From Deltaproteobacteria bacterium RIFCSPLOWO2_12_FULL_60_19 (GTDB lineage Bacteria; Desulfobacterota; Binatia; UBA9968), in the NCBI GenBank assembly GCA_001798595.1, contig MGSS01000057.1, positions 1 through 64,000 on the forward strand: 64,000 bases of DNA. The letters are read 5' to 3'. The notes under the pieces are model-generated. The model did no database searches. It saw only the letters and a program-made list of their open reading frames with translations, and was not told the origin of the DNA. Below, one piece after another: positions 1 through 64,000 of this stretch. Made by a program: the position numbers and the translations under genes. Numbering within the stretch: the stretch's first letter is position 1; every line of letters starts with the position of its first letter.

Positions 1-51
1 GTAGAAGAGTCATAAGAAAATAAGAGGACTCGTGTGTTCGGCGACTTGACA

Positions 52-107
52 TCCACATAGCAGGCTCTCGAAGGATGAACGGAGGGTTTTTCAGCGGAAT
101 CTAAAAA
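52..107 (-). repeat. Partial copy of palindromic intergenic element (family D)
   Basis: Read on the minus strand this contains CCGCTGAAAAAC followed by CTCCGTTCATCCTTCGA, which matches the left half of the complete family-D element at 54281-54417. Only this half is visible here; the left side lies near the window edge. It sits just downstream of the minus-strand LOR/SDH remnant. Confidence 0.5.
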
Positions 108-144
108 GCTGCTTGTCCCCTTCGGTCGATGCAGGATGCGGGAC

Positions 145-490
<346 letters not shown>

Positions 491-539
491 AGGAAGACGA
501 TTTTACCGTTACCCCGAAGGGAGCACAAGGCGCTTCGCT

Positions 540-570
540 GGGACCGAGGATTGAGGATAGAGGATAAAAG
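540..570. repeat. Short intergenic tandem repeat, GAGGATW units
   Basis: Three near-consecutive GAGGAT units with a 7-bp period lie between the LOR/SDH remnant and the histidine kinase stop codon. It is one of several short-period repeats between genes in this window; no function is inferred. Confidence 0.4.
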
Positions 571-590
571 ATTGATTTGAGCGTGGAGCG

Positions 591-2831
591 CTACCCGTTG
601 CCGCTATGGGTGACGGGTATGGCGACCGTAAATGTCGATCCTTTGCCCCACTCGCTCTCGACCCGGATCTCTCCCTTGAGCAGTTCCACGAGCCGCTTGA
701 CGATGCTCAGACCGAGGCCCGTGCCGGGATATTTTTTCCGATCCATTCCCTCGCCCATGTAAAATGGCTCAAACAGGCGCGGCAGGTCCGCCTCCCTAAT
801 TCCTATTCCGGTGTCCCGCACGGACCATGAGACGCGCCGGACTTGAGTCGCGCCGTCCGGATGCTGCATCGAGACTCGCAGCTCGACTTTCCCCCGGTCG
901 GTGTATTTCAACGCGTTGGCGAGCAGGTTCTGAAGGATTCCCCTGATCTTGGAGCGGTCGCTTTTGAGGGGTGGCATGCCATCGCCGACGTCGAACTTGA
1001 GCTCCAGCCCTTTCTCCCTCGCCAATGGATCGAAGAAAACTTCCAGGTCATCGGTAAGGTCTCCGACGGAGAATTCCTCGGTATGCATGGGGACCTTTCT
1101 GGTCTCCAGACGCATCAGGTCGAGGATCTCGTTGATCAGATCGAGCAGGTTTCGGGAATGCCGGCCGATGCGCTCCAGCGCCTTTCTCTGCTCTTCCGCG
1201 AGATCTCCGTAAGAACCCTCGATCAGCAGCTGCTGGCTGCCGATCATCACGTTGAGAGGGGTTCTCAGCTCATGGGCCATGCTGTTGACGAAATCGGTTT
1301 TCGTTTTGAATGCTTCTTCTAGGTCCGCGGATTTTTTTTGCACCTCTTCGAACAGCCCGGCGTTTTCAATCGCAATAGCCGCTCCCGCGGCAAGCTGCTG
1401 GGCGAGAGCAATCTCCTCTTGACTGAATTCTCTCTCTGCCTCGGTGGAGACACTGAGGACCCCTATGGATTTTTCGCCTCGCGATATCAAAGGAACCACA
1501 AGATAGCCTTTAGCCCCTAATTCCCGTAGGAGGCGGCCCGGACCGAAGATGTTGTCTTGGCTGACATCCTTGGCGGCAAAGGGCCTCCGATTTTGCATCA
1601 CCCAGGTAGAGCGCCCACTCCCGGACCTCGCGGTGTATTGTCGGAAACGTTCGGATTCTTTGCCGGCGAAGGCGACGGTGCGTAGTGCACCATCTTCGCC
1701 AAGAAGCCTAACCTGGGCGTGGTCTACGTTTAGGAGGCTGAGGGCGTGCTCCGACAGTTGATGGAGGAGGTGACCCAAATCTAACAGGTTAATCCGGGTA
1801 AAGATCTCACGCAAGGCGTTCTGCTCGCGTAAGAGACGGTTAAGGCGGATATTGATCGCCTCCAGATCTTCGGATTTCTGCCGGACCTCGTCAAAGAGCC
1901 GGGCGTTTTCCAAAACGAGGGCCGCGCCGTTGGCCAGCTGCTGAAGAAGATCGACTTCTTCCTGGATAAATACTCTCGGTTGATAAGTCAGTGCCCGGAG
2001 CACGCCCGCGATCTCACCGCTTCTCGAGACCAACGGAACCCCCAGATAACCCCGCAAGCCAAGGCGCGGTAGATTCGCTCCGCTCGTGAACTCTGAACAT
2101 TGGGTGATGTCGGGAATCAAGAGCGGCGTTCGATTTTCAATGATCCATCTGGATCGACCCGGACCGGGCTCAGGATTTCCTGACCACAGATGTCCCGGCT
2201 GTACGCCAGAGGCCGCCAAAACCCGCCAAGCCGAATTCTCCAATATCCTGACATCGGAAACATCAACTTTAAAAACCTCACAAACCTTGTCCGTGAGCTT
2301 TCTAAGTAGGCTGTCAACGTCCAGAGTGGTGATGTCTTGGTTGAGTTCCTTGAGAAGCCTTTGGGTCTCTTCCCGTCTCTGAGCCTCTTCATAGAGGTTG
2401 GAGTTTTCCACTGCCACGGCAAGAATCTCCGCAATTGGAGAGAGGATCTCGACTTGTTTCTTCCCATAGCAGCGAGGCTTTAGGCTTGCCAGGTTCAATA
2501 CCCCTAGAGCCTTTCCCTTGGCCATTAGAGGAAGGATCACGTAAGAGCGCAGTCCTACGTCCTTGTACCTTTCGTGAGTGAGGGGGAAGCGGAAATCTCG
2601 GAGAATGTCGCGGCATATAACGGGCTCGTGATGGTCGAGGACCCAGCCGCTAGCGGTTCCCTCTCGCACCGAGAGGCCCTCAGGGATAGCGGATGCAAGC
2701 AAGCGGGATTCTTCGGCATAAACACGAAAGTAGTTTTCGTCTTTTTGCGGGAGGTTGATCGCCAGTCGATCGTAGGGCACGAGTTTCTGAATCTCCCGGC
2801 TCAAGGTCTGACAGACTTCTTTGAGGTTCAT
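591..2831 (-). CDS. Cytoplasmic multi-GAF sensor histidine kinase
   Basis: This 746-residue protein has three GAF-type sensor domains in a row (about residues 1-155, 170-325 and 345-490), followed by a HisKA dimerisation domain and an HATPase_c domain. The phospho-acceptor histidine is in MAHELRTPLN. The ATP-binding N, G1 and G2 boxes are NLLANALKYT, DTGIGI and GTGLGLSIVKRL. No transmembrane segment or signal peptide is visible, so it should sense a cytosolic ligand or redox state. An in-frame stop seven codons upstream of the ATG makes the start plausible. No response regulator is adjacent, so it is an orphan kinase; its target cannot be inferred here. It is divergent from the aldehyde dehydrogenase gene. 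Confidence 0.9.
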   Translation of the reverse strand: MNLKEVCQTLSREIQKLVPYDRLAINLPQKDENYFRVYAEESRLLASAIPEGLSVREGTASGWVLDHHEPVICRDILRDFRFPLTHERYKDVGLRSYVILPLMAKGKALGVLNLASLKPRCYGKKQVEILSPIAEILAVAVENSNLYEEAQRREETQRLLKELNQDITTLDVDSLLRKLTDKVCEVFKVDVSDVRILENSAWRVLAASGVQPGHLWSGNPEPGPGRSRWIIENRTPLLIPDITQCSEFTSGANLPRLGLRGYLGVPLVSRSGEIAGVLRALTYQPRVFIQEEVDLLQQLANGAALVLENARLFDEVRQKSEDLEAINIRLNRLLREQNALREIFTRINLLDLGHLLHQLSEHALSLLNVDHAQVRLLGEDGALRTVAFAGKESERFRQYTARSGSGRSTWVMQNRRPFAAKDVSQDNIFGPGRLLRELGAKGYLVVPLISRGEKSIGVLSVSTEAEREFSQEEIALAQQLAAGAAIAIENAGLFEEVQKKSADLEEAFKTKTDFVNSMAHELRTPLNVMIGSQQLLIEGSYGDLAEEQRKALERIGRHSRNLLDLINEILDLMRLETRKVPMHTEEFSVGDLTDDLEVFFDPLAREKGLELKFDVGDGMPPLKSDRSKIRGILQNLLANALKYTDRGKVELRVSMQHPDGATQVRRVSWSVRDTGIGIREADLPRLFEPFYMGEGMDRKKYPGTGLGLSIVKRLVELLKGEIRVESEWGKGSTFTVAIPVTHSGNG

Positions 2832-3118
2832 GAAGGGTCCCCAAGGCAGTCAACTTCTTGAGACAAAAAGATTGCCGCCGGACGCCGGGTCGGATCTGGT
2901 GAGGCGGAGGCGCCGAGGAAGAGCGCGATCCGTCTGCTCCTCCCAGGAGTGGTCGGGGAGGAGCCACGCGCCGCGACGGGTTCGCTTGCAGGCGCCATAC
3001 GTCTCCCGGCTTCTCATAAGGGATGAGCCGATCCACCGTTGGAGTGAAGCCGATTGTTTTTACCACGCCACCCTACTAAAATAGCCGCAAGCAATGCAAG
3101 CAGATTTAAACCTGGTTT

Positions 3119-4609
<1,491 letters not shown>

Positions 4610-4611
4610 TT

Positions 4612-4671
4612 TTCGATTTTAGATTTTGGATTTTAGATTAATCGAAAATCGGCAATCGAAAATCTAAAATT
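4612..4671. repeat. AT-rich inverted/tandem repeat between ALDH and aminotransferase genes
   Basis: Tandem GATTTTAG/GATTTTGG units face the complementary AATCGAAAATC/AAAATCTAAAAT units, so the spacer can fold into an imperfect hairpin. It fills almost the whole 64-bp gap and is much more AT-rich than its surroundings. The hairpin could affect readthrough; there is no terminator U-tract. Confidence 0.5.
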
Positions 4672-4673
4672 GT

Positions 4674-5981
4674 ATGAAAGTTCCTCACATTAAAATAAAG
4701 CCTCCCGGCCCAAACGCGCAAGCGCTGATCGCCCGGGACCATAAATTCACCGCCCCCGCCTACAAGAGAGTCTATCCCCTGGCGGTTAAAGAGGGCCGCG
4801 GCATGGCGATCGAGGACGTGGATGGAAATCTCTTTCTCGATTTCATGGCGGGCATCGCCGTGGCCGCAACCGGCCATTCCCATCCCAAGGTGGTCCAGGC
4901 GATCGAAGAGCAGGCGCGCAAGTTTCTTCACATCTGCGGCGGCGACTTTTATTACGAGCCGATGGCCGAGCTGGCCGAGAAGCTCGGCAAACTCGCCCCC
5001 GGCCCGTCGGAGAAGAAGATATTTCTCACCAATTCCGGGACGGAGGCGGTCGAAGCGGCGCTCAAGCTCGCCCGCTACCACACCAAGCGACAACATATTG
5101 TTGCCTTCTTCGGCTCGTTCCACGGCCGGACCCTCGGCTCGCTGTCGCTGACCGCCAGCCGCGCGGCCTATCGCGCGCACTTCGGCCCGTTGATTCCGGG
5201 CGTCCATCACATTCCCTACGGCTATTGTCACCGCTGCCCGTACAATCTCACCTACGGCTCGTGCGGTATCCAGTGCGTTACTCATTTGGAAGATGTCGTT
5301 TTCCGCCATGAGGTGACGCCGGAAGAGGTTGCGGCGATCGTCGTCGAGCCGATTCAGGGCGAAGGGGGCTACGTGGTGCCGCCGCCGGAATATCTCGGCA
5401 TGCTGCGGGAGATTTGCGACCGCCACGGGATTCTGCTGGTGATGGACGAAGTGCAGTCCGGGTTCGGCCGCACCGGGAAGATGTTCGCCTGCGAGCATTG
5501 GGGCGTGGAGCCGGACATCCTCTGCGCCGCCAAAGGCATCGCCAGCGGCCTCCCGCTCGGCGCGATGATCGCGAAGAGCGCCGTCAGCACCTGGCCGGCG
5601 GGTACCCACGGCACCACCTTCGGCGGCAACCCCGTCGCCTGCGCCGCCGCGTTGGCGACGATCGAGTTGATAGAAAACGGATTGATGCGCAACGCGGCCG
5701 AGGTCGGCGGCTACCTGAAGGAAAAGCTGACGCAGCTCAAAACGTCGCACCCATCTATCAGCGACGTGCGCGGCTTAGGCCTCATGCTCGGTGTGGAGTT
5801 GGCGAGAGCGGATGGGACGCCCGACGGTCAATCGCGCGATCGCATCGTTATGACTTGTTTCGAAAAAGGGCTGCTTCTTCTGGGCTGCGGCGAGAGCACG
5901 ATCCGCTTCGCCCCGCCGTTGATCGTAACGAAAAGCGAAGTGGACGTGGCCGTCGAGATCTTCCGCTCGGCACTCGATTAG
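4674..5981 (+). CDS. Class-III PLP aminotransferase (acetylornithine/4-aminobutyrate aminotransferase family)
   Basis: This 435-residue fold-type I enzyme has the cofactor-phosphate loop NSGTEAVEAALK, the PLP-contacting aspartate in VMDEVQSGFGRTG and the Schiff-base lysine in AAKGIASGLPLGA. The insertion YGYCHRCPYNLTYGSCGIQC is typical of the archaeal-type ornithine/GABA aminotransferase or broad racemase branch. It transfers the omega-amino group of a donor such as GABA or ornithine to 2-oxoglutarate; the substrate is not decided by sequence. The partner aldehyde dehydrogenase immediately upstream would oxidise the resulting semialdehyde. The ATG at 4674 is the first in-frame start after the repeat spacer. 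Confidence 0.9.
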   Translation: MKVPHIKIKPPGPNAQALIARDHKFTAPAYKRVYPLAVKEGRGMAIEDVDGNLFLDFMAGIAVAATGHSHPKVVQAIEEQARKFLHICGGDFYYEPMAELAEKLGKLAPGPSEKKIFLTNSGTEAVEAALKLARYHTKRQHIVAFFGSFHGRTLGSLSLTASRAAYRAHFGPLIPGVHHIPYGYCHRCPYNLTYGSCGIQCVTHLEDVVFRHEVTPEEVAAIVVEPIQGEGGYVVPPPEYLGMLREICDRHGILLVMDEVQSGFGRTGKMFACEHWGVEPDILCAAKGIASGLPLGAMIAKSAVSTWPAGTHGTTFGGNPVACAAALATIELIENGLMRNAAEVGGYLKEKLTQLKTSHPSISDVRGLGLMLGVELARADGTPDGQSRDRIVMTCFEKGLLLLGCGESTIRFAPPLIVTKSEVDVAVEIFRSALD

Positions 5982-6276
5982 CTCGGAGATCCTCGATAGC
6001 TCCGTAGCATCGTTCCACCCGCCAGCCGCCAACTCGCGCTTGACCCAACCCACCGTGTTGGCGTATTAGTGTCTCGGACCTGTTAATTTCGCCGCTAGGA
6101 AACCATCCATGCGTAATCGAACGTAAGAGGTTGGAATCCTAGACGAGTCTCTGGAAGGATAAGCAATTCGTCACCGGCAGATGGAACTCAGCAACCATGC
6201 TACGCCGACTGGTATATTCATAGCAAGTTAGACGCTTAGGTCCAGTGTCTAGGTCGTCGACTAGAAGAAGTGAAGT
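5982..6276. other. Non-coding spacer at the left edge of the accessory array
   Basis: I see no credible gene in this 295-bp stretch. Near its right end is GTTAGAC (6227-6233), which fits the attC core consensus GTTRRRY and would be the upstream boundary of the first cassette-like unit. No matching left half was found, so this boundary is weak. Confidence 0.3.
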
Positions 6277-6780
6277 ATGGCAAAGTGCATAAAGTGCGGT
6301 GCCGAGGCGGGGTTATTAATGTCAATGTGTGGCGCCTGCATAGGCGCTCAGCAGGCTGAGATAAGACAACAGTATGCCGCACAAGAGGATGAGCAGGTAC
6401 GTAACGCTGCCGAACTGGAGTCACGCGCCGATCAAATTATATGCACAACGGCTCCGAGTCTAGACGGCTATCGTGTAACGCAAACGTTAGAAGTTATAAC
6501 AGCCGAGTGCGTGCTCGGAATGAATGTTTTTCGAGACATTTTTGCGAGCTTGACTGATTTCTTCGGTGGGCGCAGTGAGGCGTCACAAAAAGTATTGCGG
6601 GATGCGCGGAGGACGTGTTTATCGGAACTAAAGAAGGAGGCGGCTAAAATTGGGGCAAATGCGGTCATTGCAGTGAAGTTGGATTATAGTGAGTTCTCAG
6701 GTGCCGGGAAATCCATGTTATTTCTCGTGGCAAGTGGCACTGCTGTTAAGATCGAACCGTCAAACGGTCACACGAAGTAA
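6277..6780 (+). CDS. YbjQ/UPF0145-family protein with N-terminal zinc ribbon
   Basis: The C-terminal part (about residues 60-160) matches the YbjQ/UPF0145 fold: a [20 protein letters not shown] stretch, then a helix rich in Glu/Lys, then [15 protein letters not shown]. The first 25 residues contain CIKCG and CGACI, a likely four-cysteine zinc ribbon that most YbjQ proteins lack. YbjQ proteins form pentamers and have no established biochemical role. No signal peptide or membrane span is seen. It is followed after 5 bp by the channel gene, so the two are probably co-transcribed and may share one cassette. Confidence 0.8.
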
Positions 6781-6785
6781 GGAAT

Positions 6786-7412
6786 GTGCCGCGGTCGGTA
6801 TCCTACCCCATGCGCCGCATCATTTCTACATTAGGCTGGTTGCTTTCGCCGACCCGCAAGATTATTGATTGCTGGAAGCGTGGCAACCGTATCCACCGCG
6901 GTATGGCTCTTCGCGCTTGGAACAAGTATCTCTTCTTGTTCGAGCTTACCCTGGCGGTTTTAGTTGCCCTTGCATCCGCTTCGACGCCTTTCCACTCAAA
7001 CCCGCTTGTTGCATGGCCACTGATCGTCTACGCGTACTCCAGGTGCAATGAGATTGCGTACGCTTTCTACCGTGATACCTCGAGTCGCCTGAGTCAAGAG
7101 GAACAAGAGTCCGATCTCACTTCAACGGATCGAATTCATATGGCGATGAAGAGCTACGTTGGCCTCGCAATAAATTTCGCGTTGCTCTACTTCTTCATTC
7201 CCATCCCAGGCCTATTCAACCAACCATTTGCTAATTTCCTTGAGTCCATCTACTTCAGTGGCGTTACGCTAACGACCCTCGGGTATGGTGATATGACGCC
7301 TACGCACTTTTTCTCACGGCTCCTCGTGCTTTACGAAGTGTTCGCTGGCATTTTTTTGGTTGTTGTTGCGATTGCTACCTATGTTGGCAACCCTTCAAGA
7401 AAGGATGCCTAA
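6786..7412 (+). CDS. Two-pore-helix-type potassium channel protein
   Basis: The 208-residue protein carries the K+ selectivity filter in TLTTLGYGDMTP, flanked by hydrophobic segments (YLFLFELTLAVLVALAS, a second around PLVAWPLIVYAY, YVGLAINFALLYFFIPI, and LLVLYEVFAGIFLVVVAIAT). About four membrane spans are expected, with no RCK or cyclic-nucleotide domain after the last. The track start is a GTG at 6786; an ATG at 6810 is an alternative. The stop codon TAA is embedded in the attC-like motif GCCTAAC, an arrangement typical of integron cassette genes. Confidence 0.85.
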   Translation: MPRSVSYPMRRIISTLGWLLSPTRKIIDCWKRGNRIHRGMALRAWNKYLFLFELTLAVLVALASASTPFHSNPLVAWPLIVYAYSRCNEIAYAFYRDTSSRLSQEEQESDLTSTDRIHMAMKSYVGLAINFALLYFFIPIPGLFNQPFANFLESIYFSGVTLTTLGYGDMTPTHFFSRLLVLYEVFAGIFLVVVAIATYVGNPSRKDA

Positions 7413-7446
7413 CCACTTGGTACAGCCGACGCGCATAAGGCTGCCC
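7407..7446 (+). other. attC-like left half-site (truncated) after the K+ channel gene
   Basis: GCCTAAC fits RYYYAAC and contains the channel gene's stop codon. It is followed by a 9-nt spacer and CAGCCGACGCGC, the layout of the left arm of attC sites. A complementary GGCTG follows at about 7439, but the expected GTTRRRY core does not appear nearby, so the site seems cut short. Confidence 0.5.
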
Positions 7447-7477
7447 GCGCGAAAATGGGAAAAGGGGTCAAAAAGGG

Positions 7478-7626
7478 ATCAAGTCTGCTCTTAGCTCTTC
7501 AGATCGTGAGGTGCGGGGAAAATGAGCCGGGAGTTTTTTCGTGGTCCTGGTTTTGCGGTAACGTTACGCGCGCGCTGCGCTGCTCGGCGCGTCGCTCAGG
7601 GCGGCTCATCCCGCGCGGCGTTGGAC
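7478..7626 (+). repeat. Direct repeat F copy 1 with attC-like right half
   Basis: This block begins AGTCTGCTCTTAGC and ends with GGCGGCTCATCCCGCG and GTTGGAC, a GTTRRRY-type core. An internal ATGAGCCG pairs exactly with CGGCTCAT, so the block folds into a long hairpin. A second copy lies at 8427-8612, so the ModA-like gene is flanked by direct repeats. Confidence 0.6.
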
Positions 7627-7704
7627 CGAAAGAGATGGGTAGCGGCATAACCCGCTTTGTTTGAGTTTTTTCGTAAGGTCGTGGAAGGAAATGATGAGAC
7701 CACC

Positions 7705-8424
7705 ATGAATACCAGGACGCGTGACATCATCGTCATGACCTCAGGCGCCTTTACCGCGCCGTATCTGGCGCTCATCCCCCGGCTCGAACTCGTTACGAAG
7801 AAAAAAATCGTCACCGCCGCAACATCCATAGGGACGGGAGCGAACTCCATCCCGAGCCGGCTTCAACGCGGTGAACCCGTGGACGTTGTCATTGTAGCGG
7901 ACGCCGTACTTGTCGAATTGATCAGGGACGGCATGGTCTTGGCCAAAAGCCGCACCGCCGTCGCGCGCTCAGCCATCGGTATGGCCGTGCGGGCAGGAGC
8001 GCCCATGCCTGACATTAGCTCGGTCGAGGCGCTGAAACGCACGCTCCTGCAAGCGAAATCCATCGCGTACTCCGCCAGCGTCAGCGGACAGTATATCTCC
8101 ACCGAGCTGTTTCAGCGCCTCGGGATAGCCGACCAGATGGCAAGGAAGAGCCGGAGAATCGAGGGGGGCGAGCGGGTTGGCGCCGTGATCGCGCGTGGAG
8201 AGGCGGAGATCGGCTTTCAGCAGATCAGCGAGCTGCTTCCCGTGCCCGGGGTCGAGTATGTGGGACCGCTGCCGCCTGAAGTTCAGAGAGTCTCTGTTTT
8301 TTCGGCGGGCGTCGCCGTAGGCGCCGGGGATTCGGATGCCGCCCATGCGCTTATCAACTTCCTCACGTCGCCGGAGGCGGCCCGCGCGATTACTAAAAGC
8401 GGGCTGGAGCCAATACCAAAATAA
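7705..8424 (+). CDS. ModA-like substrate-binding-fold protein
   Basis: The fold is that of the molybdate/sulfate-type periplasmic binding proteins (SBP_bac_11): an N-terminal VMTSGAFTAPYLAL stretch, GEPVDVVIVADAVLVELI, then FQQISELLPVPGVEYVGPLP near the C-terminus. I prefer ATG 7705 (239 residues), which follows GGAAGGA about 15 nt upstream, to the TTG at 7657 in the ORF track. No convincing signal peptide is visible from either start, and no ABC permease or ATPase is nearby, so transport is doubtful. Stand-alone cytoplasmic relatives exist but their role is unknown to me. It is flanked by direct repeats and may be a mobile cassette. Confidence 0.8.
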   Translation: MNTRTRDIIVMTSGAFTAPYLALIPRLELVTKKKIVTAATSIGTGANSIPSRLQRGEPVDVVIVADAVLVELIRDGMVLAKSRTAVARSAIGMAVRAGAPMPDISSVEALKRTLLQAKSIAYSASVSGQYISTELFQRLGIADQMARKSRRIEGGERVGAVIARGEAEIGFQQISELLPVPGVEYVGPLPPEVQRVSVFSAGVAVGAGDSDAAHALINFLTSPEAARAITKSGLEPIPK

Positions 8425-8426
8425 AA

Positions 8427-8612
8427 AGTCTGCTCTTAGCTTTTAAGATCGTGAGGCGCGGAGAAAATGGGCCGGGAGTTTTTTCGTGGTCTTGGTTTCG
8501 CGGTAACATCGCTCGCGCATCGCCTATCAGCGGGTTGAAGGCGGCCCCAGACTTCGCGCGTTGCACGGCGCTGCGCTATACTCAGGGCGGCTCATCCCGC
8601 GCCCCGTTAGCC
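8427..8612 (+). repeat. Direct repeat F copy 2 with attC-like right half
   Basis: The copy starts three bases after the ModA-like stop codon and repeats copy 1 (AGTCTGCTCTTAGC, GGGAGTTTTTTCGTGGTC, GGGCGGCTCATCCCGCG), ending GTTAGCC. It is about 40 bp longer in the middle than copy 1. Confidence 0.6.
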
Positions 8613-8682
8613 GCCATCGCGTGGGGTCCTTTCCGGACACCTTCATTCTTGGTAATATTAGAAAGTACGGAGGAATTGAGCG

Positions 8683-8967
8683 ATGAGAAGGATTTCCAAG
8701 GTCAAGGGATTGCCGGGCTATCGGCTGGAGCTGGAATTTGACGACGGGGTATCCGGGACTGTGGACCTCTCTGAAGCCGTCGGCAAAGGTGTGTTCGCCT
8801 TGTGGCTCGACCCGCTCGCCTTCGATCGGGTTCGTATCGGTTCATCCGGCGAACTGGTCTGGGACGACCGGATCGATCTGTGCCCGGATGCGCTATACCT
8901 CAAGGTGACAGGCAAGAAGCCGGAAGACATTTTCCCTGCGCTACGCGACCAGCCTACTCATGCCTGA
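8683..8967 (+). CDS. DUF2442 protein
   Basis: This 94-residue protein shows the DUF2442 pattern: a strand-rich N-terminus (GYRLELEFDDGVSGTVDLSE), then a phenylalanine/valine core and WDDRIDLCPDALYLKVTG near the C-terminus. DUF2442 proteins usually sit next to DUF4160 proteins in toxin-antitoxin-like pairs; their activity is not established. The gene overlaps the DUF4160 start by 8 bp, so the pair is translationally coupled. It lies inside the attC-bounded array. Confidence 0.85.
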   Translation: MRRISKVKGLPGYRLELEFDDGVSGTVDLSEAVGKGVFALWLDPLAFDRVRIGSSGELVWDDRIDLCPDALYLKVTGKKPEDIFPALRDQPTHA

Positions 8968-9221
8968 GATCAGCCGTTTCTTCGGTATCGTCATCAAGAT
9001 GTTCTTCGACGATCACAACCCTCCGCATTTCCATGCGGAGTATGGGAGCGACCTTGCGCTGATCGATATCCGCAGTCTGGCCGTTTTTTCAGGGCGGTCG
9101 CGGCCTCGTGTAACGGGTCTCGTGATCGAGTGGGCCACGCTTCATCAGGGGGGGAGCTTCTCGCCGACGGGATAGGGTGCGGGCGCGAGAGGAGCTCCAG
9201 AAGATCCCGCCGTTGGAATGA
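8960..9221 (+). pseudogene. DUF4160 gene with frameshifted C-terminus
   Basis: The open frame (8960-9175, 71 residues) starts like a normal DUF4160 protein: FFGIVIKMFFDDHNPPHFHA, then VIEWATLH. It then enters a run of seven G and reads GGSFSPTG before a stop. In another frame the DNA downstream still encodes ELLAD, then DRVRAREELQKIPPLE with a stop at 9219-9221, the usual DUF4160 ending. Two one-base losses (at the G run and within a former TGG codon) explain the break. The protein is therefore probably inactivated, although the first 60 residues, including the HFHAEY motif, are intact. Confidence 0.7.
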
Positions 9222-9225
9222 GAAC

Positions 9226-9285
9226 GGCTAATCACCGGCCTGAGACCGACGCTTTGAGGGTGGCTCATCCCGCGCCCTGTTAGGT
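9226..9285 (+). other. attC-like recombination site (about 60 bp)
   Basis: The site runs from GGCTAAT (an imperfect RYYYAAC) through AGACCGACGC to GGTGGCTCATCCCGCGCC and GTTAGGT, a perfect GTTRRRY core. Its length falls in the 57-141 bp range of attC sites and its right half closely matches those of both F repeats. It follows the DUF2442/DUF4160 pair. Confidence 0.45.
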
Positions 9286-9331
9286 TTCAAGCAGATGCTA
9301 TACTACCTGAGCTCCGTTACCTTGACTCATT

Positions 9332-9445
9332 ATGATGGAAAGAAGCCGTCTAGCCCAGGAGTGTGCCAAACTCGATCCGGCGTTTGAGAAGGCGCTTGCG
9401 GAAGAGGGTCTTTCCGAGGATTTGGCCGAATGGCCCGAATACTGA
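9332..9445 (+). CDS. Small MazE-type antitoxin-like protein (37 aa)
   Basis: This ORF is below the track's size limit. It reads [20 protein letters not shown] and ends EDLAEWPEY, a highly charged helical peptide like the short antitoxins found directly before PemK/MazF toxins. The MazF-like reading frame starts at 9430 inside its last codons, a common coupled arrangement. Upstream is the attC-like site. Family membership is from pattern memory and is moderately sure. Confidence 0.55.
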
Positions 9446-9563
9446 GAGGTGAGATCCACTTCGAACGCTGGCGGTTGAAAGAATCGGGAAAGTGATCGGA
9501 ACAGCGCCTCCCGAGGAAGTCGCTCAAGTGGTCGAGGGACTAAACGAGATTATCGGAACCTAA
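9430..9563 (+). pseudogene. MazF/PemK-family toxin with internal deletion
   Basis: From ATG 9430 the frame reads [12 protein letters not shown], the usual N-terminus of MazF/PemK endoribonucleases, then shifts. In another frame the DNA continues VERIGKVIGTAPPEEVAQVV and ends NEIIGT at a TAA (9561-9563), the usual C-terminus. About 65-70 central residues that form the SH3-like barrel and active site are missing and the join is out of frame. The toxin cannot be active. The stop codon lies in ACCTAAC, the start of the next attC-like site. Confidence 0.7.
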
Positions 9564-9614
9564 CTCTCGCTTCAGACCGATCGCTAGGAGCGACGCCTGA
9601 GCTTTACGCTAGGC
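9558..9614 (+). other. attC-like recombination site (57 bp)
   Basis: ACCTAAC (RYYYAAC) contains the stop codon of the MazF remnant and is followed by a 9-nt spacer and AGACCGATCGC. The right arm GCGACGCCTGAGCTTTAC leads to GCTAGGC, one base off GTTRRRY. The left arm closely matches that of the site at 9226. Confidence 0.45.
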
Positions 9615-9665
9615 GTCGAGGGTTAAGATGTCAGCAGCTTAGCTTAGCTGAGCTGAAGGTGAGAC

Positions 9666-10451
9666 ATGGCTGAGGAGTTTTCCAAGGCTGGGGCTTATGA
9701 GGGCTACCTTGGCTCGTGGAGTTCGAGTCTTGCGCCCCTTTTCATCGATTTTGCCGGGGTTCAGGACGGGGACCGTGTTCTCGATGTCGGAACGGGGACC
9801 GGTTCCCTTGCTCTTGCCTTGGCCGCTTCGATGCCGCGTTCACAGATTGTTGGAAGCGATCCCTCCGCGCCCTACATCGAGTTTGCCCGGACGCGAACCG
9901 GCGACCCCCGGGTGCGTTTTGATATTGGGGATGCCATGAACCTTCCTTACGCGGACAAATACTTTGACAAAAGCGTCGCTCAGCTCGTGCTCAATTCCGT
10001 TCCTAAACCCCGGCGGGCGGCGATGGAGATGCACCGCGTGACAAAAACGGGAGGGACCGTGGCAGCCTGCGTGTGGGCTTCGGACGGGAGCAATGAGCGA
10101 GAACGGATATTCTGGGGAGCTGCAACCGCCGTCGATCCCGCAGCCGCGCAGCGGCGCGAAACTGAGCGCGGGTACGGTCACGAGGGCCGACTCTCTGCCC
10201 TTTGGACCGAGTGCGGGTTGAGAGAGGTTGCAGATGCCTACCTCGTAGTTTCTGTTGACTTCGCCTCTTTTGAGGCATTCTGGTCGCCGTACCTTGAAGG
10301 ACAAGGTCACGGCGGCTCTTATGTGAGGAGCTTGCCGCCCGATCGCCGGGACATTCTCCGCGAACGCTTACGCCGGGAGATTCTCGGCATGAAGGGAGAC
10401 GGCCCCTTTTCCCTCCGGGCTCAAGCCGTGGCAGTCCGGGGCATCTGCTAA
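9666..10451 (+). CDS. SAM-dependent class I methyltransferase
   Basis: The 261-residue protein has the class I SAM-binding signature VLDVGTGTGSLALALA (motif I), then IVGSDPS (acidic loop II), VRFDIGDAMNLPYAD (motif III) and a UbiE-like RVTKTGGTVAACVW segment. No membrane span is present. It resembles small-molecule methyltransferases of the UbiE/Methyltransf_11 group; the substrate cannot be named. It is the last gene after an attC-like site in the plus-strand array, and no attC is visible between it and the DinB gene. Confidence 0.88.
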   Translation: MAEEFSKAGAYEGYLGSWSSSLAPLFIDFAGVQDGDRVLDVGTGTGSLALALAASMPRSQIVGSDPSAPYIEFARTRTGDPRVRFDIGDAMNLPYADKYFDKSVAQLVLNSVPKPRRAAMEMHRVTKTGGTVAACVWASDGSNERERIFWGAATAVDPAAAQRRETERGYGHEGRLSALWTECGLREVADAYLVVSVDFASFEAFWSPYLEGQGHGGSYVRSLPPDRRDILRERLRREILGMKGDGPFSLRAQAVAVRGIC

Positions 10452-10516
10452 AGCAGCGCTTTATCCGTTTAACAAAACATACTGAACCCCATTTTCTACC
10501 AGAAAGGTGGTTGGCC

Positions 10517-11065
10517 ATGGCCGAGGCGGAGATTTTGCTGGATGCGTTTACGCGGGTTTACGAATCCCTGCACCGCACGCTGCCGGACCTCAGCGCAGAG
10601 GAACTCACAAAGGAGCCCCATCCGTCGATTGGCTGGCTCGCCTGGAGGCTCACTCGGGTCATGGATAGCAATGTGTCGCGCCTTGCGGGCCGGGACCAGC
10701 TCTGGATTGGGGATGGCTGGGCCGCTCGCTTTGGCATGGCGCCCGAGCCCGCGGATTTCGGCCGATCGGCCATGCACACGCGCGAGCAGGTGCGCGCGTT
10801 TCACGCCCCGGCGGAACTCCTTCTCGCCTACCACGACGCGGCGTACGACCGGATGAAGGCGTATCTCAAAACGCTCACCGCAGACGACCTCGCGCGGCAG
10901 CTCGATGAGCCGCAGTATCAACCGCTCCCGACTGTCGCCGTGCGTCTAGTGAGTGTTTTGGAAAACGCGATGGTCAACGAAGGGCAGATCGGTTATTTGA
11001 AGGCTTACCACCGGCTCGGCGGCTGGTTCCCGCGGGAGGCCAAGGATCCCGCGAGCGTCCGCTAA
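10517..11065 (+). CDS. DinB-family protein
   Basis: This protein of about 182 residues has the four-helix DinB_2 pattern: LLDAFTRVYESLHRTLPDLS, then GWLAWRLTRVMDSNVSRLAG with the first putative metal-ligand region, and NEGQIGYLKAYH near the end. The canonical DinB triad uses three histidines; here the first helix pair has no clear HxxxH, so metal binding may be altered. ATG 10517 is preferred over TTG 10511, with AGAAAGGTGG upstream. DinB proteins often act as thiol-dependent transferases, but this one has no assigned substrate. Confidence 0.8.
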   Translation: MAEAEILLDAFTRVYESLHRTLPDLSAEELTKEPHPSIGWLAWRLTRVMDSNVSRLAGRDQLWIGDGWAARFGMAPEPADFGRSAMHTREQVRAFHAPAELLLAYHDAAYDRMKAYLKTLTADDLARQLDEPQYQPLPTVAVRLVSVLENAMVNEGQIGYLKAYHRLGGWFPREAKDPASVR

Positions 11066-11070
11066 AGCGT

Positions 11071-11197
11071 GACAGTCAGCTCGTATCTCCTGGCTAGTCT
11101 CATCTCGTAAGAGCAGTGCAAAGCTGACATATCGTGCCGGCCCGAGAGGGATTCCCTGGCGGGCTAACGGTAGTGAGCCTTTTTCAACGGCCTGTTA
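11071..11197 (-). repeat. Composite intergenic element: terminal-repeat motif plus truncated family-B palindrome
   Basis: Read on the minus strand, the SDR stop codon TAA opens into TTAACAGGCCGTTGAAAAAG, the terminal repeat shared with families C and D. It is followed by GCCCGCCAGGGAATCC and a degenerate half of the family-B palindrome (complete copies at 41407-41543 and 48621-48756). The same TIR-then-B order recurs at 48588-48756. Confidence 0.6.
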
Positions 11198-11929
11198 AAT
11201 TCCCCACCCTCCGCTCAGGTGGATATTCGCCCCGTTGACGTAGCGCGCTTCGTCGGAGAGCAGGAAGCGAACTGTGGAGACGGCGTCGTCGAGCGCGCCC
11301 ACGTAACCGGCGGGAATTCGCTTCGCCATCGTCTCCAGCTCCTCTTTCGGCGCGCTGCCGGAGTCGATGAAGCCGGGGGAGATGGCGTTGACGGTGATGC
11401 CGTGGGGGGCGGCGATTCGCGCCAGCGTCCGGGCGAGCACGAGCAGCCCGACCTTGGCGATATAGTGCGCCGTCAGCTGCGGCTGGGCGATCAGCTGATC
11501 GGCGTTGGCCATGCTGAAGCAGATGATCCGTCCCCACTTGCGCTCGATCATCCCGGGGATCACCGCCTGGCTCAGATAAAAGACCGGATGGAGGTTGTTG
11601 TCGAACATCAACCGCCAGCCGTCCACGCTCTCTTTGAGAATGTCGACCCGGTGGTAGGGGCCGGCGCAATTGATGAGGGAGTCGATCCGTCCCCAGAGTT
11701 CCTTGACGCGCTCGACCATCGCCACGGCGGCCTTCGAGTTGGAGACGTCGCATTGTAGCGCCAGGCCGTTGGAGCCTTTCTTTTGCACCGCCTCGACCAC
11801 GTCGGCCGCCTCCTGGGCGCTCTTGCGGTAGCAGATCGCGACCGACCAGCCGCGCCCGGCGAGGTCCAGGGCGACCGCTCGGCCGATGCCCTTCGCCCCG
11901 CCGGTGATTAAAGCCACTCGTTCAGCCAT
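11195..11929 (-). CDS. Short-chain dehydrogenase/reductase (FabG-like)
   Basis: This 244-residue classical SDR has the cofactor motif TGGAKGIGRA, the NAG-like CAGPYH motif, a serine in CFSMANAD and the catalytic YxxxK in HYIAKVG, with the C-terminal SGGWGI typical of FabG-like enzymes. It should interconvert an alcohol and a ketone with NAD(P)(H). It is the last gene of the minus-strand polymerase-SDR pair. Its stop codon coincides with the start of the downstream palindromic element. Substrate unknown. Confidence 0.9.
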   Translation of the reverse strand: MAERVALITGGAKGIGRAVALDLAGRGWSVAICYRKSAQEAADVVEAVQKKGSNGLALQCDVSNSKAAVAMVERVKELWGRIDSLINCAGPYHRVDILKESVDGWRLMFDNNLHPVFYLSQAVIPGMIERKWGRIICFSMANADQLIAQPQLTAHYIAKVGLLVLARTLARIAAPHGITVNAISPGFIDSGSAPKEELETMAKRIPAGYVGALDDAVSTVRFLLSDEARYVNGANIHLSGGWGI

Positions 11930-11949
11930 GAGTCCTCCTCTTTACAATG

Positions 11950-12050
11950 GTTCAAGGTAGTTCAAGTTGGTTCAACGTTGTTCAAGGGGATTTTCGGCGG
12001 CGGGGCCGCGGCGGCTTGAACCATTTTGAACCCCTTGAACTATGTTGAAC
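11950..12050. repeat. Phased GTTCAA / TTGAAC inverted repeat
   Basis: Four GTTCAA units at an exact 10-bp spacing are followed by a GC-rich centre (GGGGCCGCGGCGGC) and four TTGAAC units at 9-10 bp spacing. The whole 101-bp spacer is a long imperfect palindrome between the polymerase stop and the SDR start. A sister element lies at 17525-17603. One helical turn per unit suggests protein binding on one DNA face, or a structured transcript. Confidence 0.75.
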
Positions 12051-12053
12051 GTG

Positions 12054-14288
12054 TTATTTTTCGATAAACGGCCTGAATTTCTCGTACAATTCTTCGAGCT
12101 TCGCCCTGTAATGCTCTACGTTTTCATCCGGGTTCTGCGGGTCCCACTGGGAGGCGAGCTTACAGTTTTCGTTGATTTTGACTTTCGACCCTTTGCCCGT
12201 GACGTAATACGAGATCTGATCTCCCGGCTGGTAGGGGCGCTCCGACTTGAGCGCCAGCTCGTAAGCGGCCGCGGGGTTGCGCTTCTTTTCGCGAATCTTC
12301 GCCTGATAACTCTCCAGCGAATCCTGGAGCGTCTCGGTCTTCATCAGAAGTTTGATGTCCATCCGGTGCTGCTCCAGCTCTTCGAGGTAGCGCCGATATA
12401 AAGGGGGGATGGCGTCCTTGTCGCCGTTCAAGAGCAGCAGCAGCATCTCCTCCAGCCACCGGCGCTGGAACAGCTCCAGGCCGCGCGAGCGCAGGCCCGA
12501 ACCTTTGATGAGCAGTCTTCCGCTGTGGTGCAGCAGGGCGTAGTTTTTCATCTTATAACTGAACATCGCCGCGTAGCGCCCGTCCAGCTCCAGGTCGATT
12601 CCGCTCGGCAGTGTTCCTGCCAGCTCTTCGATCAGGCGCGCTTCGTCCGCTTCGGTGGCTGCGTCGGCGGGCGGAACGAAATAGATTCCGTCGGTGTCGA
12701 CCTCGATCACCGTCGCGCCTTTTTGTTTGAGCCACGCTACGGCGGTCTGGATCAGTTCCCGCCCTTTGGCCGTTACCCGGTTGGCCGCGTCGTAGTCGTT
12801 GAAGCGGCCCATCGGAAAACCGAGATAGCCGTAGAAGGAGTTGATAAGAATTTTAAAGGTCGACTGCAGCGCTGAGAAGTAAGTCTTCGCCTCTTTGGTT
12901 TTCGCGTCGCGGGCCAGCTCTTTGGCGCGGACGCGGAAGTCGCGCAGATCGCGCAACAGCGGGGGAGAGATTGCGAGCTCGTCCTTCTTGGGAAAGTAAC
13001 CGTAGACCAGCATGATCGACGGGTAGAGGGAGGTTACGTCGCAGTGAAGGACGCGCCGCGCGACTCCCTGGAGCTCCATGTCGGTAAACCCGCCAACGAC
13101 CTCTTTACCTGTGTCCGCTCTGGGGATCGAGCGTCTCTGGCGCAGGTACTCGCGGAGAAACAGGGCGTCGATTTTAGTGGCGTTCCCTCGGAGCGCGACG
13201 TTTTGGTAGCTGTAGGGGAAGATCTGCGCCTGGACGAAGTAGCTCGGCGAGAAGATCTCCGAGAGGGCGCGAGTCTCGCGCACGTCGTCGAGAGAATAGC
13301 GAAACAGGGTGTCGGGGTCGTGGTCGAAGTACCAACTGGCCCTGTCCGCAGGGATGTAGGTGCGATCGGCGCCGGCGACGTTGAAGTGGCGCGCGATCTC
13401 CTTGAGACCGTACCCCGGCAGCTCGCGTGCCGACACGTCGTAATGCTGGGCCAGGATCCAGGTGTCGATGATGTGCCGGCCGAAGATTTCGTATTTCCGA
13501 TAGGCGATGGTTCGCTCGGCGATCTGCATTCGCGACGCATGGCCCTGGAGCCTGCCGCCGCCTCTGCCGAGCGTGAGCGCGACCTCGTGCCGTTTGGCCC
13601 TGGCCTCGAGGTATTCGAGGTCGAAGCGAAAGAGATTGTGCCCTTCGATCACGTCCGGATCGCGGCTCTGAATCTCGCGCACCATCTCGCGAAGCATCTC
13701 GGCTTCGCCGTATTCCTTGCCGGAGATCAGCCGTTCCCAACCGGTGGAATCGGACAGCGCGATGGCGGTGATCCGATCCGACTCCCGCGCCGGGTTGGGG
13801 AATTCGAAGCCGGCCTGGCAATAGGTTTCGATGTCGAGCTGCATGCGCCTGAGATCGCTGAAGGTGAGCCCGAGGAAGTGCGTTTGCCCGGAGAGTAGCA
13901 AATGCTGGTGGACGGGATCGTTAAGATGAATGTATGGAGCGTCGGACGCTGAAGAGGTCTTAGCGCTTCTCTTTTGCAAGAAAGCTTTGGCGTCCTCCAA
14001 CTGTTTCAGGTCAGCGAACAGGGCAAGCCGGTTGAACGGCGCCTCTCCGGCCAGCGGCGCGATCTCCGCTTCACCTTTCCATCCCTTGAGCCATTCATCC
14101 CCTTCGAGAAGTAAAAACAGGCGCAAGCCCGCAGATTCCGACTCCACCGCGCCGTTCCGACGATAGAAGAGCCTGGCCCGTCCGTCGCCTTCCACTTCAC
14201 ACGCCACGAGGCCCGGTGTCCGGTCGTGGCCGAACAGGACGGCGTTTTTTTGAAAAGGCAGCTCTTGCGTCAAATCCGGTGGTGTCAT
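12054..14288 (-). CDS. Bacterial family-B DNA polymerase with 3'-5' exonuclease
   Basis: All hallmark motifs are present in the 744 residues: ExoI LDIET, ExoII HNLFRFDLEYL, ExoIII YSLDD, polymerase motif A DVTSLYPSIM, motif B KILINSFYGYLGF and motif C VDTDGIYF. It is therefore predicted to have both proofreading and polymerising activity, comparable to Pol II-type repair polymerases. It is slightly shorter than E. coli Pol II (783). No partner such as a primase or helicase is adjacent, so a repair or translesion role is inference. It is transcribed toward the SDR across the phased repeat. Confidence 0.92.
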   Translation of the reverse strand: MTPPDLTQELPFQKNAVLFGHDRTPGLVACEVEGDGRARLFYRRNGAVESESAGLRLFLLLEGDEWLKGWKGEAEIAPLAGEAPFNRLALFADLKQLEDAKAFLQKRSAKTSSASDAPYIHLNDPVHQHLLLSGQTHFLGLTFSDLRRMQLDIETYCQAGFEFPNPARESDRITAIALSDSTGWERLISGKEYGEAEMLREMVREIQSRDPDVIEGHNLFRFDLEYLEARAKRHEVALTLGRGGGRLQGHASRMQIAERTIAYRKYEIFGRHIIDTWILAQHYDVSARELPGYGLKEIARHFNVAGADRTYIPADRASWYFDHDPDTLFRYSLDDVRETRALSEIFSPSYFVQAQIFPYSYQNVALRGNATKIDALFLREYLRQRRSIPRADTGKEVVGGFTDMELQGVARRVLHCDVTSLYPSIMLVYGYFPKKDELAISPPLLRDLRDFRVRAKELARDAKTKEAKTYFSALQSTFKILINSFYGYLGFPMGRFNDYDAANRVTAKGRELIQTAVAWLKQKGATVIEVDTDGIYFVPPADAATEADEARLIEELAGTLPSGIDLELDGRYAAMFSYKMKNYALLHHSGRLLIKGSGLRSRGLELFQRRWLEEMLLLLLNGDKDAIPPLYRRYLEELEQHRMDIKLLMKTETLQDSLESYQAKIREKKRNPAAAYELALKSERPYQPGDQISYYVTGKGSKVKINENCKLASQWDPQNPDENVEHYRAKLEELYEKFRPFIEK

Positions 14289-14342
14289 ATAAGCGCGCTG
14301 GTACTATAGCAAAATCGGATTTCAAGTCACAGGAGGTCTCCG

Positions 14343-14565
14343 ATGAAAGCTCGACTGCCTGCGATTTGTCGTGCGCGTCCGCATGGCCGACGGCAAGCCG
14401 ACGAAGGTGGAGGACTTCGCCACCGGCTGGTTGATGGACGAGAAGGGGAAAGAGGTCGTTTGGGGAAGGCCGGTCGACGTGCTGGTCGGCCCGGATGGAA
14501 GTCTGTTCGTTTCGGACGACTACGCCGGTCTGATCTACCAGATCCGATATAAAGGGAAGCCCTAG
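14343..14565 (+). pseudogene. Internally deleted sorbosone dehydrogenase/PQQ-type glucose dehydrogenase-like gene
   Basis: A good ribosome-binding site (AGGAGG) precedes ATGAAAGCTCGACTGCCTGC, which looks like a secretory N-terminus, but the frame immediately fails. The overlapping frame encodes VRVRMADGKPTKVEDFATGW, then GRPVDVLVGPDGSLFVSDDY and AGLIYQI, ending at 14565. This is the C-terminal blade of the soluble sorbosone/glucose dehydrogenase beta-propeller family (about 400 residues). Start and end survive and the middle is gone. The N-terminal half of this reading is weaker than the C-terminal half. Confidence 0.55.
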
Positions 14566-14664
14566 TCGTCGTCGATTTCCTTAGCGGTTGGTTCGTTTAC
14601 TTTCAATTCGATTGCCTCGGCGAATGCGGCGGCAGGAGATAAAAAGGAAGGGAGAACAACGACT

Positions 14665-17505
14665 CTACGCTTTTCCTTCTGTATCGTGAGTCAAATAATA
14701 GGCTTCCTGCGCCGGTTTATACGCGCGCGGGAGCCAGAGCGGGCGGCGCAGGTTGCCCGGCCCCGGCGCGGGCCGCGTCATTTCCAGCCAGCGCTTGTAG
14801 ACCTCGTGCGCTTTGTTTGTGTCCACGAAAATATCGCCGTAACGATCTTCAGTGCCGGTCTTTTCCACTTTGACTTTCTGGTGCCAGCAGTGCTGACCGC
14901 TCACTGGATCAGGCTGGACTGGAAAAGTAAGGTTCTGGTGGACTCCCGCGTCTTCCCAAAAAATCCTCTCGGAATCCGGATCGCTGCTCTTGAACGGCTG
15001 GATGCCGTGAATCTGGCGCATCATCCATTTTCCTTCCGCAATCTGCTTTAAATCCACGAGCGCCGTGGACCACCTCTCTCCGCCCATGTCCTCCTTGAGC
15101 CGCCAGCGGCCGAGGTGGTGCGAGCACGCGATAACCCCGGGCCTGATCCCCTCGGTAACCCAGACCTTGTCCACGAAGTAACCGATCTCGGTCCGGACCT
15201 TTAGAAGGTCGCCTGTTTGTACGCCCAATCTCTCAGCGTCTCTCGAATGGATCCAGAGCGGATTTTTGTGCGAGATCTCATAGAGCCACTTGGCGTTGCC
15301 CGAGCGCGTATGGATGAGCGTCGGCAGGCGGAAGGTGGGGAGCAAAAGCATCTCCCCCTTCGACCGGTCGATGTTGTCCCAGTGGACGTGACTCCTGATG
15401 TAGCCGGGGAGCGCCTGCTCCGGCCACTTCCAGTCGTTGAGCGTCTTTGAATAGAACTCGAGCTTGCGCGACGGCGTGGGAAAGCCCGCGCACTGTACGC
15501 CGTCGATCTCGACGCCGATCGCATTTCCATCTTTCGTAATGACCTTGGTTCGCGGATCGACGCTTGCCCCTGCGAGGTGTTTGGGATCGGGCTGATGCTC
15601 GTGCAGCCGGTAGACGTTCTCCTCGATGAGGAACGCCCCGTACTTGCGCATATACTCGAGCGGCGCGAGACCTTCTTTGGCCGCTGCATCAGGCAATCCG
15701 GGCACGCTGTTCTCGAAGATCCACCGGTAATAGTCCTTGACGGTCAGCTTCTCTCCCGCCCGATAGGGCGACTCGAAATATCTGCGGATGCCCAACGAGC
15801 CGTCAGGATCGATGCGCCAGGAGAGCTCGATCCAAAATTCATCTTCTTCCCAGACCTCTCCGAGTCCGGCCTCGCGATGCGCCTCGTAGGTGGTGTTGAA
15901 CTGTTTGCCCTGCTTTTCCAACGCCACGCGCAAAACCGGCTGGCGAAAGCCGATCCAGCGCGCCGCGTGTGTCTCCTGGCTCATGAGATCGTGGCGCTCG
16001 GAGGCATGGCCCATGGGAAGAACATAATCCGCGAACCAGGCGGTTTCGCTCCAGATCGGCGTGAGGCACGCATGCCGCTCGACCATACTTTCGTCGGTCA
16101 AGGCTTCGATCCAGCTCATGCCGTCGGGATTGGTCCAGACCGGGTTGTGAACCCGGGTGAAATACATCGCGAGCTTTCCCCGTTTTTCTTTTAGGAAGTG
16201 CGGCAGGAGAAAGCTCATCTCAAAAAAGGAGAGCGGATATTCGCGCGGCAGGAGCATCTCGTTCCATACTTTCGCGGGCGGCGGCATCATTGGAGGCGCA
16301 GGAGTGAATTTGTTGAAGGTATTCGGCGCGGTTCCGCCCGGCGTCCCGACTGCGCCCATTAGGACGACGAGAAGCTCGAGCGCCCGAGCCACTTGCCACC
16401 CGCCGAGATTGCCGGCGGCAGCGTTACGCCACACGTGGGTAGCGAGCGCCGGGCCGGCGCGACCGATCTCTCTGGCGATCTCGACGACGGTACTCGTCTT
16501 CACCCCTGACTCGCGCTCGGCAAACTCCGGCGTGTAGCTATCATAGAGCTCCTTCAAGATGCCGACGAAGGTGTCGAAATCTCGCGGCTTCTCCGGATGC
16601 TCCGCGCTCAGATATTCCTCCCAGTTCACCCAACGACGCAAAAATTCGCGGTCGTAAAGATCCTCACGCAAAAGTACATGGCACATCGCGAGAAGCAGCG
16701 CCGCTTCAGTCCCCGGCCATGGCGAAAGCCAGTAGTCGGCCATCGATGCGGTGTTCGAGAGCCTCGTGTCGATCACGCAAACTTTCGCCCCGCGCGCTTT
16801 TCCATCCATGATCCTCTGGGCATGCGGATTAAAGTAGTGGCCGGACTCCAGATGCGAGCTCAAGAGCAACATGAAACGGGCATTGGCATGGTCGGGGGAC
16901 GGCCGGTCCATCCCATGCCAGAAAGCGTAGCCGGCCCGGGCGCCCGCCGAGCAGACGTTGGTATGGCTGTTGTGGCCGTCGATGCCCCAGGCGTGGAGAA
17001 TTCTCTGATGATAAACGAGCTCGTGGCCCGGCCGGCCGACGTGATACATAACCTCGGTGCGGCGGTCTTCCTGGAGCGCTTTCCGAATGCGCACCGCGAT
17101 GTCGTCCAAAACCTCATCCCAACTCACCCGCTGCCATTTTCCCTCGCCGCGCTTGCCGGTTCTTTTCAACGGATAAAGAATTCTTTCCGGGTCGTTCACC
17201 TGGTTGAGCGTCGCCGGCCCCTTGGCGCAGTTTCGGCCGCGGCTTCCGGGATGAACCGGATTGCCTTCGAACTTTTTGATGCTCAAATTTTTCGTGTCCA
17301 CGTAGGCGAGGAGGCCGCAGGCCGCTTCACAGTTGAAGCAGATCGTGGGAATCAACCGATACTGTTTTTGGACCTTCTTCGGCCACTCGGCCGGATCGTA
17401 TTCAACCCAATCGTCCCAGCGCTCCACCGGAGGAAAGCTTGAAAGGCCGCCTGCCGGCGGATCGAGCCCGGCCGCCGACGGATGTAGCGGCTTGATATAG
17501 TTCAC
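14665..17505 (-). CDS. DMSO-reductase-family molybdopterin oxidoreductase, catalytic subunit
   Basis: The 946-residue protein begins with a [4Fe-4S] motif CFNCEAACG ... NCAKGPATL, followed by the four molybdopterin-binding domains. GKWQRVSWDEVLDDIA is the standard entry segment, and a cysteine in HTNVCSAGARAG is the likely Mo/W ligand. The C-terminal domain has LLLPTFRLPTLIHT and SRDAERLGVQTGDLLKV. No Tat signal is visible at the N-terminus, so it is probably cytoplasmic-facing. The upstream gene encodes a fused four-cluster/NrfD-like partner, so the two should form a quinone-linked complex. Substrate (formate, sulfur compound or other) is not evident. Confidence 0.88.
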   Translation of the reverse strand: MNYIKPLHPSAAGLDPPAGGLSSFPPVERWDDWVEYDPAEWPKKVQKQYRLIPTICFNCEAACGLLAYVDTKNLSIKKFEGNPVHPGSRGRNCAKGPATLNQVNDPERILYPLKRTGKRGEGKWQRVSWDEVLDDIAVRIRKALQEDRRTEVMYHVGRPGHELVYHQRILHAWGIDGHNSHTNVCSAGARAGYAFWHGMDRPSPDHANARFMLLLSSHLESGHYFNPHAQRIMDGKARGAKVCVIDTRLSNTASMADYWLSPWPGTEAALLLAMCHVLLREDLYDREFLRRWVNWEEYLSAEHPEKPRDFDTFVGILKELYDSYTPEFAERESGVKTSTVVEIAREIGRAGPALATHVWRNAAAGNLGGWQVARALELLVVLMGAVGTPGGTAPNTFNKFTPAPPMMPPPAKVWNEMLLPREYPLSFFEMSFLLPHFLKEKRGKLAMYFTRVHNPVWTNPDGMSWIEALTDESMVERHACLTPIWSETAWFADYVLPMGHASERHDLMSQETHAARWIGFRQPVLRVALEKQGKQFNTTYEAHREAGLGEVWEEDEFWIELSWRIDPDGSLGIRRYFESPYRAGEKLTVKDYYRWIFENSVPGLPDAAAKEGLAPLEYMRKYGAFLIEENVYRLHEHQPDPKHLAGASVDPRTKVITKDGNAIGVEIDGVQCAGFPTPSRKLEFYSKTLNDWKWPEQALPGYIRSHVHWDNIDRSKGEMLLLPTFRLPTLIHTRSGNAKWLYEISHKNPLWIHSRDAERLGVQTGDLLKVRTEIGYFVDKVWVTEGIRPGVIACSHHLGRWRLKEDMGGERWSTALVDLKQIAEGKWMMRQIHGIQPFKSSDPDSERIFWEDAGVHQNLTFPVQPDPVSGQHCWHQKVKVEKTGTEDRYGDIFVDTNKAHEVYKRWLEMTRPAPGPGNLRRPLWLPRAYKPAQEAYYLTHDTEGKA

Positions 17506-17524
17506 CTCGATAAACTCCTTTACA

Positions 17525-17603
17525 GTTTAAATCGTTCAAACTGTTCAAATGGTTCCAAGGGTTTGCTCATTGAACAACTTGAACCATTTTAAACTTCTTG
17601 AAC
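17525..17603. repeat. Phased GTTCAA / TTGAAC inverted repeat, second copy
   Basis: GTTTAA, GTTCAA, GTTCAA and GTTCCA units at 9-bp spacing face TTGAAC, TTGAAC, TTAAAC and TTGAAC units. Like the copy at 11950-12050 it fills the gap between two minus-strand genes, here the Fe-S/NrfD fusion and the molybdoenzyme. Confidence 0.7.
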
Positions 17604-17611
17604 AGGCTTTT

Positions 17612-19138
17612 TTAGCTCAGCGGCAGCGCCTGCCCCGCCTTTATCCAGAGATCCTCAAAGACCCAAATGCCGGCCAGCGCCAGGGCCGAGGCTAACACAC
17701 GAGGGAAAACCGCATCCGCCGAACTCCAGAGCAAAAGCTGGGGCAAAGCGACTCCGACGCCGATCGCCAGGCCCCAAAAGCTCCGGCTCAAGACGCCGCG
17801 CTTTAAGAGATTCGCCGCGCGCCTTGCATCTTCGCTCGCGTGCGGGAGAAAAATATCCCCCAGCATGATGACAATGCTAAGAATGAGCGCGGCCCTTAGA
17901 ATCTTGGTCAGAAGCCGGAATACCTCAGGCGAACATCCTAAGAGAGAACCCATGAGGATCAGCGCAGAGCTACCGGCAATCAACGCCTGGACGAGGAGCT
18001 GCCATAAAAAGAGCCGGCTCTGCCAGAGATCGCGTCCCTTTGCCTGCGCGAACAGAAAGGCCGTATAGCCTGCCGTGCCGAGCGCCAATAATACGCTCGT
18101 CGCGATGACCCATGACGGAGGAGAATCGCGAAGGACGCCGAAGGCAAGCCAGAGGATCGTCAGGAATCCGTAGCCGCCTAGAATGTAGCCGCCGATGACC
18201 AGCCAGGACCGCGGATTCGGCTTGGTCAGGAGATAATAAAAACGGTCGGGCCGTTTGAGGTCGAAAACCAGGAGAAAAATCGTGAGTCCGGTAAAAACGA
18301 GGGCGATGAGCGGACTCGCCACGTGGAGCAGACGATATTCTTCGTCGTATCGGAGCGCTGAAAGCAAAGCGGCAATCACAAGGACTCCGGCTGCAATGGA
18401 TTTGGTCCACAGATACGCTGAGATCTTTTTTCCCCATGGCGGTGGATGGGGGACATCGTAGACTTCCCGGGCAGAACCGGGCGCGGCAGATCCGCGTCCG
18501 CCGTCTTTGTTTAATGCGTAGAGGTCTTCCCCCGGCGCTTTGTCCGCCCATAAATGGCCCGCCTGCGGATCCAGGCTCGTGGGACGGAGAAGATCATCAT
18601 CGACGCCGGTGTAAAAGAGCTTTGGCCGGGTTCCCTTCTCCGGCTTTCTCGCGATCGCCTTTTCCTGCGCTACGATCCGGCTTATCCGGCTGTCAGCATC
18701 ATCGAGATCTCCCGCGATGATGGCCTGCTCCGGGCAGACGATGACGCAAGCGGGCTCGAGACCGACCTCCACACGGTGAGCGCAAAAGTTGCATTTCGCC
18801 GCCGTGTTCGTATTCGGATCGATGTAGAGGGCGTCGTACGGGCAGGCCTGCATACAAGACTTGCAGCCGATGCAGCGATCGCCGTCGAAATCGACGATGC
18901 CGTCGGAGCGGCGGAAAAGCGCCACCGTGGGGCAAATCTCGATGCAGGGCGCCGCGTCACAGTGATTGCAGCGGAGGACGCCGAAGTACCTCCGCGTGTC
19001 GGGATATTCGCCCTTCTCAATGTATTTGACCCACGTGCGGTAAACTCCGAGCGGGACGTTGTGCTCTTCCTTGCAGGCGACGGTGCACGCGTGGCAGCCG
19101 ATGCAGCGATTCTGATCGATGAGGAAGCCGTAGCGCAT
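17612..19138 (-). CDS. Fused four-[4Fe-4S] electron-transfer / NrfD-like membrane subunit
   Basis: Residues 1-185 hold four cysteine clusters (CIGCHACTVAC, CNHCDAAPCIEICP, CIGCKSCMQACP and CNFC ... CVIVCP), the DmsB/PsrB-type electron wire. After a linker of about 60 residues come about eight membrane segments (for example SWLVIGGYILGGYGFLTILW and LWQLLVQALIAGSSALILMG) resembling NrfD/PsrC quinone-reacting subunits. Normally these are separate proteins. It is followed by the molybdoenzyme catalytic subunit, so electrons should pass between that subunit and the quinone pool. The N-terminus lacks a signal peptide. Confidence 0.85.
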   Translation of the reverse strand: MRYGFLIDQNRCIGCHACTVACKEEHNVPLGVYRTWVKYIEKGEYPDTRRYFGVLRCNHCDAAPCIEICPTVALFRRSDGIVDFDGDRCIGCKSCMQACPYDALYIDPNTNTAAKCNFCAHRVEVGLEPACVIVCPEQAIIAGDLDDADSRISRIVAQEKAIARKPEKGTRPKLFYTGVDDDLLRPTSLDPQAGHLWADKAPGEDLYALNKDGGRGSAAPGSAREVYDVPHPPPWGKKISAYLWTKSIAAGVLVIAALLSALRYDEEYRLLHVASPLIALVFTGLTIFLLVFDLKRPDRFYYLLTKPNPRSWLVIGGYILGGYGFLTILWLAFGVLRDSPPSWVIATSVLLALGTAGYTAFLFAQAKGRDLWQSRLFLWQLLVQALIAGSSALILMGSLLGCSPEVFRLLTKILRAALILSIVIMLGDIFLPHASEDARRAANLLKRGVLSRSFWGLAIGVGVALPQLLLWSSADAVFPRVLASALALAGIWVFEDLWIKAGQALPLS

Positions 19139-19218
19139 GGTTAGGCGTCTACATTAACGAAACAGGAAAACCGGCGCAAATAAATTATGAGGGGCGACCC
19201 TATAACGGATCGCTTATG

Positions 19219-20157
19219 TCAACGGACCGACTTTAGAACCACCCGCTTGCCGGCGCGCGTGATGGGGAGATGCTCGCGGGCGTAAGCGTGAACGAACTGC
19301 CGGAAGCGCTCGGCGACCGGTGAGAAGTATTTCTGCTTGCGGTAAATCAATTCCATGTCGCGTTCCAGGTCGAAGCCTGTGACGGAGATCGTTTTCAACT
19401 CGGCGGGCGCGCCCTCGCGCTCGACGGCGTACTGCGAGACATAAGCGATGCCGAGATTCGCGGCGACGGCTCTTTTGACCGCTTCGGTCCCCATGAGCTG
19501 CATGACCACGTTGGGCGTGATGCCGGCAGCTTTGAGTTCGCGCTCGACCAGTTGACGCGTGCGCGAGCCTTGAGTTGGAACGACGAATGGCTCGCCTTTG
19601 AGATCCTTAAGTGAAATTTTGGGAAGGTCGGCGAAACGATGAGAGGGGGAAACAATCAGCGCCAGGCGGTCCAAACAGATCGCCTCGACGCCGAAGCGCC
19701 GGTCCTCCGTCGGGCCGCCCACGACGGCGAGATCGACCACGTTCTCCAGAATCTTCTCATAAAGCCACTCGGTCGATTCAATCTGAAAGATAATCTCGGT
19801 TTCCGAATGGCCCTCCTTGAAGGCGCGCACGACGCGCGGCAGGAGATACATCCCTCCGGTCGTGTTCGCGCCCAGGATCAACTTTCCTTTGGTCGCGGCG
19901 CTCAATTCTGCAATAGTCCGTTCGGCTTCGTCTTTGGCATGAAGGATCGTGATCGTGCCGCGATAGAAAGCCTCGCCGGCTTGGGTCAGGCGTAGCTTCA
20001 CGCCGCCTCTTTCGAAGAGCGGGGCGCCCAGCTCCCTTTCCAGCGCTTTGATCTGCTGGCTGACCGCGGGCTGCGTGAGACGAAGGTCGAAGGCGGCCGC
20101 AGTGATGCTCTGCCGCTGGGCGACGGTATAAAAGATTTTGAGCTGGTGGAAATTCAT
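19219..20157 (-). CDS. LysR-family transcriptional regulator
   Basis: The protein starts MNFHQLKIFYTVAQRQSITA with the winged-helix DNA-binding motif LTQPAVSQQIKALERELGAPLFER, then a LysR_substrate effector domain of about 200 residues (LILGANTTGGMYLLP, then EPFVVPTQGSRTRQLVERE), 312 residues in all. I moved the start from 20229 to the ATG at 20157, where the conserved N-terminus begins. This ATG overlaps the stop of a 41-codon OCD-like mini-ORF, so the two are translationally coupled. It may control the molybdoenzyme genes downstream or the OCD/SBP genes upstream. Confidence 0.9.
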   Translation of the reverse strand: MNFHQLKIFYTVAQRQSITAAAFDLRLTQPAVSQQIKALERELGAPLFERGGVKLRLTQAGEAFYRGTITILHAKDEAERTIAELSAATKGKLILGANTTGGMYLLPRVVRAFKEGHSETEIIFQIESTEWLYEKILENVVDLAVVGGPTEDRRFGVEAICLDRLALIVSPSHRFADLPKISLKDLKGEPFVVPTQGSRTRQLVERELKAAGITPNVVMQLMGTEAVKRAVAANLGIAYVSQYAVEREGAPAELKTISVTGFDLERDMELIYRKQKYFSPVAERFRQFVHAYAREHLPITRAGKRVVLKSVR

Positions 20158-20279
20158 GGAAGTCGATCCGCGGGCGGTAGCTTTGTTTCGTTGATCTCGC
20201 GATAGGCATCTTCCATGGCGTTTAAGCACGCCGGCATATCGAGCACCTGTTGAAGATGTTCGTCGGTGAGAAAGATCAC
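20154..20279 (-). pseudogene. OCD-family N-terminal mini-ORF coupled to LysR start
   Basis: Below the ORF track limit, a GTG start at 20279 (preceded by GGAGGG) reads MIFLTDEHLQQVLDMPACLN and AMEDAYREINETKLPP, then stops. This is the first helix and strand of OCD-family proteins (compare LILNNDEVQRVLTMDACLEI at 32.7 kb). The remaining 300 residues are absent. Its TGA overlaps the LysR ATG as ATGA. It may be a deletion relic or may persist as a coupling leader. Confidence 0.65.
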
Positions 20280-20307
20280 ATCGCCCTCCGATTAGCGGTT
20301 TATTCTT

Positions 20308-21297
20308 CTAGCGCGCGAATCCGCTTTGTTCGAGCTTTTGCAGTATGGAGACATCGATGAGATCCTCCGGCTTGAGTTGCGCGATTTTCGGGTTTCGTAG
20401 GCCCATGACTTGAATCGTCGCTTTGACCGCCTCCATGCTGGGATACGGCTTGCGTTCGACTTTTGGAATCAGATCCTCGTAGGTCTTCTCGGATTCTTTC
20501 GCTTCCAGGCGCAAATGTTTCGCCAGAATTCCCGCGACCTTGGGTTTATTCGCCGGGTTCAACATGAATGCATTGCCTTCGACGATGGACCTGACCACGG
20601 CTTCGGCCGTGCGCGGTCGTTCCTTCAGATATTTGCGGGTGCTGACTAGCGCGTTGTTGACGAAAGGAACGCCGAGCTGCTGGAGATTACCCAGGTATGA
20701 GAACCCTTTTTCCTTCAGCGGGCCGGACACCGATGGATCGACGATGGTGGCGTCGATGCGCCCGGCGAGGAGAGCCTGGGCTCGGGTCGGCTCGTCACCG
20801 ATGACCAGGAATGTGATTTTGTCTTTGTTCTCGTCCAGTTTGAAGTGCTGTAGCATGAGAAAGGACGCGACGTGGGACGAGCCTCCAAAGCCGCTGACGG
20901 CCAGATTTTTTCCGCGCAAGTCTTCCGGCCGCTTGATCTCCGGTCTGGCCCAAATGTCGTAGGTCAAGCGGTTGGTGATCCCGAGCATCAGGACGGCATC
21001 CGAGCCGCCGGCCACGGCCGAGGCGACGAGGGTGGCGCCGGTAAAACCCATGGGCGCCGAGCCGGAGAGAATCGCCTGGGTCATTCTTACGCCGCCGGTG
21101 ATGAGCACGATGTTCACGTCCAACCCGTTCTTGCGGAAGATTTCCAAGTCTTTCGGCACCCAGAGCGCCGCGATGTCGTTGCGGATGTTCGAGTGGCCGA
21201 CTACCACTTTTTCCAGTTCCTGGGTCCCAGCCGTCTGCGTGGCCAATAGGAAAAGCAGCGTTAGAATCCAGCTCAAGGCGTGAAAATACTGCTTCAT
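20308..21297 (-). CDS. NMT1/SsuA-type periplasmic substrate-binding protein
   Basis: The first 25 residues form a signal peptide (hydrophobic WILTLLFLLATQTAG). The mature part follows the NMT1/THI5-like fold: VVVGHSNIRNDIAALWVPKD, VLITGGVRMTQAILSG, then RPEDLRGKNLAVSGFGGSSH and a C-terminal LIDVSILQKLEQSGFAR. It is a type-II binding protein for a small organic or aromatic anion. No ABC permease or ATPase is nearby. It lies 38 bp downstream of an OCD gene on the same strand, a pairing repeated at other places in the window. Confidence 0.88.
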   Translation of the reverse strand: MKQYFHALSWILTLLFLLATQTAGTQELEKVVVGHSNIRNDIAALWVPKDLEIFRKNGLDVNIVLITGGVRMTQAILSGSAPMGFTGATLVASAVAGGSDAVLMLGITNRLTYDIWARPEIKRPEDLRGKNLAVSGFGGSSHVASFLMLQHFKLDENKDKITFLVIGDEPTRAQALLAGRIDATIVDPSVSGPLKEKGFSYLGNLQQLGVPFVNNALVSTRKYLKERPRTAEAVVRSIVEGNAFMLNPANKPKVAGILAKHLRLEAKESEKTYEDLIPKVERKPYPSMEAVKATIQVMGLRNPKIAQLKPEDLIDVSILQKLEQSGFAR

Positions 21298-21335
21298 GAT
21301 TCCTCCGGAGAGTTTCTTACATTATGAGCGAATGG

Positions 21336-22412
21336 CTAAGAGTTCACATTCTGCTGGAACCACTCCAGCGGTAATTGACGGCCGACGCCCTTTTCCTGCG
21401 CCAAGTCGTAGATCAGCTTCGCCATCGCCGCGAACTGAATGCCGTAACCCGGACCGCCGTCATGTCCCCAACCATGGCCTCCGTTCGCAAAGATCGTGAT
21501 TTCTTGTTCGCTTTTCCGGCCCGGAACCTTCCCCGAAACCAAATCGGCGATCTCCGGAGCGTCTTTGAGAAGCTCGGCATGCGGCGGTATGTCCAACGGG
21601 TCCTCTTCAGGACCTCTTCGAAGGCTGTAATCCCGGCCGTGTAATCGATTAAAAATCACGATGGTGTCGGCGCGCTTATAGCAGTCGAGATCGAATTCGT
21701 AGGGCAGGACGCCCGTCAGATGCATGCCGTTCTCGATCCACTCGCCTTTGCACACCGGAACCTTCGAGCTGGTGGCTGCGACTACCATGTCGGCGCCTTT
21801 GACGGCTCGCTCGGCGCTATCGCAATCGCGAACATCCAGGTCGTTGTAGGCGGCGCGCATCCGTTCGACGAAGCGTTTTCGGTTCTCCGCGCTCCGGCTG
21901 ACGACATTCACCCGCTCGATCGGACGAACGAATCTCATCGCTTCGATCGCCGCCGTCGCTTGCCAGCCTGAGCCGATGAGCGCCATGCTTTTGGCGTCCT
22001 TTCTCGCCATGTGGCGGGCGGCGATCGCGTTGGTAGCTTGAACCCGCATTTTCTGGAGATAGCCGTCGTGAAGGATCGCCAGCAAATCACCGCTGTTGAT
22101 GTCGTAGAGCAGATCCAGCGAGCAGTTCAACGCGCCGTGAAAGTAATTGACCCGGGTCGGATCGACGCCGGGATCCGGCCGGCTGTGGGTAACGATTCGA
22201 ATGTCATAAACGCCCTTGTTGCGAATGAGCCCTTCGTGCGTGTTCGCGACGAAGCGGCCATGGCTCGTGGGCGAAAAAGTAAACGTTCGCGGACGATTCG
22301 CCGTTTCTCCTTTGTCCAGCTCCAGATAAGCTTCGTCGAGAGCGCGAATCGTGTCCTTGATGGTCAACACCTTCTCGACCTCGTCGTTATTAAGAAGCAA
22401 AACCGTAGCCAT
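21336..22412 (-). CDS. OCD/mu-crystallin family protein, paralog 1
   Basis: This 358-residue protein has the OCD-type Rossmann motif ALIGSGWQATAAIEAM and the N-terminal LLLNNDEVEKVLTIKDTIRA. The region that in true ornithine cyclodeaminases has a catalytic lysine reads NKGVYDIRIVTHSRPD, with Arg in place of Lys, and the GADCPGK-like motif is absent (HLTGVLPYEFDLDCYKRAD). NAD(P) binding is likely but the reaction is not ornithine deamination by the standard mechanism. A strong RBS (AGGAGG) precedes the ATG. It sits between a CoA-ligase remnant and an SBP gene in the same operon. Confidence 0.85.
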   Translation of the reverse strand: MATVLLLNNDEVEKVLTIKDTIRALDEAYLELDKGETANRPRTFTFSPTSHGRFVANTHEGLIRNKGVYDIRIVTHSRPDPGVDPTRVNYFHGALNCSLDLLYDINSGDLLAILHDGYLQKMRVQATNAIAARHMARKDAKSMALIGSGWQATAAIEAMRFVRPIERVNVVSRSAENRKRFVERMRAAYNDLDVRDCDSAERAVKGADMVVAATSSKVPVCKGEWIENGMHLTGVLPYEFDLDCYKRADTIVIFNRLHGRDYSLRRGPEEDPLDIPPHAELLKDAPEIADLVSGKVPGRKSEQEITIFANGGHGWGHDGGPGYGIQFAAMAKLIYDLAQEKGVGRQLPLEWFQQNVNS

Positions 22413-22431
22413 CCGTCGAATACCTCCTAAG

Positions 22432-22914
22432 TCAAATCTCTCGCGCCGAATGAACCCGCATTGTGAAGACCATCTGAAAGATGTCCCCCTCCTTCACGCC
22501 CTGGGCGTGAAAACGGCGGCACCAGAGATTCGCGATTACCTCCCAATCGCTTCGCGTGTGGAAAAACAGCTTGGGATTGCCGGAGCTCCCGGAGCTCGCT
22601 TGAACGCGCGCCGCGGGGAAATCTCCCTGATAGCTCCCGAACGGCGGATGCTGCCGTAGATCGGCTTCGAGATCGTCCTTGCTTACGACCGGAAGCTTCC
22701 GAAGATCTTCGAGCCTCCGGAGGTCGTTCGGGCCGATGCCCTCTCGCTCCCAGCGCGCCCGGTAAAAAGGAACGTGCTCCCAGGTCCGGCGAAAGAGAGA
22801 GAGAAGCCGTCGTTCTTGCAAGCCCTCCAGCTCTTCTCCAGGGGCGGTCTCGACAACCGAGCTTCCCGGCGCTGCAGGATAGCTTTCCGGCGAACGACTC
22901 GTTTTGGCCGTCAT
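22432..22914 (-). pseudogene. Truncated phenylacetate-CoA-ligase-like (PaaK-type) N-terminal fragment
   Basis: The ORF has 160 residues against about 430 for the family. It shows the PaaK N-terminal helices (RTWEHVPFYRARWEREGI, LRRLEDLRKLPVVSKDDLE) and the P-loop-like VQASSGSSGNPKLFFHTR, then breaks off after DIFQMVFT with an unrelated tail. The adenylation and C-terminal domains are missing. Its ATG overlaps the preceding TGA as ATGA, so it is still within the operon's coupled reading order. It may be a decaying gene. Confidence 0.7.
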
Positions 22915-23099
22915 TGATAGAGCCTATCGATGAAACCGCTTTCATCGAGTTCCTTGAGGAAACGGTTTTCGATCATCGAGCTTCCGGAAAGTCCTTTCGC
23001 TTTCGGTTCGGTTCGCTCAAGATCGTCCAGGATGTTCTGCACTCCTCTGGTCAAAAGATAGGGCTTCTTCAGGAAAACCTTGTTCAAAATCAGGGTCAC
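22911..23099 (-). pseudogene. Chimeric remnant: OCD start fused to SBP C-terminus (62 aa)
   Basis: From a GTG at 23099 (with GGAG upstream) the frame reads MTLILN, the same start as OCD paralog 4, then continues KVFLKKPYLLTRGVQNILDD and ends ENRFLKELDESGFIDRLYQ, the standard C-terminus of the NMT1-type SBPs in this window. A deletion that joined the first codons of an OCD gene to the end of an SBP gene would explain this. The SBP part is clear; the OCD part is only six residues and could be chance. Confidence 0.55.
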
Positions 23100-23122
23100 G
23101 GCCGATTCTCCACGGTCTACTC

Positions 23123-24799
23123 CTATTGTGAATTTCCGTTCGGCGCCGGCACGAGAGGGGTCGCGATCGGTTCGGTAGAAATCTGAGGTTGATCGCCTTC
23201 CCGCCGTATCAACACCCACCGGAGCCAATTCCGGTCATCCCGTCCGGGATAATCCTCTCTGATGTGGCTCAGGCGGCTTTCGTGGCGCACGCGGGAGGCG
23301 GCGAAAATAAGCTTCGCTGCGATGACCATCGCCTCGGTCTCGCGCAGCCGCACAAACCCATGGGTATTGGACGCTTTGGTCCCGGCGAGCTTTTCCTCGA
23401 TACCCCCCAATACCCCGAGCGCGGCGGATAGTCTTCCTTCAGTCTTTAAAATCGAAACGTCATGACGAAAAATCAATTTTTGAAGCTCGAAGAGAAGGTC
23501 ATCCTCCGACCTCTCGGTAGCGTCACCAAAACCTCCGCGAATCTTACGCTTGAGTAACTCGACCTCCGCTTCATTCAGGGAAGGGGCTTTAATTTCTTGT
23601 GCCAGTGTAGCCGCGTTTCGGCCGGCGATCCATCCCGTTCCGTTGCAGGCGCCGATATGAAATCCCGCAAAATGGGTCGCGCAGCTCGCCTGGGCAAGAC
23701 CTGCCGCAAACAGCCCCGGAACGCTCGCACGGCAGCCGGAGTCGGTCTTAATAGCCATCTTGGTCATCTGGTAGAAGGGAAAGTATTCAGTCCTTCCGAA
23801 CATATCGATGCGCGCCCGATTGCCGAGTTTCTTGTAGAAATAATCCATCCAGGCGACCGAACTGTGAAGATAGTCTTCTCTCTTCTCCTCGGGAATGCGC
23901 GACATGTCGAGATAAAGCGGCGCGTTGCCGGCTTTCTTTTCCATGACCATCGCCTTGCTGATGAGCTGGACATCGGCCTCGTCCGACCAATCGGGTTCGT
24001 ATTTTTCCATGAAAGGCGCGCCGGCGGAGTTGACGAACCTGGCGCCGTCCTGGATGGCAAAGGTAATGCCCTCGAAGTAAAATTTCGGCGTCGCCGGCCT
24101 CAGGTATCCAAACTCGGCGTTGGTGACCGCCGCACCGGCCTGGTAGGCGAGGATCGGGCCCGTCCCCGTGAGGTCGCGTGCAAATCCCGCCCGGAAGGTC
24201 ACGCTGTTGGTGGCGACGATCGTCGCTTTTGCGCGAAGGATATGAAACTCTCCGGTTCGCCCGTCAATTCCCACGGCGCCGGCAACATTTCCCCGCTCGT
24301 CTCTCAGGAGGTCGGTGACGAAAACGCGCTCGGCAAACTCGACACCCTCCCGCTCCAGCGCCTTGCGCAGTACCCAACAGAATTCGAGGCCTCCGCCGAT
24401 TGGCTTGAGCACTTTCGTTATGCGAAGGCCGCGCGTGGGGCGGCGGACAAACTTTCCATCCTCCTCCTTCGGAAACTGGAGGCCCATCTTCTCGAGTTGC
24501 AGCATCTGATCGTACGAAAGGGATAGGACTTCCCGGATCAGCTCCTGCTCGGCGATCCACTCGTTTCCTTGGACGATATCGCGGACGCAGGCATCCAGAT
24601 CGTCTTCCGGGGTGACCACCACCATCCAGGCGTTGGAAAAAGCCGTGTGCCCGGTTCTCCCGATCATGTGAGCGTCGAGCAAGGTAACCTTGCCTGACGG
24701 AAAATGCCGCCGCGCGCTCAGGGCCGCCCAGAGCCCTCCGGCCCCTCCGCCGATAACCAGGACGTCCGTGTCGATCAGCTTGCCTATGTTTTCCAGCAT
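23123..24799 (-). CDS. FAD-dependent oxidoreductase, AprA/FrdA-like flavoprotein
   Basis: The 558-residue protein opens with the dinucleotide-binding VLVIGGGAGGLWAAL and continues through the fumarate reductase/APS reductase alpha-type flavoprotein fold: HTAFSNAWMVVV, GILAYQAGAAVTNAEFG-like substrate-cap segments and GLFAAGLAQASCATHF near the flavin. No signal peptide or Tat motif is present, so it is cytoplasmic. The next gene upstream in the operon is a two-cluster ferredoxin, an AprAB-like arrangement. Without the true APS-binding residues checked, sulfur chemistry cannot be assumed. Confidence 0.87.
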   Translation of the reverse strand: MLENIGKLIDTDVLVIGGGAGGLWAALSARRHFPSGKVTLLDAHMIGRTGHTAFSNAWMVVVTPEDDLDACVRDIVQGNEWIAEQELIREVLSLSYDQMLQLEKMGLQFPKEEDGKFVRRPTRGLRITKVLKPIGGGLEFCWVLRKALEREGVEFAERVFVTDLLRDERGNVAGAVGIDGRTGEFHILRAKATIVATNSVTFRAGFARDLTGTGPILAYQAGAAVTNAEFGYLRPATPKFYFEGITFAIQDGARFVNSAGAPFMEKYEPDWSDEADVQLISKAMVMEKKAGNAPLYLDMSRIPEEKREDYLHSSVAWMDYFYKKLGNRARIDMFGRTEYFPFYQMTKMAIKTDSGCRASVPGLFAAGLAQASCATHFAGFHIGACNGTGWIAGRNAATLAQEIKAPSLNEAEVELLKRKIRGGFGDATERSEDDLLFELQKLIFRHDVSILKTEGRLSAALGVLGGIEEKLAGTKASNTHGFVRLRETEAMVIAAKLIFAASRVRHESRLSHIREDYPGRDDRNWLRWVLIRREGDQPQISTEPIATPLVPAPNGNSQ

Positions 24800-24805
24800 G
24801 AGGCC

Positions 24806-25024
24806 TCACCAGGGAAGGGGTCGACGGCGGACAATAGGGTGAACATCGATGCACTGCTCCGGGCAAAAGATTTCACAATTGAAGCAAGTCACGCAGTGCT
24901 CGGGATATTGAATGACCGGGAACTCCTTATCCCCGTTTTGCTCCATATGGATCACGTCGGCCGGGCAAATCGGATCGCAGAGTCCGCAGCTCGTGCACTT
25001 ATCGAGGTCGATGTCGACGATCAT
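24806..25024 (-). CDS. Two-[4Fe-4S] ferredoxin (AprB-like)
   Basis: This 72-residue protein has two cysteine clusters, CTSCGLCDPICP and CVTCFNCEIFCP. It is the likely electron partner of the flavoprotein encoded 6 bp downstream. Its ATG overlaps the stop of the amidohydrolase as TAATG, so the three genes are translationally linked. Acidic surface residues around the second cluster fit a ferredoxin role. Confidence 0.9.
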   Translation of the reverse strand: MIVDIDLDKCTSCGLCDPICPADVIHMEQNGDKEFPVIQYPEHCVTCFNCEIFCPEQCIDVHPIVRRRPLPW

Positions 25025-25998
25025 TATTTTTTGTCCAATCGGAGCAGCTTGGCCGCCGTTTTGCCCAAAATTCCGCTCTTCACCTCTTCACCCAGATCCA
25101 AATTCTTCACAGCGGCGATGTATTCTCTTAATGCCGCCATGCCTCTTCCGGTATCGGTGCTTACCCCGGTGAAATCCTGTGGATAATCGGTCGCGAAAAC
25201 CAGCTGCTCCGGCTTGATGCCCAGCAATGCGCAGCGCAATGCGGTTAAGCCTCCCTCAAAGCCGGAAAGATCAAAATAGAGCATGTTAAAATAGTCATCG
25301 AAAGGTCTCTTGAGGGTTCCGAAGCGGTACGCTTTAGCCACCAGCCGGTCCTTAACGGCCGCGATACCGCCGCCAAAATGTCCGATAATGAATTTGAGAT
25401 TAGGGAAGCGCTCCAAAATCCCTCCGGCAATAATACGCGTGGTGGCCAGCGCGAGATCCATCTCCCTGCCGATAATTCGCGCCAGATCATAATCCTTGAC
25501 CAGGTCGTATCCTTTGGGGACCATCGCCGGGTGAACGAAGATCGGTACGTCGAGCTCACTCACCTTGGCATAGAAATCTCCGAGCTTCGCGGAATCCAGG
25601 GGCAAACCATGCACCTGGGAAGTTATCGTCACTCCTGGAAGGCCCAATTTCCGGACCGCCCTATCCAGCTCGTCGAGCGCCGGCTTTCCTTCCAGCACCG
25701 GAGCTTGCGCCAGCCCGACGAATCGCCCGGGATATTTTCGTTGCACCTCGGCGAGCCTTTCGTTGATGAGCTGGCATTCTTCCAAAGGAGCACTCCAGCC
25801 CAGAAGGCAGGAAAGAACCGACACGTCGACTCCCGCTTCGTCCATGTCTTTGAGCTGAGCTTCAGGATCATAGAGTTTCGAATGCATGGTCAGGCTCGGA
25901 ACCGTTCCATCGCTCGCGAAAAGCACTTTTTCGGAGTAAAGCCCCTTTTTCTTTGCCAGATCGATGGGCACATAATGATGCTGGAAATCGACGATCAT
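25024..25998 (-). CDS. ACMSD-like amidohydrolase (putative aromatic-acid decarboxylase), copy 1
   Basis: The 324 residues form an amidohydrolase_2 TIM barrel. Metal-site segments are seen in order: QHHYVP at the N-terminus, FVHPAM, IIGHFGGG and ATDYPQD near the end. The first position of the usual HxH is Gln here; gamma-resorcylate decarboxylase uses Glu at this point. The family performs non-oxidative decarboxylation or hydrolysis of aromatic or muconate-type acids. It heads the ferredoxin/flavoprotein genes and is preceded by an SBP gene. A paralog lies at 47598-48581. Confidence 0.87.
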   Translation of the reverse strand: MIVDFQHHYVPIDLAKKKGLYSEKVLFASDGTVPSLTMHSKLYDPEAQLKDMDEAGVDVSVLSCLLGWSAPLEECQLINERLAEVQRKYPGRFVGLAQAPVLEGKPALDELDRAVRKLGLPGVTITSQVHGLPLDSAKLGDFYAKVSELDVPIFVHPAMVPKGYDLVKDYDLARIIGREMDLALATTRIIAGGILERFPNLKFIIGHFGGGIAAVKDRLVAKAYRFGTLKRPFDDYFNMLYFDLSGFEGGLTALRCALLGIKPEQLVFATDYPQDFTGVSTDTGRGMAALREYIAAVKNLDLGEEVKSGILGKTAAKLLRLDKK

Positions 25999-26010
25999 AC
26001 TGTTTTCCTC

Positions 26011-27003
26011 CTAACGGCGGTAAAGATTGGCGATGAAACCGCTACGCTCAAGCTCCTGGACCCAGCGGGGATCAATAAAATCCTTCGCATTGGCCGTTCG
26101 GGCTTTTTCATCAGAGGCTGCTATCTCGGCGAGCCGCTGCCGAACTGCAGCCTCGCTGGGATAAGGAACTTGCGGCAGATAGTTCACCGCGAAAATCCGG
26201 TAGGCCTCTTCGATGATCTCGGGGTCTTCGATCTTTGTATACTTGGCAAGAATCCGTTCCGCAAAGGGCTTGTCGGTCTTTATCTTGTGGATGCTTTCGA
26301 CAATCGAGCGCACGAGCGCCCGCATCGCTTCGGGATTTCTTTTGATCCATTCCTGGCGCGACACAAAGGTCGTCTGCTGATAAGGAATTTTCAGCGTGCC
26401 GACGTCCAGGAGTTCCTTCAACCCCATCTTCTTGGCCAGGATGTTGATGGGCGGGGAAAGCACCCCGGCGGCGATCGTTCCCTTATCGATCCCGGCCAGG
26501 ATTTGCGGGACGCCGCCCATCTGAAGAATCGTGATCTCGCTCGCGGGCACCCGAAGGTGCTCGAGGGCGGCCAGCAGCGCTGCGTGCGTCGCCGTGCCGA
26601 AGCGCGAGACGCCCAGACGCTTCCCGCGCAAATCCTGAGGCTTGGTTATCTCGGGGCGGGCCATCAGAGAAAAGACCAGGGTTGACGCAGTGTCGGCGAA
26701 GGAAATCATGTCCGAGCCCTGAAGCCGGCCGCGCAAAACCACCTCGCCGTTCGCCAGCATGGATTGAATGTCTCCACCGACGAGCGCCGCGGCGGTGACG
26801 GATCCTCCGGCAATGTACACCAGTTCCACGGCGAGGTTGTTCTTTTTAAAAATGCCGGCTTCCAAAGCCACCCACGGCGTCAACATGGCCCCGCTGATGG
26901 CCGAGTAGGCCATTCTCAGCCGTTCCTCGGCTTGCAGATTGGACCAAGCCGACAACAGGGCAAGCAGGAGCAGCGCAGCGAACGGTTTAGCGGTTTTTGT
27001 CAT
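26011..27003 (-). CDS. NMT1/SsuA-type periplasmic substrate-binding protein
   Basis: ATG 27003 follows GGGGAGG by about 8 nt and is preferred to 27018. A signal peptide (PFAALLLLALLSAWSNLQA) leads into the NMT1-type fold: GAMLTPWVALEAGIFKK, IAGGSVTAAALVGGDIQ, KPQDLRGKRLGVSRFGTATH and the C-terminal VQELERSGFIANLYRR. It is 12 bp upstream of the amidohydrolase gene, so substrate uptake and processing may be co-regulated. No membrane transporter genes accompany it. Confidence 0.88.
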   Translation of the reverse strand: MTKTAKPFAALLLLALLSAWSNLQAEERLRMAYSAISGAMLTPWVALEAGIFKKNNLAVELVYIAGGSVTAAALVGGDIQSMLANGEVVLRGRLQGSDMISFADTASTLVFSLMARPEITKPQDLRGKRLGVSRFGTATHAALLAALEHLRVPASEITILQMGGVPQILAGIDKGTIAAGVLSPPINILAKKMGLKELLDVGTLKIPYQQTTFVSRQEWIKRNPEAMRALVRSIVESIHKIKTDKPFAERILAKYTKIEDPEIIEEAYRIFAVNYLPQVPYPSEAAVRQRLAEIAASDEKARTANAKDFIDPRWVQELERSGFIANLYRR

Positions 27004-27023
27004 GACGAACCTCCCCAATAAGA

Positions 27024-27740
27024 TTACAATGCCGTTTTCATTCTCGAGGATACGACTGCCATTTGTTTGAGCTTTTGTTTCGGACCTTCCTTTCGGTGTT
27101 CAAACATATTCAGCAGAATCTCTTTGCTTTTCCTCAGGTGAAGTTGGAACGTCTTTGCCGCCCTGTTTTTGTCCCGGCCCTTGATGGCCTTCACTACGCC
27201 GAGAAAATCCAACAGCAGTTCCTCGATTCTCCCGGGCGGGGCGGAAGAGTAATGACGAGCCGTTTCCACCTGCTCGTTGATCATCTTCAGAAAGGCGTTC
27301 AATCGCTCGTTGTCCGCCGCCGCGGCGATCGCCTGCCGCAGCATTTCCCACGAGTCTCTAAGATCTCTGTAGCCCAGATGGTTCTTGCGGCGCTTGAGCC
27401 TCTCCGCAAGGTGAGAAAGTCTACGGATGGGCTCCGGGGACATCCGCAGCGCGGCCTGCCCTGCTGCGAAACTCTCAAGAGCTTCTCGGACTTCGTAAAT
27501 CTCCCGGATGTCCCTAAGGGTGAGAACGCGGACAAAAGCGCCTTTGTTCGGAACAATTCGGACGAGCCCCTCATGATTCAGTCTCCGCAAGGCCTCACGC
27601 ACGGGAGTCCGGCTTACCTGAAGGCTTTGTGCTAAATCTTCTTCGAACAGCGGCTCCCCGGGCTGCCGCCTTCCCGAGACAATATCCTGCTTAATTCTAT
27701 CGTAGGTTGTATGGTAGAGAGAGCGAACGGGGTTCTTCAC
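27024..27740 (-). CDS. GntR/FCD-family transcriptional regulator
   Basis: The winged-helix domain (IVSGRRQPGEPLFEEDLAQS, then VSRTPVREALRRLNHEGLV) is followed by an FCD effector domain with a possible metal site. The track start at 27797 would place a TTGTATACAA palindrome inside the gene. I prefer GTG 27740 just before NPVRSLYHTTYDRIKQDIV, giving 238 residues. It lies between OCD paralog 2 and the SBP-amidohydrolase genes and probably controls one of them in response to an organic acid. Confidence 0.85.
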   Translation of the reverse strand: MKNPVRSLYHTTYDRIKQDIVSGRRQPGEPLFEEDLAQSLQVSRTPVREALRRLNHEGLVRIVPNKGAFVRVLTLRDIREIYEVREALESFAAGQAALRMSPEPIRRLSHLAERLKRRKNHLGYRDLRDSWEMLRQAIAAAADNERLNAFLKMINEQVETARHYSSAPPGRIEELLLDFLGVVKAIKGRDKNRAAKTFQLHLRKSKEILLNMFEHRKEGPKQKLKQMAVVSSRMKTAL

Positions 27741-27769
27741 GACTGGCGCCTTGATGGGAAATGTAGCGC

Positions 27770-27779
27770 TTGTATACAA
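27770..27779. promoter_or_regulatory. Candidate GntR-family operator TTGTATACAA
   Basis: This perfect 10-bp palindrome, with a related half-site GCATACATTGTC just to the right, lies about 30 bp upstream of the proposed GTG start of the GntR/FCD gene. FCD-type regulators commonly bind TNGTNNNACNA-like palindromes, so autoregulation is plausible. Confidence 0.4.
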
Positions 27780-27879
27780 TCCAGCATACATTGTCAAGAC
27801 GTACGCGCCCGGATTTCATTTGGCCACGGCTATTTCCGGATGGGCGCTTCGGAAGGGGATTTGAAGCGAGCCCGGCTCT

Positions 27880-28968
27880 TTACGGAGAAGGCATGAACCC
27901 TTTGTCGACCCATTCGCTCAGGTCCGCGCCGAACCACTCCGTAGGAAGTTCTCGTCCCAACCCCTTATTTTTGCAAGCCTCGTAGATCAGAGCCCCGGCT
28001 GCGGCGAACTGAATCCCCACGCCGGTATTGCTCTTATAATAAATGATTTGCCGATCGTCGGTCCGCCCGGGGTGTTTGCCGATGAGAACCTCGCCCAGCT
28101 CGCAGACTTTCTCCCATCCGAACTTTCCTTGATCGATCAGGTCGAGAAGCTCTCGCTGCTGGTTCGTTATCGCCGTCTCCTTGTTGTTGAGCACGATGAA
28201 GTCGCTCCGGGTCATCGTCGTCGCATCCGCCTCCGTGCGACGATGGACGCCGTCGGTGTTGGCGATAGTCGTGACCAACTGCCCCGGCTCCAGCCAGTTG
28301 CCGTCAAACACCGGTTGGCTCGAATTCGTCGCGCACATGACGATATCGGATCCCTTGACCACGGCCTCCGGACTACTGACGGGCTGAATTTCTATGTTGA
28401 GCAACTCCGTCATTTCTTCCGCGAATCGATCCCGGTGCTCTTTGGTGCTGCTGTAGACCTTGACCGATTCAATGTTGCGGACAGCGCAGATGGCTTCCAA
28501 GTTGGTTCGCGCCTCGTTGCCCGAACCGAATATGCCGACGACTCTGGCGTTTTGTTTTGCCAACGCCCGGTGTGCGATTCCAGTGGTCGCGCCGACCCGA
28601 ATCCCGGAGAGACTGAAATCATGGATCAGCGCGAGGGGCTCTCCGGTTTGCAAGCTGAAGAGCAACACGAATCCCCAGCTCCGCTTTGTCGGCGAGGGAA
28701 AATCCATTCGCTTCGTCCCGGCGACCACTCTTTCCTGCACGATGGTGGAATCGTATCGCAGGGCCGCAACGCCCGAGCTCGGCACCGCGCCGGGAATGAT
28801 GTTCGCCATGTAGCCGGGCTTGTCGAGATCGGGCGGCACCTTGTAGCGCGTGCGCGGCCGGTTGACCGCGATGCCGCGCGCCTCCTCGGCGAACGCCCGC
28901 TCCATCGCCTCGATGCACTCGCGCATCTTGAGCACCCGGCGCACTTCGGCATCGCTGATTAGAAGCAT
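27880..28968 (-). CDS. OCD/mu-crystallin family protein, paralog 2
   Basis: The 362-residue protein has LLISDAEVRRVLKMRECIEA at the N-terminus, NRPRTRYKVPP, and the Rossmann motif GIFGSGNEARTNLEAI. The catalytic-lysine position reads GVAALRYDSTIVQE with Arg instead of Lys, and ANTDGVHRRTEADA replaces the usual GADCPGK motif. The C-terminus GLGRELPTEWFG matches paralogs 1, 3, 4 and 7. It is translated after a 19-codon mini-ORF that overlaps its ATG. No reaction can be assigned. Confidence 0.85.
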   Translation of the reverse strand: MLLISDAEVRRVLKMRECIEAMERAFAEEARGIAVNRPRTRYKVPPDLDKPGYMANIIPGAVPSSGVAALRYDSTIVQERVVAGTKRMDFPSPTKRSWGFVLLFSLQTGEPLALIHDFSLSGIRVGATTGIAHRALAKQNARVVGIFGSGNEARTNLEAICAVRNIESVKVYSSTKEHRDRFAEEMTELLNIEIQPVSSPEAVVKGSDIVMCATNSSQPVFDGNWLEPGQLVTTIANTDGVHRRTEADATTMTRSDFIVLNNKETAITNQQRELLDLIDQGKFGWEKVCELGEVLIGKHPGRTDDRQIIYYKSNTGVGIQFAAAGALIYEACKNKGLGRELPTEWFGADLSEWVDKGFMPSP

Positions 28969-29059
28969 TCAATCCCTCCTTGCTTTACCTCAGGGGTCGC
29001 TTCGGTGATCACGCTCATGTCACCTCGCCCACCAATAGGGCGCGTTAAAAATCATCGCG

Positions 29060-30160
29060 CTACGGATGGACGCTTTCCAAGAACCACTCCGTCGGGATTT
29101 CTCTCCCGACTCCTTTGGCTCTGGCCTCGGCGTAAACGGCGCTCCCGACGGCGGCGAACTGGATGCCCAGGCCGATGTTGTTGATGAAGCAGGTGATCTC
29201 TTCGGCGGACTGCCGGCCGGGAACCTCGCCGCCGATCACCTTTTTAAGTTCGGGGGCCGTGACCCAAAACGGCGGCGGCGGACGATTCTCGCGAGGCCTC
29301 TTATCACCCCGCAGGAAATCAATCGGATCATGAGCCTCGATTTTTTCATCGCCAAAACCTTCGATGTAATTTTCCGGAGCGAAACTTCGGGCGTGAATCA
29401 CTATGCGGTCCGCCTTGCGAATGGTCTCCTCGCCGAGTTCGCAGTCCTTCACGCAGGTCACGTGCATTCCTGGCGCAACCCATTCGGGCTGAATAACTCT
29501 GGTGATGGCATTGGTGGCGGCAATCAGCACGTCCGCGCCTTGAGCTGCGGATTCCGGTCGGTCCATCGGCACGACCGGGACTCCGACTTTTTTTTCCATC
29601 TCCCGCGCAAACGCTTCGCGGTTGGCCTTGGTCGGGCTGTAGAGCCGAACCTTCTCTATTTTGCGCACCTTACAGAAGGCGAGAACGTGCGCTCCGGCTT
29701 GCCAACCTGAGCCGAAAATGCCGAGCACTGAAGCATCCGCCCGGGCCATCTCCCGAGCGGCGAGCGCGCTGGTAACCGCCACTCTCATGCGCTGCACAAC
29801 TCCGTCTGGAAAAATCGCCAACGGTTCTCCGGTTTCCGCGGAAAAGAGAAGAATCAGGCCGACCCACTTGTTCCCCGGCGCCGACGGAATCTTTTCCTTG
29901 ACGATTCTTCCATGGCGTTCTTCCCAGCGAATCACATCGGAATTGAGGCGGAGAGCCACGACTTTCGATTCCGCAATCCCTCCCTCCATCGACTTGAAGG
30001 CGTACACTGTCCCTTCCTTGCCGGCGGAGAGGTAGAGGTCCGACCGCGGACGATTGATCGCTCTTCCTTTGGCTTGTTCCCGGTAGGCTTTCTCCAAGGA
30101 TTGGAAGGCGATCTCCACGGAAAGAAGAGAATCAATCTCGTCGTTACTGAGAATGAGCAT
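29060..30160 (-). CDS. OCD/mu-crystallin family protein, paralog 3
   Basis: The 366 residues include LILSNDEIDSLLSVEIAFQS, NRPRSDLYLSAGKEG, the Rossmann motif GIFGSGWQAGAHVLAF and VVALRLNSDVIRW, where Arg replaces the catalytic Lys of ornithine cyclodeaminase. A proline-rich loop ENRPPPPFWVT is specific to this copy. The C-terminus is GREIPTEWFLESVHP. It lies 24 bp after a truncated decarboxylase-like gene in the same minus-strand run. Confidence 0.85.
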   Translation of the reverse strand: MLILSNDEIDSLLSVEIAFQSLEKAYREQAKGRAINRPRSDLYLSAGKEGTVYAFKSMEGGIAESKVVALRLNSDVIRWEERHGRIVKEKIPSAPGNKWVGLILLFSAETGEPLAIFPDGVVQRMRVAVTSALAAREMARADASVLGIFGSGWQAGAHVLAFCKVRKIEKVRLYSPTKANREAFAREMEKKVGVPVVPMDRPESAAQGADVLIAATNAITRVIQPEWVAPGMHVTCVKDCELGEETIRKADRIVIHARSFAPENYIEGFGDEKIEAHDPIDFLRGDKRPRENRPPPPFWVTAPELKKVIGGEVPGRQSAEEITCFINNIGLGIQFAAVGSAVYAEARAKGVGREIPTEWFLESVHP

Positions 30161-30184
30161 GGCCGGATTTCTCCTTCCAACAGT

Positions 30185-30484
30185 CTATGCTGAGCATCCT
30201 CGCAGAAGTGTAGGGTCGCGGCGTTTGCCTTGGCGCTTGTGTTCGACAGATCGATCGCGCTTCAGGTTGCCCGAGTATTTTCCGTGACCACGCGCCGTGA
30301 TGTAAGAACACATGGAGAACTCGCAGGCGTCGTACTCGCCGTAGCGGTAGAACCGCTCATGCCGAATCCCGCTCTCCACGGTGAGCAGATTCAGATCGAT
30401 GCCTTCGGGCTGAACTCTGCCGTCGCGCAGGGGTTGCAAGTAGTCATAGCTGTCGAATGCAAGCGTCAGTTTCAATTTGGCCAT
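30185..30484 (-). pseudogene. N-terminal fragment of a 4,5-dihydroxyphthalate-decarboxylase-like protein
   Basis: A good RBS (GAAGGAAG) precedes ATG 30484. The first 67 residues (MAKLKLTLAFDSYDYLQPLR, then GRVQPEGIDLNLLTVESG and DACEFSMCSYITARGHG) match the N-terminus of the PhtD/NMT1-like family of about 320 residues. The remaining 30 residues are basic and unrelated. The gene is probably truncated or frameshifted and most of its substrate pocket is lost. Confidence 0.6.
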
Positions 30485-30516
30485 ACCCTACTTCCTTCTT
30501 TTTCTCGTCGTTTCAA

Positions 30517-31539
30517 TCATCTCTTGCCCTTATACAGACCGTCGATAAAACCGCTTTCATCGAGTTCTCTAACAAGGCTCATATCGGCGAAGTCTTCGGG
30601 CCTTGCGCCGCGCGCCTTGGGTTCATTTTCCCCCAACTCCGCCAGAGCTTCCCTGATTCCTTCGAGGGTGGGATACGGCTTGACCGGGACGAGGCGGGAG
30701 AAAAACCGATAGCTGTCCTCCAAGACCTCCGGGTCGTTAACCTTTGTATATTTCGCTATCACCTTTTTGCTGAATTCTTTTTGGCTCTTATAGACGTGGA
30801 TGGCCTCAAGCAAAGCTTTCATGAATTTTCGCACGGTCTCCCGCTTTTCCTTGATGTAGGAAACCCTGGAGGCGATGGGAGTGGTGGGATAAGCGCCGCC
30901 GAAATCTTCCGGCTCGGCCAAAATATTGAGCTTGAACTTGCGCGCGAGATTGGTCACGGGAGGTTGCGCCACCATGCCATGAATCTGTCTGGTTTGAACC
31001 GCGGCGAGTCGCACCGGCTGCCCGCCGGGAATCTGTAAAACGGCCACATCAATGTCCGGCTTGAGCCCCCACTTGATAAGAATTTTTCTGGTCGCGTAGT
31101 CCGAATTGGATCCGAAGCGGCTCACGGAAAGTTTCTTCCCTTTGAGGTCTTCCGGCTTTTTTATTTCGGGGGCGACGACCAGGCTATAGGCGAGCACGTT
31201 AGTGAGTCCGGCGATCATCGTCACGTCTCCGCCGCGCAGTCGGGCGACAATCGGCGCATTGCCGCCGACCTGCACGATCGGGACATCGCCGGACAGGAGA
31301 GCTTGCGTAGCCTTGGAGCCGCCGTCGATATAGATCATCGTGACCTCAAGGCCGTTTTTCTCGAACAGTCCCGCTTCTTTGGCGATCCATAGCGGCGCAT
31401 GGGAACCTGAAATCGCGCTCCAGCCAGTCGTGAGTTTTTCAAAAGGAACCGCGCTCCAGGAACTTCGCGGCGCGATTTGCGGGCCGCATAAAAAGACCCC
31501 GATCGCGGCGGCGGCCAGTTGAAAACGTTTCCTATACAT
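30517..31539 (-). CDS. NMT1/SsuA-type periplasmic substrate-binding protein
   Basis: A signal peptide (QLAAAAIGVFLCGPQIAPRS) is followed by the usual NMT1 elements: SGSHAPLWIAKEAGLFEKNG, YIDGGSKATQALLSGDVPI, KPEDLKGKKLSVSRFGSNSD and the C-terminal VRELDESGFIDGLYKGKR. Strong RBS GGAAGGAG. Its ATG overlaps the stop of a 43-codon OCD-type mini-ORF, which itself overlaps the stop of OCD paralog 4, so it is translationally coupled to the OCD gene. No permease is present. Confidence 0.88.
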   Translation of the reverse strand: MYRKRFQLAAAAIGVFLCGPQIAPRSSWSAVPFEKLTTGWSAISGSHAPLWIAKEAGLFEKNGLEVTMIYIDGGSKATQALLSGDVPIVQVGGNAPIVARLRGGDVTMIAGLTNVLAYSLVVAPEIKKPEDLKGKKLSVSRFGSNSDYATRKILIKWGLKPDIDVAVLQIPGGQPVRLAAVQTRQIHGMVAQPPVTNLARKFKLNILAEPEDFGGAYPTTPIASRVSYIKEKRETVRKFMKALLEAIHVYKSQKEFSKKVIAKYTKVNDPEVLEDSYRFFSRLVPVKPYPTLEGIREALAELGENEPKARGARPEDFADMSLVRELDESGFIDGLYKGKR

Positions 31540-31663
31540 CTGTAAGACTCCTTCCGCAGACCGCCGCGCTCCGGGCGACTTCGCGATGGCCGTCTTCGGA
31601 GGCCTTCATCTTGATCTCCATGGTGAGCACGCTCTTCACGTCGTTGTTAAGAATGAGACTCAT
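31532..31663 (-). pseudogene. OCD-family N-terminal mini-ORF bridging OCD paralog 4 and an SBP gene (43 aa)
   Basis: Below the ORF track limit, ATG 31663 overlaps the stop of paralog 4 as ATGA and reads MSLILNNDVKSVLTMEIKMK and ASEDGHREVARSAA, clearly the OCD N-terminus, before diverging. Its TAG lies inside the SBP start ATGTATAG. It either is a relic of a lost tandem OCD gene or serves as a coupling leader. Confidence 0.65.
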
Positions 31664-32724
31664 GTGTGGAACTCCTGCGTCAGCCATTCGGTCGGTATCT
31701 CTCTGCCGAGTCCAGCCTCCTTTGCCCGCTTGTAGATCACGTAGCCCACCGCCGCAAACTGGAGGCCCAGGCCGGCGTTGTTCCAGAAGTAGGTGATTTC
31801 GTCCCGCTTCTCGCGCCCGGCGACCTTGCCCGCGACCATCTCTTCGAGCAGCGGGTAGCCTTCAAATTCTTCACTCCGCCAGGAGCCCTCTTCCAGCTCT
31901 CCATACTGCCCGGCCCCCCCGATCCGCGTTTCATAGGCGAGCCTCTGGTGAATGACGATACGATCCGCCCTATCCAAGATCAAGCGGTCGATCTCGATCC
32001 GCTTGACGTCGGTGACGTGCATTCCCGGCTCGACCCATGGAGCATGGAGCACGGTTTCCCTTGCGTTCGTCGCGCAGGCGATAATGTCCGCTCCTTTGAC
32101 CACGTCTTCCGGTTGCTCGACAGGCTCGATCTCCACGTTGACGATCGGCGCCATCTCAGCGGCGAACTTTTTCCGGTTTTCCGCCGTCGGGCTGTAGACT
32201 TTCACCTTCTTCAACCGGCGCACGCAGGCCATCGCCTCGACCTGACCGCGCGCCTGCCAACCCGAGCCGAAAATTCCCAGGACCGACGCGTCGTCGCGCG
32301 CGAGGTACTTGGCCGCGATCGCGCTCGAAGCGGCGACGCGGCAGCGTTGCAGATATCCGTCGGGCATGAACGCAAGCGGCGCTCCGTTGACGGTCGAGTA
32401 GAGCTGGACCAGGCCGACCCAGCGCCCGCCGGGCGCAGCCGGGAGCTTCTCGACTCGTTTTTGCCCGGTAATGACCGGATGGTGCACGACCGAGGAGCTC
32501 ATCCGGAGCGCGCTCACGCCGTACTTGGGCAAGACGCCCACCATCGTCTTGAATTCGTACCGTCCGTCGTTGCGCATTTCCGGCAGCGGCATCTCCGTGT
32601 CGTAGCGGAGCTGGTTCATCGCCCTTCCCGCAGCCTGCTCCCGATAAGCGTCCTCCAAAATCTCCAGGCAGGCGTCCATCGTGAGAACTCTTTGAACCTC
32701 GTCGTTGTTAAGAATCAGCGTCAC
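31660..32724 (-). CDS. OCD/mu-crystallin family protein, paralog 4
   Basis: I place the start at GTG 32724 (AGGAG 7 nt upstream), where MTLILNNDEVQRVLTMDACL begins, giving 354 residues. The Rossmann motif is GIFGSGWQARGQVEAM. The catalytic-lysine region is KYGVSALRMSSSVVHH, with Arg in place of Lys, and DVKRIEIDRLILDRAD replaces GADCPGK. The C-terminus is GREIPTEWLTQEFHT. It directly precedes the mini-ORF and SBP. Confidence 0.86.
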   Translation of the reverse strand: MTLILNNDEVQRVLTMDACLEILEDAYREQAAGRAMNQLRYDTEMPLPEMRNDGRYEFKTMVGVLPKYGVSALRMSSSVVHHPVITGQKRVEKLPAAPGGRWVGLVQLYSTVNGAPLAFMPDGYLQRCRVAASSAIAAKYLARDDASVLGIFGSGWQARGQVEAMACVRRLKKVKVYSPTAENRKKFAAEMAPIVNVEIEPVEQPEDVVKGADIIACATNARETVLHAPWVEPGMHVTDVKRIEIDRLILDRADRIVIHQRLAYETRIGGAGQYGELEEGSWRSEEFEGYPLLEEMVAGKVAGREKRDEITYFWNNAGLGLQFAAVGYVIYKRAKEAGLGREIPTEWLTQEFHT

Positions 32725-32815
32725 GAGACATCTCCTCTCCGCTGGCCTGTCGCGCTGCAAACCACCAATGGGAGACCGTTGCCTTCGAGCACAGGACCCA
32801 TGACTTCTCTCTCGG

Positions 32816-33904
32816 TCAGAGCGGCTCGCGCCATTCGGCGCCGTCGATCGGCAGCTCCAGGCCCAAGCCCTTTTCTTTCGCCAACCGATAAAGCCGCCCG
32901 CCGATCGCCACGTCCGAAATCCCCACGCCTCCCGTGTTTTTAAAAAGCGTGATCTGATCGTCGCGCGTTCTCCCCGGCTTTACGCCGTTTAAGACCTCGC
33001 CGACTTCGACAAGCTTCTCCCACGAGATGATCCCCTTCTCCAATCGCTCGACAAAATCTCCCGGTTGATCGACCCGGATCGTCTCGCGTGAATTGACTCC
33101 GATCACTTCGGCGCGCCTCATGCTCTCGTCGTCCAGTTCCTGTCTCATCTTGGGCACGAAGCCGCCGCGCTTGAGACCGATGTTGCTCACCACGATGGAG
33201 GTGAGATGCACGCCGGGTTCGAGCCAGCGGCCGTCCAGCACGGGAACGTTCGAGCTGGTGGCGGCGACGACGATGTCCACGCCTTTCACCGCGGCTTCGG
33301 CGCTCTCGACCGGGCGGACCTCGATGTTGAGGAGAGAACCCATCTCGTCGGCGAAGTCCTTTCGGTGTTGTGGGTTCGGGCTATAGACCTTGACTCGCTT
33401 GATTTTGCGGATCTCGCGCAGTGCAATCAGATGGTACCTGGCCTGATTCTGCGAGCCGAGGATGCCGATGCTCTCGGCGTTTTTCCGCGCAAAGACGTCC
33501 GTGCCGACGGCGCTGTTCGCCGCCGTGCGCAGCGCCGAGACCCCGCTGAGACTCAACTCCTTGGGCTTCGGCTCGCCGATGATCAGGCAGCGCAGCTCGC
33601 CGTTCTCGGCGTCGAAAAGCACCTGCACCGGGCGCCCGCGCACGGGAAAAGCTTCGATTGAATGCCCGCCCTTCGTCGGGTTTTTCGTCCACTCGCAATG
33701 GGTCATGAGACCGGTCACGCCTATCTTCGGAAGACCGCCTTGATGAACGCTGACCCTGACATTAGAGGGCACGTGAGTCCTGTGGCGCACCTCGCTGAAG
33801 TCGGGGTGCTTGTTCCATTCAATGAATCCCTCTCTCACGACCTCGATCGCCTCCTTCATGGTGATGAGACCGTCGATCTCCTCGGGCCGCAGGACTAAAA
33901 TCAT
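32816..33904 (-). CDS. OCD/mu-crystallin family protein, paralog 5 (divergent subgroup)
   Basis: ATG 33904 follows AGGAG by 7 nt and gives 362 residues (MILVLRPEEIDGLITMKEAI). It belongs with paralog 6 to a second subgroup: KIGVTGLMTHCEWTKNP has Met where the catalytic Lys would be, and the Rossmann loop is GILGSQNQARYHL, lacking the third glycine. A long SNIGLKRGGFVPKMRQELDD segment replaces the GADCPGK motif. The C-terminus LGLELPIDGAEWREPL is unusual. Function unknown. Confidence 0.85.
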   Translation of the reverse strand: MILVLRPEEIDGLITMKEAIEVVREGFIEWNKHPDFSEVRHRTHVPSNVRVSVHQGGLPKIGVTGLMTHCEWTKNPTKGGHSIEAFPVRGRPVQVLFDAENGELRCLIIGEPKPKELSLSGVSALRTAANSAVGTDVFARKNAESIGILGSQNQARYHLIALREIRKIKRVKVYSPNPQHRKDFADEMGSLLNIEVRPVESAEAAVKGVDIVVAATSSNVPVLDGRWLEPGVHLTSIVVSNIGLKRGGFVPKMRQELDDESMRRAEVIGVNSRETIRVDQPGDFVERLEKGIISWEKLVEVGEVLNGVKPGRTRDDQITLFKNTGGVGISDVAIGGRLYRLAKEKGLGLELPIDGAEWREPL

Positions 33905-34004
33905 AAAAATCTCCTCTCGCAAACTATCGATCTCCGCGCAGGCAACAGAACATCGGTTTTCCACGCCGTTTTCTCCCTTGTCCCAGGAAAGAGAGCGAAT
34001 TCAG

Positions 34005-35048
34005 CTACAGCTCTCGCCCAAGGCCGCGCTCCTTCGCCAGCCGATAAATATGGGCGGCGAGGCTCACGTCCACGACGCCTATGCCGGCGTTGTTGTTGTA
34101 AAACGTGATCTGCGCTGCATTCTTTCGTCCGCCGCTCTTCCGGGCGAGGAGATCGCCGATCTCTCCGATCCTCTCCCAGCTTAAATATCCCCGGCTCACG
34201 GCTTGAAAAATCTCTCCTTGCCGGTCCTGCCGGGTCTGCTCCTTCACGTTGACGAAAATCCTGTCACTTCTCTTGATGGTCTCCTCGTCCACTCCTTTTC
34301 GCACGACGCCTTGCTGCGCGGCCAGCTCGCGGTTGCTCCCGGCGATCGAAGTCACGTGCATGCCGGGCTGGAGCATGCGGCCGGGAAAAACGGGAACCGT
34401 CGTATTGCTCGCTTCGAGAACGACGTCGGCAGCGGCCAGCGCGTCGGAGGGAGATTCCACCGGCTCCATGGCGAGTGAGAGCGCGGTCTCCATCTCGCGA
34501 CAAAAGGATTTTCGATGCTCCGGATTCGGACTGAAAACCCGGACGCGCTTCAAATCCATGACCCGGCTTAAGGCGTGCAGATGCGAGCGCGCTTGATGGC
34601 TGCTGCCGAAGAGAGCCAGGCTCCGGCTATCCTCGCGCATGAGGCGGCGTGTTCCCACCGCGCTCGTCGCGGCAGTACGATAGTCGACGCCCCTTTGGTC
34701 GCGCCGCCGCCGGATGATCGCCGCGAGCGCGGCCGTCCCGGCGTCGTAGAGGACATAGACGTAGTCGCCTCGGCCTTTTACCACCTGCGTCAGAAGGGCT
34801 TTTCCTTCGGCGGAAACAATCGGCAGCTCGCTGTGGATCATCATACCGAGAAGGCCGTAGGGCATCGCCGCCCCGGCGTGCAGGCTGATTCTCGTGAGCG
34901 ACGGGCAGTGGAGCCGCCGCCGCGGATGATTGACCTGCTCGCCGTAAACGCCGAGGTCGGCGAGCGCTTTCTCGGTAAGCTCGATGATATCTTTCCAGTC
35001 GATGAGGCCTTGCCGTTCGACCTCGTCGAAGTCGATCAAGAGCGCCAC
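34005..35048 (-). CDS. OCD/mu-crystallin family protein, paralog 6 (divergent subgroup)
   Basis: I set the start at GTG 35048 (VALLIDFDEVERQGLIDWKD), two bases after the TGA of the truncated SBP, rather than the track start at 35378, whose N-terminal 110 residues are an out-of-frame shadow of that SBP. The protein is 347 residues with LFGSSHQARSHLHA as its nucleotide loop. YGLLGMMIHSELPIVS has Met at the catalytic-lysine position and IAGSNRELAAQQG replaces GADCPGK. It ends early at GLGREL. Confidence 0.83.
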   Translation of the reverse strand: MALLIDFDEVERQGLIDWKDIIELTEKALADLGVYGEQVNHPRRRLHCPSLTRISLHAGAAMPYGLLGMMIHSELPIVSAEGKALLTQVVKGRGDYVYVLYDAGTAALAAIIRRRRDQRGVDYRTAATSAVGTRRLMREDSRSLALFGSSHQARSHLHALSRVMDLKRVRVFSPNPEHRKSFCREMETALSLAMEPVESPSDALAAADVVLEASNTTVPVFPGRMLQPGMHVTSIAGSNRELAAQQGVVRKGVDEETIKRSDRIFVNVKEQTRQDRQGEIFQAVSRGYLSWERIGEIGDLLARKSGGRKNAAQITFYNNNAGIGVVDVSLAAHIYRLAKERGLGREL

Positions 35049-35050
35049 GG

Positions 35051-35362
35051 TCAACGCCGCCCCTTCAAGCCCGCCAGTGCCTCGCGCAAAAAGCGGTAAT
35101 CGACGACCTCGCCCGCGCTGTAGATGTAATCGATCTCGCCGGCGAGCATCGCCTTGATGCCCAAATCGGCGCGGATCGATACGTAAAGAAGAACGATGCC
35201 TTCGGCGCGGTAAAATCCGCGCTCGATGCCGTAGAGCAGCGGGCCGATCGATAGCCCGCCGCGAACCGAATGGCTGATCATGACCCGCTCGAGAGCCGCG
35301 GCCCGGTCTGCGGCAAAAACCGAGACGAGCAGCAGAACGGTAGCAAAGCATCGTGCTATCAA
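35051..35362 (-). pseudogene. In-frame internally deleted NMT1-type SBP (103 aa)
   Basis: The signal peptide (FATVLLLVSVFAADRAAA) and first domain strand (RVMISHSVRGGLSIGPLLYG, IKAMLAGEIDYIYSAG) are followed without a frame break by VVDYRFLREALAGLKGR, which looks like an SBP C-terminus. Roughly 220 residues, including the hinge and second lobe, are missing compared with the 330-residue paralogs. The ORF remains open and coupled to OCD paralog 6 (stop TGA, two bases, GTG). Confidence 0.6.
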
Positions 35363-35374
35363 GGAACCGGCCTC

Positions 35375-36499
35375 TCAATCCCGAATGGTTTGCAGAAACC
35401 AGTCGCGCGGAACCTCTCTTCCCAATCCCGCCGCCCGCGCCCGATCGTAAATCAGCGAGCTTACCGTAACGAACTGAAGACCTTTGACGCTGTCCTCGCC
35501 GCCGACCTTGATGCCGCTGGAGGCGGAGATCTCCCGGTCGTTCAGGCGGCCTTCCGAACGGCCGGTGATGAGATCGGCGAGCGGCACGAGTCTGCCGCGA
35601 AAATTCTTGTTCCTATTCTCGCGCGCCCGCGCGTTGCCCTTGGCCCGGTTTAACGCCTCGAGGCTGCCGGCAAGATAGGTGATGAAACCTTGCGAATCGT
35701 CGATGGCGGCGCCTTCGACGACCTGGCTCGACGGGCCGCCGCCGATGCAGACGTCGAGCTTGGCGTTCACGTCGTCCGCAAACTCGCGCGCCACCTGCGT
35801 CAAGTGCATTCCCGGCTCGAGCATCCGGGCGTAAAGCGTCGGCTCCTTGGCGTTCGTGCAGGTGGCCAGAATATCGACGCCTCTCGACGCCTCTTCGGCG
35901 CTGGCGCAGGGAATTATCTCGATGCCGAGCTTCGGCTCCATCTCTTTTGCGTACAGCTCGCGGTGTTCTTTCGTCGGACTGAAGACCTTCGCCTGCCTGA
36001 TTTTTCGAACGCAGGCAAAGGCCATGAGATGGGTTCGCGCCATTCCGCCGGAGCCCAGCATGCCCACGACGGACGTGTTTTTCCGCGCGAGGTACTTCGC
36101 GCCCAGGCCGTACAGAGCGCCGACGCGCATGTGCTGTAGGTTGCCGTCGTTGATGATCGCGAGCGGCGCGCCGTCCTCGGTGCTGAAGAGAAATACGAGT
36201 CCGCAGTAAAAACCGGGCTTAACGCAATATTTGTCTTCGACCCGCAAGCCGTGGCGGACGGGCCAGCTCACGACGTCGGATTTCATTCGAATGGCGAACC
36301 TCTGAAGGCTTTTGCTCGATCCTTCCATGGTTCCCCAGCGATGGAACTTCTCGCCGTCGCCTGTCTCGGTGTATACGTCCACGCGGGGCCGTCCGGCGAG
36401 CTCGCCGCGCGCCAGCTCCTTATGGCCCTCTTCGATGACCCGGAGCGTGTCCTCCATCGTGAGGACTTGCGCGACTTCGTCGTTGTTGATGAAAAGCAT
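35375..36499 (-). CDS. OCD/mu-crystallin family protein, paralog 7
   Basis: This 374-residue protein (MLFINNDEVAQVLTMEDTLR, NNDE start as in paralogs 1 and 4) has Rossmann motif GMLGSGGMARTHLMAF. LQRFAIRMKSDVVSW has Arg at the catalytic-lysine position. A long insertion (ARARENRNKNFRGRLVPL) and EGAAIDDSQGFITYLAG make it the longest copy. The C-terminus GLGREVPRDWFLQTIRD resembles group-I paralogs. It is the first gene of the minus-strand operon; a TATAAT box lies about 40 bp upstream. Confidence 0.85.
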   Translation of the reverse strand: MLFINNDEVAQVLTMEDTLRVIEEGHKELARGELAGRPRVDVYTETGDGEKFHRWGTMEGSSKSLQRFAIRMKSDVVSWPVRHGLRVEDKYCVKPGFYCGLVFLFSTEDGAPLAIINDGNLQHMRVGALYGLGAKYLARKNTSVVGMLGSGGMARTHLMAFACVRKIRQAKVFSPTKEHRELYAKEMEPKLGIEIIPCASAEEASRGVDILATCTNAKEPTLYARMLEPGMHLTQVAREFADDVNAKLDVCIGGGPSSQVVEGAAIDDSQGFITYLAGSLEALNRAKGNARARENRNKNFRGRLVPLADLITGRSEGRLNDREISASSGIKVGGEDSVKGLQFVTVSSLIYDRARAAGLGREVPRDWFLQTIRD

Positions 36500-36539
36500 C
36501 GGTCGCTAAGCAAGATTGAAAAGCCGGCCGCGTCTGTTT

Positions 36540-36608
36540 ATTATAACTAAACTCTGTTCGTAGGGCATCGAATGCGCAACGGTTATTCTCTTTTCTACAC
36601 CTTGTCAA
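36540..36608 (-). promoter_or_regulatory. Candidate promoter for the OCD/SBP operon
   Basis: On the minus strand a perfect TATAAT occurs about 41 nt before the ATG of OCD paralog 7. A TTGACA lies farther upstream (36603-36608), too far to pair with it at standard spacing, so it may belong to a second promoter. This is the divergent spacer with the PAC2 gene. Confidence 0.35.
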
Positions 36609-36688
36609 GGCGGATCGATCGCAGTGGCTCTGAGCCGGTCGGGCCACCGGCTGGAGTTGGCGAGCGGAGTTGTGGTAAATAGGGAGGC

Positions 36689-37474
36689 ATGAGCGGCGAT
36701 CCTTTGAATTTCGACAGCCGGCCGGAGCTGAGGCGTCCGGTGTTGATTCTGGCGTTCTCCGGCTGGAGCGACGCCGGGTCGTCGGCCACGACGGCCGTGC
36801 GCTATCTCACGGAGCAGTTGATGGCCAATAAATTCGCCGGCATCGATCCGGAGGAGTTCTACGATTTTTCCGTCCAGCGCCCCCAAGTTCGTCTCGTTGA
36901 TGGGCTGACGCGGGAGGTTCATTGGCCGTCCTACGATTTCTACCATGGCGCGGGGATCGGCATCGACCGGGACTTCATCCTGGGGGTCGGTGCGGAGCCG
37001 CATCTGCGCTGGCGGGGCTTTTGCGATACGCTGCTACGCTTCACGCGCGAGTGCAAAATCGGGATGATCGTGAGCATCGGCGCTTATCTGGACGAGGTGC
37101 TCTACACCCGCCCCGTTCCGCTGACGGGATTTTCCTCGGATGCGAATTTGATGAAAGAGCTTGAGCTTCTCCCGTCGAGATATCAGGGGCCGACCGGCAT
37201 CCTGGGCATCCTGGGCGACGCCTGCCGCAAGAACCGGATCCCCAACATGAGCTTGTGGGCGGCGCTGCCCCACTATTTTTCCGCGGTGCCGAACCCGCGC
37301 GGCTCGCTGGCGCTGGTGCTTAAGCTCGCCCAATGGCTGGGGCTTAGGGTCGACACCGGGCCGCTCGAGCGCGCCGCCGCCGAATTTCAAAACAAGGTCA
37401 ACGAAGCCGTCAACAACGATCCCAATCTCTCCGCTTTTATCCGCGATCTGAAAAAGCGCGAGTTCGAGCAGTGA
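36689..37474 (+). CDS. PAC2-family protein
   Basis: The 261-residue protein matches the PAC2 fold (proteasome assembly chaperone-like): PVLILAFSGWSDAGSSATTAV, then FYDFSVQRPQVRLVDG, and GILGILGDACRKNRIPNMSLW. Bacterial PAC2 proteins are widespread and have no confirmed proteasome link. It shares an overlapping stop/start (GTGA) with the following glycosyltransferase gene, so both are co-transcribed. No membrane segments. Confidence 0.85.
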   Translation: MSGDPLNFDSRPELRRPVLILAFSGWSDAGSSATTAVRYLTEQLMANKFAGIDPEEFYDFSVQRPQVRLVDGLTREVHWPSYDFYHGAGIGIDRDFILGVGAEPHLRWRGFCDTLLRFTRECKIGMIVSIGAYLDEVLYTRPVPLTGFSSDANLMKELELLPSRYQGPTGILGILGDACRKNRIPNMSLWAALPHYFSAVPNPRGSLALVLKLAQWLGLRVDTGPLERAAAEFQNKVNEAVNNDPNLSAFIRDLKKREFEQ

Positions 37475-38181
37475 AGCTCTCCGTCGTCGTGCCGGTTTTC
37501 AACGAGGCGGGGACGGTGGAAGAGCTGCTTCGGCGCGTCCGGAACGGCCGCTTTCCGAAAGAGATCGTCGTCGTCGACGACGGCTCGACCGACGGGACGC
37601 GGGAGATTCTCTCCCGGCTGGACGCGGCGGCGCGGCAGGCGACCGGCTCGGAGAATAGTTTCCAGGTTATCTATCAGCCCTACAATCGCGGCAAAGGGGC
37701 CGCCGTCAGGACCGGCCTTGAGCGCGTGACGGGGGACGTGGTGATTATCCAGGACGCGGACCTCGAATACGATCCGGAGGACTATGCCAAACTGCTCGAC
37801 CCGATTCTGACGGACAAGGCGGATGTGGTCTACGGGACGCGGTTCGCCGGCGGCGGAGCGCATCGGGTGCTGTTTTTTTGGCACTCTCTTGGGAACCGCA
37901 TGCTCACGCTCATCTCCAACGCTCTTACCAATCTCAACCTCTCCGACATGGAGGTGGGTTACAAGGTTTTTCGGAGCGAAGTTCTCAAGCGGATCAAGCT
38001 CAAATCGGACCGGTTCGGCTTCGAGCCCGAGATCACGATGAAGGTCGCCAAGCAGGGCTGCCGCATTTACGAAGTCCCCATCTCTTATCACGGGCGGACC
38101 TACGCCGAAGGAAAAAAAATCACCTGGCGCGACGGCATCGCCGCGCTCTACTGCCTGATCCGCTTTCGGCTTAGCGACTAG
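37471..38181 (+). CDS. GT2-family glycosyltransferase (dolichol-phosphate mannosyltransferase-like)
   Basis: The GTG start overlaps the PAC2 stop. The 236 residues show the GT-A fold: SVVVPVFNEAGTVEELL, VVVDDGSTDGT, the DXD-like QDADLEYDPEDY and the acceptor region HGRTYAEGKKITWRDG. It resembles DPM1/polyprenyl-phosphate sugar transferases without the C-terminal membrane anchor, so it may act on lipid-linked carrier at the membrane surface. Donor and acceptor are unknown. Confidence 0.9.
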   Translation: MKLSVVVPVFNEAGTVEELLRRVRNGRFPKEIVVVDDGSTDGTREILSRLDAAARQATGSENSFQVIYQPYNRGKGAAVRTGLERVTGDVVIIQDADLEYDPEDYAKLLDPILTDKADVVYGTRFAGGGAHRVLFFWHSLGNRMLTLISNALTNLNLSDMEVGYKVFRSEVLKRIKLKSDRFGFEPEITMKVAKQGCRIYEVPISYHGRTYAEGKKITWRDGIAALYCLIRFRLSD

Positions 38182-38661
38182 CCCGCATGCTTTGCGGTCT
38201 TGGCGTCTTCGCACGATGAAACAGTGGTGGATATTCCGGGCTAGCAGGCCTTTGAAACAGAGCCATCGCCGCGACGAAGGCACGCTTGGCCCTCCATTCT
38301 CCGCTCTTTAAAACCTTCGAACCCTCTTGCCAACTCGTCGCCCGCGAGCCAGCGCCAATCCGGAGTCCTTCTCAGGCCTGGCACATAGAGGGTCAAATTT
38401 CCAAATTCTAAGAATCGCGTCCGAGGGGCGGCTTTCGGCCATCGCCCCCCGCCAAGCCAACTATGCAAGCCGAGTCCCTAAAAAAACCCCTTTAATATAA
38501 AGGGTAATTTCCCAGCTTGGCCCGACCCTCATGGCGCGCCCCGATAAAAGATATCCTGGCATCTATCTTGCTCACCTTACTCATCTAACGTTCGTTTAGT
38601 AGACGCCTATGCTACGCGCAATCCAGCCCACCTTTCCCCCTTTAGCGATAGGAGAGACGCC
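38182..38661. other. Intergenic region upstream of the bzd operon
   Basis: This 480-bp stretch has no convincing gene. It holds an AT-rich hairpin CCCTTTAATATAAAGGG at 38488-38504 and a sigma-54-type promoter at 38557. The minus-strand ORF 38241-38468 has no recognisable motif and is probably spurious. Confidence 0.6.
38557..38572 (+). promoter_or_regulatory. Sigma-54-type (-24/-12) promoter for the bzd operon
   Basis: TGGCATCTATCTTGCT has GG and GC separated by exactly 10 nt, the RpoN spacing (consensus TGGCAC-N5-TTGC). It lies about 90 bp before the bzdN start, giving a leader of about 80 nt and AGGAGA as RBS. An enhancer-binding activator would be needed; none is visible in the window. 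Confidence 0.5.
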
Positions 38662-39786
38662 ATGATTGAGCAATTTAAGGAGTGGTATATCAACCGCCAC
38701 GCCTATGCCAAGCAGTGGAAGGAGCGGACCGGCGGCAAGGTCATCGGCACCTTCTGCACCTATGTGCCGGAAGAGATTCTGGTCGCCGCCAATATGCTCC
38801 CGGCCCGAATTCTGGGGAGCCATGAGCCCCAGGATGTTACCGAGCCGCACATCTTCGGCATGTTCTGTCCGTTCTGCCGGGATTCGTTGGCTCAGGGCCT
38901 GAAGGGCAGGTTCAATTACCTGGACGGCGTCGTGCTGGCCCATTCCTGCATCCATTTTCGCCAGACATTCAACTCGTGGCGAATCCATCTTCCGGTAGAG
39001 TTCGCGTACTACATCCCCATGCCCAATACGGCGCAGACGCCCCATGCTCCAGCTTATCACCGGGCGGAAGTCGATAAGTTTAAGAAAGCGATCGAGGAAT
39101 ATGCCGGCCGCCCGATCGCGGAGCAGGACCTCGACCGCGGAATCGAAATTTTAAATCGCAACCGCCGCCTGCTGCGCAAGGCCTACGAGCACCGCAAGCT
39201 CGACAACCCGCCCCTGACCGGCGAAGAGGCGATGTACATGGCGGTCACGAGCCAGTTCATCGATAAGGAGGAGCACAGCAACCTTCTGGAGGCTGTGCTC
39301 AAGGAGCTTCCTCAACGGAAGCTCCCGCGCGATGCGGGGATTCGTCTCATGGCGGTCGGGAGCGAGAACGACGATGCCGAGTTCTTCAAGATGGTGGAGA
39401 ACGTGGGCGGCACCGTCGTCATCGACGAGCAGTGCGCAGGGAGCCGCTACTTCTGGAACGAGTCCGTTCCCAACGGAGACCGCCTGGCCGCCATCGCAAA
39501 TCGTTATCTCGATCGTCCCGCTTGTCCCGTCAAAGACTACCCGGCCCACTCCCGCTTTCAGCACGTCCTCAACCTGGCCAAAGACTACCGCGCCCAAGGG
39601 GCGATCATCATGCAGGAGAAATTCTGCGATCCCCATGAAGGGGACAATCCCCGCCTGAAGAAATATCTGGAGGAGAACGGCATCCCGACCCTTTCATTGG
39701 AGTTCGACTCGACCAACCCGTTGGGTCCGTTCCGCATCCGCGTAGAGGCCTTTTTGGAAACGATCCGAGGCGAGGAGCTTTTCTGA
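38662..39786 (+). CDS. bzdN: Benzoyl-CoA reductase subunit (BzdN/BcrC-like)
   Basis: The 374-residue protein is of the 2-hydroxyacyl-CoA dehydratase/benzoyl-CoA reductase family and its length fits BzdN. Cysteines in GTFCTYVPEEILVAANMLP, FGMFCPFCRDSLAQ and HSCIHFRQTFNSW are the likely iron-sulfur ligands; RYFWNESVP and QEKFCDPHEGD are further conserved blocks. With BzdO it forms the active-site half that reduces the aromatic ring of benzoyl-CoA. It is the first gene after the sigma-54-like promoter. Other family members dehydrate hydroxyacyl-CoAs, but the following four-subunit set supports a reductase. Confidence 0.8.
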   Translation: MIEQFKEWYINRHAYAKQWKERTGGKVIGTFCTYVPEEILVAANMLPARILGSHEPQDVTEPHIFGMFCPFCRDSLAQGLKGRFNYLDGVVLAHSCIHFRQTFNSWRIHLPVEFAYYIPMPNTAQTPHAPAYHRAEVDKFKKAIEEYAGRPIAEQDLDRGIEILNRNRRLLRKAYEHRKLDNPPLTGEEAMYMAVTSQFIDKEEHSNLLEAVLKELPQRKLPRDAGIRLMAVGSENDDAEFFKMVENVGGTVVIDEQCAGSRYFWNESVPNGDRLAAIANRYLDRPACPVKDYPAHSRFQHVLNLAKDYRAQGAIIMQEKFCDPHEGDNPRLKKYLEENGIPTLSLEFDSTNPLGPFRIRVEAFLETIRGEELF

Positions 39787-39826
39787 GGAGGAATGCTCAT
39801 CATTTCCATAAGATCACCGTTAACGA

Positions 39827-40042
39827 CGAAAGACGCCACCCGCTCTCCGAGCCTGCGCAATGGGTCGCTACTTAATCCCACCGGCAGTATCGGATGCGCA
39901 GGCTCTCCGACCGGGCGGCGTCTTTCCCTGCGAGACCGAAGGGCGCGAGGGAGAGGGCCGCGGACGTCCGATGAGAATGGTTCGACTCATGGTAACTACC
40001 CATCGGCCGCGGCCCGAAGACTCGCGCCGTGAGGGCTAGCTT
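39827..40042 (+). repeat. Family-A structured intergenic element, copy 1
   Basis: Two hairpins are visible. The first has arms GAGCCTGCGCA and TGCGCAGGCTC with outer AAAGACGCC/GGCGTCTTT. The second has GGGCCGCGG (39955-39963) pairing with CCGCGGCCC (40007-40015). It lies inside the bzd operon, between bzdN and bzdO, ending 15-20 bp before the bzdO start. Copy 2 is at 47326-47551 and a partial reversed copy at 48790-48895. Confidence 0.8.
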
Positions 40043-40057
40043 TTGGAGGAAATAACG

Positions 40058-41389
40058 ATGGCAACCCTAACCAAGTATCCGACTGCGCCGTTGAAGTGTT
40101 GGCCGAAGGCCAAAGAGATTCGCCAGCAGTACTATAAGGACTACGCCGAGGCCCATGATCGAGGCGGCATCCGCTGGAGCGGAGGGGCGTGGGCCTTCGA
40201 CGCCGTTCCGATGGGCTTGGGCGATGACGTCCATGTCATGACCGGCGAGCCCTACGCGGCTTCCATCGCCTGGGATCGCAAGTTCGCCCAGGAGTGTCAG
40301 GATGCCACCGATGCGAAGGGCTGGGCCCGGGACCTCTGCTCGTACATGCGCATCTACTGGGGTTCTATGTATCTCAACCGCTTTTTCTTTGGCGGGGAAT
40401 TCCCCAAGCCGGATTTTTATTACCAGAGCCAAATCTGCTGCAGCCACTCCAAGTGGGACCAGGAAGCCTCGCTCTATGAGAAGGTCCCATATTTCTGCGT
40501 CGATGTCTGCGTCGGTCCCTATGAGACGCTGGACGAGAGCCGGCTCAATTACGTGGTCAATCAGTTGCACGATTCCATCGCCGGGATGGAGAAGGCGACC
40601 GGGAGAAAGTACGACGACGAGAAGCTCATCGCCGCGGTGCACAACGAATGCCGCAGCACCTCCCTGTGGGCGGAGATCTGCACGCTCAACAAGGCCGTCC
40701 CGGCGCCGCTCGACGAGAAGACCATGTTCTCGCTCTACGTGCTGGCCACTCTCCAGCGCTCTTCCAAGCAGGTCGCCGACTATTACGAAGAGTTGCGCGA
40801 TGAGGTCAAGGACCGGGTGGCGCGCGGGATCGCCGCCGTGCCTTACGAGCGTTGCCGGATCATCACCGACACGCAGCCGCCGTGGGGCTTTCTCAAGATT
40901 TACCGCTACATGGAGCAATTCGGAGTCGTCTCCGTGGGCTCGGTTTATACGTTCGGCCTCGAAGGGATCTTCGCCGAGCAGGAAGATGGAAGCTGGGGGC
41001 CGCGCAAAACGCCCCAGCAACTGGGCATCAAAATCAAGAACCGTGACGAAGCTTTGAGAGTCACCGCCGACTGGAACCTCTCGCGCCCCTGTTGGCAGCA
41101 TTTCTACGATCCGCGAATCAAAACCCGCATGATGCTCAAAATGGTCAACGAGTGGAAGCTCAACGGAGTGATCCTTCATCTCAATCGCGGCTGCGAGGGG
41201 CTGACGGTGGGGAGCATGGAGAATCGCCTGGGTCTGATCGAGGCCGGCGTGCCGGTCATGACCTACGAGGGCAACATGGCCGACGAGAAAGAATTCGACG
41301 AGCGGCGCACCACTTCCCGCATTGAGTCATTTATGGAAACCTTGGGGCTGAAACAGATTCCCGAGGCCGCGGTCGCGCATGCGGCGTAG
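40058..41389 (+). CDS. bzdO: Benzoyl-CoA reductase subunit (BzdO/BcrB-like)
   Basis: ATG 40058 follows GGAGG by 9 nt, giving 443 residues, the usual size of BzdO. Likely iron-sulfur cysteines lie in [28 protein letters not shown] and [10 protein letters not shown], and the conserved [20 protein letters not shown] block near the C-terminus is typical of the family. It pairs with BzdN to bind benzoyl-CoA and the iron-sulfur cluster. A structured repeat separates the two genes, so expression of bzdO may depend on that spacer. Confidence 0.8.
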
Positions 41390-41406
41390 CAGCGAACTGA
41401 AAAATT

Positions 41407-41543
41407 GTCCGCCTGGGGATCTTTCGGAGGGCCGATGCGTGGGACGTGGAGATGCAAGCGTGGCTGTGAAGGCACTCTCGGTTCTTAGGAGCAGCGCAGC
41501 ACTGACGTATCGCATCGGCCCGGAGAGAGATTCCCAGGCGGAC
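41407..41543 (-). repeat. Family-B palindromic element, complete copy (137 bp)
   Basis: Outer ends are GTCCGCCTGGGGATC and its complement GATTCCCAGGCGGAC. Inner arms (CCGATGCG / CGCATCGG) also pair. In the copy at 48621-48756 the second base pair of the end is C:G instead of T:A, a compensatory change. It lies between bzdO and bzdQ. Confidence 0.75.
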
Positions 41544-41596
41544 TAAGGGGTTGATTCCGGCATGGAGCGATTCAGCCGGAAGAAAGGGGGAGAGTC

Positions 41597-42364
41597 TTGA
41601 TTACCACCGGCATAGACGTTGGCGCCAAAACAGTAAAGGTAGTCCTCATGGAGGACGGCAAAATCAAAGGCAAGGCCATGGTCCTAAGCGGATTCGATCA
41701 GGAAGAATCGGCCAGGGAAGCCTTAGAGCAGGCGTTGAAGGAGGCTGGCCTTGCGCGTGAGGCTATCGGAATTATTGTCACCACCGGCAACGGGAGAAAG
41801 GCGATCTCGTTTGCAAAAGGCGACGTCACCGAGGCGCGGGCTGCCGCACTTGGGGCCGTTTTTCTTTATCCCACAGCCAGAACGGTTATCGATGTGGGAG
41901 CCGAAGAGTCCAGGGCGATCAAATGCGACGCGACTGGCAAGGTCCTCGATTTCGCCGTCAATGAAAAATGTGCCGCCGGCTCAGGGGCGTTCACGGAGGC
42001 CATGGCGCGAGCCCTGGAGGTTCCACTGGAGGAGTTAGGTCCTCTCTCCCTCAGGGCGACCCAGACCATTCCGATGAACGCGCAGTGCGCCGTATTTGCC
42101 GAGTCGGAGGTGATCTCGCTTATTCATTCAAAGACGGAGAAGGCGGATATCGCCCGAGCCGTGCACGATGGGTTGAGCAGCCGGGTTGTTGCCATGGTGC
42201 GGCGGGTGGGGCTGAATACCGAGCTTGTTCTGATTGGAGGAGTGGCCCACAACCCCGGCTTCGTCGAATCGTTCAAGAGGACCGTCGGGCTCGACGACGT
42301 TCGCACGGCGGCGGAGCCTGATTTTGTCGGAGCGATCGGGGCAGCGTTGGCGGCGGCCGAGTAG
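41597..42364 (+). CDS. bzdQ: Benzoyl-CoA reductase ATPase subunit (BzdQ-like)
   Basis: This is a 255-residue protein of the BcrAD/BadFG ATPase family (ASKHA fold). The phosphate loops are GIDVGAKTVKVVLM and VIDVGAEESRAI; the bridging [4Fe-4S] cysteines are in NEKCAAGSGAFTEAM and NAQCAVFAESEV; adenosine binding is in LIGGVAHNPGFV. It couples ATP hydrolysis to electron transfer from ferredoxin to BzdNO. The start is a TTG with GGGGGAG just upstream. Together with BzdP it would form the electron-activating module. Confidence 0.83.
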   Translation: MITTGIDVGAKTVKVVLMEDGKIKGKAMVLSGFDQEESAREALEQALKEAGLAREAIGIIVTTGNGRKAISFAKGDVTEARAAALGAVFLYPTARTVIDVGAEESRAIKCDATGKVLDFAVNEKCAAGSGAFTEAMARALEVPLEELGPLSLRATQTIPMNAQCAVFAESEVISLIHSKTEKADIARAVHDGLSSRVVAMVRRVGLNTELVLIGGVAHNPGFVESFKRTVGLDDVRTAAEPDFVGAIGAALAAAE

Positions 42365-42385
42365 AAATGTACCGAGAAACAATGT

Positions 42386-42517
42386 CTTTAGGCCGGTCAA
42401 AAAGGTCCCAGATACAAGGCGCGCGAAGGTCCGCGAGCGGAGGCGTACTTTCCAGTACGTTGACGCGAAGCGGGCCGAGCGCAACGCAGTAGATGGGCCT
42501 TTTTCACCGGCCTGGTA
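42386..42517. repeat. Family-C palindromic element with shared terminal repeats
   Basis: Terminal arms AGGCCGGTCAAAAAGGTCCC and (reverse complement) AGGCCGGTGAAAAAGGCCC bound a 130-bp palindrome with an inner GTACTTTCCAGTAC hairpin. The arms match the terminal repeat seen at 11172-11197, 48588-48610 and in family D. It separates bzdQ from bzdP. Confidence 0.75.
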
Positions 42518-42530
42518 GGGAGGAGTTGCT

Positions 42531-43403
42531 ATGGCGGAGTTGCAAGAGTTCTGGCGATGGACTGAATACACCTGGCATCACCCCGAAATGGACTGGCGCA
42601 AAGGCAAGAGGCTTGCGGCGGGTATCGATGTCGGCTCGGTGAGCTCTCAAGCTTTGATTCTGGTGGACGGGGAGATTTATGCCTTCAGCAATCTGCGCAC
42701 CGGAAGCAACAGCCCCGACAGCGCCCACAAAGCTGTCAATGGTGCCATGAAAGACACGGGGATGGAGTTGAGCAATCTCAAATACACGGTGGGCACGGGC
42801 TATGGCCGCGTCAATATTCCGTTCGCCAACCGGGCGATCACTGAGATCGCCTGCCACGCGCGCGGCGCCAACTTTATGGCCGGGCCCAAAATCCGCACGG
42901 TTCTTGATATGGGGGGCCAGGACTGCAAGGCGATTCATTGTGATGAGCGGGGGAAAGTATCCAACTTTCTGATGAACGATAAGTGCGCGGCGGGCACGGG
43001 CCGAGGCATGGAGGTAATGGCGGATCTTCTTTCGATCCCCATCAAAGATATCGGCGAGCTTTCCTATCAGGTGGACCAAGAGCCTCCGCCGGTAAGCAGC
43101 ACATGCGTGGTTTTTGCCAAGTCGGAAGCCCTCGGCCTGATGCGCTCCGGCTGGTCCAAAAACATGGTCCTCGCGGCCTACTGCTCGGCGATGGCCCATC
43201 GCGTCAGCTTGCTTCTCGGTCGAATCGGCGTTGAGGATCAGTTCTTCATCACCGGAGGGATTGCCAAGAACCCTGGTATCGTGAAGCGATTGGAAAAAGA
43301 GCTCGGCATCGAGTCGGTCAAAACTAAATACGATAGCCAAATCGCCGGCGCTCTGGGAGCGGCGCTGTTTGCCGACACGCTGTTGCAAAAGGGGACGCAG
43401 TGA
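42531..43403 (+). CDS. bzdP: Benzoyl-CoA reductase ATPase subunit (BzdP-like)
   Basis: The 290-residue protein begins MAELQEFWRWTEYTWHHPEM, then the ASKHA phosphate loops AAGIDVGSVSSQALILVDG and TVLDMGGQDCKAIHC. The bridging-cluster cysteines are in NDKCAAGTGRGMEVM and SSTCVVFAKSEALG; adenosine-binding GGIAKNPGIV follows. Its size fits BzdP rather than the larger BcrA. It forms the ATPase dimer with BzdQ. A strong RBS (AGGAGGAG) precedes it. Its stop overlaps the ferredoxin GTG. Confidence 0.85.
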   Translation: MAELQEFWRWTEYTWHHPEMDWRKGKRLAAGIDVGSVSSQALILVDGEIYAFSNLRTGSNSPDSAHKAVNGAMKDTGMELSNLKYTVGTGYGRVNIPFANRAITEIACHARGANFMAGPKIRTVLDMGGQDCKAIHCDERGKVSNFLMNDKCAAGTGRGMEVMADLLSIPIKDIGELSYQVDQEPPPVSSTCVVFAKSEALGLMRSGWSKNMVLAAYCSAMAHRVSLLLGRIGVEDQFFITGGIAKNPGIVKRLEKELGIESVKTKYDSQIAGALGAALFADTLLQKGTQ

Positions 43404-43687
43404 TCGCCAATTACGGCTATAAGGACGGCTCCGGCGAATTTTTCATCGCCATCGACACCGACAAGTGCAACGGCTGCGGCGACTGCGTGCCGGTCTGTCC
43501 GCCAAGGCTCCTGGAGATGGCCGCTGACGAATACGATCCGTTGTCCGAAAAAACGGTCGCGGCCGTGCGGGAAGAGGAGCGAAAAAAAATCAAGTACACC
43601 TGCGCTCCTTGCAAGCCGGCGAGCGGTCGCGGGGCGCTGCCATGCGTGGCTGCCTGCGAGCCGGGAGCTATTGCACATTCCTGGTGA
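43400..43687 (+). CDS. Ferredoxin-like iron-sulfur protein of the bzd operon
   Basis: The 95-residue protein has one clear cluster motif, CNGCGDCVPVCPPRLLEM, and further cysteines in KYTCAPCKPASG and PCVAACEPGAI. This suggests two clusters of unequal spacing. It overlaps bzdP and is followed 3 bp later by the flavoprotein gene, the place of the ferredoxin in Bzd operons (BzdM-like). It would carry low-potential electrons to the ATPase module. Confidence 0.8.
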   Translation: MIANYGYKDGSGEFFIAIDTDKCNGCGDCVPVCPPRLLEMAADEYDPLSEKTVAAVREEERKKIKYTCAPCKPASGRGALPCVAACEPGAIAHSW

Positions 43688-43690
43688 GGG

Positions 43691-46210
43691 ATGAGCCAGG
43701 TTGCCTTAACCATCGACGGCGCCCAGGTGACGGCGCGGTCGGGCGTCTCTCTTCTTGAGGCGGCCCGCAATGCGGGGGTCTACATTCCCGGTCTTTGCTC
43801 CCATCCCAGTCTTCCTCTGGCGCGAGGAAAAGCCGGAATCCCCGCCGTCTGGCGCGACGGGCAGACAATTCAGGGCAGCACCGCGGAATTTTCCGGCTGT
43901 GGGTTGTGTTCGGTGGAATTGGACGGGAACGTGGTGCCGGCCTGCTCCACTCCCGTACAGGAGGGGCTCCGCGTCCAGAGCGCGTCGTCCGAAGTAAAAG
44001 CCAAACGGCAGGATCGCCTGGCCGAAATTCTCGCCGATCACCCTCACGCCTGCCTCCTTTGCCCCAACCGGGAGGGATGCGACCGCATCGCCTGTTCCTT
44101 TAACGTCCCCGTGCCGGAGCGCTGTTGCACGAAGTTTGCGAATTGCGAGCTGCGCAAAGTCGCCGATTACGTCGGCATCAAACCGGACACTCCGCGCTTC
44201 GTTTTCCGCGATCTCCCGAATATTCAAGACGACCCGCTGTTTATGCGCAACTACAACCTCTGCATCGGCTGCACCCGCTGCGTGAGGGTTTGCTCCGACA
44301 TCAGAGGAGTTGAAGCTCTAGGCTTTACGATAACCGACGGCCGTGTCGTGGTGGGAACCACGGCGCCTTCTTTGCCCGAGTCGGAATGTAAATTTTGCAC
44401 CGCTTGCGTCGAAGTCTGCCCGACCGGCGCGCTCATGGACAGACCCGGCGACGTCGCAGCCGGGATTGCGAAAGACCAAGCCATTGTGCCCTGCCGCGCG
44501 GGCTGTCCGGCCGGCATCGATATACCGCGTTACGTCCGCTTCATCGCCCAGGAAAAGTACGATGAAGCCCTGGCCGTCATACGGGAGAAGGTTCCGTTTC
44601 CCGCGGTCCTGGGCTACGTCTGCTTCCATCCCTGCGAGAGTGTTTGCCGGCGCGGCAGAGTGAGCGAGCCTGTCTCCATCTGCCGGCTCAAACGTTTTGC
44701 CGCGGAACATGGGACTCTGCAAGACCGAGCGGCGCCGCCCGTCGCAAAGACGGGGAAGAGCGTCGCCATAGTAGGTTCGGGCCCGGCAGGGCTCACGGCG
44801 GCTTACTACCTTCAGAACAAGGGTCACAGCGTGACGGTTTTCGAAGCGGCCGCCGAGCCCGGCGGCATGTTGGTCCAGGGGATTCCGCAGTTCCGCGTTC
44901 CCCGCGAGGTCGTGCGGCGCGAAATCGACACAATTCTGGCGCGGGGCATAGAGTTGCGGGCCAACACTCCCGTGGGGCCGGCTGCCGATCTTTCACTGGC
45001 AAAGCTCCAGCAGGAATACGACGCCGTTTTCCTCGCGGTTGGAGCGCCGATGAGTAAGAAGATCAGGCTTGAGGGGAGCGAGACGGCCGGCGTTCTGTGG
45101 GGCCTGGACTTTTTGCGCGAGGTCAACCTCGGCTTATGGCCGGGGACCTCGCTAGGCCGCGTCGTCGTGATCGGCGGCGGCAATGTCGCGATGGACGTGG
45201 CGCTGACGGCGCGCCGCTTGGGCGCAACCGAACTGCAGGTCGCCTGCCTGGAATCCCGCGCCGAGATGCCGGCCTTCGAGTCGGAGATTGCGCAGGTCTG
45301 CGAAGAAGGGGCGGTGCTCCATCCTTCGTGGGGGCCGAAGCGAATCCTCGCAAACGGGAAGGTGACCGGGATCGAGCTGGTTCGCTGCACCCGGGTCTTC
45401 GACGAATCGGGACGCTTCAACCCGTCGTTCGATCCTTCGGCGATAAGCGCCATCGAGGCAGACACCGTGATTCTGGCTATCGGCCAGAGCACGGACTTCT
45501 CCTTTTTGGGAGACGGCGCCCGGACGTTGATTACAGAGCGGGGAACGCTACGTGTCGATCAGGCGACGTTGGCGACACCCGTTGCCGGACTGCTTGCGGG
45601 CGGGGAAGTAGCCAGCGGGCCATCGTCGGTGATTCAAGCGATTGTCGCCGGAAGGAAGGCGGCGGCTTCGATTGATCGATACCTCGGAGGCGACGGCGTG
45701 ATTGACGAAGCCTTGGCCCCGGTTCAAGAGAACGACCCTCGGATCGGTCGCGATCAAAACTTTGCTTCGCGAGGCCGGGAACAGATGCCATGCCTCCCGC
45801 TTGCCGAGCGCCAAACGAGTTTCGACGCCATCGAGCTTGGCTTCGACGAGGCCGCGGCTTTGAGGGAAGCGCGAAGGTGTCTCCGGTGCGATCTGCGCCT
45901 GCAAATCGGCGCGCCGATGATGCCACCGGAGTCATGGTTGGAATTCGATCGGGAGCACGTCGCAACCGTGTCTTCGTCGGAAGGCGTCTATCAGCTGCTG
46001 GACGCCGAGAAGCAGATCCTTCGAATCGCCGGCGCGGTCAACTTGCGCGATGCCCTCGAAGAACAATTGAGCAGTAGTCCGAAGGCGCGCTATTTTATTT
46101 ACGAAGAAGCGTCGATGTACACCCAGCGCGAGAGCGAACTCTTGCAGCACTTTCTCCAGCAATACGGTCGCCTCCCGGCCGGCAACGACCTGGGAGATGA
46201 TCTTTTTTGA
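43691..46210 (+). CDS. NAD(P)H:ferredoxin oxidoreductase-like flavoprotein (BzdV-like)
   Basis: In 839 residues the order is: an N-terminal [2Fe-2S] domain (LCSHPSL ... CGLCSVELDGNVVPACSTP), a NuoG-like cysteine region (HACLLCPNREGCDRIAC), two [4Fe-4S] clusters (CIGCTRCVRVCSD, CKFCTACVEVCPTGAL), then a GltD-like half with FAD motif IVGSGPAGLTAAYY and NAD(P) motif VIGGGNVAMDVA. It should pass electrons from a nicotinamide to ferredoxin for benzoyl-CoA reduction. Its C-terminal tail of about 120 residues (INLREALEEQL-like helices) has no clear family. Last large gene of the operon. Confidence 0.83.
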   Translation: MSQVALTIDGAQVTARSGVSLLEAARNAGVYIPGLCSHPSLPLARGKAGIPAVWRDGQTIQGSTAEFSGCGLCSVELDGNVVPACSTPVQEGLRVQSASSEVKAKRQDRLAEILADHPHACLLCPNREGCDRIACSFNVPVPERCCTKFANCELRKVADYVGIKPDTPRFVFRDLPNIQDDPLFMRNYNLCIGCTRCVRVCSDIRGVEALGFTITDGRVVVGTTAPSLPESECKFCTACVEVCPTGALMDRPGDVAAGIAKDQAIVPCRAGCPAGIDIPRYVRFIAQEKYDEALAVIREKVPFPAVLGYVCFHPCESVCRRGRVSEPVSICRLKRFAAEHGTLQDRAAPPVAKTGKSVAIVGSGPAGLTAAYYLQNKGHSVTVFEAAAEPGGMLVQGIPQFRVPREVVRREIDTILARGIELRANTPVGPAADLSLAKLQQEYDAVFLAVGAPMSKKIRLEGSETAGVLWGLDFLREVNLGLWPGTSLGRVVVIGGGNVAMDVALTARRLGATELQVACLESRAEMPAFESEIAQVCEEGAVLHPSWGPKRILANGKVTGIELVRCTRVFDESGRFNPSFDPSAISAIEADTVILAIGQSTDFSFLGDGARTLITERGTLRVDQATLATPVAGLLAGGEVASGPSSVIQAIVAGRKAAASIDRYLGGDGVIDEALAPVQENDPRIGRDQNFASRGREQMPCLPLAERQTSFDAIELGFDEAAALREARRCLRCDLRLQIGAPMMPPESWLEFDREHVATVSSSEGVYQLLDAEKQILRIAGAVNLRDALEEQLSSSPKARYFIYEEASMYTQRESELLQHFLQQYGRLPAGNDLGDDLF

Positions 46211-46215
46211 AGACG

Positions 46216-46503
46216 ATGGAAAATCTCTTGCTTTTTGCAAGGCCGAGCAGAGAGGCCGAGCTTGCCAAGCAAGGGTGGACCAAACGGTTCTCCGCCAGCG
46301 GGTCGCGACTTGAGGAGACGGCCGAGTTTTACAAAGCGACCGGCTTCGAGGTCCATTTGGAGCCGGCGCGGGCCGAAGATTTTGCCTGTCCGGAGTGCCA
46401 TCCCCAATCGCCGGCGTCGACCATCGAAGGTTACTACGTTATCTACACGCGGCCGCAGCGAGGGGCGGGGGGCGGCCCGACGCCGGACGACGAGCTATGG
46501 TGA
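46216..46503 (+). CDS. Small uncharacterised CxxC protein after the bzd operon
   Basis: I prefer ATG 46216 (95 residues) over TTG 46207. The protein has SREAELAKQGWTKRFSASG and EEFYKATGFEVHLEPA-like segments, one CPEC pair near the middle and an acidic PTPDDELW end. It overlaps nothing and follows the flavoprotein by about 5 bp, so it is in the operon. A metal or thiol role is possible; I do not recognise a family. Confidence 0.65.
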   Translation: MENLLLFARPSREAELAKQGWTKRFSASGSRLEETAEFYKATGFEVHLEPARAEDFACPECHPQSPASTIEGYYVIYTRPQRGAGGGPTPDDELW

Positions 46504-46550
46504 CACGATCGTCGATCTTTCTCGCCCAGGCGGCTTGCCAGGGGCAGGTC

Positions 46551-47291
46551 TTACGGGGAGACTTTGCTGCTGTAGTATTCCCAGGCCCTGGCGTAAACAT
46601 CGTACTCGGGCATGTTCCAGTAGGTTTCGTTTCTCCGGTCCACCTCCGCGGCGGAAAGATAGGCAGGAGTTCCGATCAGGGAGGCCTTGTATTGAATCCG
46701 CGCCGATTCCTCGAAGAACATCGCCCTGACGCAGGCGTCGATGACGTTCGCGCCGAACGTCGCCGCGCCGTTGCCGCGAAAGATGACGCCCCAACTGTCC
46801 GCGATGAGTCTGCCCATCTCCGCAGTCACTTCCGGCGTGTGACGGATATCGGAGGAATCCAGGACCTTGATCTCCGGGCCCAGAACGTAACCCAGCGCAT
46901 GGATGACTTTTACGCTGCGCTTCAACGCGCCGAAGACCGACGCCATCTCCGAGTGAAAGCGGCAGACCGCGCCGACGTCGGGCCGCTTGCGGTAGATGCC
47001 TAAGTGCATGGCGATCTCGCCGAGGGGTGTCGCGGTGCCTGCCACGGTTTTGCCGTTCATATCGACGACGACCAGCTCTTCTTTCCTGGCCAATCCCGGC
47101 GCCTTTTTCGGCGTGACAAGAATATTGGCGGTGCCCGGAATGCGGGAGGTGACGTGGCCGAAGCCCTGGATCAAGCCGAAATGGTCCATGATGCGGCAGG
47201 CCGTGAGCATGGCGTCTTTGATCTCATCCAGGCTCTTTAACTGTTTTCTGACGGCCACGATCGGCCTTTCCATCCCGTCGGGTTTAATCAT
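46551..47291 (-). CDS. Class II aldolase/adducin-family protein
   Basis: This 246-residue protein has the family fold (MDHFGLIQGFGHVTSRIPG, LVVVDMNGKTVAGTATPLGE). The zinc site is unusual: the usual HxH reads CRFHSEMAS (only the second His) and the later His segment reads FRGNGAATFG (Asn instead of His). It may therefore not use the classical zinc-dependent aldol chemistry. An AGGAGAGG RBS precedes the ATG. It is convergent with the bzd operon and divergent from the amidohydrolase. Function unassigned. Confidence 0.82.
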   Translation of the reverse strand: MIKPDGMERPIVAVRKQLKSLDEIKDAMLTACRIMDHFGLIQGFGHVTSRIPGTANILVTPKKAPGLARKEELVVVDMNGKTVAGTATPLGEIAMHLGIYRKRPDVGAVCRFHSEMASVFGALKRSVKVIHALGYVLGPEIKVLDSSDIRHTPEVTAEMGRLIADSWGVIFRGNGAATFGANVIDACVRAMFFEESARIQYKASLIGTPAYLSAAEVDRRNETYWNMPEYDVYARAWEYYSSKVSP

Positions 47292-47325
47292 GTTGGCCTC
47301 TCCTGGCTCTTTTCGCTTCGCGCGT

Positions 47326-47551
47326 GACGGTGAAAGCCGCCACCCGCTCTCCGAGCCTGCGCAATGGGTCGCTGCCTATTCCCACCGGCAGTATCGGATG
47401 CGCAGGCTCCTCGAACGGGCGGCGTCTTTCCCGCGAGACCGAGGGGCGCGAGGGAGAGGGCCGTGGACGTCCGATGAGAATGGTTCGACTCATGGTAACT
47501 ACCCATCGGCCACGGCCCGAAGACTCGCGCCGTGAGGGCTCGCTTTCGTGG
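47326..47551 (+). repeat. Family-A structured intergenic element, copy 2
   Basis: The sequence follows copy 1 closely over about 215 bp. Its second hairpin has GGGCCGTGG (47458-47466) pairing with CCACGGCCC (47510-47518), so the C:G pair of copy 1 is T:A here, a compensatory change. It lies upstream of the amidohydrolase start (about 45 bp), in the spacer shared with the divergent aldolase gene. Confidence 0.8.
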
Positions 47552-47597
47552 GAATGAGGATGCAAACGGCATACCAGAAGGAAGGAGGTAGGTGGCT

Positions 47598-48581
47598 ATG
47601 ATTATCGACTGGGAACACCATTACCTGCCGGAAGAGTTGCTGCTTAAAAAGGGCGGCAAAAAAGGCGAAAAGGCGATCTTTTACGAATACGGCAAGCCGC
47701 GCGGCGATCTCAACCCGGAGCTTTGCGATGTCGAGGAGCACCTGAGAGTCATGGATGCGGTGGGCATCGATGTCGCGGTGCTTTCCATGGCCGTGACGAG
47801 CGACGATACCAAGATCGCTCTGGAAGAATGCAGAGTCTGGGATGACAGCGCGGCCGAGGTCGTCCGACGCTATCCCAACAGATTTGTCGCCCTGGCGCCG
47901 GTTCCGCCGCTGAGCGGCGAAAAAGCCTTTGACGAATTGAAGCGGGCCGTCGAGACGCTGGGGCTGAAGGGTGTCGTCGTCCGATCGCAGGCCAACGGTC
48001 TTTCGATGGATGCGAGGGAACTCTATCCCTTTTATGAGAGAGTGTCCGCCTTGCGCGTGCCGATCTTCATCCATCCGAGCGGCGTACAGCAGGGCTTCGG
48101 CATTCTCGATGCCCCCTTCGACCTCGGCCGGAGCATCGGCAGAGAGTTGGACCTGATCGTCGCGACAACCCGCTTGATTCTGGGCGGCGTGCTCGATGAT
48201 TTCAGCGATCTCAAATTCGTCATCAGCCACAAAGGAGGGGGCATCGCCGCCGTCAAGGAGCGCATCGAATATCAGTTCGGCGCGACCGGATCGGCGGGAA
48301 CCCGGGCCCGTGGCGCCTGCAACCGGACGCCGTTCGACCAGTGCTTCAATAAACTCTATTTCAATCTGGCCGGACATCACGGGGGAATGGGCTCGGTGCG
48401 CTGCGCCCTGACCGCGATCAGCCCTAAACGGCTCGTGTTCGGGACGGATTATCCGCAGGAGTTTCGCGGCGACCCGATGAATATAAAACCCTTCATCGAA
48501 AATATCCGAAAGCTTGAGATCGATGAATCGAGCAAGGAGGCCATGCTGGGAGAGAATGCCCGGAAACTGCTCGGGCTGTGA
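47598..48581 (+). CDS. ACMSD-like amidohydrolase (putative aromatic-acid decarboxylase), copy 2
   Basis: ATG 47598 with GGAGG about 9 nt upstream is preferred over GTG 47592. The 327 residues resemble copy 1 (24-26 kb): metal-site segments are EHHYLP, FIHPSG, VISHKGGG and GTDYPQEF. The first HxH position is Glu, as in gamma-resorcylate decarboxylase. A 40-residue insertion (GATGSAGTRARGACNRT) is not found in copy 1. It stands alone on the plus strand behind a family-A element. Decarboxylation of a hydroxybenzoate is plausible but unproved. Confidence 0.87.
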   Translation: MIIDWEHHYLPEELLLKKGGKKGEKAIFYEYGKPRGDLNPELCDVEEHLRVMDAVGIDVAVLSMAVTSDDTKIALEECRVWDDSAAEVVRRYPNRFVALAPVPPLSGEKAFDELKRAVETLGLKGVVVRSQANGLSMDARELYPFYERVSALRVPIFIHPSGVQQGFGILDAPFDLGRSIGRELDLIVATTRLILGGVLDDFSDLKFVISHKGGGIAAVKERIEYQFGATGSAGTRARGACNRTPFDQCFNKLYFNLAGHHGGMGSVRCALTAISPKRLVFGTDYPQEFRGDPMNIKPFIENIRKLEIDESSKEAMLGENARKLLGL

Positions 48582-48587
48582 TTCCCC

Positions 48588-48756
48588 AACAGGCGCTTTA
48601 AAAAGGCTCATCTGCTGTCAGCCCGCCTGGGAATCTCTCTCCAGGCCTACGCGATACGTCGTTGTTACGCTGCTCCCGCGCGCTAAGAGAGGCCGGGAGC
48701 TACGCTTGGCACTGCGCGTCCCACGCGTAGCTCCTTCGAGAGACCCCCAGGCGGGC
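48588..48756 (+). repeat. Composite element: terminal-repeat motif plus complete family-B palindrome
   Basis: Seven bases after the amidohydrolase stop, AACAGGCGCTTTAAAAAGGC (TIR-like) is followed by the 136-bp palindrome with ends GCCCGCCTGGGAATC and GACCCCCAGGCGGGC. This is the reverse orientation of the 41407 copy and the same TIR-then-B order as at 11071-11197. Confidence 0.7.
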
Positions 48757-48789
48757 GGTGGTGATGGTTGCGCAGAGTTTTTCAAGCGC

Positions 48790-48895
48790 GTGGGGAAGGC
48801 CGGCGGCCGTTCGAGGAGCCTGCGCATCCGATACTGCCGGTGGGAATAAGCAGCTACCCATTGCGCAGGCTCGGAGAGCGGCCGGCGGCCTTCAT
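48790..48895 (-). repeat. Family-A element, partial reversed copy 3
   Basis: Only the first hairpin is present, reading GAGCCTGCGCA ... TGCGCAGGCTC on the minus strand. The outer stem is GAAGGCC/GGCCTTC instead of AAAGACGCC/GGCGTCTTT, so both strands changed together. It lies downstream of the SBP gene on the minus strand. Confidence 0.7.
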
Positions 48896-48932
48896 CCTCA
48901 GGGATGATCACAAATGATCATGAGTCTTCCCC

Positions 48933-49955
48933 CTATCGGTACAGGCTGTCGATGTAGCCGCTCTTGTCGAGTTTCTCGATGATGCTCGTGTCGGCCACAT
49001 CCTCGAATCTGAGATTGGCCGCGGCGGGAACAACCCTGCCTACCTCCGCGATAATCAACTGCAGCCCGTCGCGGTAGGAATAGGGCTTCTTGAGGACGTA
49101 GTACTTGACCGTGTCCTCGTAGGCGCCGGTTGCGTCCTCGGCGCTCTTTAACCCGAGACGGCTCTTCAAGAGTTCGAGCATCTGGGGACGATTGGCTCGA
49201 TTTAAGACGTAGGCGTTGCCTTCGAGCAGCGCCTTGAGGACCCTTTCGAGCGCATCTTGCCGGCTCTGGAGAAACCTCCGGCTCGTTACCACGTTGCCCA
49301 CTTGCCAGGGGATATTCATGGCGCGGAGATCGGCCAGGATGTTCAGGCCGAGCTGCTCGATCCTGGTGCGGAATTCCGGGGCGATCACCGTCCCGCCGAT
49401 CGCCCCCGAGGCCAGCCCGGCGACCCGTTCGGGTTCGGTGCCGGCGGCTACCAGCGTGATCTTGTCGCGCTCCGGATCGAGGCCGAGGTGTTTCAAGCCG
49501 ACGAGAAGCGCCAAGCGGGAAGCGGAAAGGCCTAAACCGGATGAGCCTACCCGCTTGCCCTTGAGGTCCGCAAGAGATTTCACTGCCGGAGCGCCTACCA
49601 GATAGTAAGGCATGACCGTCGAGGTGGCCATGATCTCGATGAGCGGAGCGCCCGCGGCGATAGCGGCGACGGTTGCGGGAGGGTCCGAATAGGCGAGGTC
49701 GAGGCCGCCGCCGAGGAGCGCCTGAGTCACCTGAGTTCCTCCGCGAATGTTGACGACTTTCACGTCGAATCCCTGTTTCTTGAAGAAACCTTCCTTGGCA
49801 GCCACCCACAAGGGCGACATGCGGGAGTTGACCGAGGCGTGGCCCACGTGGAGCGGCGTCGATTGGGCCTCCGCTTCCGAGCCAAAGAATCCTCCGGCGA
49901 GAAACACCGCCAAGAGACGAACCGCATATCTTGTCCAAAACCGAGAGTTACGCAT
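48933..49955 (-). CDS. NMT1/SsuA-type periplasmic substrate-binding protein
   Basis: I set ATG 49955 (GGAAGGA upstream) instead of 50072, because the signal peptide (RYAVRLLAVFLAGGFFGSEA) begins there; the result is 340 residues. The fold elements are VNSRMSPLWVAAKEGFFKKQ, NIRGGTQVTQALLGGGLDLA, LADLKGKRVGSSGLGLSAS and the C-terminal SIIEKLDKSGYIDSLYR. It lies 5 bp downstream of the hydratase/lyase gene, so it may feed the same aromatic pathway. No permease partner. Confidence 0.88.
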   Translation of the reverse strand: MRNSRFWTRYAVRLLAVFLAGGFFGSEAEAQSTPLHVGHASVNSRMSPLWVAAKEGFFKKQGFDVKVVNIRGGTQVTQALLGGGLDLAYSDPPATVAAIAAGAPLIEIMATSTVMPYYLVGAPAVKSLADLKGKRVGSSGLGLSASRLALLVGLKHLGLDPERDKITLVAAGTEPERVAGLASGAIGGTVIAPEFRTRIEQLGLNILADLRAMNIPWQVGNVVTSRRFLQSRQDALERVLKALLEGNAYVLNRANRPQMLELLKSRLGLKSAEDATGAYEDTVKYYVLKKPYSYRDGLQLIIAEVGRVVPAAANLRFEDVADTSIIEKLDKSGYIDSLYR

Positions 49956-49960
49956 GGGCG

Positions 49961-50776
49961 TTATTCCTTCCACCGATAGGTTTCCAGGCCGGGACGCAAA
50001 GTCCGTTCTTCCTTGAACTGCTTCACTCCCTTGTGCCAGGTTTTTTTCGCCGCCGCATCGAGCTCGGTCCACTTCTCCGTCTCGAAGGCGAGCGCGTCTT
50101 CCAGGCTCAGGTTCTGGTCGACGCGGAAGACTTCCTTGCAGTAGGCGAGCACCGTCGGATTTTTTTTCTTGAGCTCGTCGGCCAGGTCAAGCGTCGCCTC
50201 GGCAAGCTTTTCAGACGGCACCGCGGAGTTGACGAGCCGCATCTCCGCCGCCTGCTTCCCGGTGATCGGCCTGCCGGTCATGATGAGATAGAGCGCGTCG
50301 CGCGGAGCGAGGAGGGTGCTTACCAGCTTGGTCACTCCGCCGGCGGGAATGATTCCCCAGTTCACCTCCGAAAGACCGAAGGTCGCCGTCTCGCTGGCGA
50401 CGGCGAAGTCGCAGACGGCAAGCCACGCAAACGCGCCGCCGAAGCACCAGCCGTTCACCGCGGCGATGGTCGGCTTGGGCAGCAGCCTGAGCCGCTTGAA
50501 CATCCACTCGAAGGCCGCTTTGCGCGCCGCGGCGCGCGCCTCCGGCTTTCCCTCGGTGTCGTAGAAGTATTCTTTCACGTCCATGCCGGCGCAGAAGCTG
50601 TCGCCGGCGCCGGTGATCACCAGCACCCGGCAATCGTCGTCGCGCTCGACCTGGGCCAGCGCGTCGCACATGTCGAAGTGCATCTGCGGATTCATCGCGT
50701 TTTTCGACTGCGGGCGATTAAGCGTGATGGTGGTGACCTGATCTTTGGTCTCGATCAACAGCGTTTCGTAGGCCAT
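49961..50776 (-). CDS. p-Hydroxycinnamoyl-CoA hydratase/lyase-like enzyme (crotonase family)
   Basis: The 271 residues match the HCHL branch of crotonases: NRPQSKNAMNPQ, GAGDSFCAGMDVKEYF (oxyanion hole), NGWCFGGAF (second oxyanion loop) and TFGLSEVNWGIIPAGG, ending PGLETYRWKE. HCHL-type enzymes hydrate and retro-aldol cleave feruloyl- or coumaroyl-CoA to the aromatic aldehyde and acetyl-CoA. An ordinary enoyl-CoA hydratase is the main alternative. It is flanked by an SBP and the Mo-enzyme genes, all minus strand. Confidence 0.8.
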   Translation of the reverse strand: MAYETLLIETKDQVTTITLNRPQSKNAMNPQMHFDMCDALAQVERDDDCRVLVITGAGDSFCAGMDVKEYFYDTEGKPEARAAARKAAFEWMFKRLRLLPKPTIAAVNGWCFGGAFAWLAVCDFAVASETATFGLSEVNWGIIPAGGVTKLVSTLLAPRDALYLIMTGRPITGKQAAEMRLVNSAVPSEKLAEATLDLADELKKKNPTVLAYCKEVFRVDQNLSLEDALAFETEKWTELDAAAKKTWHKGVKQFKEERTLRPGLETYRWKE

Positions 50777-50804
50777 GCTTCGCTTGCTCCTCTCCGGGCG
50801 GAGC

Positions 50805-53204
50805 TTACGCCCCGTAAACCTTGCAAGGGATGCCGCGCAGAGTCACGCCGCCGGTGGATGGGTCGTAATCCGGTCCGCTGGGGACCAGCATGTTGAGATT
50901 GCTCTCTCGCCAGCCGGAGCCCGGCTCGTTCCGCTCCGGGAACCACCATCCGAAAGCCGCGACGACCACGCGCGGGTCGAGGCTCGGATTGAGCGAAAGC
51001 CGCTGTTTGATCTTGCCCGCCCTGGTCTCCAGGAAAATCCATTGGCCTTCTTGCAGCCCGTACTTCTCCGCCGCGTCCGGATGCAGCTCGACGACCGGGT
51101 CCGGCCTCACGAGGCGCATGGAGGCGACGTGCTTGAAGCCGGTCATCATGTAGGCTTCTTCTTTTCCGTTGGTGAGCAGCAGCGGATATTCTTCGGGCAT
51201 CTCCATTGTCCTGCCCAATTCTTGCCAGAGCGGCATCGGCTCGTATCCGAGCTTCGCAAGCTGCTCGGAGTAAATTTCGATCTTGCCCGAGGGAGTCCGA
51301 TAGTCGTGCGGGCGATATTCCCGCGTGGGTTTCATGACTCTCTTTTCTTTGAATGTTTCGTAGCTCATTCCGCTGGGTTTCAACATCAGATCCAGGGCTT
51401 CATCGTCGTGCTCCCAGAAATCCCCGGCGAGGCCCAGTCTCTTGGCGAGTTCGTTCATGATTTTCGTATCCGGCCAGCATTCCGCGGGCGGCTCGACGAG
51501 CTTGGGATAAGAGCGGATCTCTTCGTGCCACCCCGGCCAATATCCCAGCTCCTCATGTTCCATGCCCCAGGCGGCGGGCAGCACGATATCCGCCAGCGCC
51601 GCCGTCGGAGTCATGAAGAGTTCCGAGATGACGATGAAATCGAGCTTCATCAGCGCCCGGTAAGTCTCGCTTGAATTGGGATAACTCACCAGGGGATTGG
51701 TGAGAATGAACATGGCCGCCTTGATGGGGTACGGATCTTCATCCAGGATCGCCTTGATCATCACATGAGGCGGGATGAAGGCCGAGCGTTGGGCGAACTT
51801 GAATTTGTCGCCGAGGATCTTTTCGGCTTTCCTCGGATATTTGTTCAGGAGAAAAAAACTTCCCGGCCTGGTGAACGGCGGCGGCGTCAGCATCACGTCC
51901 CCGCCCGGGATGTTAAGGTTGCCGCAGATCGCCCGCATGATGGCGGCCACGCGCCCGGTCTGAAAGCTGTTCAGCAGCTGCTCGACGGCGTTTCCGACAT
52001 GCATTGCAGCCGGCTTGGTCCGGCTGTAGGTCCTGGCAAACTCCTCGATCTGACGGCGGGGAACCCAGGTCAGCTTCTCGACCTCGTCCAGGGAGAACGT
52101 CGAGACGTGTTCCCGCATCTTGTCGAAACCGACGGTCCAGTTGTCGACGATGTCCCGGTCATACAACTTTTCCTCGATGATGACTTTCAGCACTCCCGCA
52201 GCCAGCGCGCCGTCGCTGCCCGGTCTGGGCTTTATCCACAGGTCCGCGAGCTTGGCCACATAGGTTTTTTGCGGATCGATGGCGATGATCTTGCCGCCCG
52301 CCTCGAGGGTCTTCTCCAGCGTCTCTCTTCTAAGACCGCCGGTGGTATGGGCCATGTTGACGCCCCACAAAACGATCAGCGCGGGCGTGCTGTCGTCGTC
52401 GCACACGGCGCTCGCCCCGTATGTGAAAGCCGCGCCCATGCCCTTGGGGATGCCGCAACACCATCCCGGAGTCACCACCCCGGGGGTGCCGAATGCGGTG
52501 GCCAGTCGCTGGCCGAAGGCGAACTCCAGACCCTTCGGCTCCCCCAATCCGAACGCCACGGATTCAGGGCCGAGCGTCGCTTTTAATTCGTTGAATTTCG
52601 CCGCGACGGTGTCGAGCGCCTCGTCCCAGGAAATACGCTGCCATTTTCCCTCGCCCCTCGCTCCCACCCTTTTTTGCGGATAGAGCAGGCGATCCTTGTG
52701 ACCCAAAACCTCCGGGATGGTGAAGCGCCCCTTGTTGACCGCGCACTGCTCCGCGTAGAGCCCGCTTTCCATGTCCGGCTCGAGGTCCACGACCCTGCCG
52801 TCCTCGACGATCGCGTTCATGCTGCAGTGCGCGGGGCAGAGGTGGCAAAAAGTTGGAACCTCGGTTCTGGTTTTCGCGCCCACAGAGCCGAAATTCGCCC
52901 GCCTCGCTATCTGGTCGGGATGGATGAAGGATTCCATCGTCGGACTGAAGCCGGGATCGCCGGAGGTAAACTTTTCCATGGTGACGATCTCTTTGCGATC
53001 CGCATCCATGGCCAGCACCAGGCAGGAGCTGACGAGCTTCCCGTCCATGTAAACCGTGCAGGCCCCGCATTCTCCGATCCCGCAGCCCTCTTTGGTCCGC
53101 GACAATTTGAAATCTTCGGTCAACACATCGAGCAGCGTCCGCCGCGGCTCCACAGCCAGTTCGCGGGCGTCGCCGTTGACGTTTAATAAAGTCGCATGTT
53201 TCAT
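50805..53204 (-). CDS. Chimeric molybdoenzyme: xanthine-oxidase-type 2Fe-2S domain fused to DMSO-reductase-type catalytic subunit
   Basis: Residues 1-80 are a CoxS/XdhS-type [2Fe-2S] domain with ligands in EGCGIGECGACTVYMDGKLV and a fourth Cys in SSCLVLA. The second, helical [2Fe-2S] domain of that family is missing: after a short PTMESFIHPDQ-like link, FCHLCPAHCSMNAI begins a DMSO-reductase-type protein with [4Fe-4S] Cys, GKWQRISWDEALDTVA and a Mo-ligand candidate in GWCCGIPKGMG. The frame is open for 799 residues. The partner FAD subunit (CoxM-type) is encoded 156 bp upstream. Normally these belong to two unrelated enzyme families. Substrate unknown. Confidence 0.85.
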   Translation of the reverse strand: MKHATLLNVNGDARELAVEPRRTLLDVLTEDFKLSRTKEGCGIGECGACTVYMDGKLVSSCLVLAMDADRKEIVTMEKFTSGDPGFSPTMESFIHPDQIARRANFGSVGAKTRTEVPTFCHLCPAHCSMNAIVEDGRVVDLEPDMESGLYAEQCAVNKGRFTIPEVLGHKDRLLYPQKRVGARGEGKWQRISWDEALDTVAAKFNELKATLGPESVAFGLGEPKGLEFAFGQRLATAFGTPGVVTPGWCCGIPKGMGAAFTYGASAVCDDDSTPALIVLWGVNMAHTTGGLRRETLEKTLEAGGKIIAIDPQKTYVAKLADLWIKPRPGSDGALAAGVLKVIIEEKLYDRDIVDNWTVGFDKMREHVSTFSLDEVEKLTWVPRRQIEEFARTYSRTKPAAMHVGNAVEQLLNSFQTGRVAAIMRAICGNLNIPGGDVMLTPPPFTRPGSFFLLNKYPRKAEKILGDKFKFAQRSAFIPPHVMIKAILDEDPYPIKAAMFILTNPLVSYPNSSETYRALMKLDFIVISELFMTPTAALADIVLPAAWGMEHEELGYWPGWHEEIRSYPKLVEPPAECWPDTKIMNELAKRLGLAGDFWEHDDEALDLMLKPSGMSYETFKEKRVMKPTREYRPHDYRTPSGKIEIYSEQLAKLGYEPMPLWQELGRTMEMPEEYPLLLTNGKEEAYMMTGFKHVASMRLVRPDPVVELHPDAAEKYGLQEGQWIFLETRAGKIKQRLSLNPSLDPRVVVAAFGWWFPERNEPGSGWRESNLNMLVPSGPDYDPSTGGVTLRGIPCKVYGA

Positions 53205-53222
53205 TCCGGCCGCCTTGCCCGC

Positions 53223-53362
53223 TTAATACAAACGCATTTAATTTTGTGACAATTGACCATTAGAACATTAGACCGCAATGGAGCATTTTGACTCCCGATT
53301 CCTTGCTCTACTGTTCCATTGCTCCATTGCTCCAAAGCAAACGCACTAATTGCGTTTGCTTT
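53223..53362. repeat. Intergenic direct and inverted repeats with 12-bp hairpin
   Basis: The 156-bp gap between the CoxM and Mo-enzyme genes holds GCTCCATTGCTCCATT direct repeats (9-bp period) that pair with AATGGAGC, and a perfect hairpin AAAGCAAACGCA / TGCGTTTGCTTT at 53334-53362 that overlaps the CoxM stop codon. There is no T-tract for a standard terminator. Confidence 0.65.
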
Positions 53363-54251
53363 AGTTCCTCGCCCTGGCGATCGCCTGTTCCAGCCCTTGC
53401 CTGACCAGCATCGCGACCACTTTCCTTCTGTAGGAAGCATATCCTCGGAGATCGTCGATGGGGCGCGATTCATCGGCGGCGATTCGGCCGACCTCTTCCA
53501 GCAGTGCCCGATCCTTCGAATCGCCGCTCAGCCGCTTGCCTCTAAGTGCTTCCTCCGCCTTTCCTGCCCGGAACGGCGTCGGCGCCACCGCGCCGAGCGC
53601 GATCCTGACCTCCCGGCAGACGTCTCCGTCAAGCAACACCAACGCCGCCGCAGCGGCCATGGAGACATCCATCGTCCTCAGGCTGTGCTTCAAGTAGATG
53701 GCCTGCGCGCGAAGGGGCGAATCGGGCACATGCACTTCGGTGATTAATTCGCCCTGGCTGAGGACACTTTTCCCCGGGCCAACGAAGAATTCATTCATCG
53801 GAACCAAACGCTCTCCACCGGGCCCCACGCATCGGACCGACGCCTCGAGGATAAGCAGCGGCGGAGCGAACTCGGCCGAAGGCGACGCGTTCGCAAGATT
53901 GCCTCCGAGCGTTCCAAGGTTGCGTATCTGGGGCGTTCCCAGCACTCCGGCAGCCTGGCTCAAGACGCGGAATTTCTCGCCGATTACCGTCGAGTCCCTG
54001 ATCGATTGGATCGCGGTCAACGCGCCGATTCGCAATCCTTCGTCGGCATCGTAGCGGATCCGGTCGAGAGCCGGGATCCGCTTGATGTTGATGAGCATCC
54101 GAGGCAGCAGTCTCCGCTGTTTCATCTTGATGAATAGATCCGTCCCGCCCGCAAAAAGCTGAGCGTCCGCGCCATATCCGAAAAACAAGGAACAGGCCTC
54201 CTCGACCGTGTCGGTCGCGATCATATCGAATTCCGGCAATCCCAGCTGCAC
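53361..54251 (-). CDS. CoxM-type FAD-binding subunit of a molybdenum hydroxylase-like complex
   Basis: The 296-residue protein belongs to the xanthine dehydrogenase/CO dehydrogenase medium-subunit family. FAD-binding motifs LFAGGTDLFIKMKQ and TLGGNLANASPSAE are intact, and the C-terminal domain has LGAVAPTPFRAGKAEEAL. The partner encoded next is not a usual XO-type large subunit but the XO/DMSOR chimera, so electron flow from Mo through [2Fe-2S] to this FAD is proposed. It begins with GTG, 30 bp from a family-D repeat. Confidence 0.85.
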   Translation of the reverse strand: MQLGLPEFDMIATDTVEEACSLFFGYGADAQLFAGGTDLFIKMKQRRLLPRMLINIKRIPALDRIRYDADEGLRIGALTAIQSIRDSTVIGEKFRVLSQAAGVLGTPQIRNLGTLGGNLANASPSAEFAPPLLILEASVRCVGPGGERLVPMNEFFVGPGKSVLSQGELITEVHVPDSPLRAQAIYLKHSLRTMDVSMAAAAALVLLDGDVCREVRIALGAVAPTPFRAGKAEEALRGKRLSGDSKDRALLEEVGRIAADESRPIDDLRGYASYRRKVVAMLVRQGLEQAIARARN

Positions 54252-54280
54252 AGCCTACCTCTCCAACGGCGCGCGGCCCG

Positions 54281-54417
54281 CTAACAGGCCGCTGAAAAAC
54301 TCCGTTCATCCTTCGACAAAGCTCAGGACGAACGGAGGATGGATTGAAATCATTGGAGAATTTCCGTTCGTGCTGAGGCTCTCGAAGCACAAGTGGCTTT
54401 TTTCAGCATCCTGCTAG
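54281..54417. mobile_element. Family-D palindromic element with terminal inverted repeats (137 bp, MITE-like)
   Basis: Terminal repeats are CTAACAGGCCGCTGAAAAAC on the left and, reverse-complemented, CTAGCAGGATGCTGAAAAAA on the right. The inner sequence has CGTTCATCCTTCGACAAAG and a related copy CGTTCGTGCTGAGGCTCTCG. No coding sequence is inside. The right terminal repeat supplies the TAG stop codon of the CoA ligase. No clear target-site duplication. Confidence 0.7.
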
Positions 54418-55994
54418 AGCCTTCGCTCCCGCAGCACACGCCGGTCAATTTTGCCCTGCCCGGTTTTCGGCAGCTCGTCGAGGAAGTCAAAAGACCTCGG
54501 AATCTTGTGCGGGGCCAATCGCTCCCTTAAGAATCGTTGCAGCTCATTCTGCGCGTCGGCGGCGCCCTCGGCGCCGTCTCTCAGGGCGACGAACGCCTGG
54601 ATTTTCGTCAGGCCGTCCCCGTCCTTGATCCCCAACACCGCGCACTCCCTGACGCGGGGACACTCCTGAAGAGTACGCTCGACTTCCAGCGGCGACACCC
54701 AGACTCCGCTGACCTTTACCATTTCGTCGGCGCGCCCGACATGCCAGAAATAGTCCTGCTCATCCTGGATGAAAATGTCTCCGGTATTGATCCATTCGTC
54801 GCCCAAAAAAGTCGCTTTCGATTTTTCATGCTCGCGCACGTAATATTGGGCGGAAGCGTCGCTCCGCGTCAGCAAAAGGCCGGGTTGTCCTCTGGGAACT
54901 TCCGATCCGTCGTCGTCGACGAGCTTGATCTCCGCCAGCGGCGTAACCGTCCCTGAACTCCCCGGCCTGACCTTGCCCGGCCGATTGCAGAGATACCCCA
55001 TGCCCGATTCGGCGGAGCCGAAACGATCGAGCACCTCCGTTCCGAAGTTGCTCAGCCATTCGTCGTAGAGCTGCGGCGAAAGCACTTCCCCCGAAGAAAG
55101 GCAGCGACGAAGGCAGCTCACGTCGGAGCGCTCATGCTTCGGCGTTTGGATCATCGCCCTCATCATGGTGGGAACGTTCAGCATCGCCGTAGGCCGAAAC
55201 TTCCCGATGAGCTCGAATATCAGCGGCGCGGTAGCTCTTTCCCCGAACAGGATAACCGCGGCTCCGCTGCGCAACGCAAACAGCAATCCGTTGTCGCGGG
55301 CGTAGTGAAAGAAGAGTTTCGGGACGAGCAGGACGATATCATCCGTGTTGTAGCCGAGAATACGGCTGAAGGACTGGTAGGAAAGAACGGAATCGCGATG
55401 CATGTGCGGGACGCCCTTAGGCTTGCCGGTGGTTCCGCCCGTGAAGTTCCAGAACGCGAGGTCGTCCCTGTGTGTCGGTTCGGTCTCGAGCCGATCATCG
55501 GCGGAGCCGATCATTTCGCCCAGGCTGAATTCTCCCGGCTTGAGGTCGCGGGTGCTCTCGCCCGCGACGAGAAAGGCTTTGGGATATCTGGCGTTCTTGG
55601 CGCCCTCCCTTACCCTTTCCAGCGTCGTCTTGTCGACAACCACGACTTTGGGCTTTACGAGATTCAGCAGATACGCATAGTCGTGCGGCTTCAGATAGGT
55701 GTAGGCGTGGGTGCCGACGGCCCCAACTTTCATCGCGGCGAGCCAGGCGGCGACCCATTCGGGGGAATCTTCGAGAATCAGCAAAACCCGGTTCTCTGGC
55801 TCGACACCGAGTCCCTTGAAGACGTTTCCGACTCGATTGGTCAAGCGCCACAGATCGAGAAAACTATAAGTTCTGTCTTGATAGTAGAGCGCGGTCTTAT
55901 CGCCCCTGCCGTTCTCCAGATTCACGTCCAGATAATAGCTGCCGAGGTTGAGTCTCTCGGGCACTGAAAATTCGACCAGCTCCCCTTTGATCAT
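54414..55994 (-). CDS. Benzoate-CoA-ligase-like acyl-CoA synthetase
   Basis: This 526-residue ANL-family enzyme has the AMP-binding P-loop TGGTTGKPKGVPHMH, FGSAESGMGYLCNRPG, the hinge-region GRADEMVKVSGVWVSPLEVE and the catalytic lysine in PKTGQGKIDRRVLRE. LFFHYARDNGLLFALRSGAA resembles the benzoate:CoA ligase branch. It would activate an aromatic acid for the Bzd pathway. Its stop codon lies inside the terminal repeat of a family-D element, so the original C-terminus may have been altered by a few residues. Confidence 0.87.
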   Translation of the reverse strand: MIKGELVEFSVPERLNLGSYYLDVNLENGRGDKTALYYQDRTYSFLDLWRLTNRVGNVFKGLGVEPENRVLLILEDSPEWVAAWLAAMKVGAVGTHAYTYLKPHDYAYLLNLVKPKVVVVDKTTLERVREGAKNARYPKAFLVAGESTRDLKPGEFSLGEMIGSADDRLETEPTHRDDLAFWNFTGGTTGKPKGVPHMHRDSVLSYQSFSRILGYNTDDIVLLVPKLFFHYARDNGLLFALRSGAAVILFGERATAPLIFELIGKFRPTAMLNVPTMMRAMIQTPKHERSDVSCLRRCLSSGEVLSPQLYDEWLSNFGTEVLDRFGSAESGMGYLCNRPGKVRPGSSGTVTPLAEIKLVDDDGSEVPRGQPGLLLTRSDASAQYYVREHEKSKATFLGDEWINTGDIFIQDEQDYFWHVGRADEMVKVSGVWVSPLEVERTLQECPRVRECAVLGIKDGDGLTKIQAFVALRDGAEGAADAQNELQRFLRERLAPHKIPRSFDFLDELPKTGQGKIDRRVLRERRL

Positions 55995-56109
55995 TTTAAG
56001 AAATTGTCCTCAATCCCTTATCGAACCATCTCATTTGAAAACTTTTTACCCCACTCCGAGGCGGATGTCTATCCTTGCCTCCAGGCTAAGATTAGAAAAT
56101 GTTTCGCGC

Positions 56110-56270
56110 GTCAACTTTTGCCTCGCGCCTAACGCCTGTTGCCTTGTTAACGAATTTGCCCTATTTTACGCGCAACTAACTTCGGCTGGGTCGGTCGATC
56201 CGGTCACATCTTTGCTCCCGCATCACAGCCCGAACGGACCCCCAGCCGGGCTTTTGTATTCATGGTTTTT
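56110..56270. repeat. Family-E intergenic repeat, copy 1
   Basis: AATTTGCCCTATTTTACGCG, TAACTTCGGCTGGG and CGATCCGGTCACATCTTTG are repeated with about 80% identity at 58765-58890. The 394-bp spacer (55995-56388) between the CoA ligase and HigA contains no gene. Confidence 0.65.
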
Positions 56271-56388
56271 AGACTCAGGAGATAGGCGAGTTGAGTCAAG
56301 AGCAGACTTGACCGGTTTTTGACCCCTTTTGGGTTTGTCAGACATTCCTGATTCCCCTTTTGCGTCTTTGGCAAAAAGGCTCGCGCGT

Positions 56389-56688
56389 TCACGTTGTCGC
56401 CGGAGCGATCTCCCGCTCGATGCGCTTCGCGCTTGCGATCTCGGCAACTCGCAGGTCGTATGCGGCCTGCAAGTTCAGCCACGAGCGCGCATCGCCACCG
56501 AAGTAGCGCGCAAGCCGCATGGCGGTATCGGCGCTGACGCCGCGCCGCTCGCGAACGATGTCGTTGATGCGCGGAGCAGGCACGTTCAGGGCCTTCGCCA
56601 GCGCATTGGCGCTGGTACCGAGCGGAACCAGATAATCCTCTCGCAATATTTCGCCGGGATGAACCGGCCGCATGCCGTTCTTGATCAT
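56389..56688 (-). CDS. higA: HigA-family antitoxin (XRE)
   Basis: The 99-residue protein opens RPVHPGEILREDYLVPLGTS and has a helix-turn-helix with NALAKALNVPAPRINDIVRE and RYFGGDARSWLNLQAAYDL, the typical HigA pattern. It lies 12 bp after the HigB toxin gene, the normal higBA order, and would repress the operon through an upstream palindrome. Confidence 0.9.
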   Translation of the reverse strand: MIKNGMRPVHPGEILREDYLVPLGTSANALAKALNVPAPRINDIVRERRGVSADTAMRLARYFGGDARSWLNLQAAYDLRVAEIASAKRIEREIAPATT

Positions 56689-56700
56689 CGCAGTTCTCCT

Positions 56701-56979
56701 TCAGTGGTAGTCAACGATCTCGACGTCTTCCGGGCCGGCCGCCGTCCAGCGGAAACGCAGACGGAACTGATCGTTCACGCGGATGCTGTACTGTCCTGCG
56801 CGGCTGCCGCGCAAGGCCTCAAGCTGGTTGCCCGGCGGCGAGCGCAGGAATTCCAGGGTATGCGCGGCATCCAGTTGCGCCAGCTTGCGCGTCGCGACGT
56901 TCGAGATGCCCGAAAACCGCTTGCATTTGCCGGTCTCGAACAGCGCTTGCGTGTCGGCGCAGCGGAAGCTCTTGATCAC
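56701..56979 (-). CDS. higB: HigB/RelE-family toxin
   Basis: This 92-residue protein starts MIKSFRCADTQALFETGKCK and includes RKLAQLDAAHTLEFLRSPPGN and QYSIRVNDQFRLRFRW with conserved basic and aromatic residues, a RelE/HigB mRNA interferase. It starts with GTG. It precedes higA. Confidence 0.9.
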   Translation of the reverse strand: MIKSFRCADTQALFETGKCKRFSGISNVATRKLAQLDAAHTLEFLRSPPGNQLEALRGSRAGQYSIRVNDQFRLRFRWTAAGPEDVEIVDYH

Positions 56980-56984
56980 GTGAA

Positions 56985-57014
56985 CAGGGTATAACGCTTA
57001 ACGTTAAACGTCAA
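56985..57014 (-). promoter_or_regulatory. Candidate higBA promoter/operator
   Basis: On the minus strand TTGACG is followed about 17 bp later by a weak TACCCT. Between them lies the palindrome TTAACGTTAA (56998-57007), well placed for HigA repression. Confidence 0.45.
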
Positions 57015-57144
57015 GCGGCGCTGGCCAGGATACGTCGCCCCGCCTCGGTGTTTGATTTGGGAGTGAAGTCTCTCGCCTGGATCTTTTCTGCGTTGGTCTG
57101 GCTCGCGCTCGGATTCCGCGGTCCTTGGCGAGCCACGATTTGCC

Positions 57145-57205
57145 TCTCTGCCTGACGCCTATTGGCTGTTTCAGCCGGAGGCTGATCCGCTCCGCCAGAA
57201 GGAGA
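57145..57205. repeat. Family-E related fragment
   Basis: TTTCAGCCGGAGGCTGATCC and CTCCGCCAGAAGG match the segment at 58720-58750 with small changes. It sits next to the duplicated DUF5647 end. Nothing else is visible between higB and this point. Confidence 0.5.
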
Positions 57206-57209
57206 CTAG

Positions 57210-57395
57210 GAATTCAATCGCTGGAGTCAAGAAGGAGCAAAGCGGCAGGCTGAAAAAGGACAGCCGGTTGTGTACGTGAAGATTAAAAGGATTCAGCCTA
57301 TCCGCTCTCGCATCCAGGAGATGGATCTCAGCGCCTGAAGTCGACCCGTTAAGATGCCCGACACCTTTTGTTCCCCAAGCAATGGCACATCACAA
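57210..57395 (+). pseudogene. Duplicated 3' end of a DUF5647-type gene
   Basis: The 129 bases 57210-57338 encode EFNRWSQEGAKRQAEKGQPV and the rest up to MDLSA, matching the last 42 codons of the DUF5647 gene at 59417-59545 almost base for base. Similarity continues about 55 bp past the stop. There is no start codon, so this copy is a remnant of a recent duplication or rearrangement. Confidence 0.8.
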
Positions 57396-57572
57396 GCGTA
57401 GGCGACCCAAAAACCGCCGGTCCGGCTGTCTTCTCTGCAAGCCCTGGAAGATGAACGGCTTTGCCAAGGGAAGGCTGGATGCCGAGAGGCGTTCCGATCA
57501 TCGTCGGCGGGATTCTGCGGATCGGGAGGTAGAGCAGGCCCGACAACAATTTTTTCATGTGGGAACTATGGC

Positions 57573-57803
57573 ATGAACCCCTACCGCAACCTTCCCGAAC
57601 AGCAACGACGCGCTCAGGAGATCGTGGCGCAATTCAACGCCGACGAGCGTCTATGGCGGCGCCTGGAAAGCAAGCGCCGGCTCCGTCGGCGGCTCTATCC
57701 ACGCATGTCCGCCAAGCTTCGAAAACAACTCGACCTGCTGGAGTTTGCAGCGACGTGTCCGCCGCAGGATTGTGTGGGTCGGTTCTCTTCTCTCTCATTT
57801 TGA
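57573..57803 (+). CDS. Small basic hypothetical protein
   Basis: This 76-residue ORF (MNPYRNLPEQQRRAQEIVAQ, then ESKRRLRRRLYPRMSAKLRK) is rich in Arg, helical, and has no recognised domain. There is no clear RBS. It ends at a 24-bp perfect palindrome. It may be spurious. Confidence 0.35.
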   Translation: MNPYRNLPEQQRRAQEIVAQFNADERLWRRLESKRRLRRRLYPRMSAKLRKQLDLLEFAATCPPQDCVGRFSSLSF

Positions 57804-57826
57804 CCTTTTGAGAATTCTCAAAAGGT
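57803..57826. repeat. 24-bp perfect palindrome
   Basis: The half ACCTTTTGAGAA is followed directly by its exact reverse complement. It begins at the last base of the small ORF's stop codon. It could be a terminator stem without loop, an operator or a recombination site. Confidence 0.7.
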
Positions 57827-58025
57827 GAAAGTTCCCGGTGCAAGTTGTAAGGCACAAGGGGACAAAGAAAGGCCAAGGCAGGCGACCATTCCTACCTACG
57901 AATCGAGTTCAGATTATTTTCTCCCGTCTTGAAGCTGCTCCAGTTGATAAGAATCCTAGATTCCAGTAGCATTTGTAAACGACCTGATTAACAATGCCGC
58001 TATACGGGAACCGTCGTGAGGCTTA

Positions 58026-58277
58026 ATGGGCGTTAAACTACACCCGCACGCCGTAGAGCGACTAGCTGAAAGAGGAGCGACTGAAGCTGAGATCATTGCT
58101 ACTGTTGAGACAGGCGAAACCTTTCCGGCAAAGTTTGGACGGGCTGGTTTTAGGAGAAATTTTGTCTATGGTCAGGACTGGAGAGGCAAGTTTTATGCTA
58201 CAAAGCAGGTAGAGGTCTATGCCGTGAAAGAAGGAGAGGACTGGCTGGCGATTACGCTCGTCACACGATTCTTTTAG
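58026..58277 (+). CDS. DUF4258 protein
   Basis: The 83-residue protein starts GVKLHPHAVERLAERGATEA and contains IIATVETGETFPAKFG and YATKQVEVYAVKEGEDWLAI, matching DUF4258. DUF4258 often pairs with DUF2283 as a possible toxin-antitoxin system; the gene pair here has a 9-bp gap. Confidence 0.85.
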   Translation: MGVKLHPHAVERLAERGATEAEIIATVETGETFPAKFGRAGFRRNFVYGQDWRGKFYATKQVEVYAVKEGEDWLAITLVTRFF

Positions 58278-58286
58278 AGGAGGCCC

Positions 58287-58526
58287 ATGATGAAGTTAAC
58301 CTATGACCCCAGACACAATATCGCTTATCTTCGCCTGCAAGATAAAACAACTGGAGTTGAAACCATCCATGTGGGCGAATCGCTCAACATTGACATAGCC
58401 CCGGATGGGACGGTGTATGGCATTGAGTTGTTGAATGCTAACGAACAACTGCGCGGCCGGGAAACCGGCAAATTGATTGTAGAGAATGTGGCCACCGGCG
58501 CCTGTGCGGAAGTGGACTTGAAGTAA
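58287..58526 (+). CDS. DUF2283 protein
   Basis: The 79-residue protein (KLTYDPRHNIAYLRLQ, DIAPDGTVYGIELLNANEQL) fits DUF2283. It follows DUF4258 with AGGAGG upstream; ATG 58290 is an alternative. Role unproven. Confidence 0.85.
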   Translation: MMKLTYDPRHNIAYLRLQDKTTGVETIHVGESLNIDIAPDGTVYGIELLNANEQLRGRETGKLIVENVATGACAEVDLK

Positions 58527-58680
58527 CTGCCCTTGACACTAAACGCCGTGAGCGCGAGGAGAAGCGAGAACAGAAGAGGATGCACGAGGCCGCGCGCAAA
58601 ATGGATGCTCAAGCACTTATCCGCAAATTCCGGGACACCAATCTGAAGGACGACTCTTGATCTCCAAGCTTGTCTAACTG

Positions 58681-58890
58681 TTGCCCTCCGCCTCTCGCCT
58701 CACGCCTCTTTATATCGCCTATTTCAGCCAGGGGCTGATCCGCCTCTGGCGGAGCCTATTGTCTTCTTAAGGAATTTGCCCTATTTTACGCGCAAGTAAC
58801 TTCGGCTAGGTTTCCCGATCTGGTCACGTCTTTTGATTTGGCATCACCGCCCGGACTGGCTCTCCTCGGCCGGCTAAACTGGTATTGAAT
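58681..58890. repeat. Family-E intergenic repeat, copy 2
   Basis: CGCCTCTCGCCTCACGCCTC, the GGCTGATCCGCCTCTGGCGG hairpin and AATTTGCCCTATTTTACGCG recur from 56110 and 57145. The rest of 58527-58976 holds only a short in-frame fragment (RREREEKREQKRMHEAARKM) with no start. Confidence 0.6.
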
Positions 58891-58976
58891 GCAAGAAACA
58901 AGACCCCCGACGGATTGGGTCCCAGAGCGGGGGAGGGTATAATCAAATGAAACCGGCATCAGGAAAGCAATAGCTC

Positions 58977-59291
58977 TTGGCTGAAAAAGAATATCTTATT
59001 CGTCTCGGCGGGCGCGCGCGAAAGCGGCATTATCACAAAACCGACAAAGGCCAAGTGGTTGTCTTCATGGTGCAGCTGGAAGTAGAGGTGGAGGCGGGAG
59101 TTTGGAAGCCGGCGATTCGTTACGATTGCGCTCACGACTTTGCGCATCGTGATCGCTATAATGTCAAGGGCGATCGTGATAAGGAAGAGCTGTCGTTAAG
59201 TTACACGGATTCACTGGACCTCGCAGACAAGGACATTAACGATAATTGGGATATTTACCAGGAGCGCTTTCTACGAGGAGACTTTCCATGA
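58977..59291 (+). CDS. Small DUF protein (DUF7718-like), upstream of DUF5647
   Basis: The 104 residues read LIRLGGRARKRHYHKTDKGQ, VFMVQLEVEVEAGVWKPA and DCAHDFAHRDRYNVKGD. The pattern matches a small family I recall as DUF7718, but I am not sure of the name. The TTG start has AGGAAAG upstream. The stop overlaps the DUF5647 ATG. Confidence 0.65.
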   Translation: MAEKEYLIRLGGRARKRHYHKTDKGQVVVFMVQLEVEVEAGVWKPAIRYDCAHDFAHRDRYNVKGDRDKEELSLSYTDSLDLADKDINDNWDIYQERFLRGDFP

Positions 59292-59545
59292 ACGTTCTCG
59301 AACAGAAAAATGCCGAGCTGGTCACCGAGTTCGACCGTTATGTCCGGGAGCACCCCGACTTCGCCGAACGGATTCCGGACAATGCGCTGGTGGCCATGTT
59401 GGTTGAAGGAGACGAAGAATTCAATCGCTGGAGTCAAGAAGGAGCAAAGCGGCAGGCTGAAAAAGGACAGCCGGTTGTGTACGTGAAGATTAAAAGGATT
59501 CAGCCTATCCGCTCTCGCATCCAAGAGATGGAGCTCAGCGCCTGA
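59288..59545 (+). CDS. DUF5647 protein
   Basis: I place the start at ATG 59288 (85 residues), overlapping the upstream stop as ATGA; the track start at 59246 is out of place. The sequence MNVLEQKNAELVTEFDRYVR and EEFNRWSQEGAKRQAEKGQP fits DUF5647. A duplicate of its last 42 codons lies at 57210. Function unknown. Confidence 0.75.
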   Translation: MNVLEQKNAELVTEFDRYVREHPDFAERIPDNALVAMLVEGDEEFNRWSQEGAKRQAEKGQPVVYVKIKRIQPIRSRIQEMELSA

Positions 59546-59768
59546 AGTCAACCCGTTAAAGTGCCGGACGCCTTTTGTTCCCGAAGCAATGCCACTAAAG
59601 AAGCTGCTTGAGTCTGCGGTGTAACCAATAGAGTTGGGACAGGAGGGCAAAGGGGACGCGAACCTTTTTCTTGGGCTTCGTTGTGGGGATTTAGGTTTTG
59701 GCTGGGCACAAAGATCCGGTCGGCGACAAAACAGCCCTCGAAGCAGTCGTGAAGGCGGTTAAAAACGC

Positions 59769-60758
59769 TCAGTGAGGCGGCGCGAGATAAGAGAAGTCAA
59801 AGACTTGCTCGACCGCAATATCTTTAGCAACGCCCTCGGCCAGGCGCGCGTCGCGGATGGTCTCCGCCGCCAGGGCCGGATCTATCCTGCCGTCCGGAGA
59901 CTCGGCCCGTCCGTGAAGATCGTAGATCTTCGAAAGCAAGTCTTCATCTTCGATCCTGAGAAAACGCTTCAGGATAGGGATGACCGCCGGCTTCTGTTCT
60001 CTGGCAAAGGCCCGCGCTCGGCTTAAAGCCCGCGTCATTCTTCGAATCTGGTCCGGCTTGCGGTCCAGCTTCTCGCGCGCGGCGACCAGCCCCGTGCTGG
60101 GAATCCGGACGAAGGCGCCGGCGAAGCCCAAGTTTTTCAGTCCCGCCCGGTAGGCAACAAAGTTGTACGGTGGATTGAGCAACCCGGCCGCAATATTGCC
60201 GCTCTTTATGGCCGCCAGCATGGCGCCCGAGCCCACGATAACGAGCAGCGACGCTTGCGCGGGATCGACACCGGACTGCTGCAGCATGCGGCGCACGGTG
60301 ACATCGTGAAGCCCGCCTCGCGAGGAGATGCCGATGGCCTTCCCCTTAAGCTCCGCGATGGAATTGATCTCCGGGATCGCCACCAGCTCGAGAATCGGGC
60401 GATCGACAAACAACATGAGGACCCGCACGTCGATGCCGCGCACCGCAGCGACCACCGCCGAGCCGACCGTTGTGGCGTAATCGAGATCTCCGCTGAGCAG
60501 CACCTTGATGGTCAGGGCTGCCGGCATGAGCACGAGGTCGACGCTAAGACCTTCCTGTTGGAAGAAGCCGCGCTCTCTCGCAACCGCCAACGGCATCATC
60601 GTCACAGTCAGCGATGGGATCCCCACCTTCACATTTTCGGCGGAGACCCTCACGGCGGCCAAGGAAAATATAAGAACGCCGAGGCCCAGCGCCGCCGACC
60701 GCAATCCTTGCGGACCGCGTTTTCTCTCTGCTTTCACGCGCCAACGTTCTAAATGCAT
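59769..60758 (-). CDS. NMT1/SsuA-type substrate-binding protein
   Basis: A signal peptide (SAALGLGVLIFSLAAVRVSA) precedes the fold: LTVTMMPLAVARERGFFQQE, LMPAALTIKVLLSGDLDYA, IAELKGKAIGISSRGGLHD. The C-terminal KDIAVEQVFDFSYLAPP differs from the ESGFI-type ending of other paralogs. It is the last gene of the SBP-SBP-molybdoenzyme group. No transporter partner. Confidence 0.87.
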   Translation of the reverse strand: MHLERWRVKAERKRGPQGLRSAALGLGVLIFSLAAVRVSAENVKVGIPSLTVTMMPLAVARERGFFQQEGLSVDLVLMPAALTIKVLLSGDLDYATTVGSAVVAAVRGIDVRVLMLFVDRPILELVAIPEINSIAELKGKAIGISSRGGLHDVTVRRMLQQSGVDPAQASLLVIVGSGAMLAAIKSGNIAAGLLNPPYNFVAYRAGLKNLGFAGAFVRIPSTGLVAAREKLDRKPDQIRRMTRALSRARAFAREQKPAVIPILKRFLRIEDEDLLSKIYDLHGRAESPDGRIDPALAAETIRDARLAEGVAKDIAVEQVFDFSYLAPPH

Positions 60759-60781
60759 CGTTTGTAGGTAATGAGAAAAAG

Positions 60782-61774
60782 TTAAAACCGCCCCTCTCGC
60801 TCCAACTTTTTGACAAAGCTATCGTCAATCAGATCCTCCGCTTTAAGGCGACCGATCTTTTCGTTGACCGAGCCGAGGAGCCGCACGGCATTGCGAACCC
60901 CTTCGACGTTGGGAGAGATCCGGCGCTCGTACATGGTTACCATTCTGCCGTAGCCTTCCGCCGCGTCCTCGACCCGGGACAGGCGGAGCCCTTTGGCCAG
61001 ACTTTTGGTGGCCTGCGCCTGGTTGGCCGGCTCCTGAATGAATTTTATCGCGTCAACTAACGCCCTCAGCAGTTTCTCCGTAGTATCGGGAGCGGCGCGA
61101 ATATAGCTGCGCCGGGCCATGATCCCGGTGCCCTGGTAGGGGATGCCAAGCTTCGCGCAATCGGCGAGGACGCGGAATCCCTGCTTTTCGAGAATCGAGG
61201 CGAAGGTATAACCCATGTAGGAGCCATCGATGACCCGATTGGCGAGCGCCTGAGCCAGCACGGCCTCGTCTCCGATGATCCTGAAGTTGATATTGTCCCG
61301 CTTCGGATCGAGCCCCCAGTGATCGAACACCAGCATGGTAAACATCCAGATCCCCCCGCCCATGCTCTGGACGCCGATGTTTTTGCCCTTCAGATCCTCC
61401 GGAGTCTTGATCGCGGGGTTTACGACAAAGGCGCCCGTGAGCTTGTTGATCAAGCCCGCGACGAAAACCAGATCGAGCCCTCCGGCGGCGGCGCCGAGGA
61501 TCGCCCCGGTCGCCGACCCGTTATAAAACTGAGACTCGCCCGCCGAGAGCGCAGACAAGCCGACGGGGCCGCTGCGCACGTGAACGAGCTTTACATCCAA
61601 CCCGTATTTCCGAAAAAAACCTTGATCCTCGGCGACAAAGAGCGCCCCCTCTCGCTCGCTGAAGCTCCCGAATGTGACGACCGCGCTTCCGGAGGGTGGC
61701 GCTGCATGCAAAACCGGAGCGAGGAATAGACAGAGGAAGAAAGCGACCACCGCGCGAAACATTCGCTTTTCCAT
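60782..61774 (-). CDS. NMT1/SsuA-type substrate-binding protein
   Basis: Signal peptide (AVVAFFLCLFLAPVLHA), then SEREGALFVAEDQGFFRKYG, RSGPVGLSALSAGESQFYNG, TPEDLKGKNIGVQSMGGGIW and C-terminal IDDSFVKKLEREGRF. It lies 17 bp downstream of the molybdoenzyme and 23 bp before the next SBP, so all three are in one unit. Ligand not known. Confidence 0.88.
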   Translation of the reverse strand: MEKRMFRAVVAFFLCLFLAPVLHAAPPSGSAVVTFGSFSEREGALFVAEDQGFFRKYGLDVKLVHVRSGPVGLSALSAGESQFYNGSATGAILGAAAGGLDLVFVAGLINKLTGAFVVNPAIKTPEDLKGKNIGVQSMGGGIWMFTMLVFDHWGLDPKRDNINFRIIGDEAVLAQALANRVIDGSYMGYTFASILEKQGFRVLADCAKLGIPYQGTGIMARRSYIRAAPDTTEKLLRALVDAIKFIQEPANQAQATKSLAKGLRLSRVEDAAEGYGRMVTMYERRISPNVEGVRNAVRLLGSVNEKIGRLKAEDLIDDSFVKKLEREGRF

Positions 61775-61791
61775 CCGACCGGCCCTCCTAT

Positions 61792-64000
61792 TTATTTATA
61801 GATTCGCACCTCGACGCAGTGATCCAGGGCGGTGGAGATCTTGTCGATGTGCTCCAGATCGGTCGGCAGGAGGGAATTGAAATTCAGCCCCTTTCCCCGA
61901 GCAATCGGCATCCCCGGCGCCCAGTGGCCAAAGTGGCCGCCGATCCCTACCACTTGAGGATGTATGCACTGCGTCAACTTTGCCTTTGCTCTGACCTTGC
62001 GGACGGGAGATTCAAGCCACACTTCATCGCCGTCGGCGATCCCTTTCCGCTTCGCCACTTGTTCGTTGACCAGAATGCTATAGGCATCGGTCTGCTCGCA
62101 GAGCTCGTTGATCCACGGATTATCGTTGCCGAATGCGCCGTACACGTAAGGAAACTTATAGTGGACCGCGATAAGATCGTAATCCCCTTTCTGCACGGCA
62201 TTGTAAGATGGGCAGGGCAGCCATTCTGAGAGCGGCGTGTAGTCCGAGAAGTCCCAGTCGAGTCCCATCTGGCTGGTAACCTCCTTGAGCTCTTCTCCGC
62301 GCTGGAGAAAATGCTCCAGATAGATCGGCAGCCGCGCCTTAAGAAATGGCCCGATGTAGACTTCGTCCACGTCCTTAGGGAACCGGATCACGCCGTGCTC
62401 TTGGAACCAACTCAGGCCATGGTCCTCGCCGAACCAGCCTTGGGCCGTTCGATCGACCACCTCGTCCGCGCGATAGCGGTGGCCCGGCTCCAAAGCATAG
62501 GGCTCCTTGAGACGGAAGGTATGATTGAGCAGCCGGTACCAGTCGTCGCGGATGCCGACCCGCTCGGCCAGCTCCATGAGCACCTCTTGCGGGTGCCTCA
62601 GTCCCGGCGCCAACTCGACTACCGGCTGCCTGATCTGCCAGAACCAGTCGTCCTGACCACAAGGACCGAGTTGACGCGACGAGGTCCCGGCGTTGAAGTC
62701 GAACCGCTCCAGATAGCTCGGGAACGGGAGCACAATGTCGTCGAAGAGATTGGTCTCGTTGATCTCGACGGCAAAGCCGGCGATGAACGGTATCGACCGA
62801 TAGAAACGCTCCACCACGTTGAGATCGCCGAAAGAGCCCAACACCGAGTTGGTGGGCGTGTGGAGCATGACTTGCAGGCCGTAGTCCAGCCCGTAGCGCG
62901 CATGATTTTCGGCGGTAATCGGCAGCAGCGTGTGGTAGTGAGGCGCCAGCGGAAACAGCTCCGCCAGGTCGTTTCGCACCGGTTTGGTCGGGGTGCGGCC
63001 GGGGAAGGCTTTCGGGTGGGGTAGGGGCAGAATGTTTCCGCCCTTCTCCAGCATCCCATCCGTCCCTCCTTCAGGGAACCACCGAAAAGGCTTCTTGCCG
63101 GCCGCGCCGGTGCTGAGAATACCTCCCGGCACGCTGACGGCGCCCATGACGATGTTGAGGAGCTTGAGCGGCCAGGACTGGTGAAAGCCGTGCTTGTGAC
63201 CCTGCGGCCCTTTGGCCCAATCGACGCAGGCCGGCCGATAGGGAAGCTTGACTCCGTCGATCACCGTGGTCGAGCCGATTGATGCGGCCTCGCCGAATTC
63301 TTTGGCGAGTTGCCTCAAGGTCGCCGGCGGGATGGTGGTGATCTCCTCGGTCTTCTCGGGCGGATACTTTGCCACATGCTCCTTGAGGAGTGCGAAGGCA
63401 GGGCGACCTGCCTCGCCCGCTCCTACAATCGCCGGATCGCTGAGCGTCGGATCGTCGTAAACCTTGGTTTTCTGATCCGCGGCGTCCAGAATCAACGGCT
63501 TTCCGCTACTCGGGTCGCGCGCATACAATCCTTTGGGTCCTACCAGGTAGGGAGCGTTGGTTTTGTGCTTCAAAAACTCAGCGTCGTAGATGCCGAGCTC
63601 GTTCAACAGGACATGGAGCATGCTGAGAGCGAATGCCGTGTCCGTGCCGGGCCGGATGGGAACCCACTGGTCGGCTTTGCTGCCGGCAAATCCGCCGATC
63701 GGATCGACCACCACCAGTTTCATGCCCCGAGCGCGGGCATCCGCCATGTCCCGGATGATGTGGTTGAAGGAGGCGCGCGCCGCGATCGCAAACTGCGTTC
63801 CCACCAAGATGCAATAGTTGCAGTGATGCAGGTCGGGCTGCTGATGAAATCCGCCGGCGGCAAAAAATTCGACGGGGTGGATCACCTTGCCGCACGTGGG
63901 CGAGCCGTTGCTGGAATAGTGGGGGGTGCCGAAGGCGCTGGCGAACGCGTGCAGCCAGAGATGGCTGTCGCCGGTGATCTCCCAGCCCTGGATGTAAAGC
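61792..64000 (-). CDS. DMSO-reductase-family molybdopterin oxidoreductase (partial; 5' end outside window)
   Basis: The ORF track starts at 63885, but the frame stays open to 64000, reading LYIQGWEITGDSHLWLHAFA and YSSNGSPTCGKVIHP, so the true start is beyond the window. GSPTCGK carries the likely Mo-ligand cysteine. Downstream are LVVVDPIGGFAGSKADQWVP, FPSYLERFDFNAGTSSRQLG and the C-terminal domain with EQVAKRKGIADGDEVWLES. The N-terminal [4Fe-4S] region is not visible. Function not assignable; it is the third molybdoenzyme in this window. Confidence 0.85.
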   Translation of the reverse strand, partial: LYIQGWEITGDSHLWLHAFASAFGTPHYSSNGSPTCGKVIHPVEFFAAGGFHQQPDLHHCNYCILVGTQFAIAARASFNHIIRDMADARARGMKLVVVDPIGGFAGSKADQWVPIRPGTDTAFALSMLHVLLNELGIYDAEFLKHKTNAPYLVGPKGLYARDPSSGKPLILDAADQKTKVYDDPTLSDPAIVGAGEAGRPAFALLKEHVAKYPPEKTEEITTIPPATLRQLAKEFGEAASIGSTTVIDGVKLPYRPACVDWAKGPQGHKHGFHQSWPLKLLNIVMGAVSVPGGILSTGAAGKKPFRWFPEGGTDGMLEKGGNILPLPHPKAFPGRTPTKPVRNDLAELFPLAPHYHTLLPITAENHARYGLDYGLQVMLHTPTNSVLGSFGDLNVVERFYRSIPFIAGFAVEINETNLFDDIVLPFPSYLERFDFNAGTSSRQLGPCGQDDWFWQIRQPVVELAPGLRHPQEVLMELAERVGIRDDWYRLLNHTFRLKEPYALEPGHRYRADEVVDRTAQGWFGEDHGLSWFQEHGVIRFPKDVDEVYIGPFLKARLPIYLEHFLQRGEELKEVTSQMGLDWDFSDYTPLSEWLPCPSYNAVQKGDYDLIAVHYKFPYVYGAFGNDNPWINELCEQTDAYSILVNEQVAKRKGIADGDEVWLESPVRKVRAKAKLTQCIHPQVVGIGGHFGHWAPGMPIARGKGLNFNSLLPTDLEHIDKISTALDHCVEVRIYK

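Follow-up and report, generated by a model that had tools for sequence, protein, structure and literature searches.

Elements of the IS200/IS605 and REP types are processed as single-stranded DNA. Among them, the IS200/IS605-derived PATEs possess two subterminal hairpins, short end motifs and a single active strand. Integron attC sites are likewise large imperfect hairpins that follow a stop codon and fold preferentially from one strand. Short palindromic dispersed MITEs comprise ERIC of Enterobacteriaceae, Correia/NEMIS, YPAL and RUP (PMC2229807, PMC10969869, PMC3049150). In the CIR repeats of Caulobacter, the 5´ and 3´ parts of an intergenic repeat form two separate stem-loops (PMC2229807, Table 1). 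Finally, single strands of GTAG-type REPs are recognised by Y1 transposase, and both GTAG and CGTC superfamilies are known with RAYT transposases (PMC3733652).

We propose that the spacer between bzdN and bzdO carries one copy of a non-autonomous, MITE/REP-like mobile element, which we hold to be probable, and that its hairpin, formed on one strand, may be recognised by an enzyme acting in trans. Copies of the element are dispersed and intergenic, they are inserted relative to empty sites, and their pairing is kept by covariation. Mobility is the best explanation because of the dispersal, the patchy presence, the empty sites and the lack of coding capacity.

The whole element measures about 260 bp and consists of a left end, two palindromic modules and a right end; it is often shortened to module 1. 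Copy 1 and its parts lie on the plus strand of the window (the whole stretch of 64,000 nucleotides that was analysed). Its location in the bzd operon, recognised already in a sequence-only reading of this DNA, is confirmed by the flanking genes bzdN (38662-39786, plus strand, TIGR03190) and bzdO (40058-41389, plus strand, TIGR03191, ATG at 40058). On the left, the insertion is abutted by GGAGGAAT (39787-39794), which matches the empty-site ribosome-binding site of relatives, GGAGGATT. The left end of the element, GCTCATCATTTCCATAAGATCACCGTTAACGAC (39795-39827), matches the consensus GGAGGAATGTTCATNATCTGGAAGGATCACCCTTGACGAT from G007, a relative from another genus in which this end is clearest. 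Module 1 (39828-39926) is a 99-bp palindrome made of a 15-pair outer stem (GAAAGACGCC-A-CCCG/CGGG-C-GGCGTCTTTC), an internal loop, an 11-pair inner stem (GAGCCTGCGCA/TGCGCAGGCTC) and a tip in which two small hairpins are possible. Module 2 (39941-40029) is the second palindrome, with GGCGCGAG/CTCGCGCC on the outside and the stem GGGCCGCGG/CCGCGGCCC (39955-39963 and 40007-40015) on the inside. At the right end of the insertion stands GGAGGAAAT (40045-40053), placed as the ribosome-binding site of bzdO; in other copies the right-end consensus is GCTTTCGGRGGAAT. For the family, the ends are GGAATNTTCATNATC..GGATCACCCTTGACGAT on the left and GCTTTCGGRGGAAT on the right. Compared with dinucleotide shuffles, the 244-nt stretch folds far better on both strands (z -5.7 and -4.9).

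Two sister copies are present in the window. Copy 2 (module 1 at 47332-47430, module 2 at 47444-47534, plus strand) is placed between divergent genes, and copy 3 (48795-48893, minus strand) consists of module 1 and is situated where two genes end convergently; of the three copies, only 1 and 2 are followed by module 2. All three copies listed in the sequence-only reading were recovered, together with the paired changes ascribed to them. The module-2 stem changes from GGGCCGCGG/CCGCGGCCC in copy 1 to GGGCCGTGG/CCACGGCCC in copy 2 (47458-47466 and 47510-47518), which amounts to one compensated base pair, C-G to T-A. In the outer stem of module 1, copy 3 differs from copy 1 on both strands, by several compensated pairs. 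The proximity of start codons, another early observation, applies to copy 1, which ends at the ribosome-binding site of bzdO, and to copy 2, about 40 nt before a start, but copy 3 precedes no start codon.

Other repeats are found in the same window. Another family of dispersed repeats, about 150-180 bp long and with ends CCGCCTGGG..TCTCTC and GAGAGAGATTCCCAGGCGG, occurs at 48610-48790, where it adjoins copy 3, and at 41409-41544, between bzdO and the gene that follows it; other copies of the element (L012, L017, L023, L024, L026) have matches of 74-87% to this family nearby. Repeats with AAAAGGGGTCAAAAAGGGATCAAGTCTGCTCTTAGCTC or parts of it are located at 7460-7622, 8426-8608 and 56293-56330, one of them inverted, and were not found beside Y1 transposase genes. 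Further, there is a 200-bp direct repeat, 93% identical, at 57198-57397 and 59405-59604 (about 2.2 kb apart), and an 80-bp direct repeat, 85% identical, at 56134-56213 and 58754-58833 (about 2.6 kb apart). The window contains no CGTC-type REP (dRS3-like).

The covariance-model search of the genome proposed in the sequence-only reading was performed with a model of module 1 and located about 46 distinct places in the host genome (4.19 Mb, 162 contigs), on both strands. BLAST returned 43 matches, the last few of which are pieces of module 2. Each palindrome also matched weakly on its other strand, and such matches were not counted; the copy lists come from a search that scored a limited number of candidates per genome. 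Full module 2 is present in 11 copies of the host genome. G007 harbors about 50 copies and carries module 2 also without module 1; the tip of many of its copies contains a further 20-nt palindrome. In some of its copies (for example, L089 and L232-L234) the perfect palindrome ACCTGCCTGCCGGCAGGCAGGT is inserted in the module-1 tip and lengthens the apical hairpin. G002, G009, G012, G016, G018 and G022 contain 1-5 copies each. Carriers represent 8 of the 148 genomes of the class, all from one family, and the rest of the 148 have no copies; G004, which is 100% complete and a congener of three carriers, has zero. G006 is devoid of module 1 and has a related element of its own, which comprises module 2 and ends of similar type. 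This genome contains many such module-2-like copies, with ends GGAATGGTCATGA and GCTTTCGAGGGAAT; an example is contig C230, 4324-6106 (L283). The exact core pattern is absent from the named bacterial genomes and viral contigs searched, no copy of the element was found in the plasmids and phages searched, and Rfam 15 gave no credible match at curated or loose thresholds, with nothing above the curated one.

The bzdN-bzdO spacer is 271 nt long here vs 13 nt in relatives whose BzdO is about 91% identical, and the element between these genes is therefore an insertion. With their 13-nt spacer, the relatives read TGAGGAGGATTTGATAATGG (for example, TGA-GGAGGATTTGATA-ATG), and the spacer of the window opens with TGA-GGAGGAAT and closes with GGAGGAAATAACG-ATG. 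Judged from these edges, the insertion lies within the ribosome-binding site, and a similar sequence is left before bzdO. Empty counterparts in relatives were found at two further places. A copy on contig C154, which has lost most of module 2, corresponds to short element-free spacers in four relatives. The atpG-atpD spacer measures about 260 nt with the copy vs 18-23 nt in five relatives, and this copy suggests that insertions within important operons are tolerated. G006, G008, G016 and G018 have other, longer atpG-atpD spacers, and the spacer seems to take different insertions in different lineages. One module-2-like copy of G006 occupies it, and the spacers of G016 and G018 (L284 and L285; 146 and 130 nt) contain other self-complementary-looking sequences, unrelated to the element. 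Three insertions are apparently common to different genera at orthologous positions, which weighs against the mobile-element reading. Around copies 2 and 3, synteny with relatives is lost.

With respect to the ends, GGAAT is found at the left junction in many G007 copies. The full element carries GGAAT-type motifs at both ends in direct orientation, each module being palindromic, and in some copies (L050, L069) an inverted left end stands on the right as well. In single copies the two ends show exact direct repeats (TTCGGTGGA in L067, TCGGGGGAAT in L124). End repeats of 8 or more amount to 12.9% vs 7.3% in swapped flanks; target-site duplication is convincing in single cases and weak as a universal feature. 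Our transposase search covered Y1 transposases. Three Y1 genes are present in the genome, with no element copy within the flanks fetched; none is flanked by the element, and neither a mobilising enzyme nor a full-length parent was found, which likewise speaks against mobility.

The paired structure is kept far beyond the three copies, which supports its being under selection or active repair. Across an alignment of 60 copies, pairing holds in 94% of cells, both-sided changes affect 12 of the 32 base pairs of module 1, and cells with double-sided change number 52 vs 9.6 in shuffles. Most covariation is carried by the outer stem; the sequence of the internal loops and of the tip is conserved. 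Columns flanking the 99-nt unit, which had no part in defining the structure, serve as an independent control. Columns -1/+1 are paired in 32 of 45 cases in the host genome vs 19.6 expected, columns -2/+2 in 32 of 43 cases in G007 vs 21.0 expected, and 0 of 2000 shuffles reach the observed covariation for either pair. Three genomes share one site (L075, L046, L049) at which pairs 4-96 and 12-88 differ on both sides. These double changes seem to have arisen in place, unless a copy was replaced by gene conversion, and a compensated difference at a shared site suggests maintenance in place after insertion. Selection for structure, which the sequence-only reading had deduced from three copies, thus agrees with the kept pairing, the 12 covarying pairs and the flanking columns, but active repair is an alternative source of the same pattern.

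Which of the two strands folds can be read from the mispairs. In 94 of 102 copies the more stable fold is that of the minus strand, the opposite of the strand described originally. Among wobble-type mispairs in the outer stem of the 102 copies, 93 are A.C on plus (that is, G.U on minus) vs 17 G.U on plus; copies are related by descent, so these strand counts overstate the independent evidence, and the three genome groups agree, the wobble split being alike in each. Consensus pair 11-89, for example, is an A.C mismatch on plus and a G.U pair on minus. By parsimony, G>A and C>T changes number 48 and 26 in the outer stem and 33 and 48 in loops (Fisher P 0.002), a contrast that plain mutational bias does not explain. 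Because wobble and stability favour minus, the folded strand is opposite to the genes in most insertions. In our best reading, the hairpin is maintained on one strand, where it would serve either mobilisation, in the form of single-stranded DNA, or a role as antisense RNA.

The latter could mean that the minus strand is transcribed and that every copy yields, or formerly yielded, an antisense or small RNA with structure, the hairpin being selected as RNA. The strong preference of wobble and stability for minus would fit, and so would the conserved tip and internal loops next to covarying stems, the usual pattern of a functional RNA. However, the wobble bias is equally expected of a hairpin of single-stranded DNA. 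The scanned region of copy 1 revealed no sigma-70-like promoter or terminator, there is no Rfam family, and 46 copies patchily present in close relatives are unlike a conserved sRNA. We find this explanation unlikely, though of appreciable weight.

The paired changes might also be produced in the absence of selection, by one-step arm-to-arm correction in replication (template switching). Many double changes are transversions (A-T to C-G), intermediates at basal pairs are few, and basal pairs in G000 show 26 compensated vs 12 one-sided changes. Arm copying nevertheless would tend to erase non-complementary internal loops and the asymmetric tip, both of which are conserved, and it does not predict that kept mispairs are biased to G-U on one strand. 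It could contribute to the double changes; as a replacement for selection it has a small but real chance.

With genes called by a simple codon-usage gene caller made for the analysis, the copies are intergenic, apart from a few called genes that overlap the element at their start and probably reflect start-site errors. The neighbours include bzd, ATP synthase, UbiD-like, amidohydrolase, pantothenate kinase, EF-G-like and transporter genes, with no common regulon visible among them. UbiD genes recur within the 20 neighbours scanned, and the genome-wide share of UbiD may account for this. Between co-directional genes, 42 copies point with the genes and 12 against (42/54, P 2.6e-5). Of the consistent covariation and orientation that mattered to the sequence-only reading, covariation is found in further copies; orientation is biased, not fixed. 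The element starts at a median of 36 nt past the upstream stop and lies at a median of 141 nt from the next start, which contradicts the link to start codons as a general rule.

Such placement might be expected of a cis-acting mRNA element between cistrons (attenuator, processing or stability signal), selected in sense orientation. The bias in orientation, the short distance behind the stop codon and the two pairs compensated between genera at one orthologous site are all in line with it. We still judge it quite improbable. In 94 of 102 copies it is the sense strand that folds less stably, the neighbours have no common function, spacers are element-free in most relatives, and an oriented target site could explain the bias just as well, as could the removal of copies that bring the stronger hairpin into mRNA. 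The copies do not take a consistent place before functionally related genes, as cis-regulatory leaders do, copy 3 being located between convergent genes. In our best reading, the bzdN-bzdO copy is not a cis-regulator of bzdO. The idea of a bzd-specific regulator fails, because this is 1 of about 46 scattered insertions with unrelated neighbours, and the same spacer is empty in relatives.

A combined scenario, which we consider very doubtful, is that a two-hairpin mobile element inserts in ribosome-binding sites, rebuilds one at its own end and so spreads in operons with little harm, while selection in place keeps its strand-specific hairpin at every insertion, where the host uses it as a signal in the form of single-stranded DNA or antisense RNA. 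Our confidences in the alternatives overlap, since some of them are compatible with mobility. Chance similarity or an assembly artefact of GC-rich palindromes, conceivable in a draft of 162 contigs, is practically negligible, given that the flanks of the roughly 46 copies are unique, that other genera show this structure too and that E-values go down to 1e-122.

For the mobile element that we favour, an enzyme supplied in trans would recognise the hairpin that one DNA strand forms, namely the strand running against the usual reading direction, and movement might proceed as proposed for REP or IS200/IS605-derived elements. Landing would preferentially occur at GGAAT-like sites, often GGAGGAAT. 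Because this target resembles a ribosome-binding site and the right end has the same motif, a ribosome-binding-site-like sequence would be left before bzdO. Any effect on neighbouring mRNA would then be a side effect of a large transcript hairpin and not a dedicated switch. At single sites, the element may later have been co-opted.

An uncultured aromatic-degrading lineage, whose relatives are deposited as Deltaproteobacteria MAGs, thereby gains its own ERIC-like repeat family, and the odd 271-nt spacer within the bzd operon is explained. Caution is advisable, as covariation in a repeated palindrome is not proof of a regulator. The strand-specific wobble test is a simple means of telling which strand folds and could serve for other REP and MITE families.

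How does the element compare with known systems? With attC it shares a hairpin behind a stop codon and the one-strand preference; we rejected membership, since the stem ends are GAAAGCC/GGCTTTC, not attC core sites, and copies are single, not in cassette arrays. REPs are also palindromic extragenic repeats, and the right end of the element in some copies, GGAATGACG, is the complement of CGTCATTCC. Nevertheless, its units are 99 bp and about 90 bp vs 20-40 bp in REPs, and the hairpin foot bears GAAAGCC instead of GTAG/CGTC; REP membership was rejected on both size and foot sequence. A REPtron was rejected too, as no RAYT gene is flanked by the repeat and the three Y1 genes have no copy nearby. 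PATEs resemble the element in two subterminal hairpins, a single active strand and similar short motifs, here GGAAT, at the left junction and right end, but its hairpins are much larger and no parent with a tnpA gene was found. CIR has two stem-loops in one repeat as well, in a different host group, and an association with methyltransferase sites is described for CIR. As a short, non-coding dispersed repeat of 99-260 bp in about 46 and about 50 copies, the element has the attributes of a MITE. ERIC and other bacterial MITEs are similarly short (about 100-200 bp or more), palindromic, dispersed and mostly intergenic; their copy number varies between relatives, and they can form large RNA hairpins and are also found in transcription units. 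The element differs from them in its two palindromic modules and one-strand folding preference, and it has no clear outer terminal inverted repeats or target-site duplication. We place it as a new family of a known kind, one with no Rfam match, which by form belongs with ERIC, YPAL, Correia and CIR, near the REP superfamilies.
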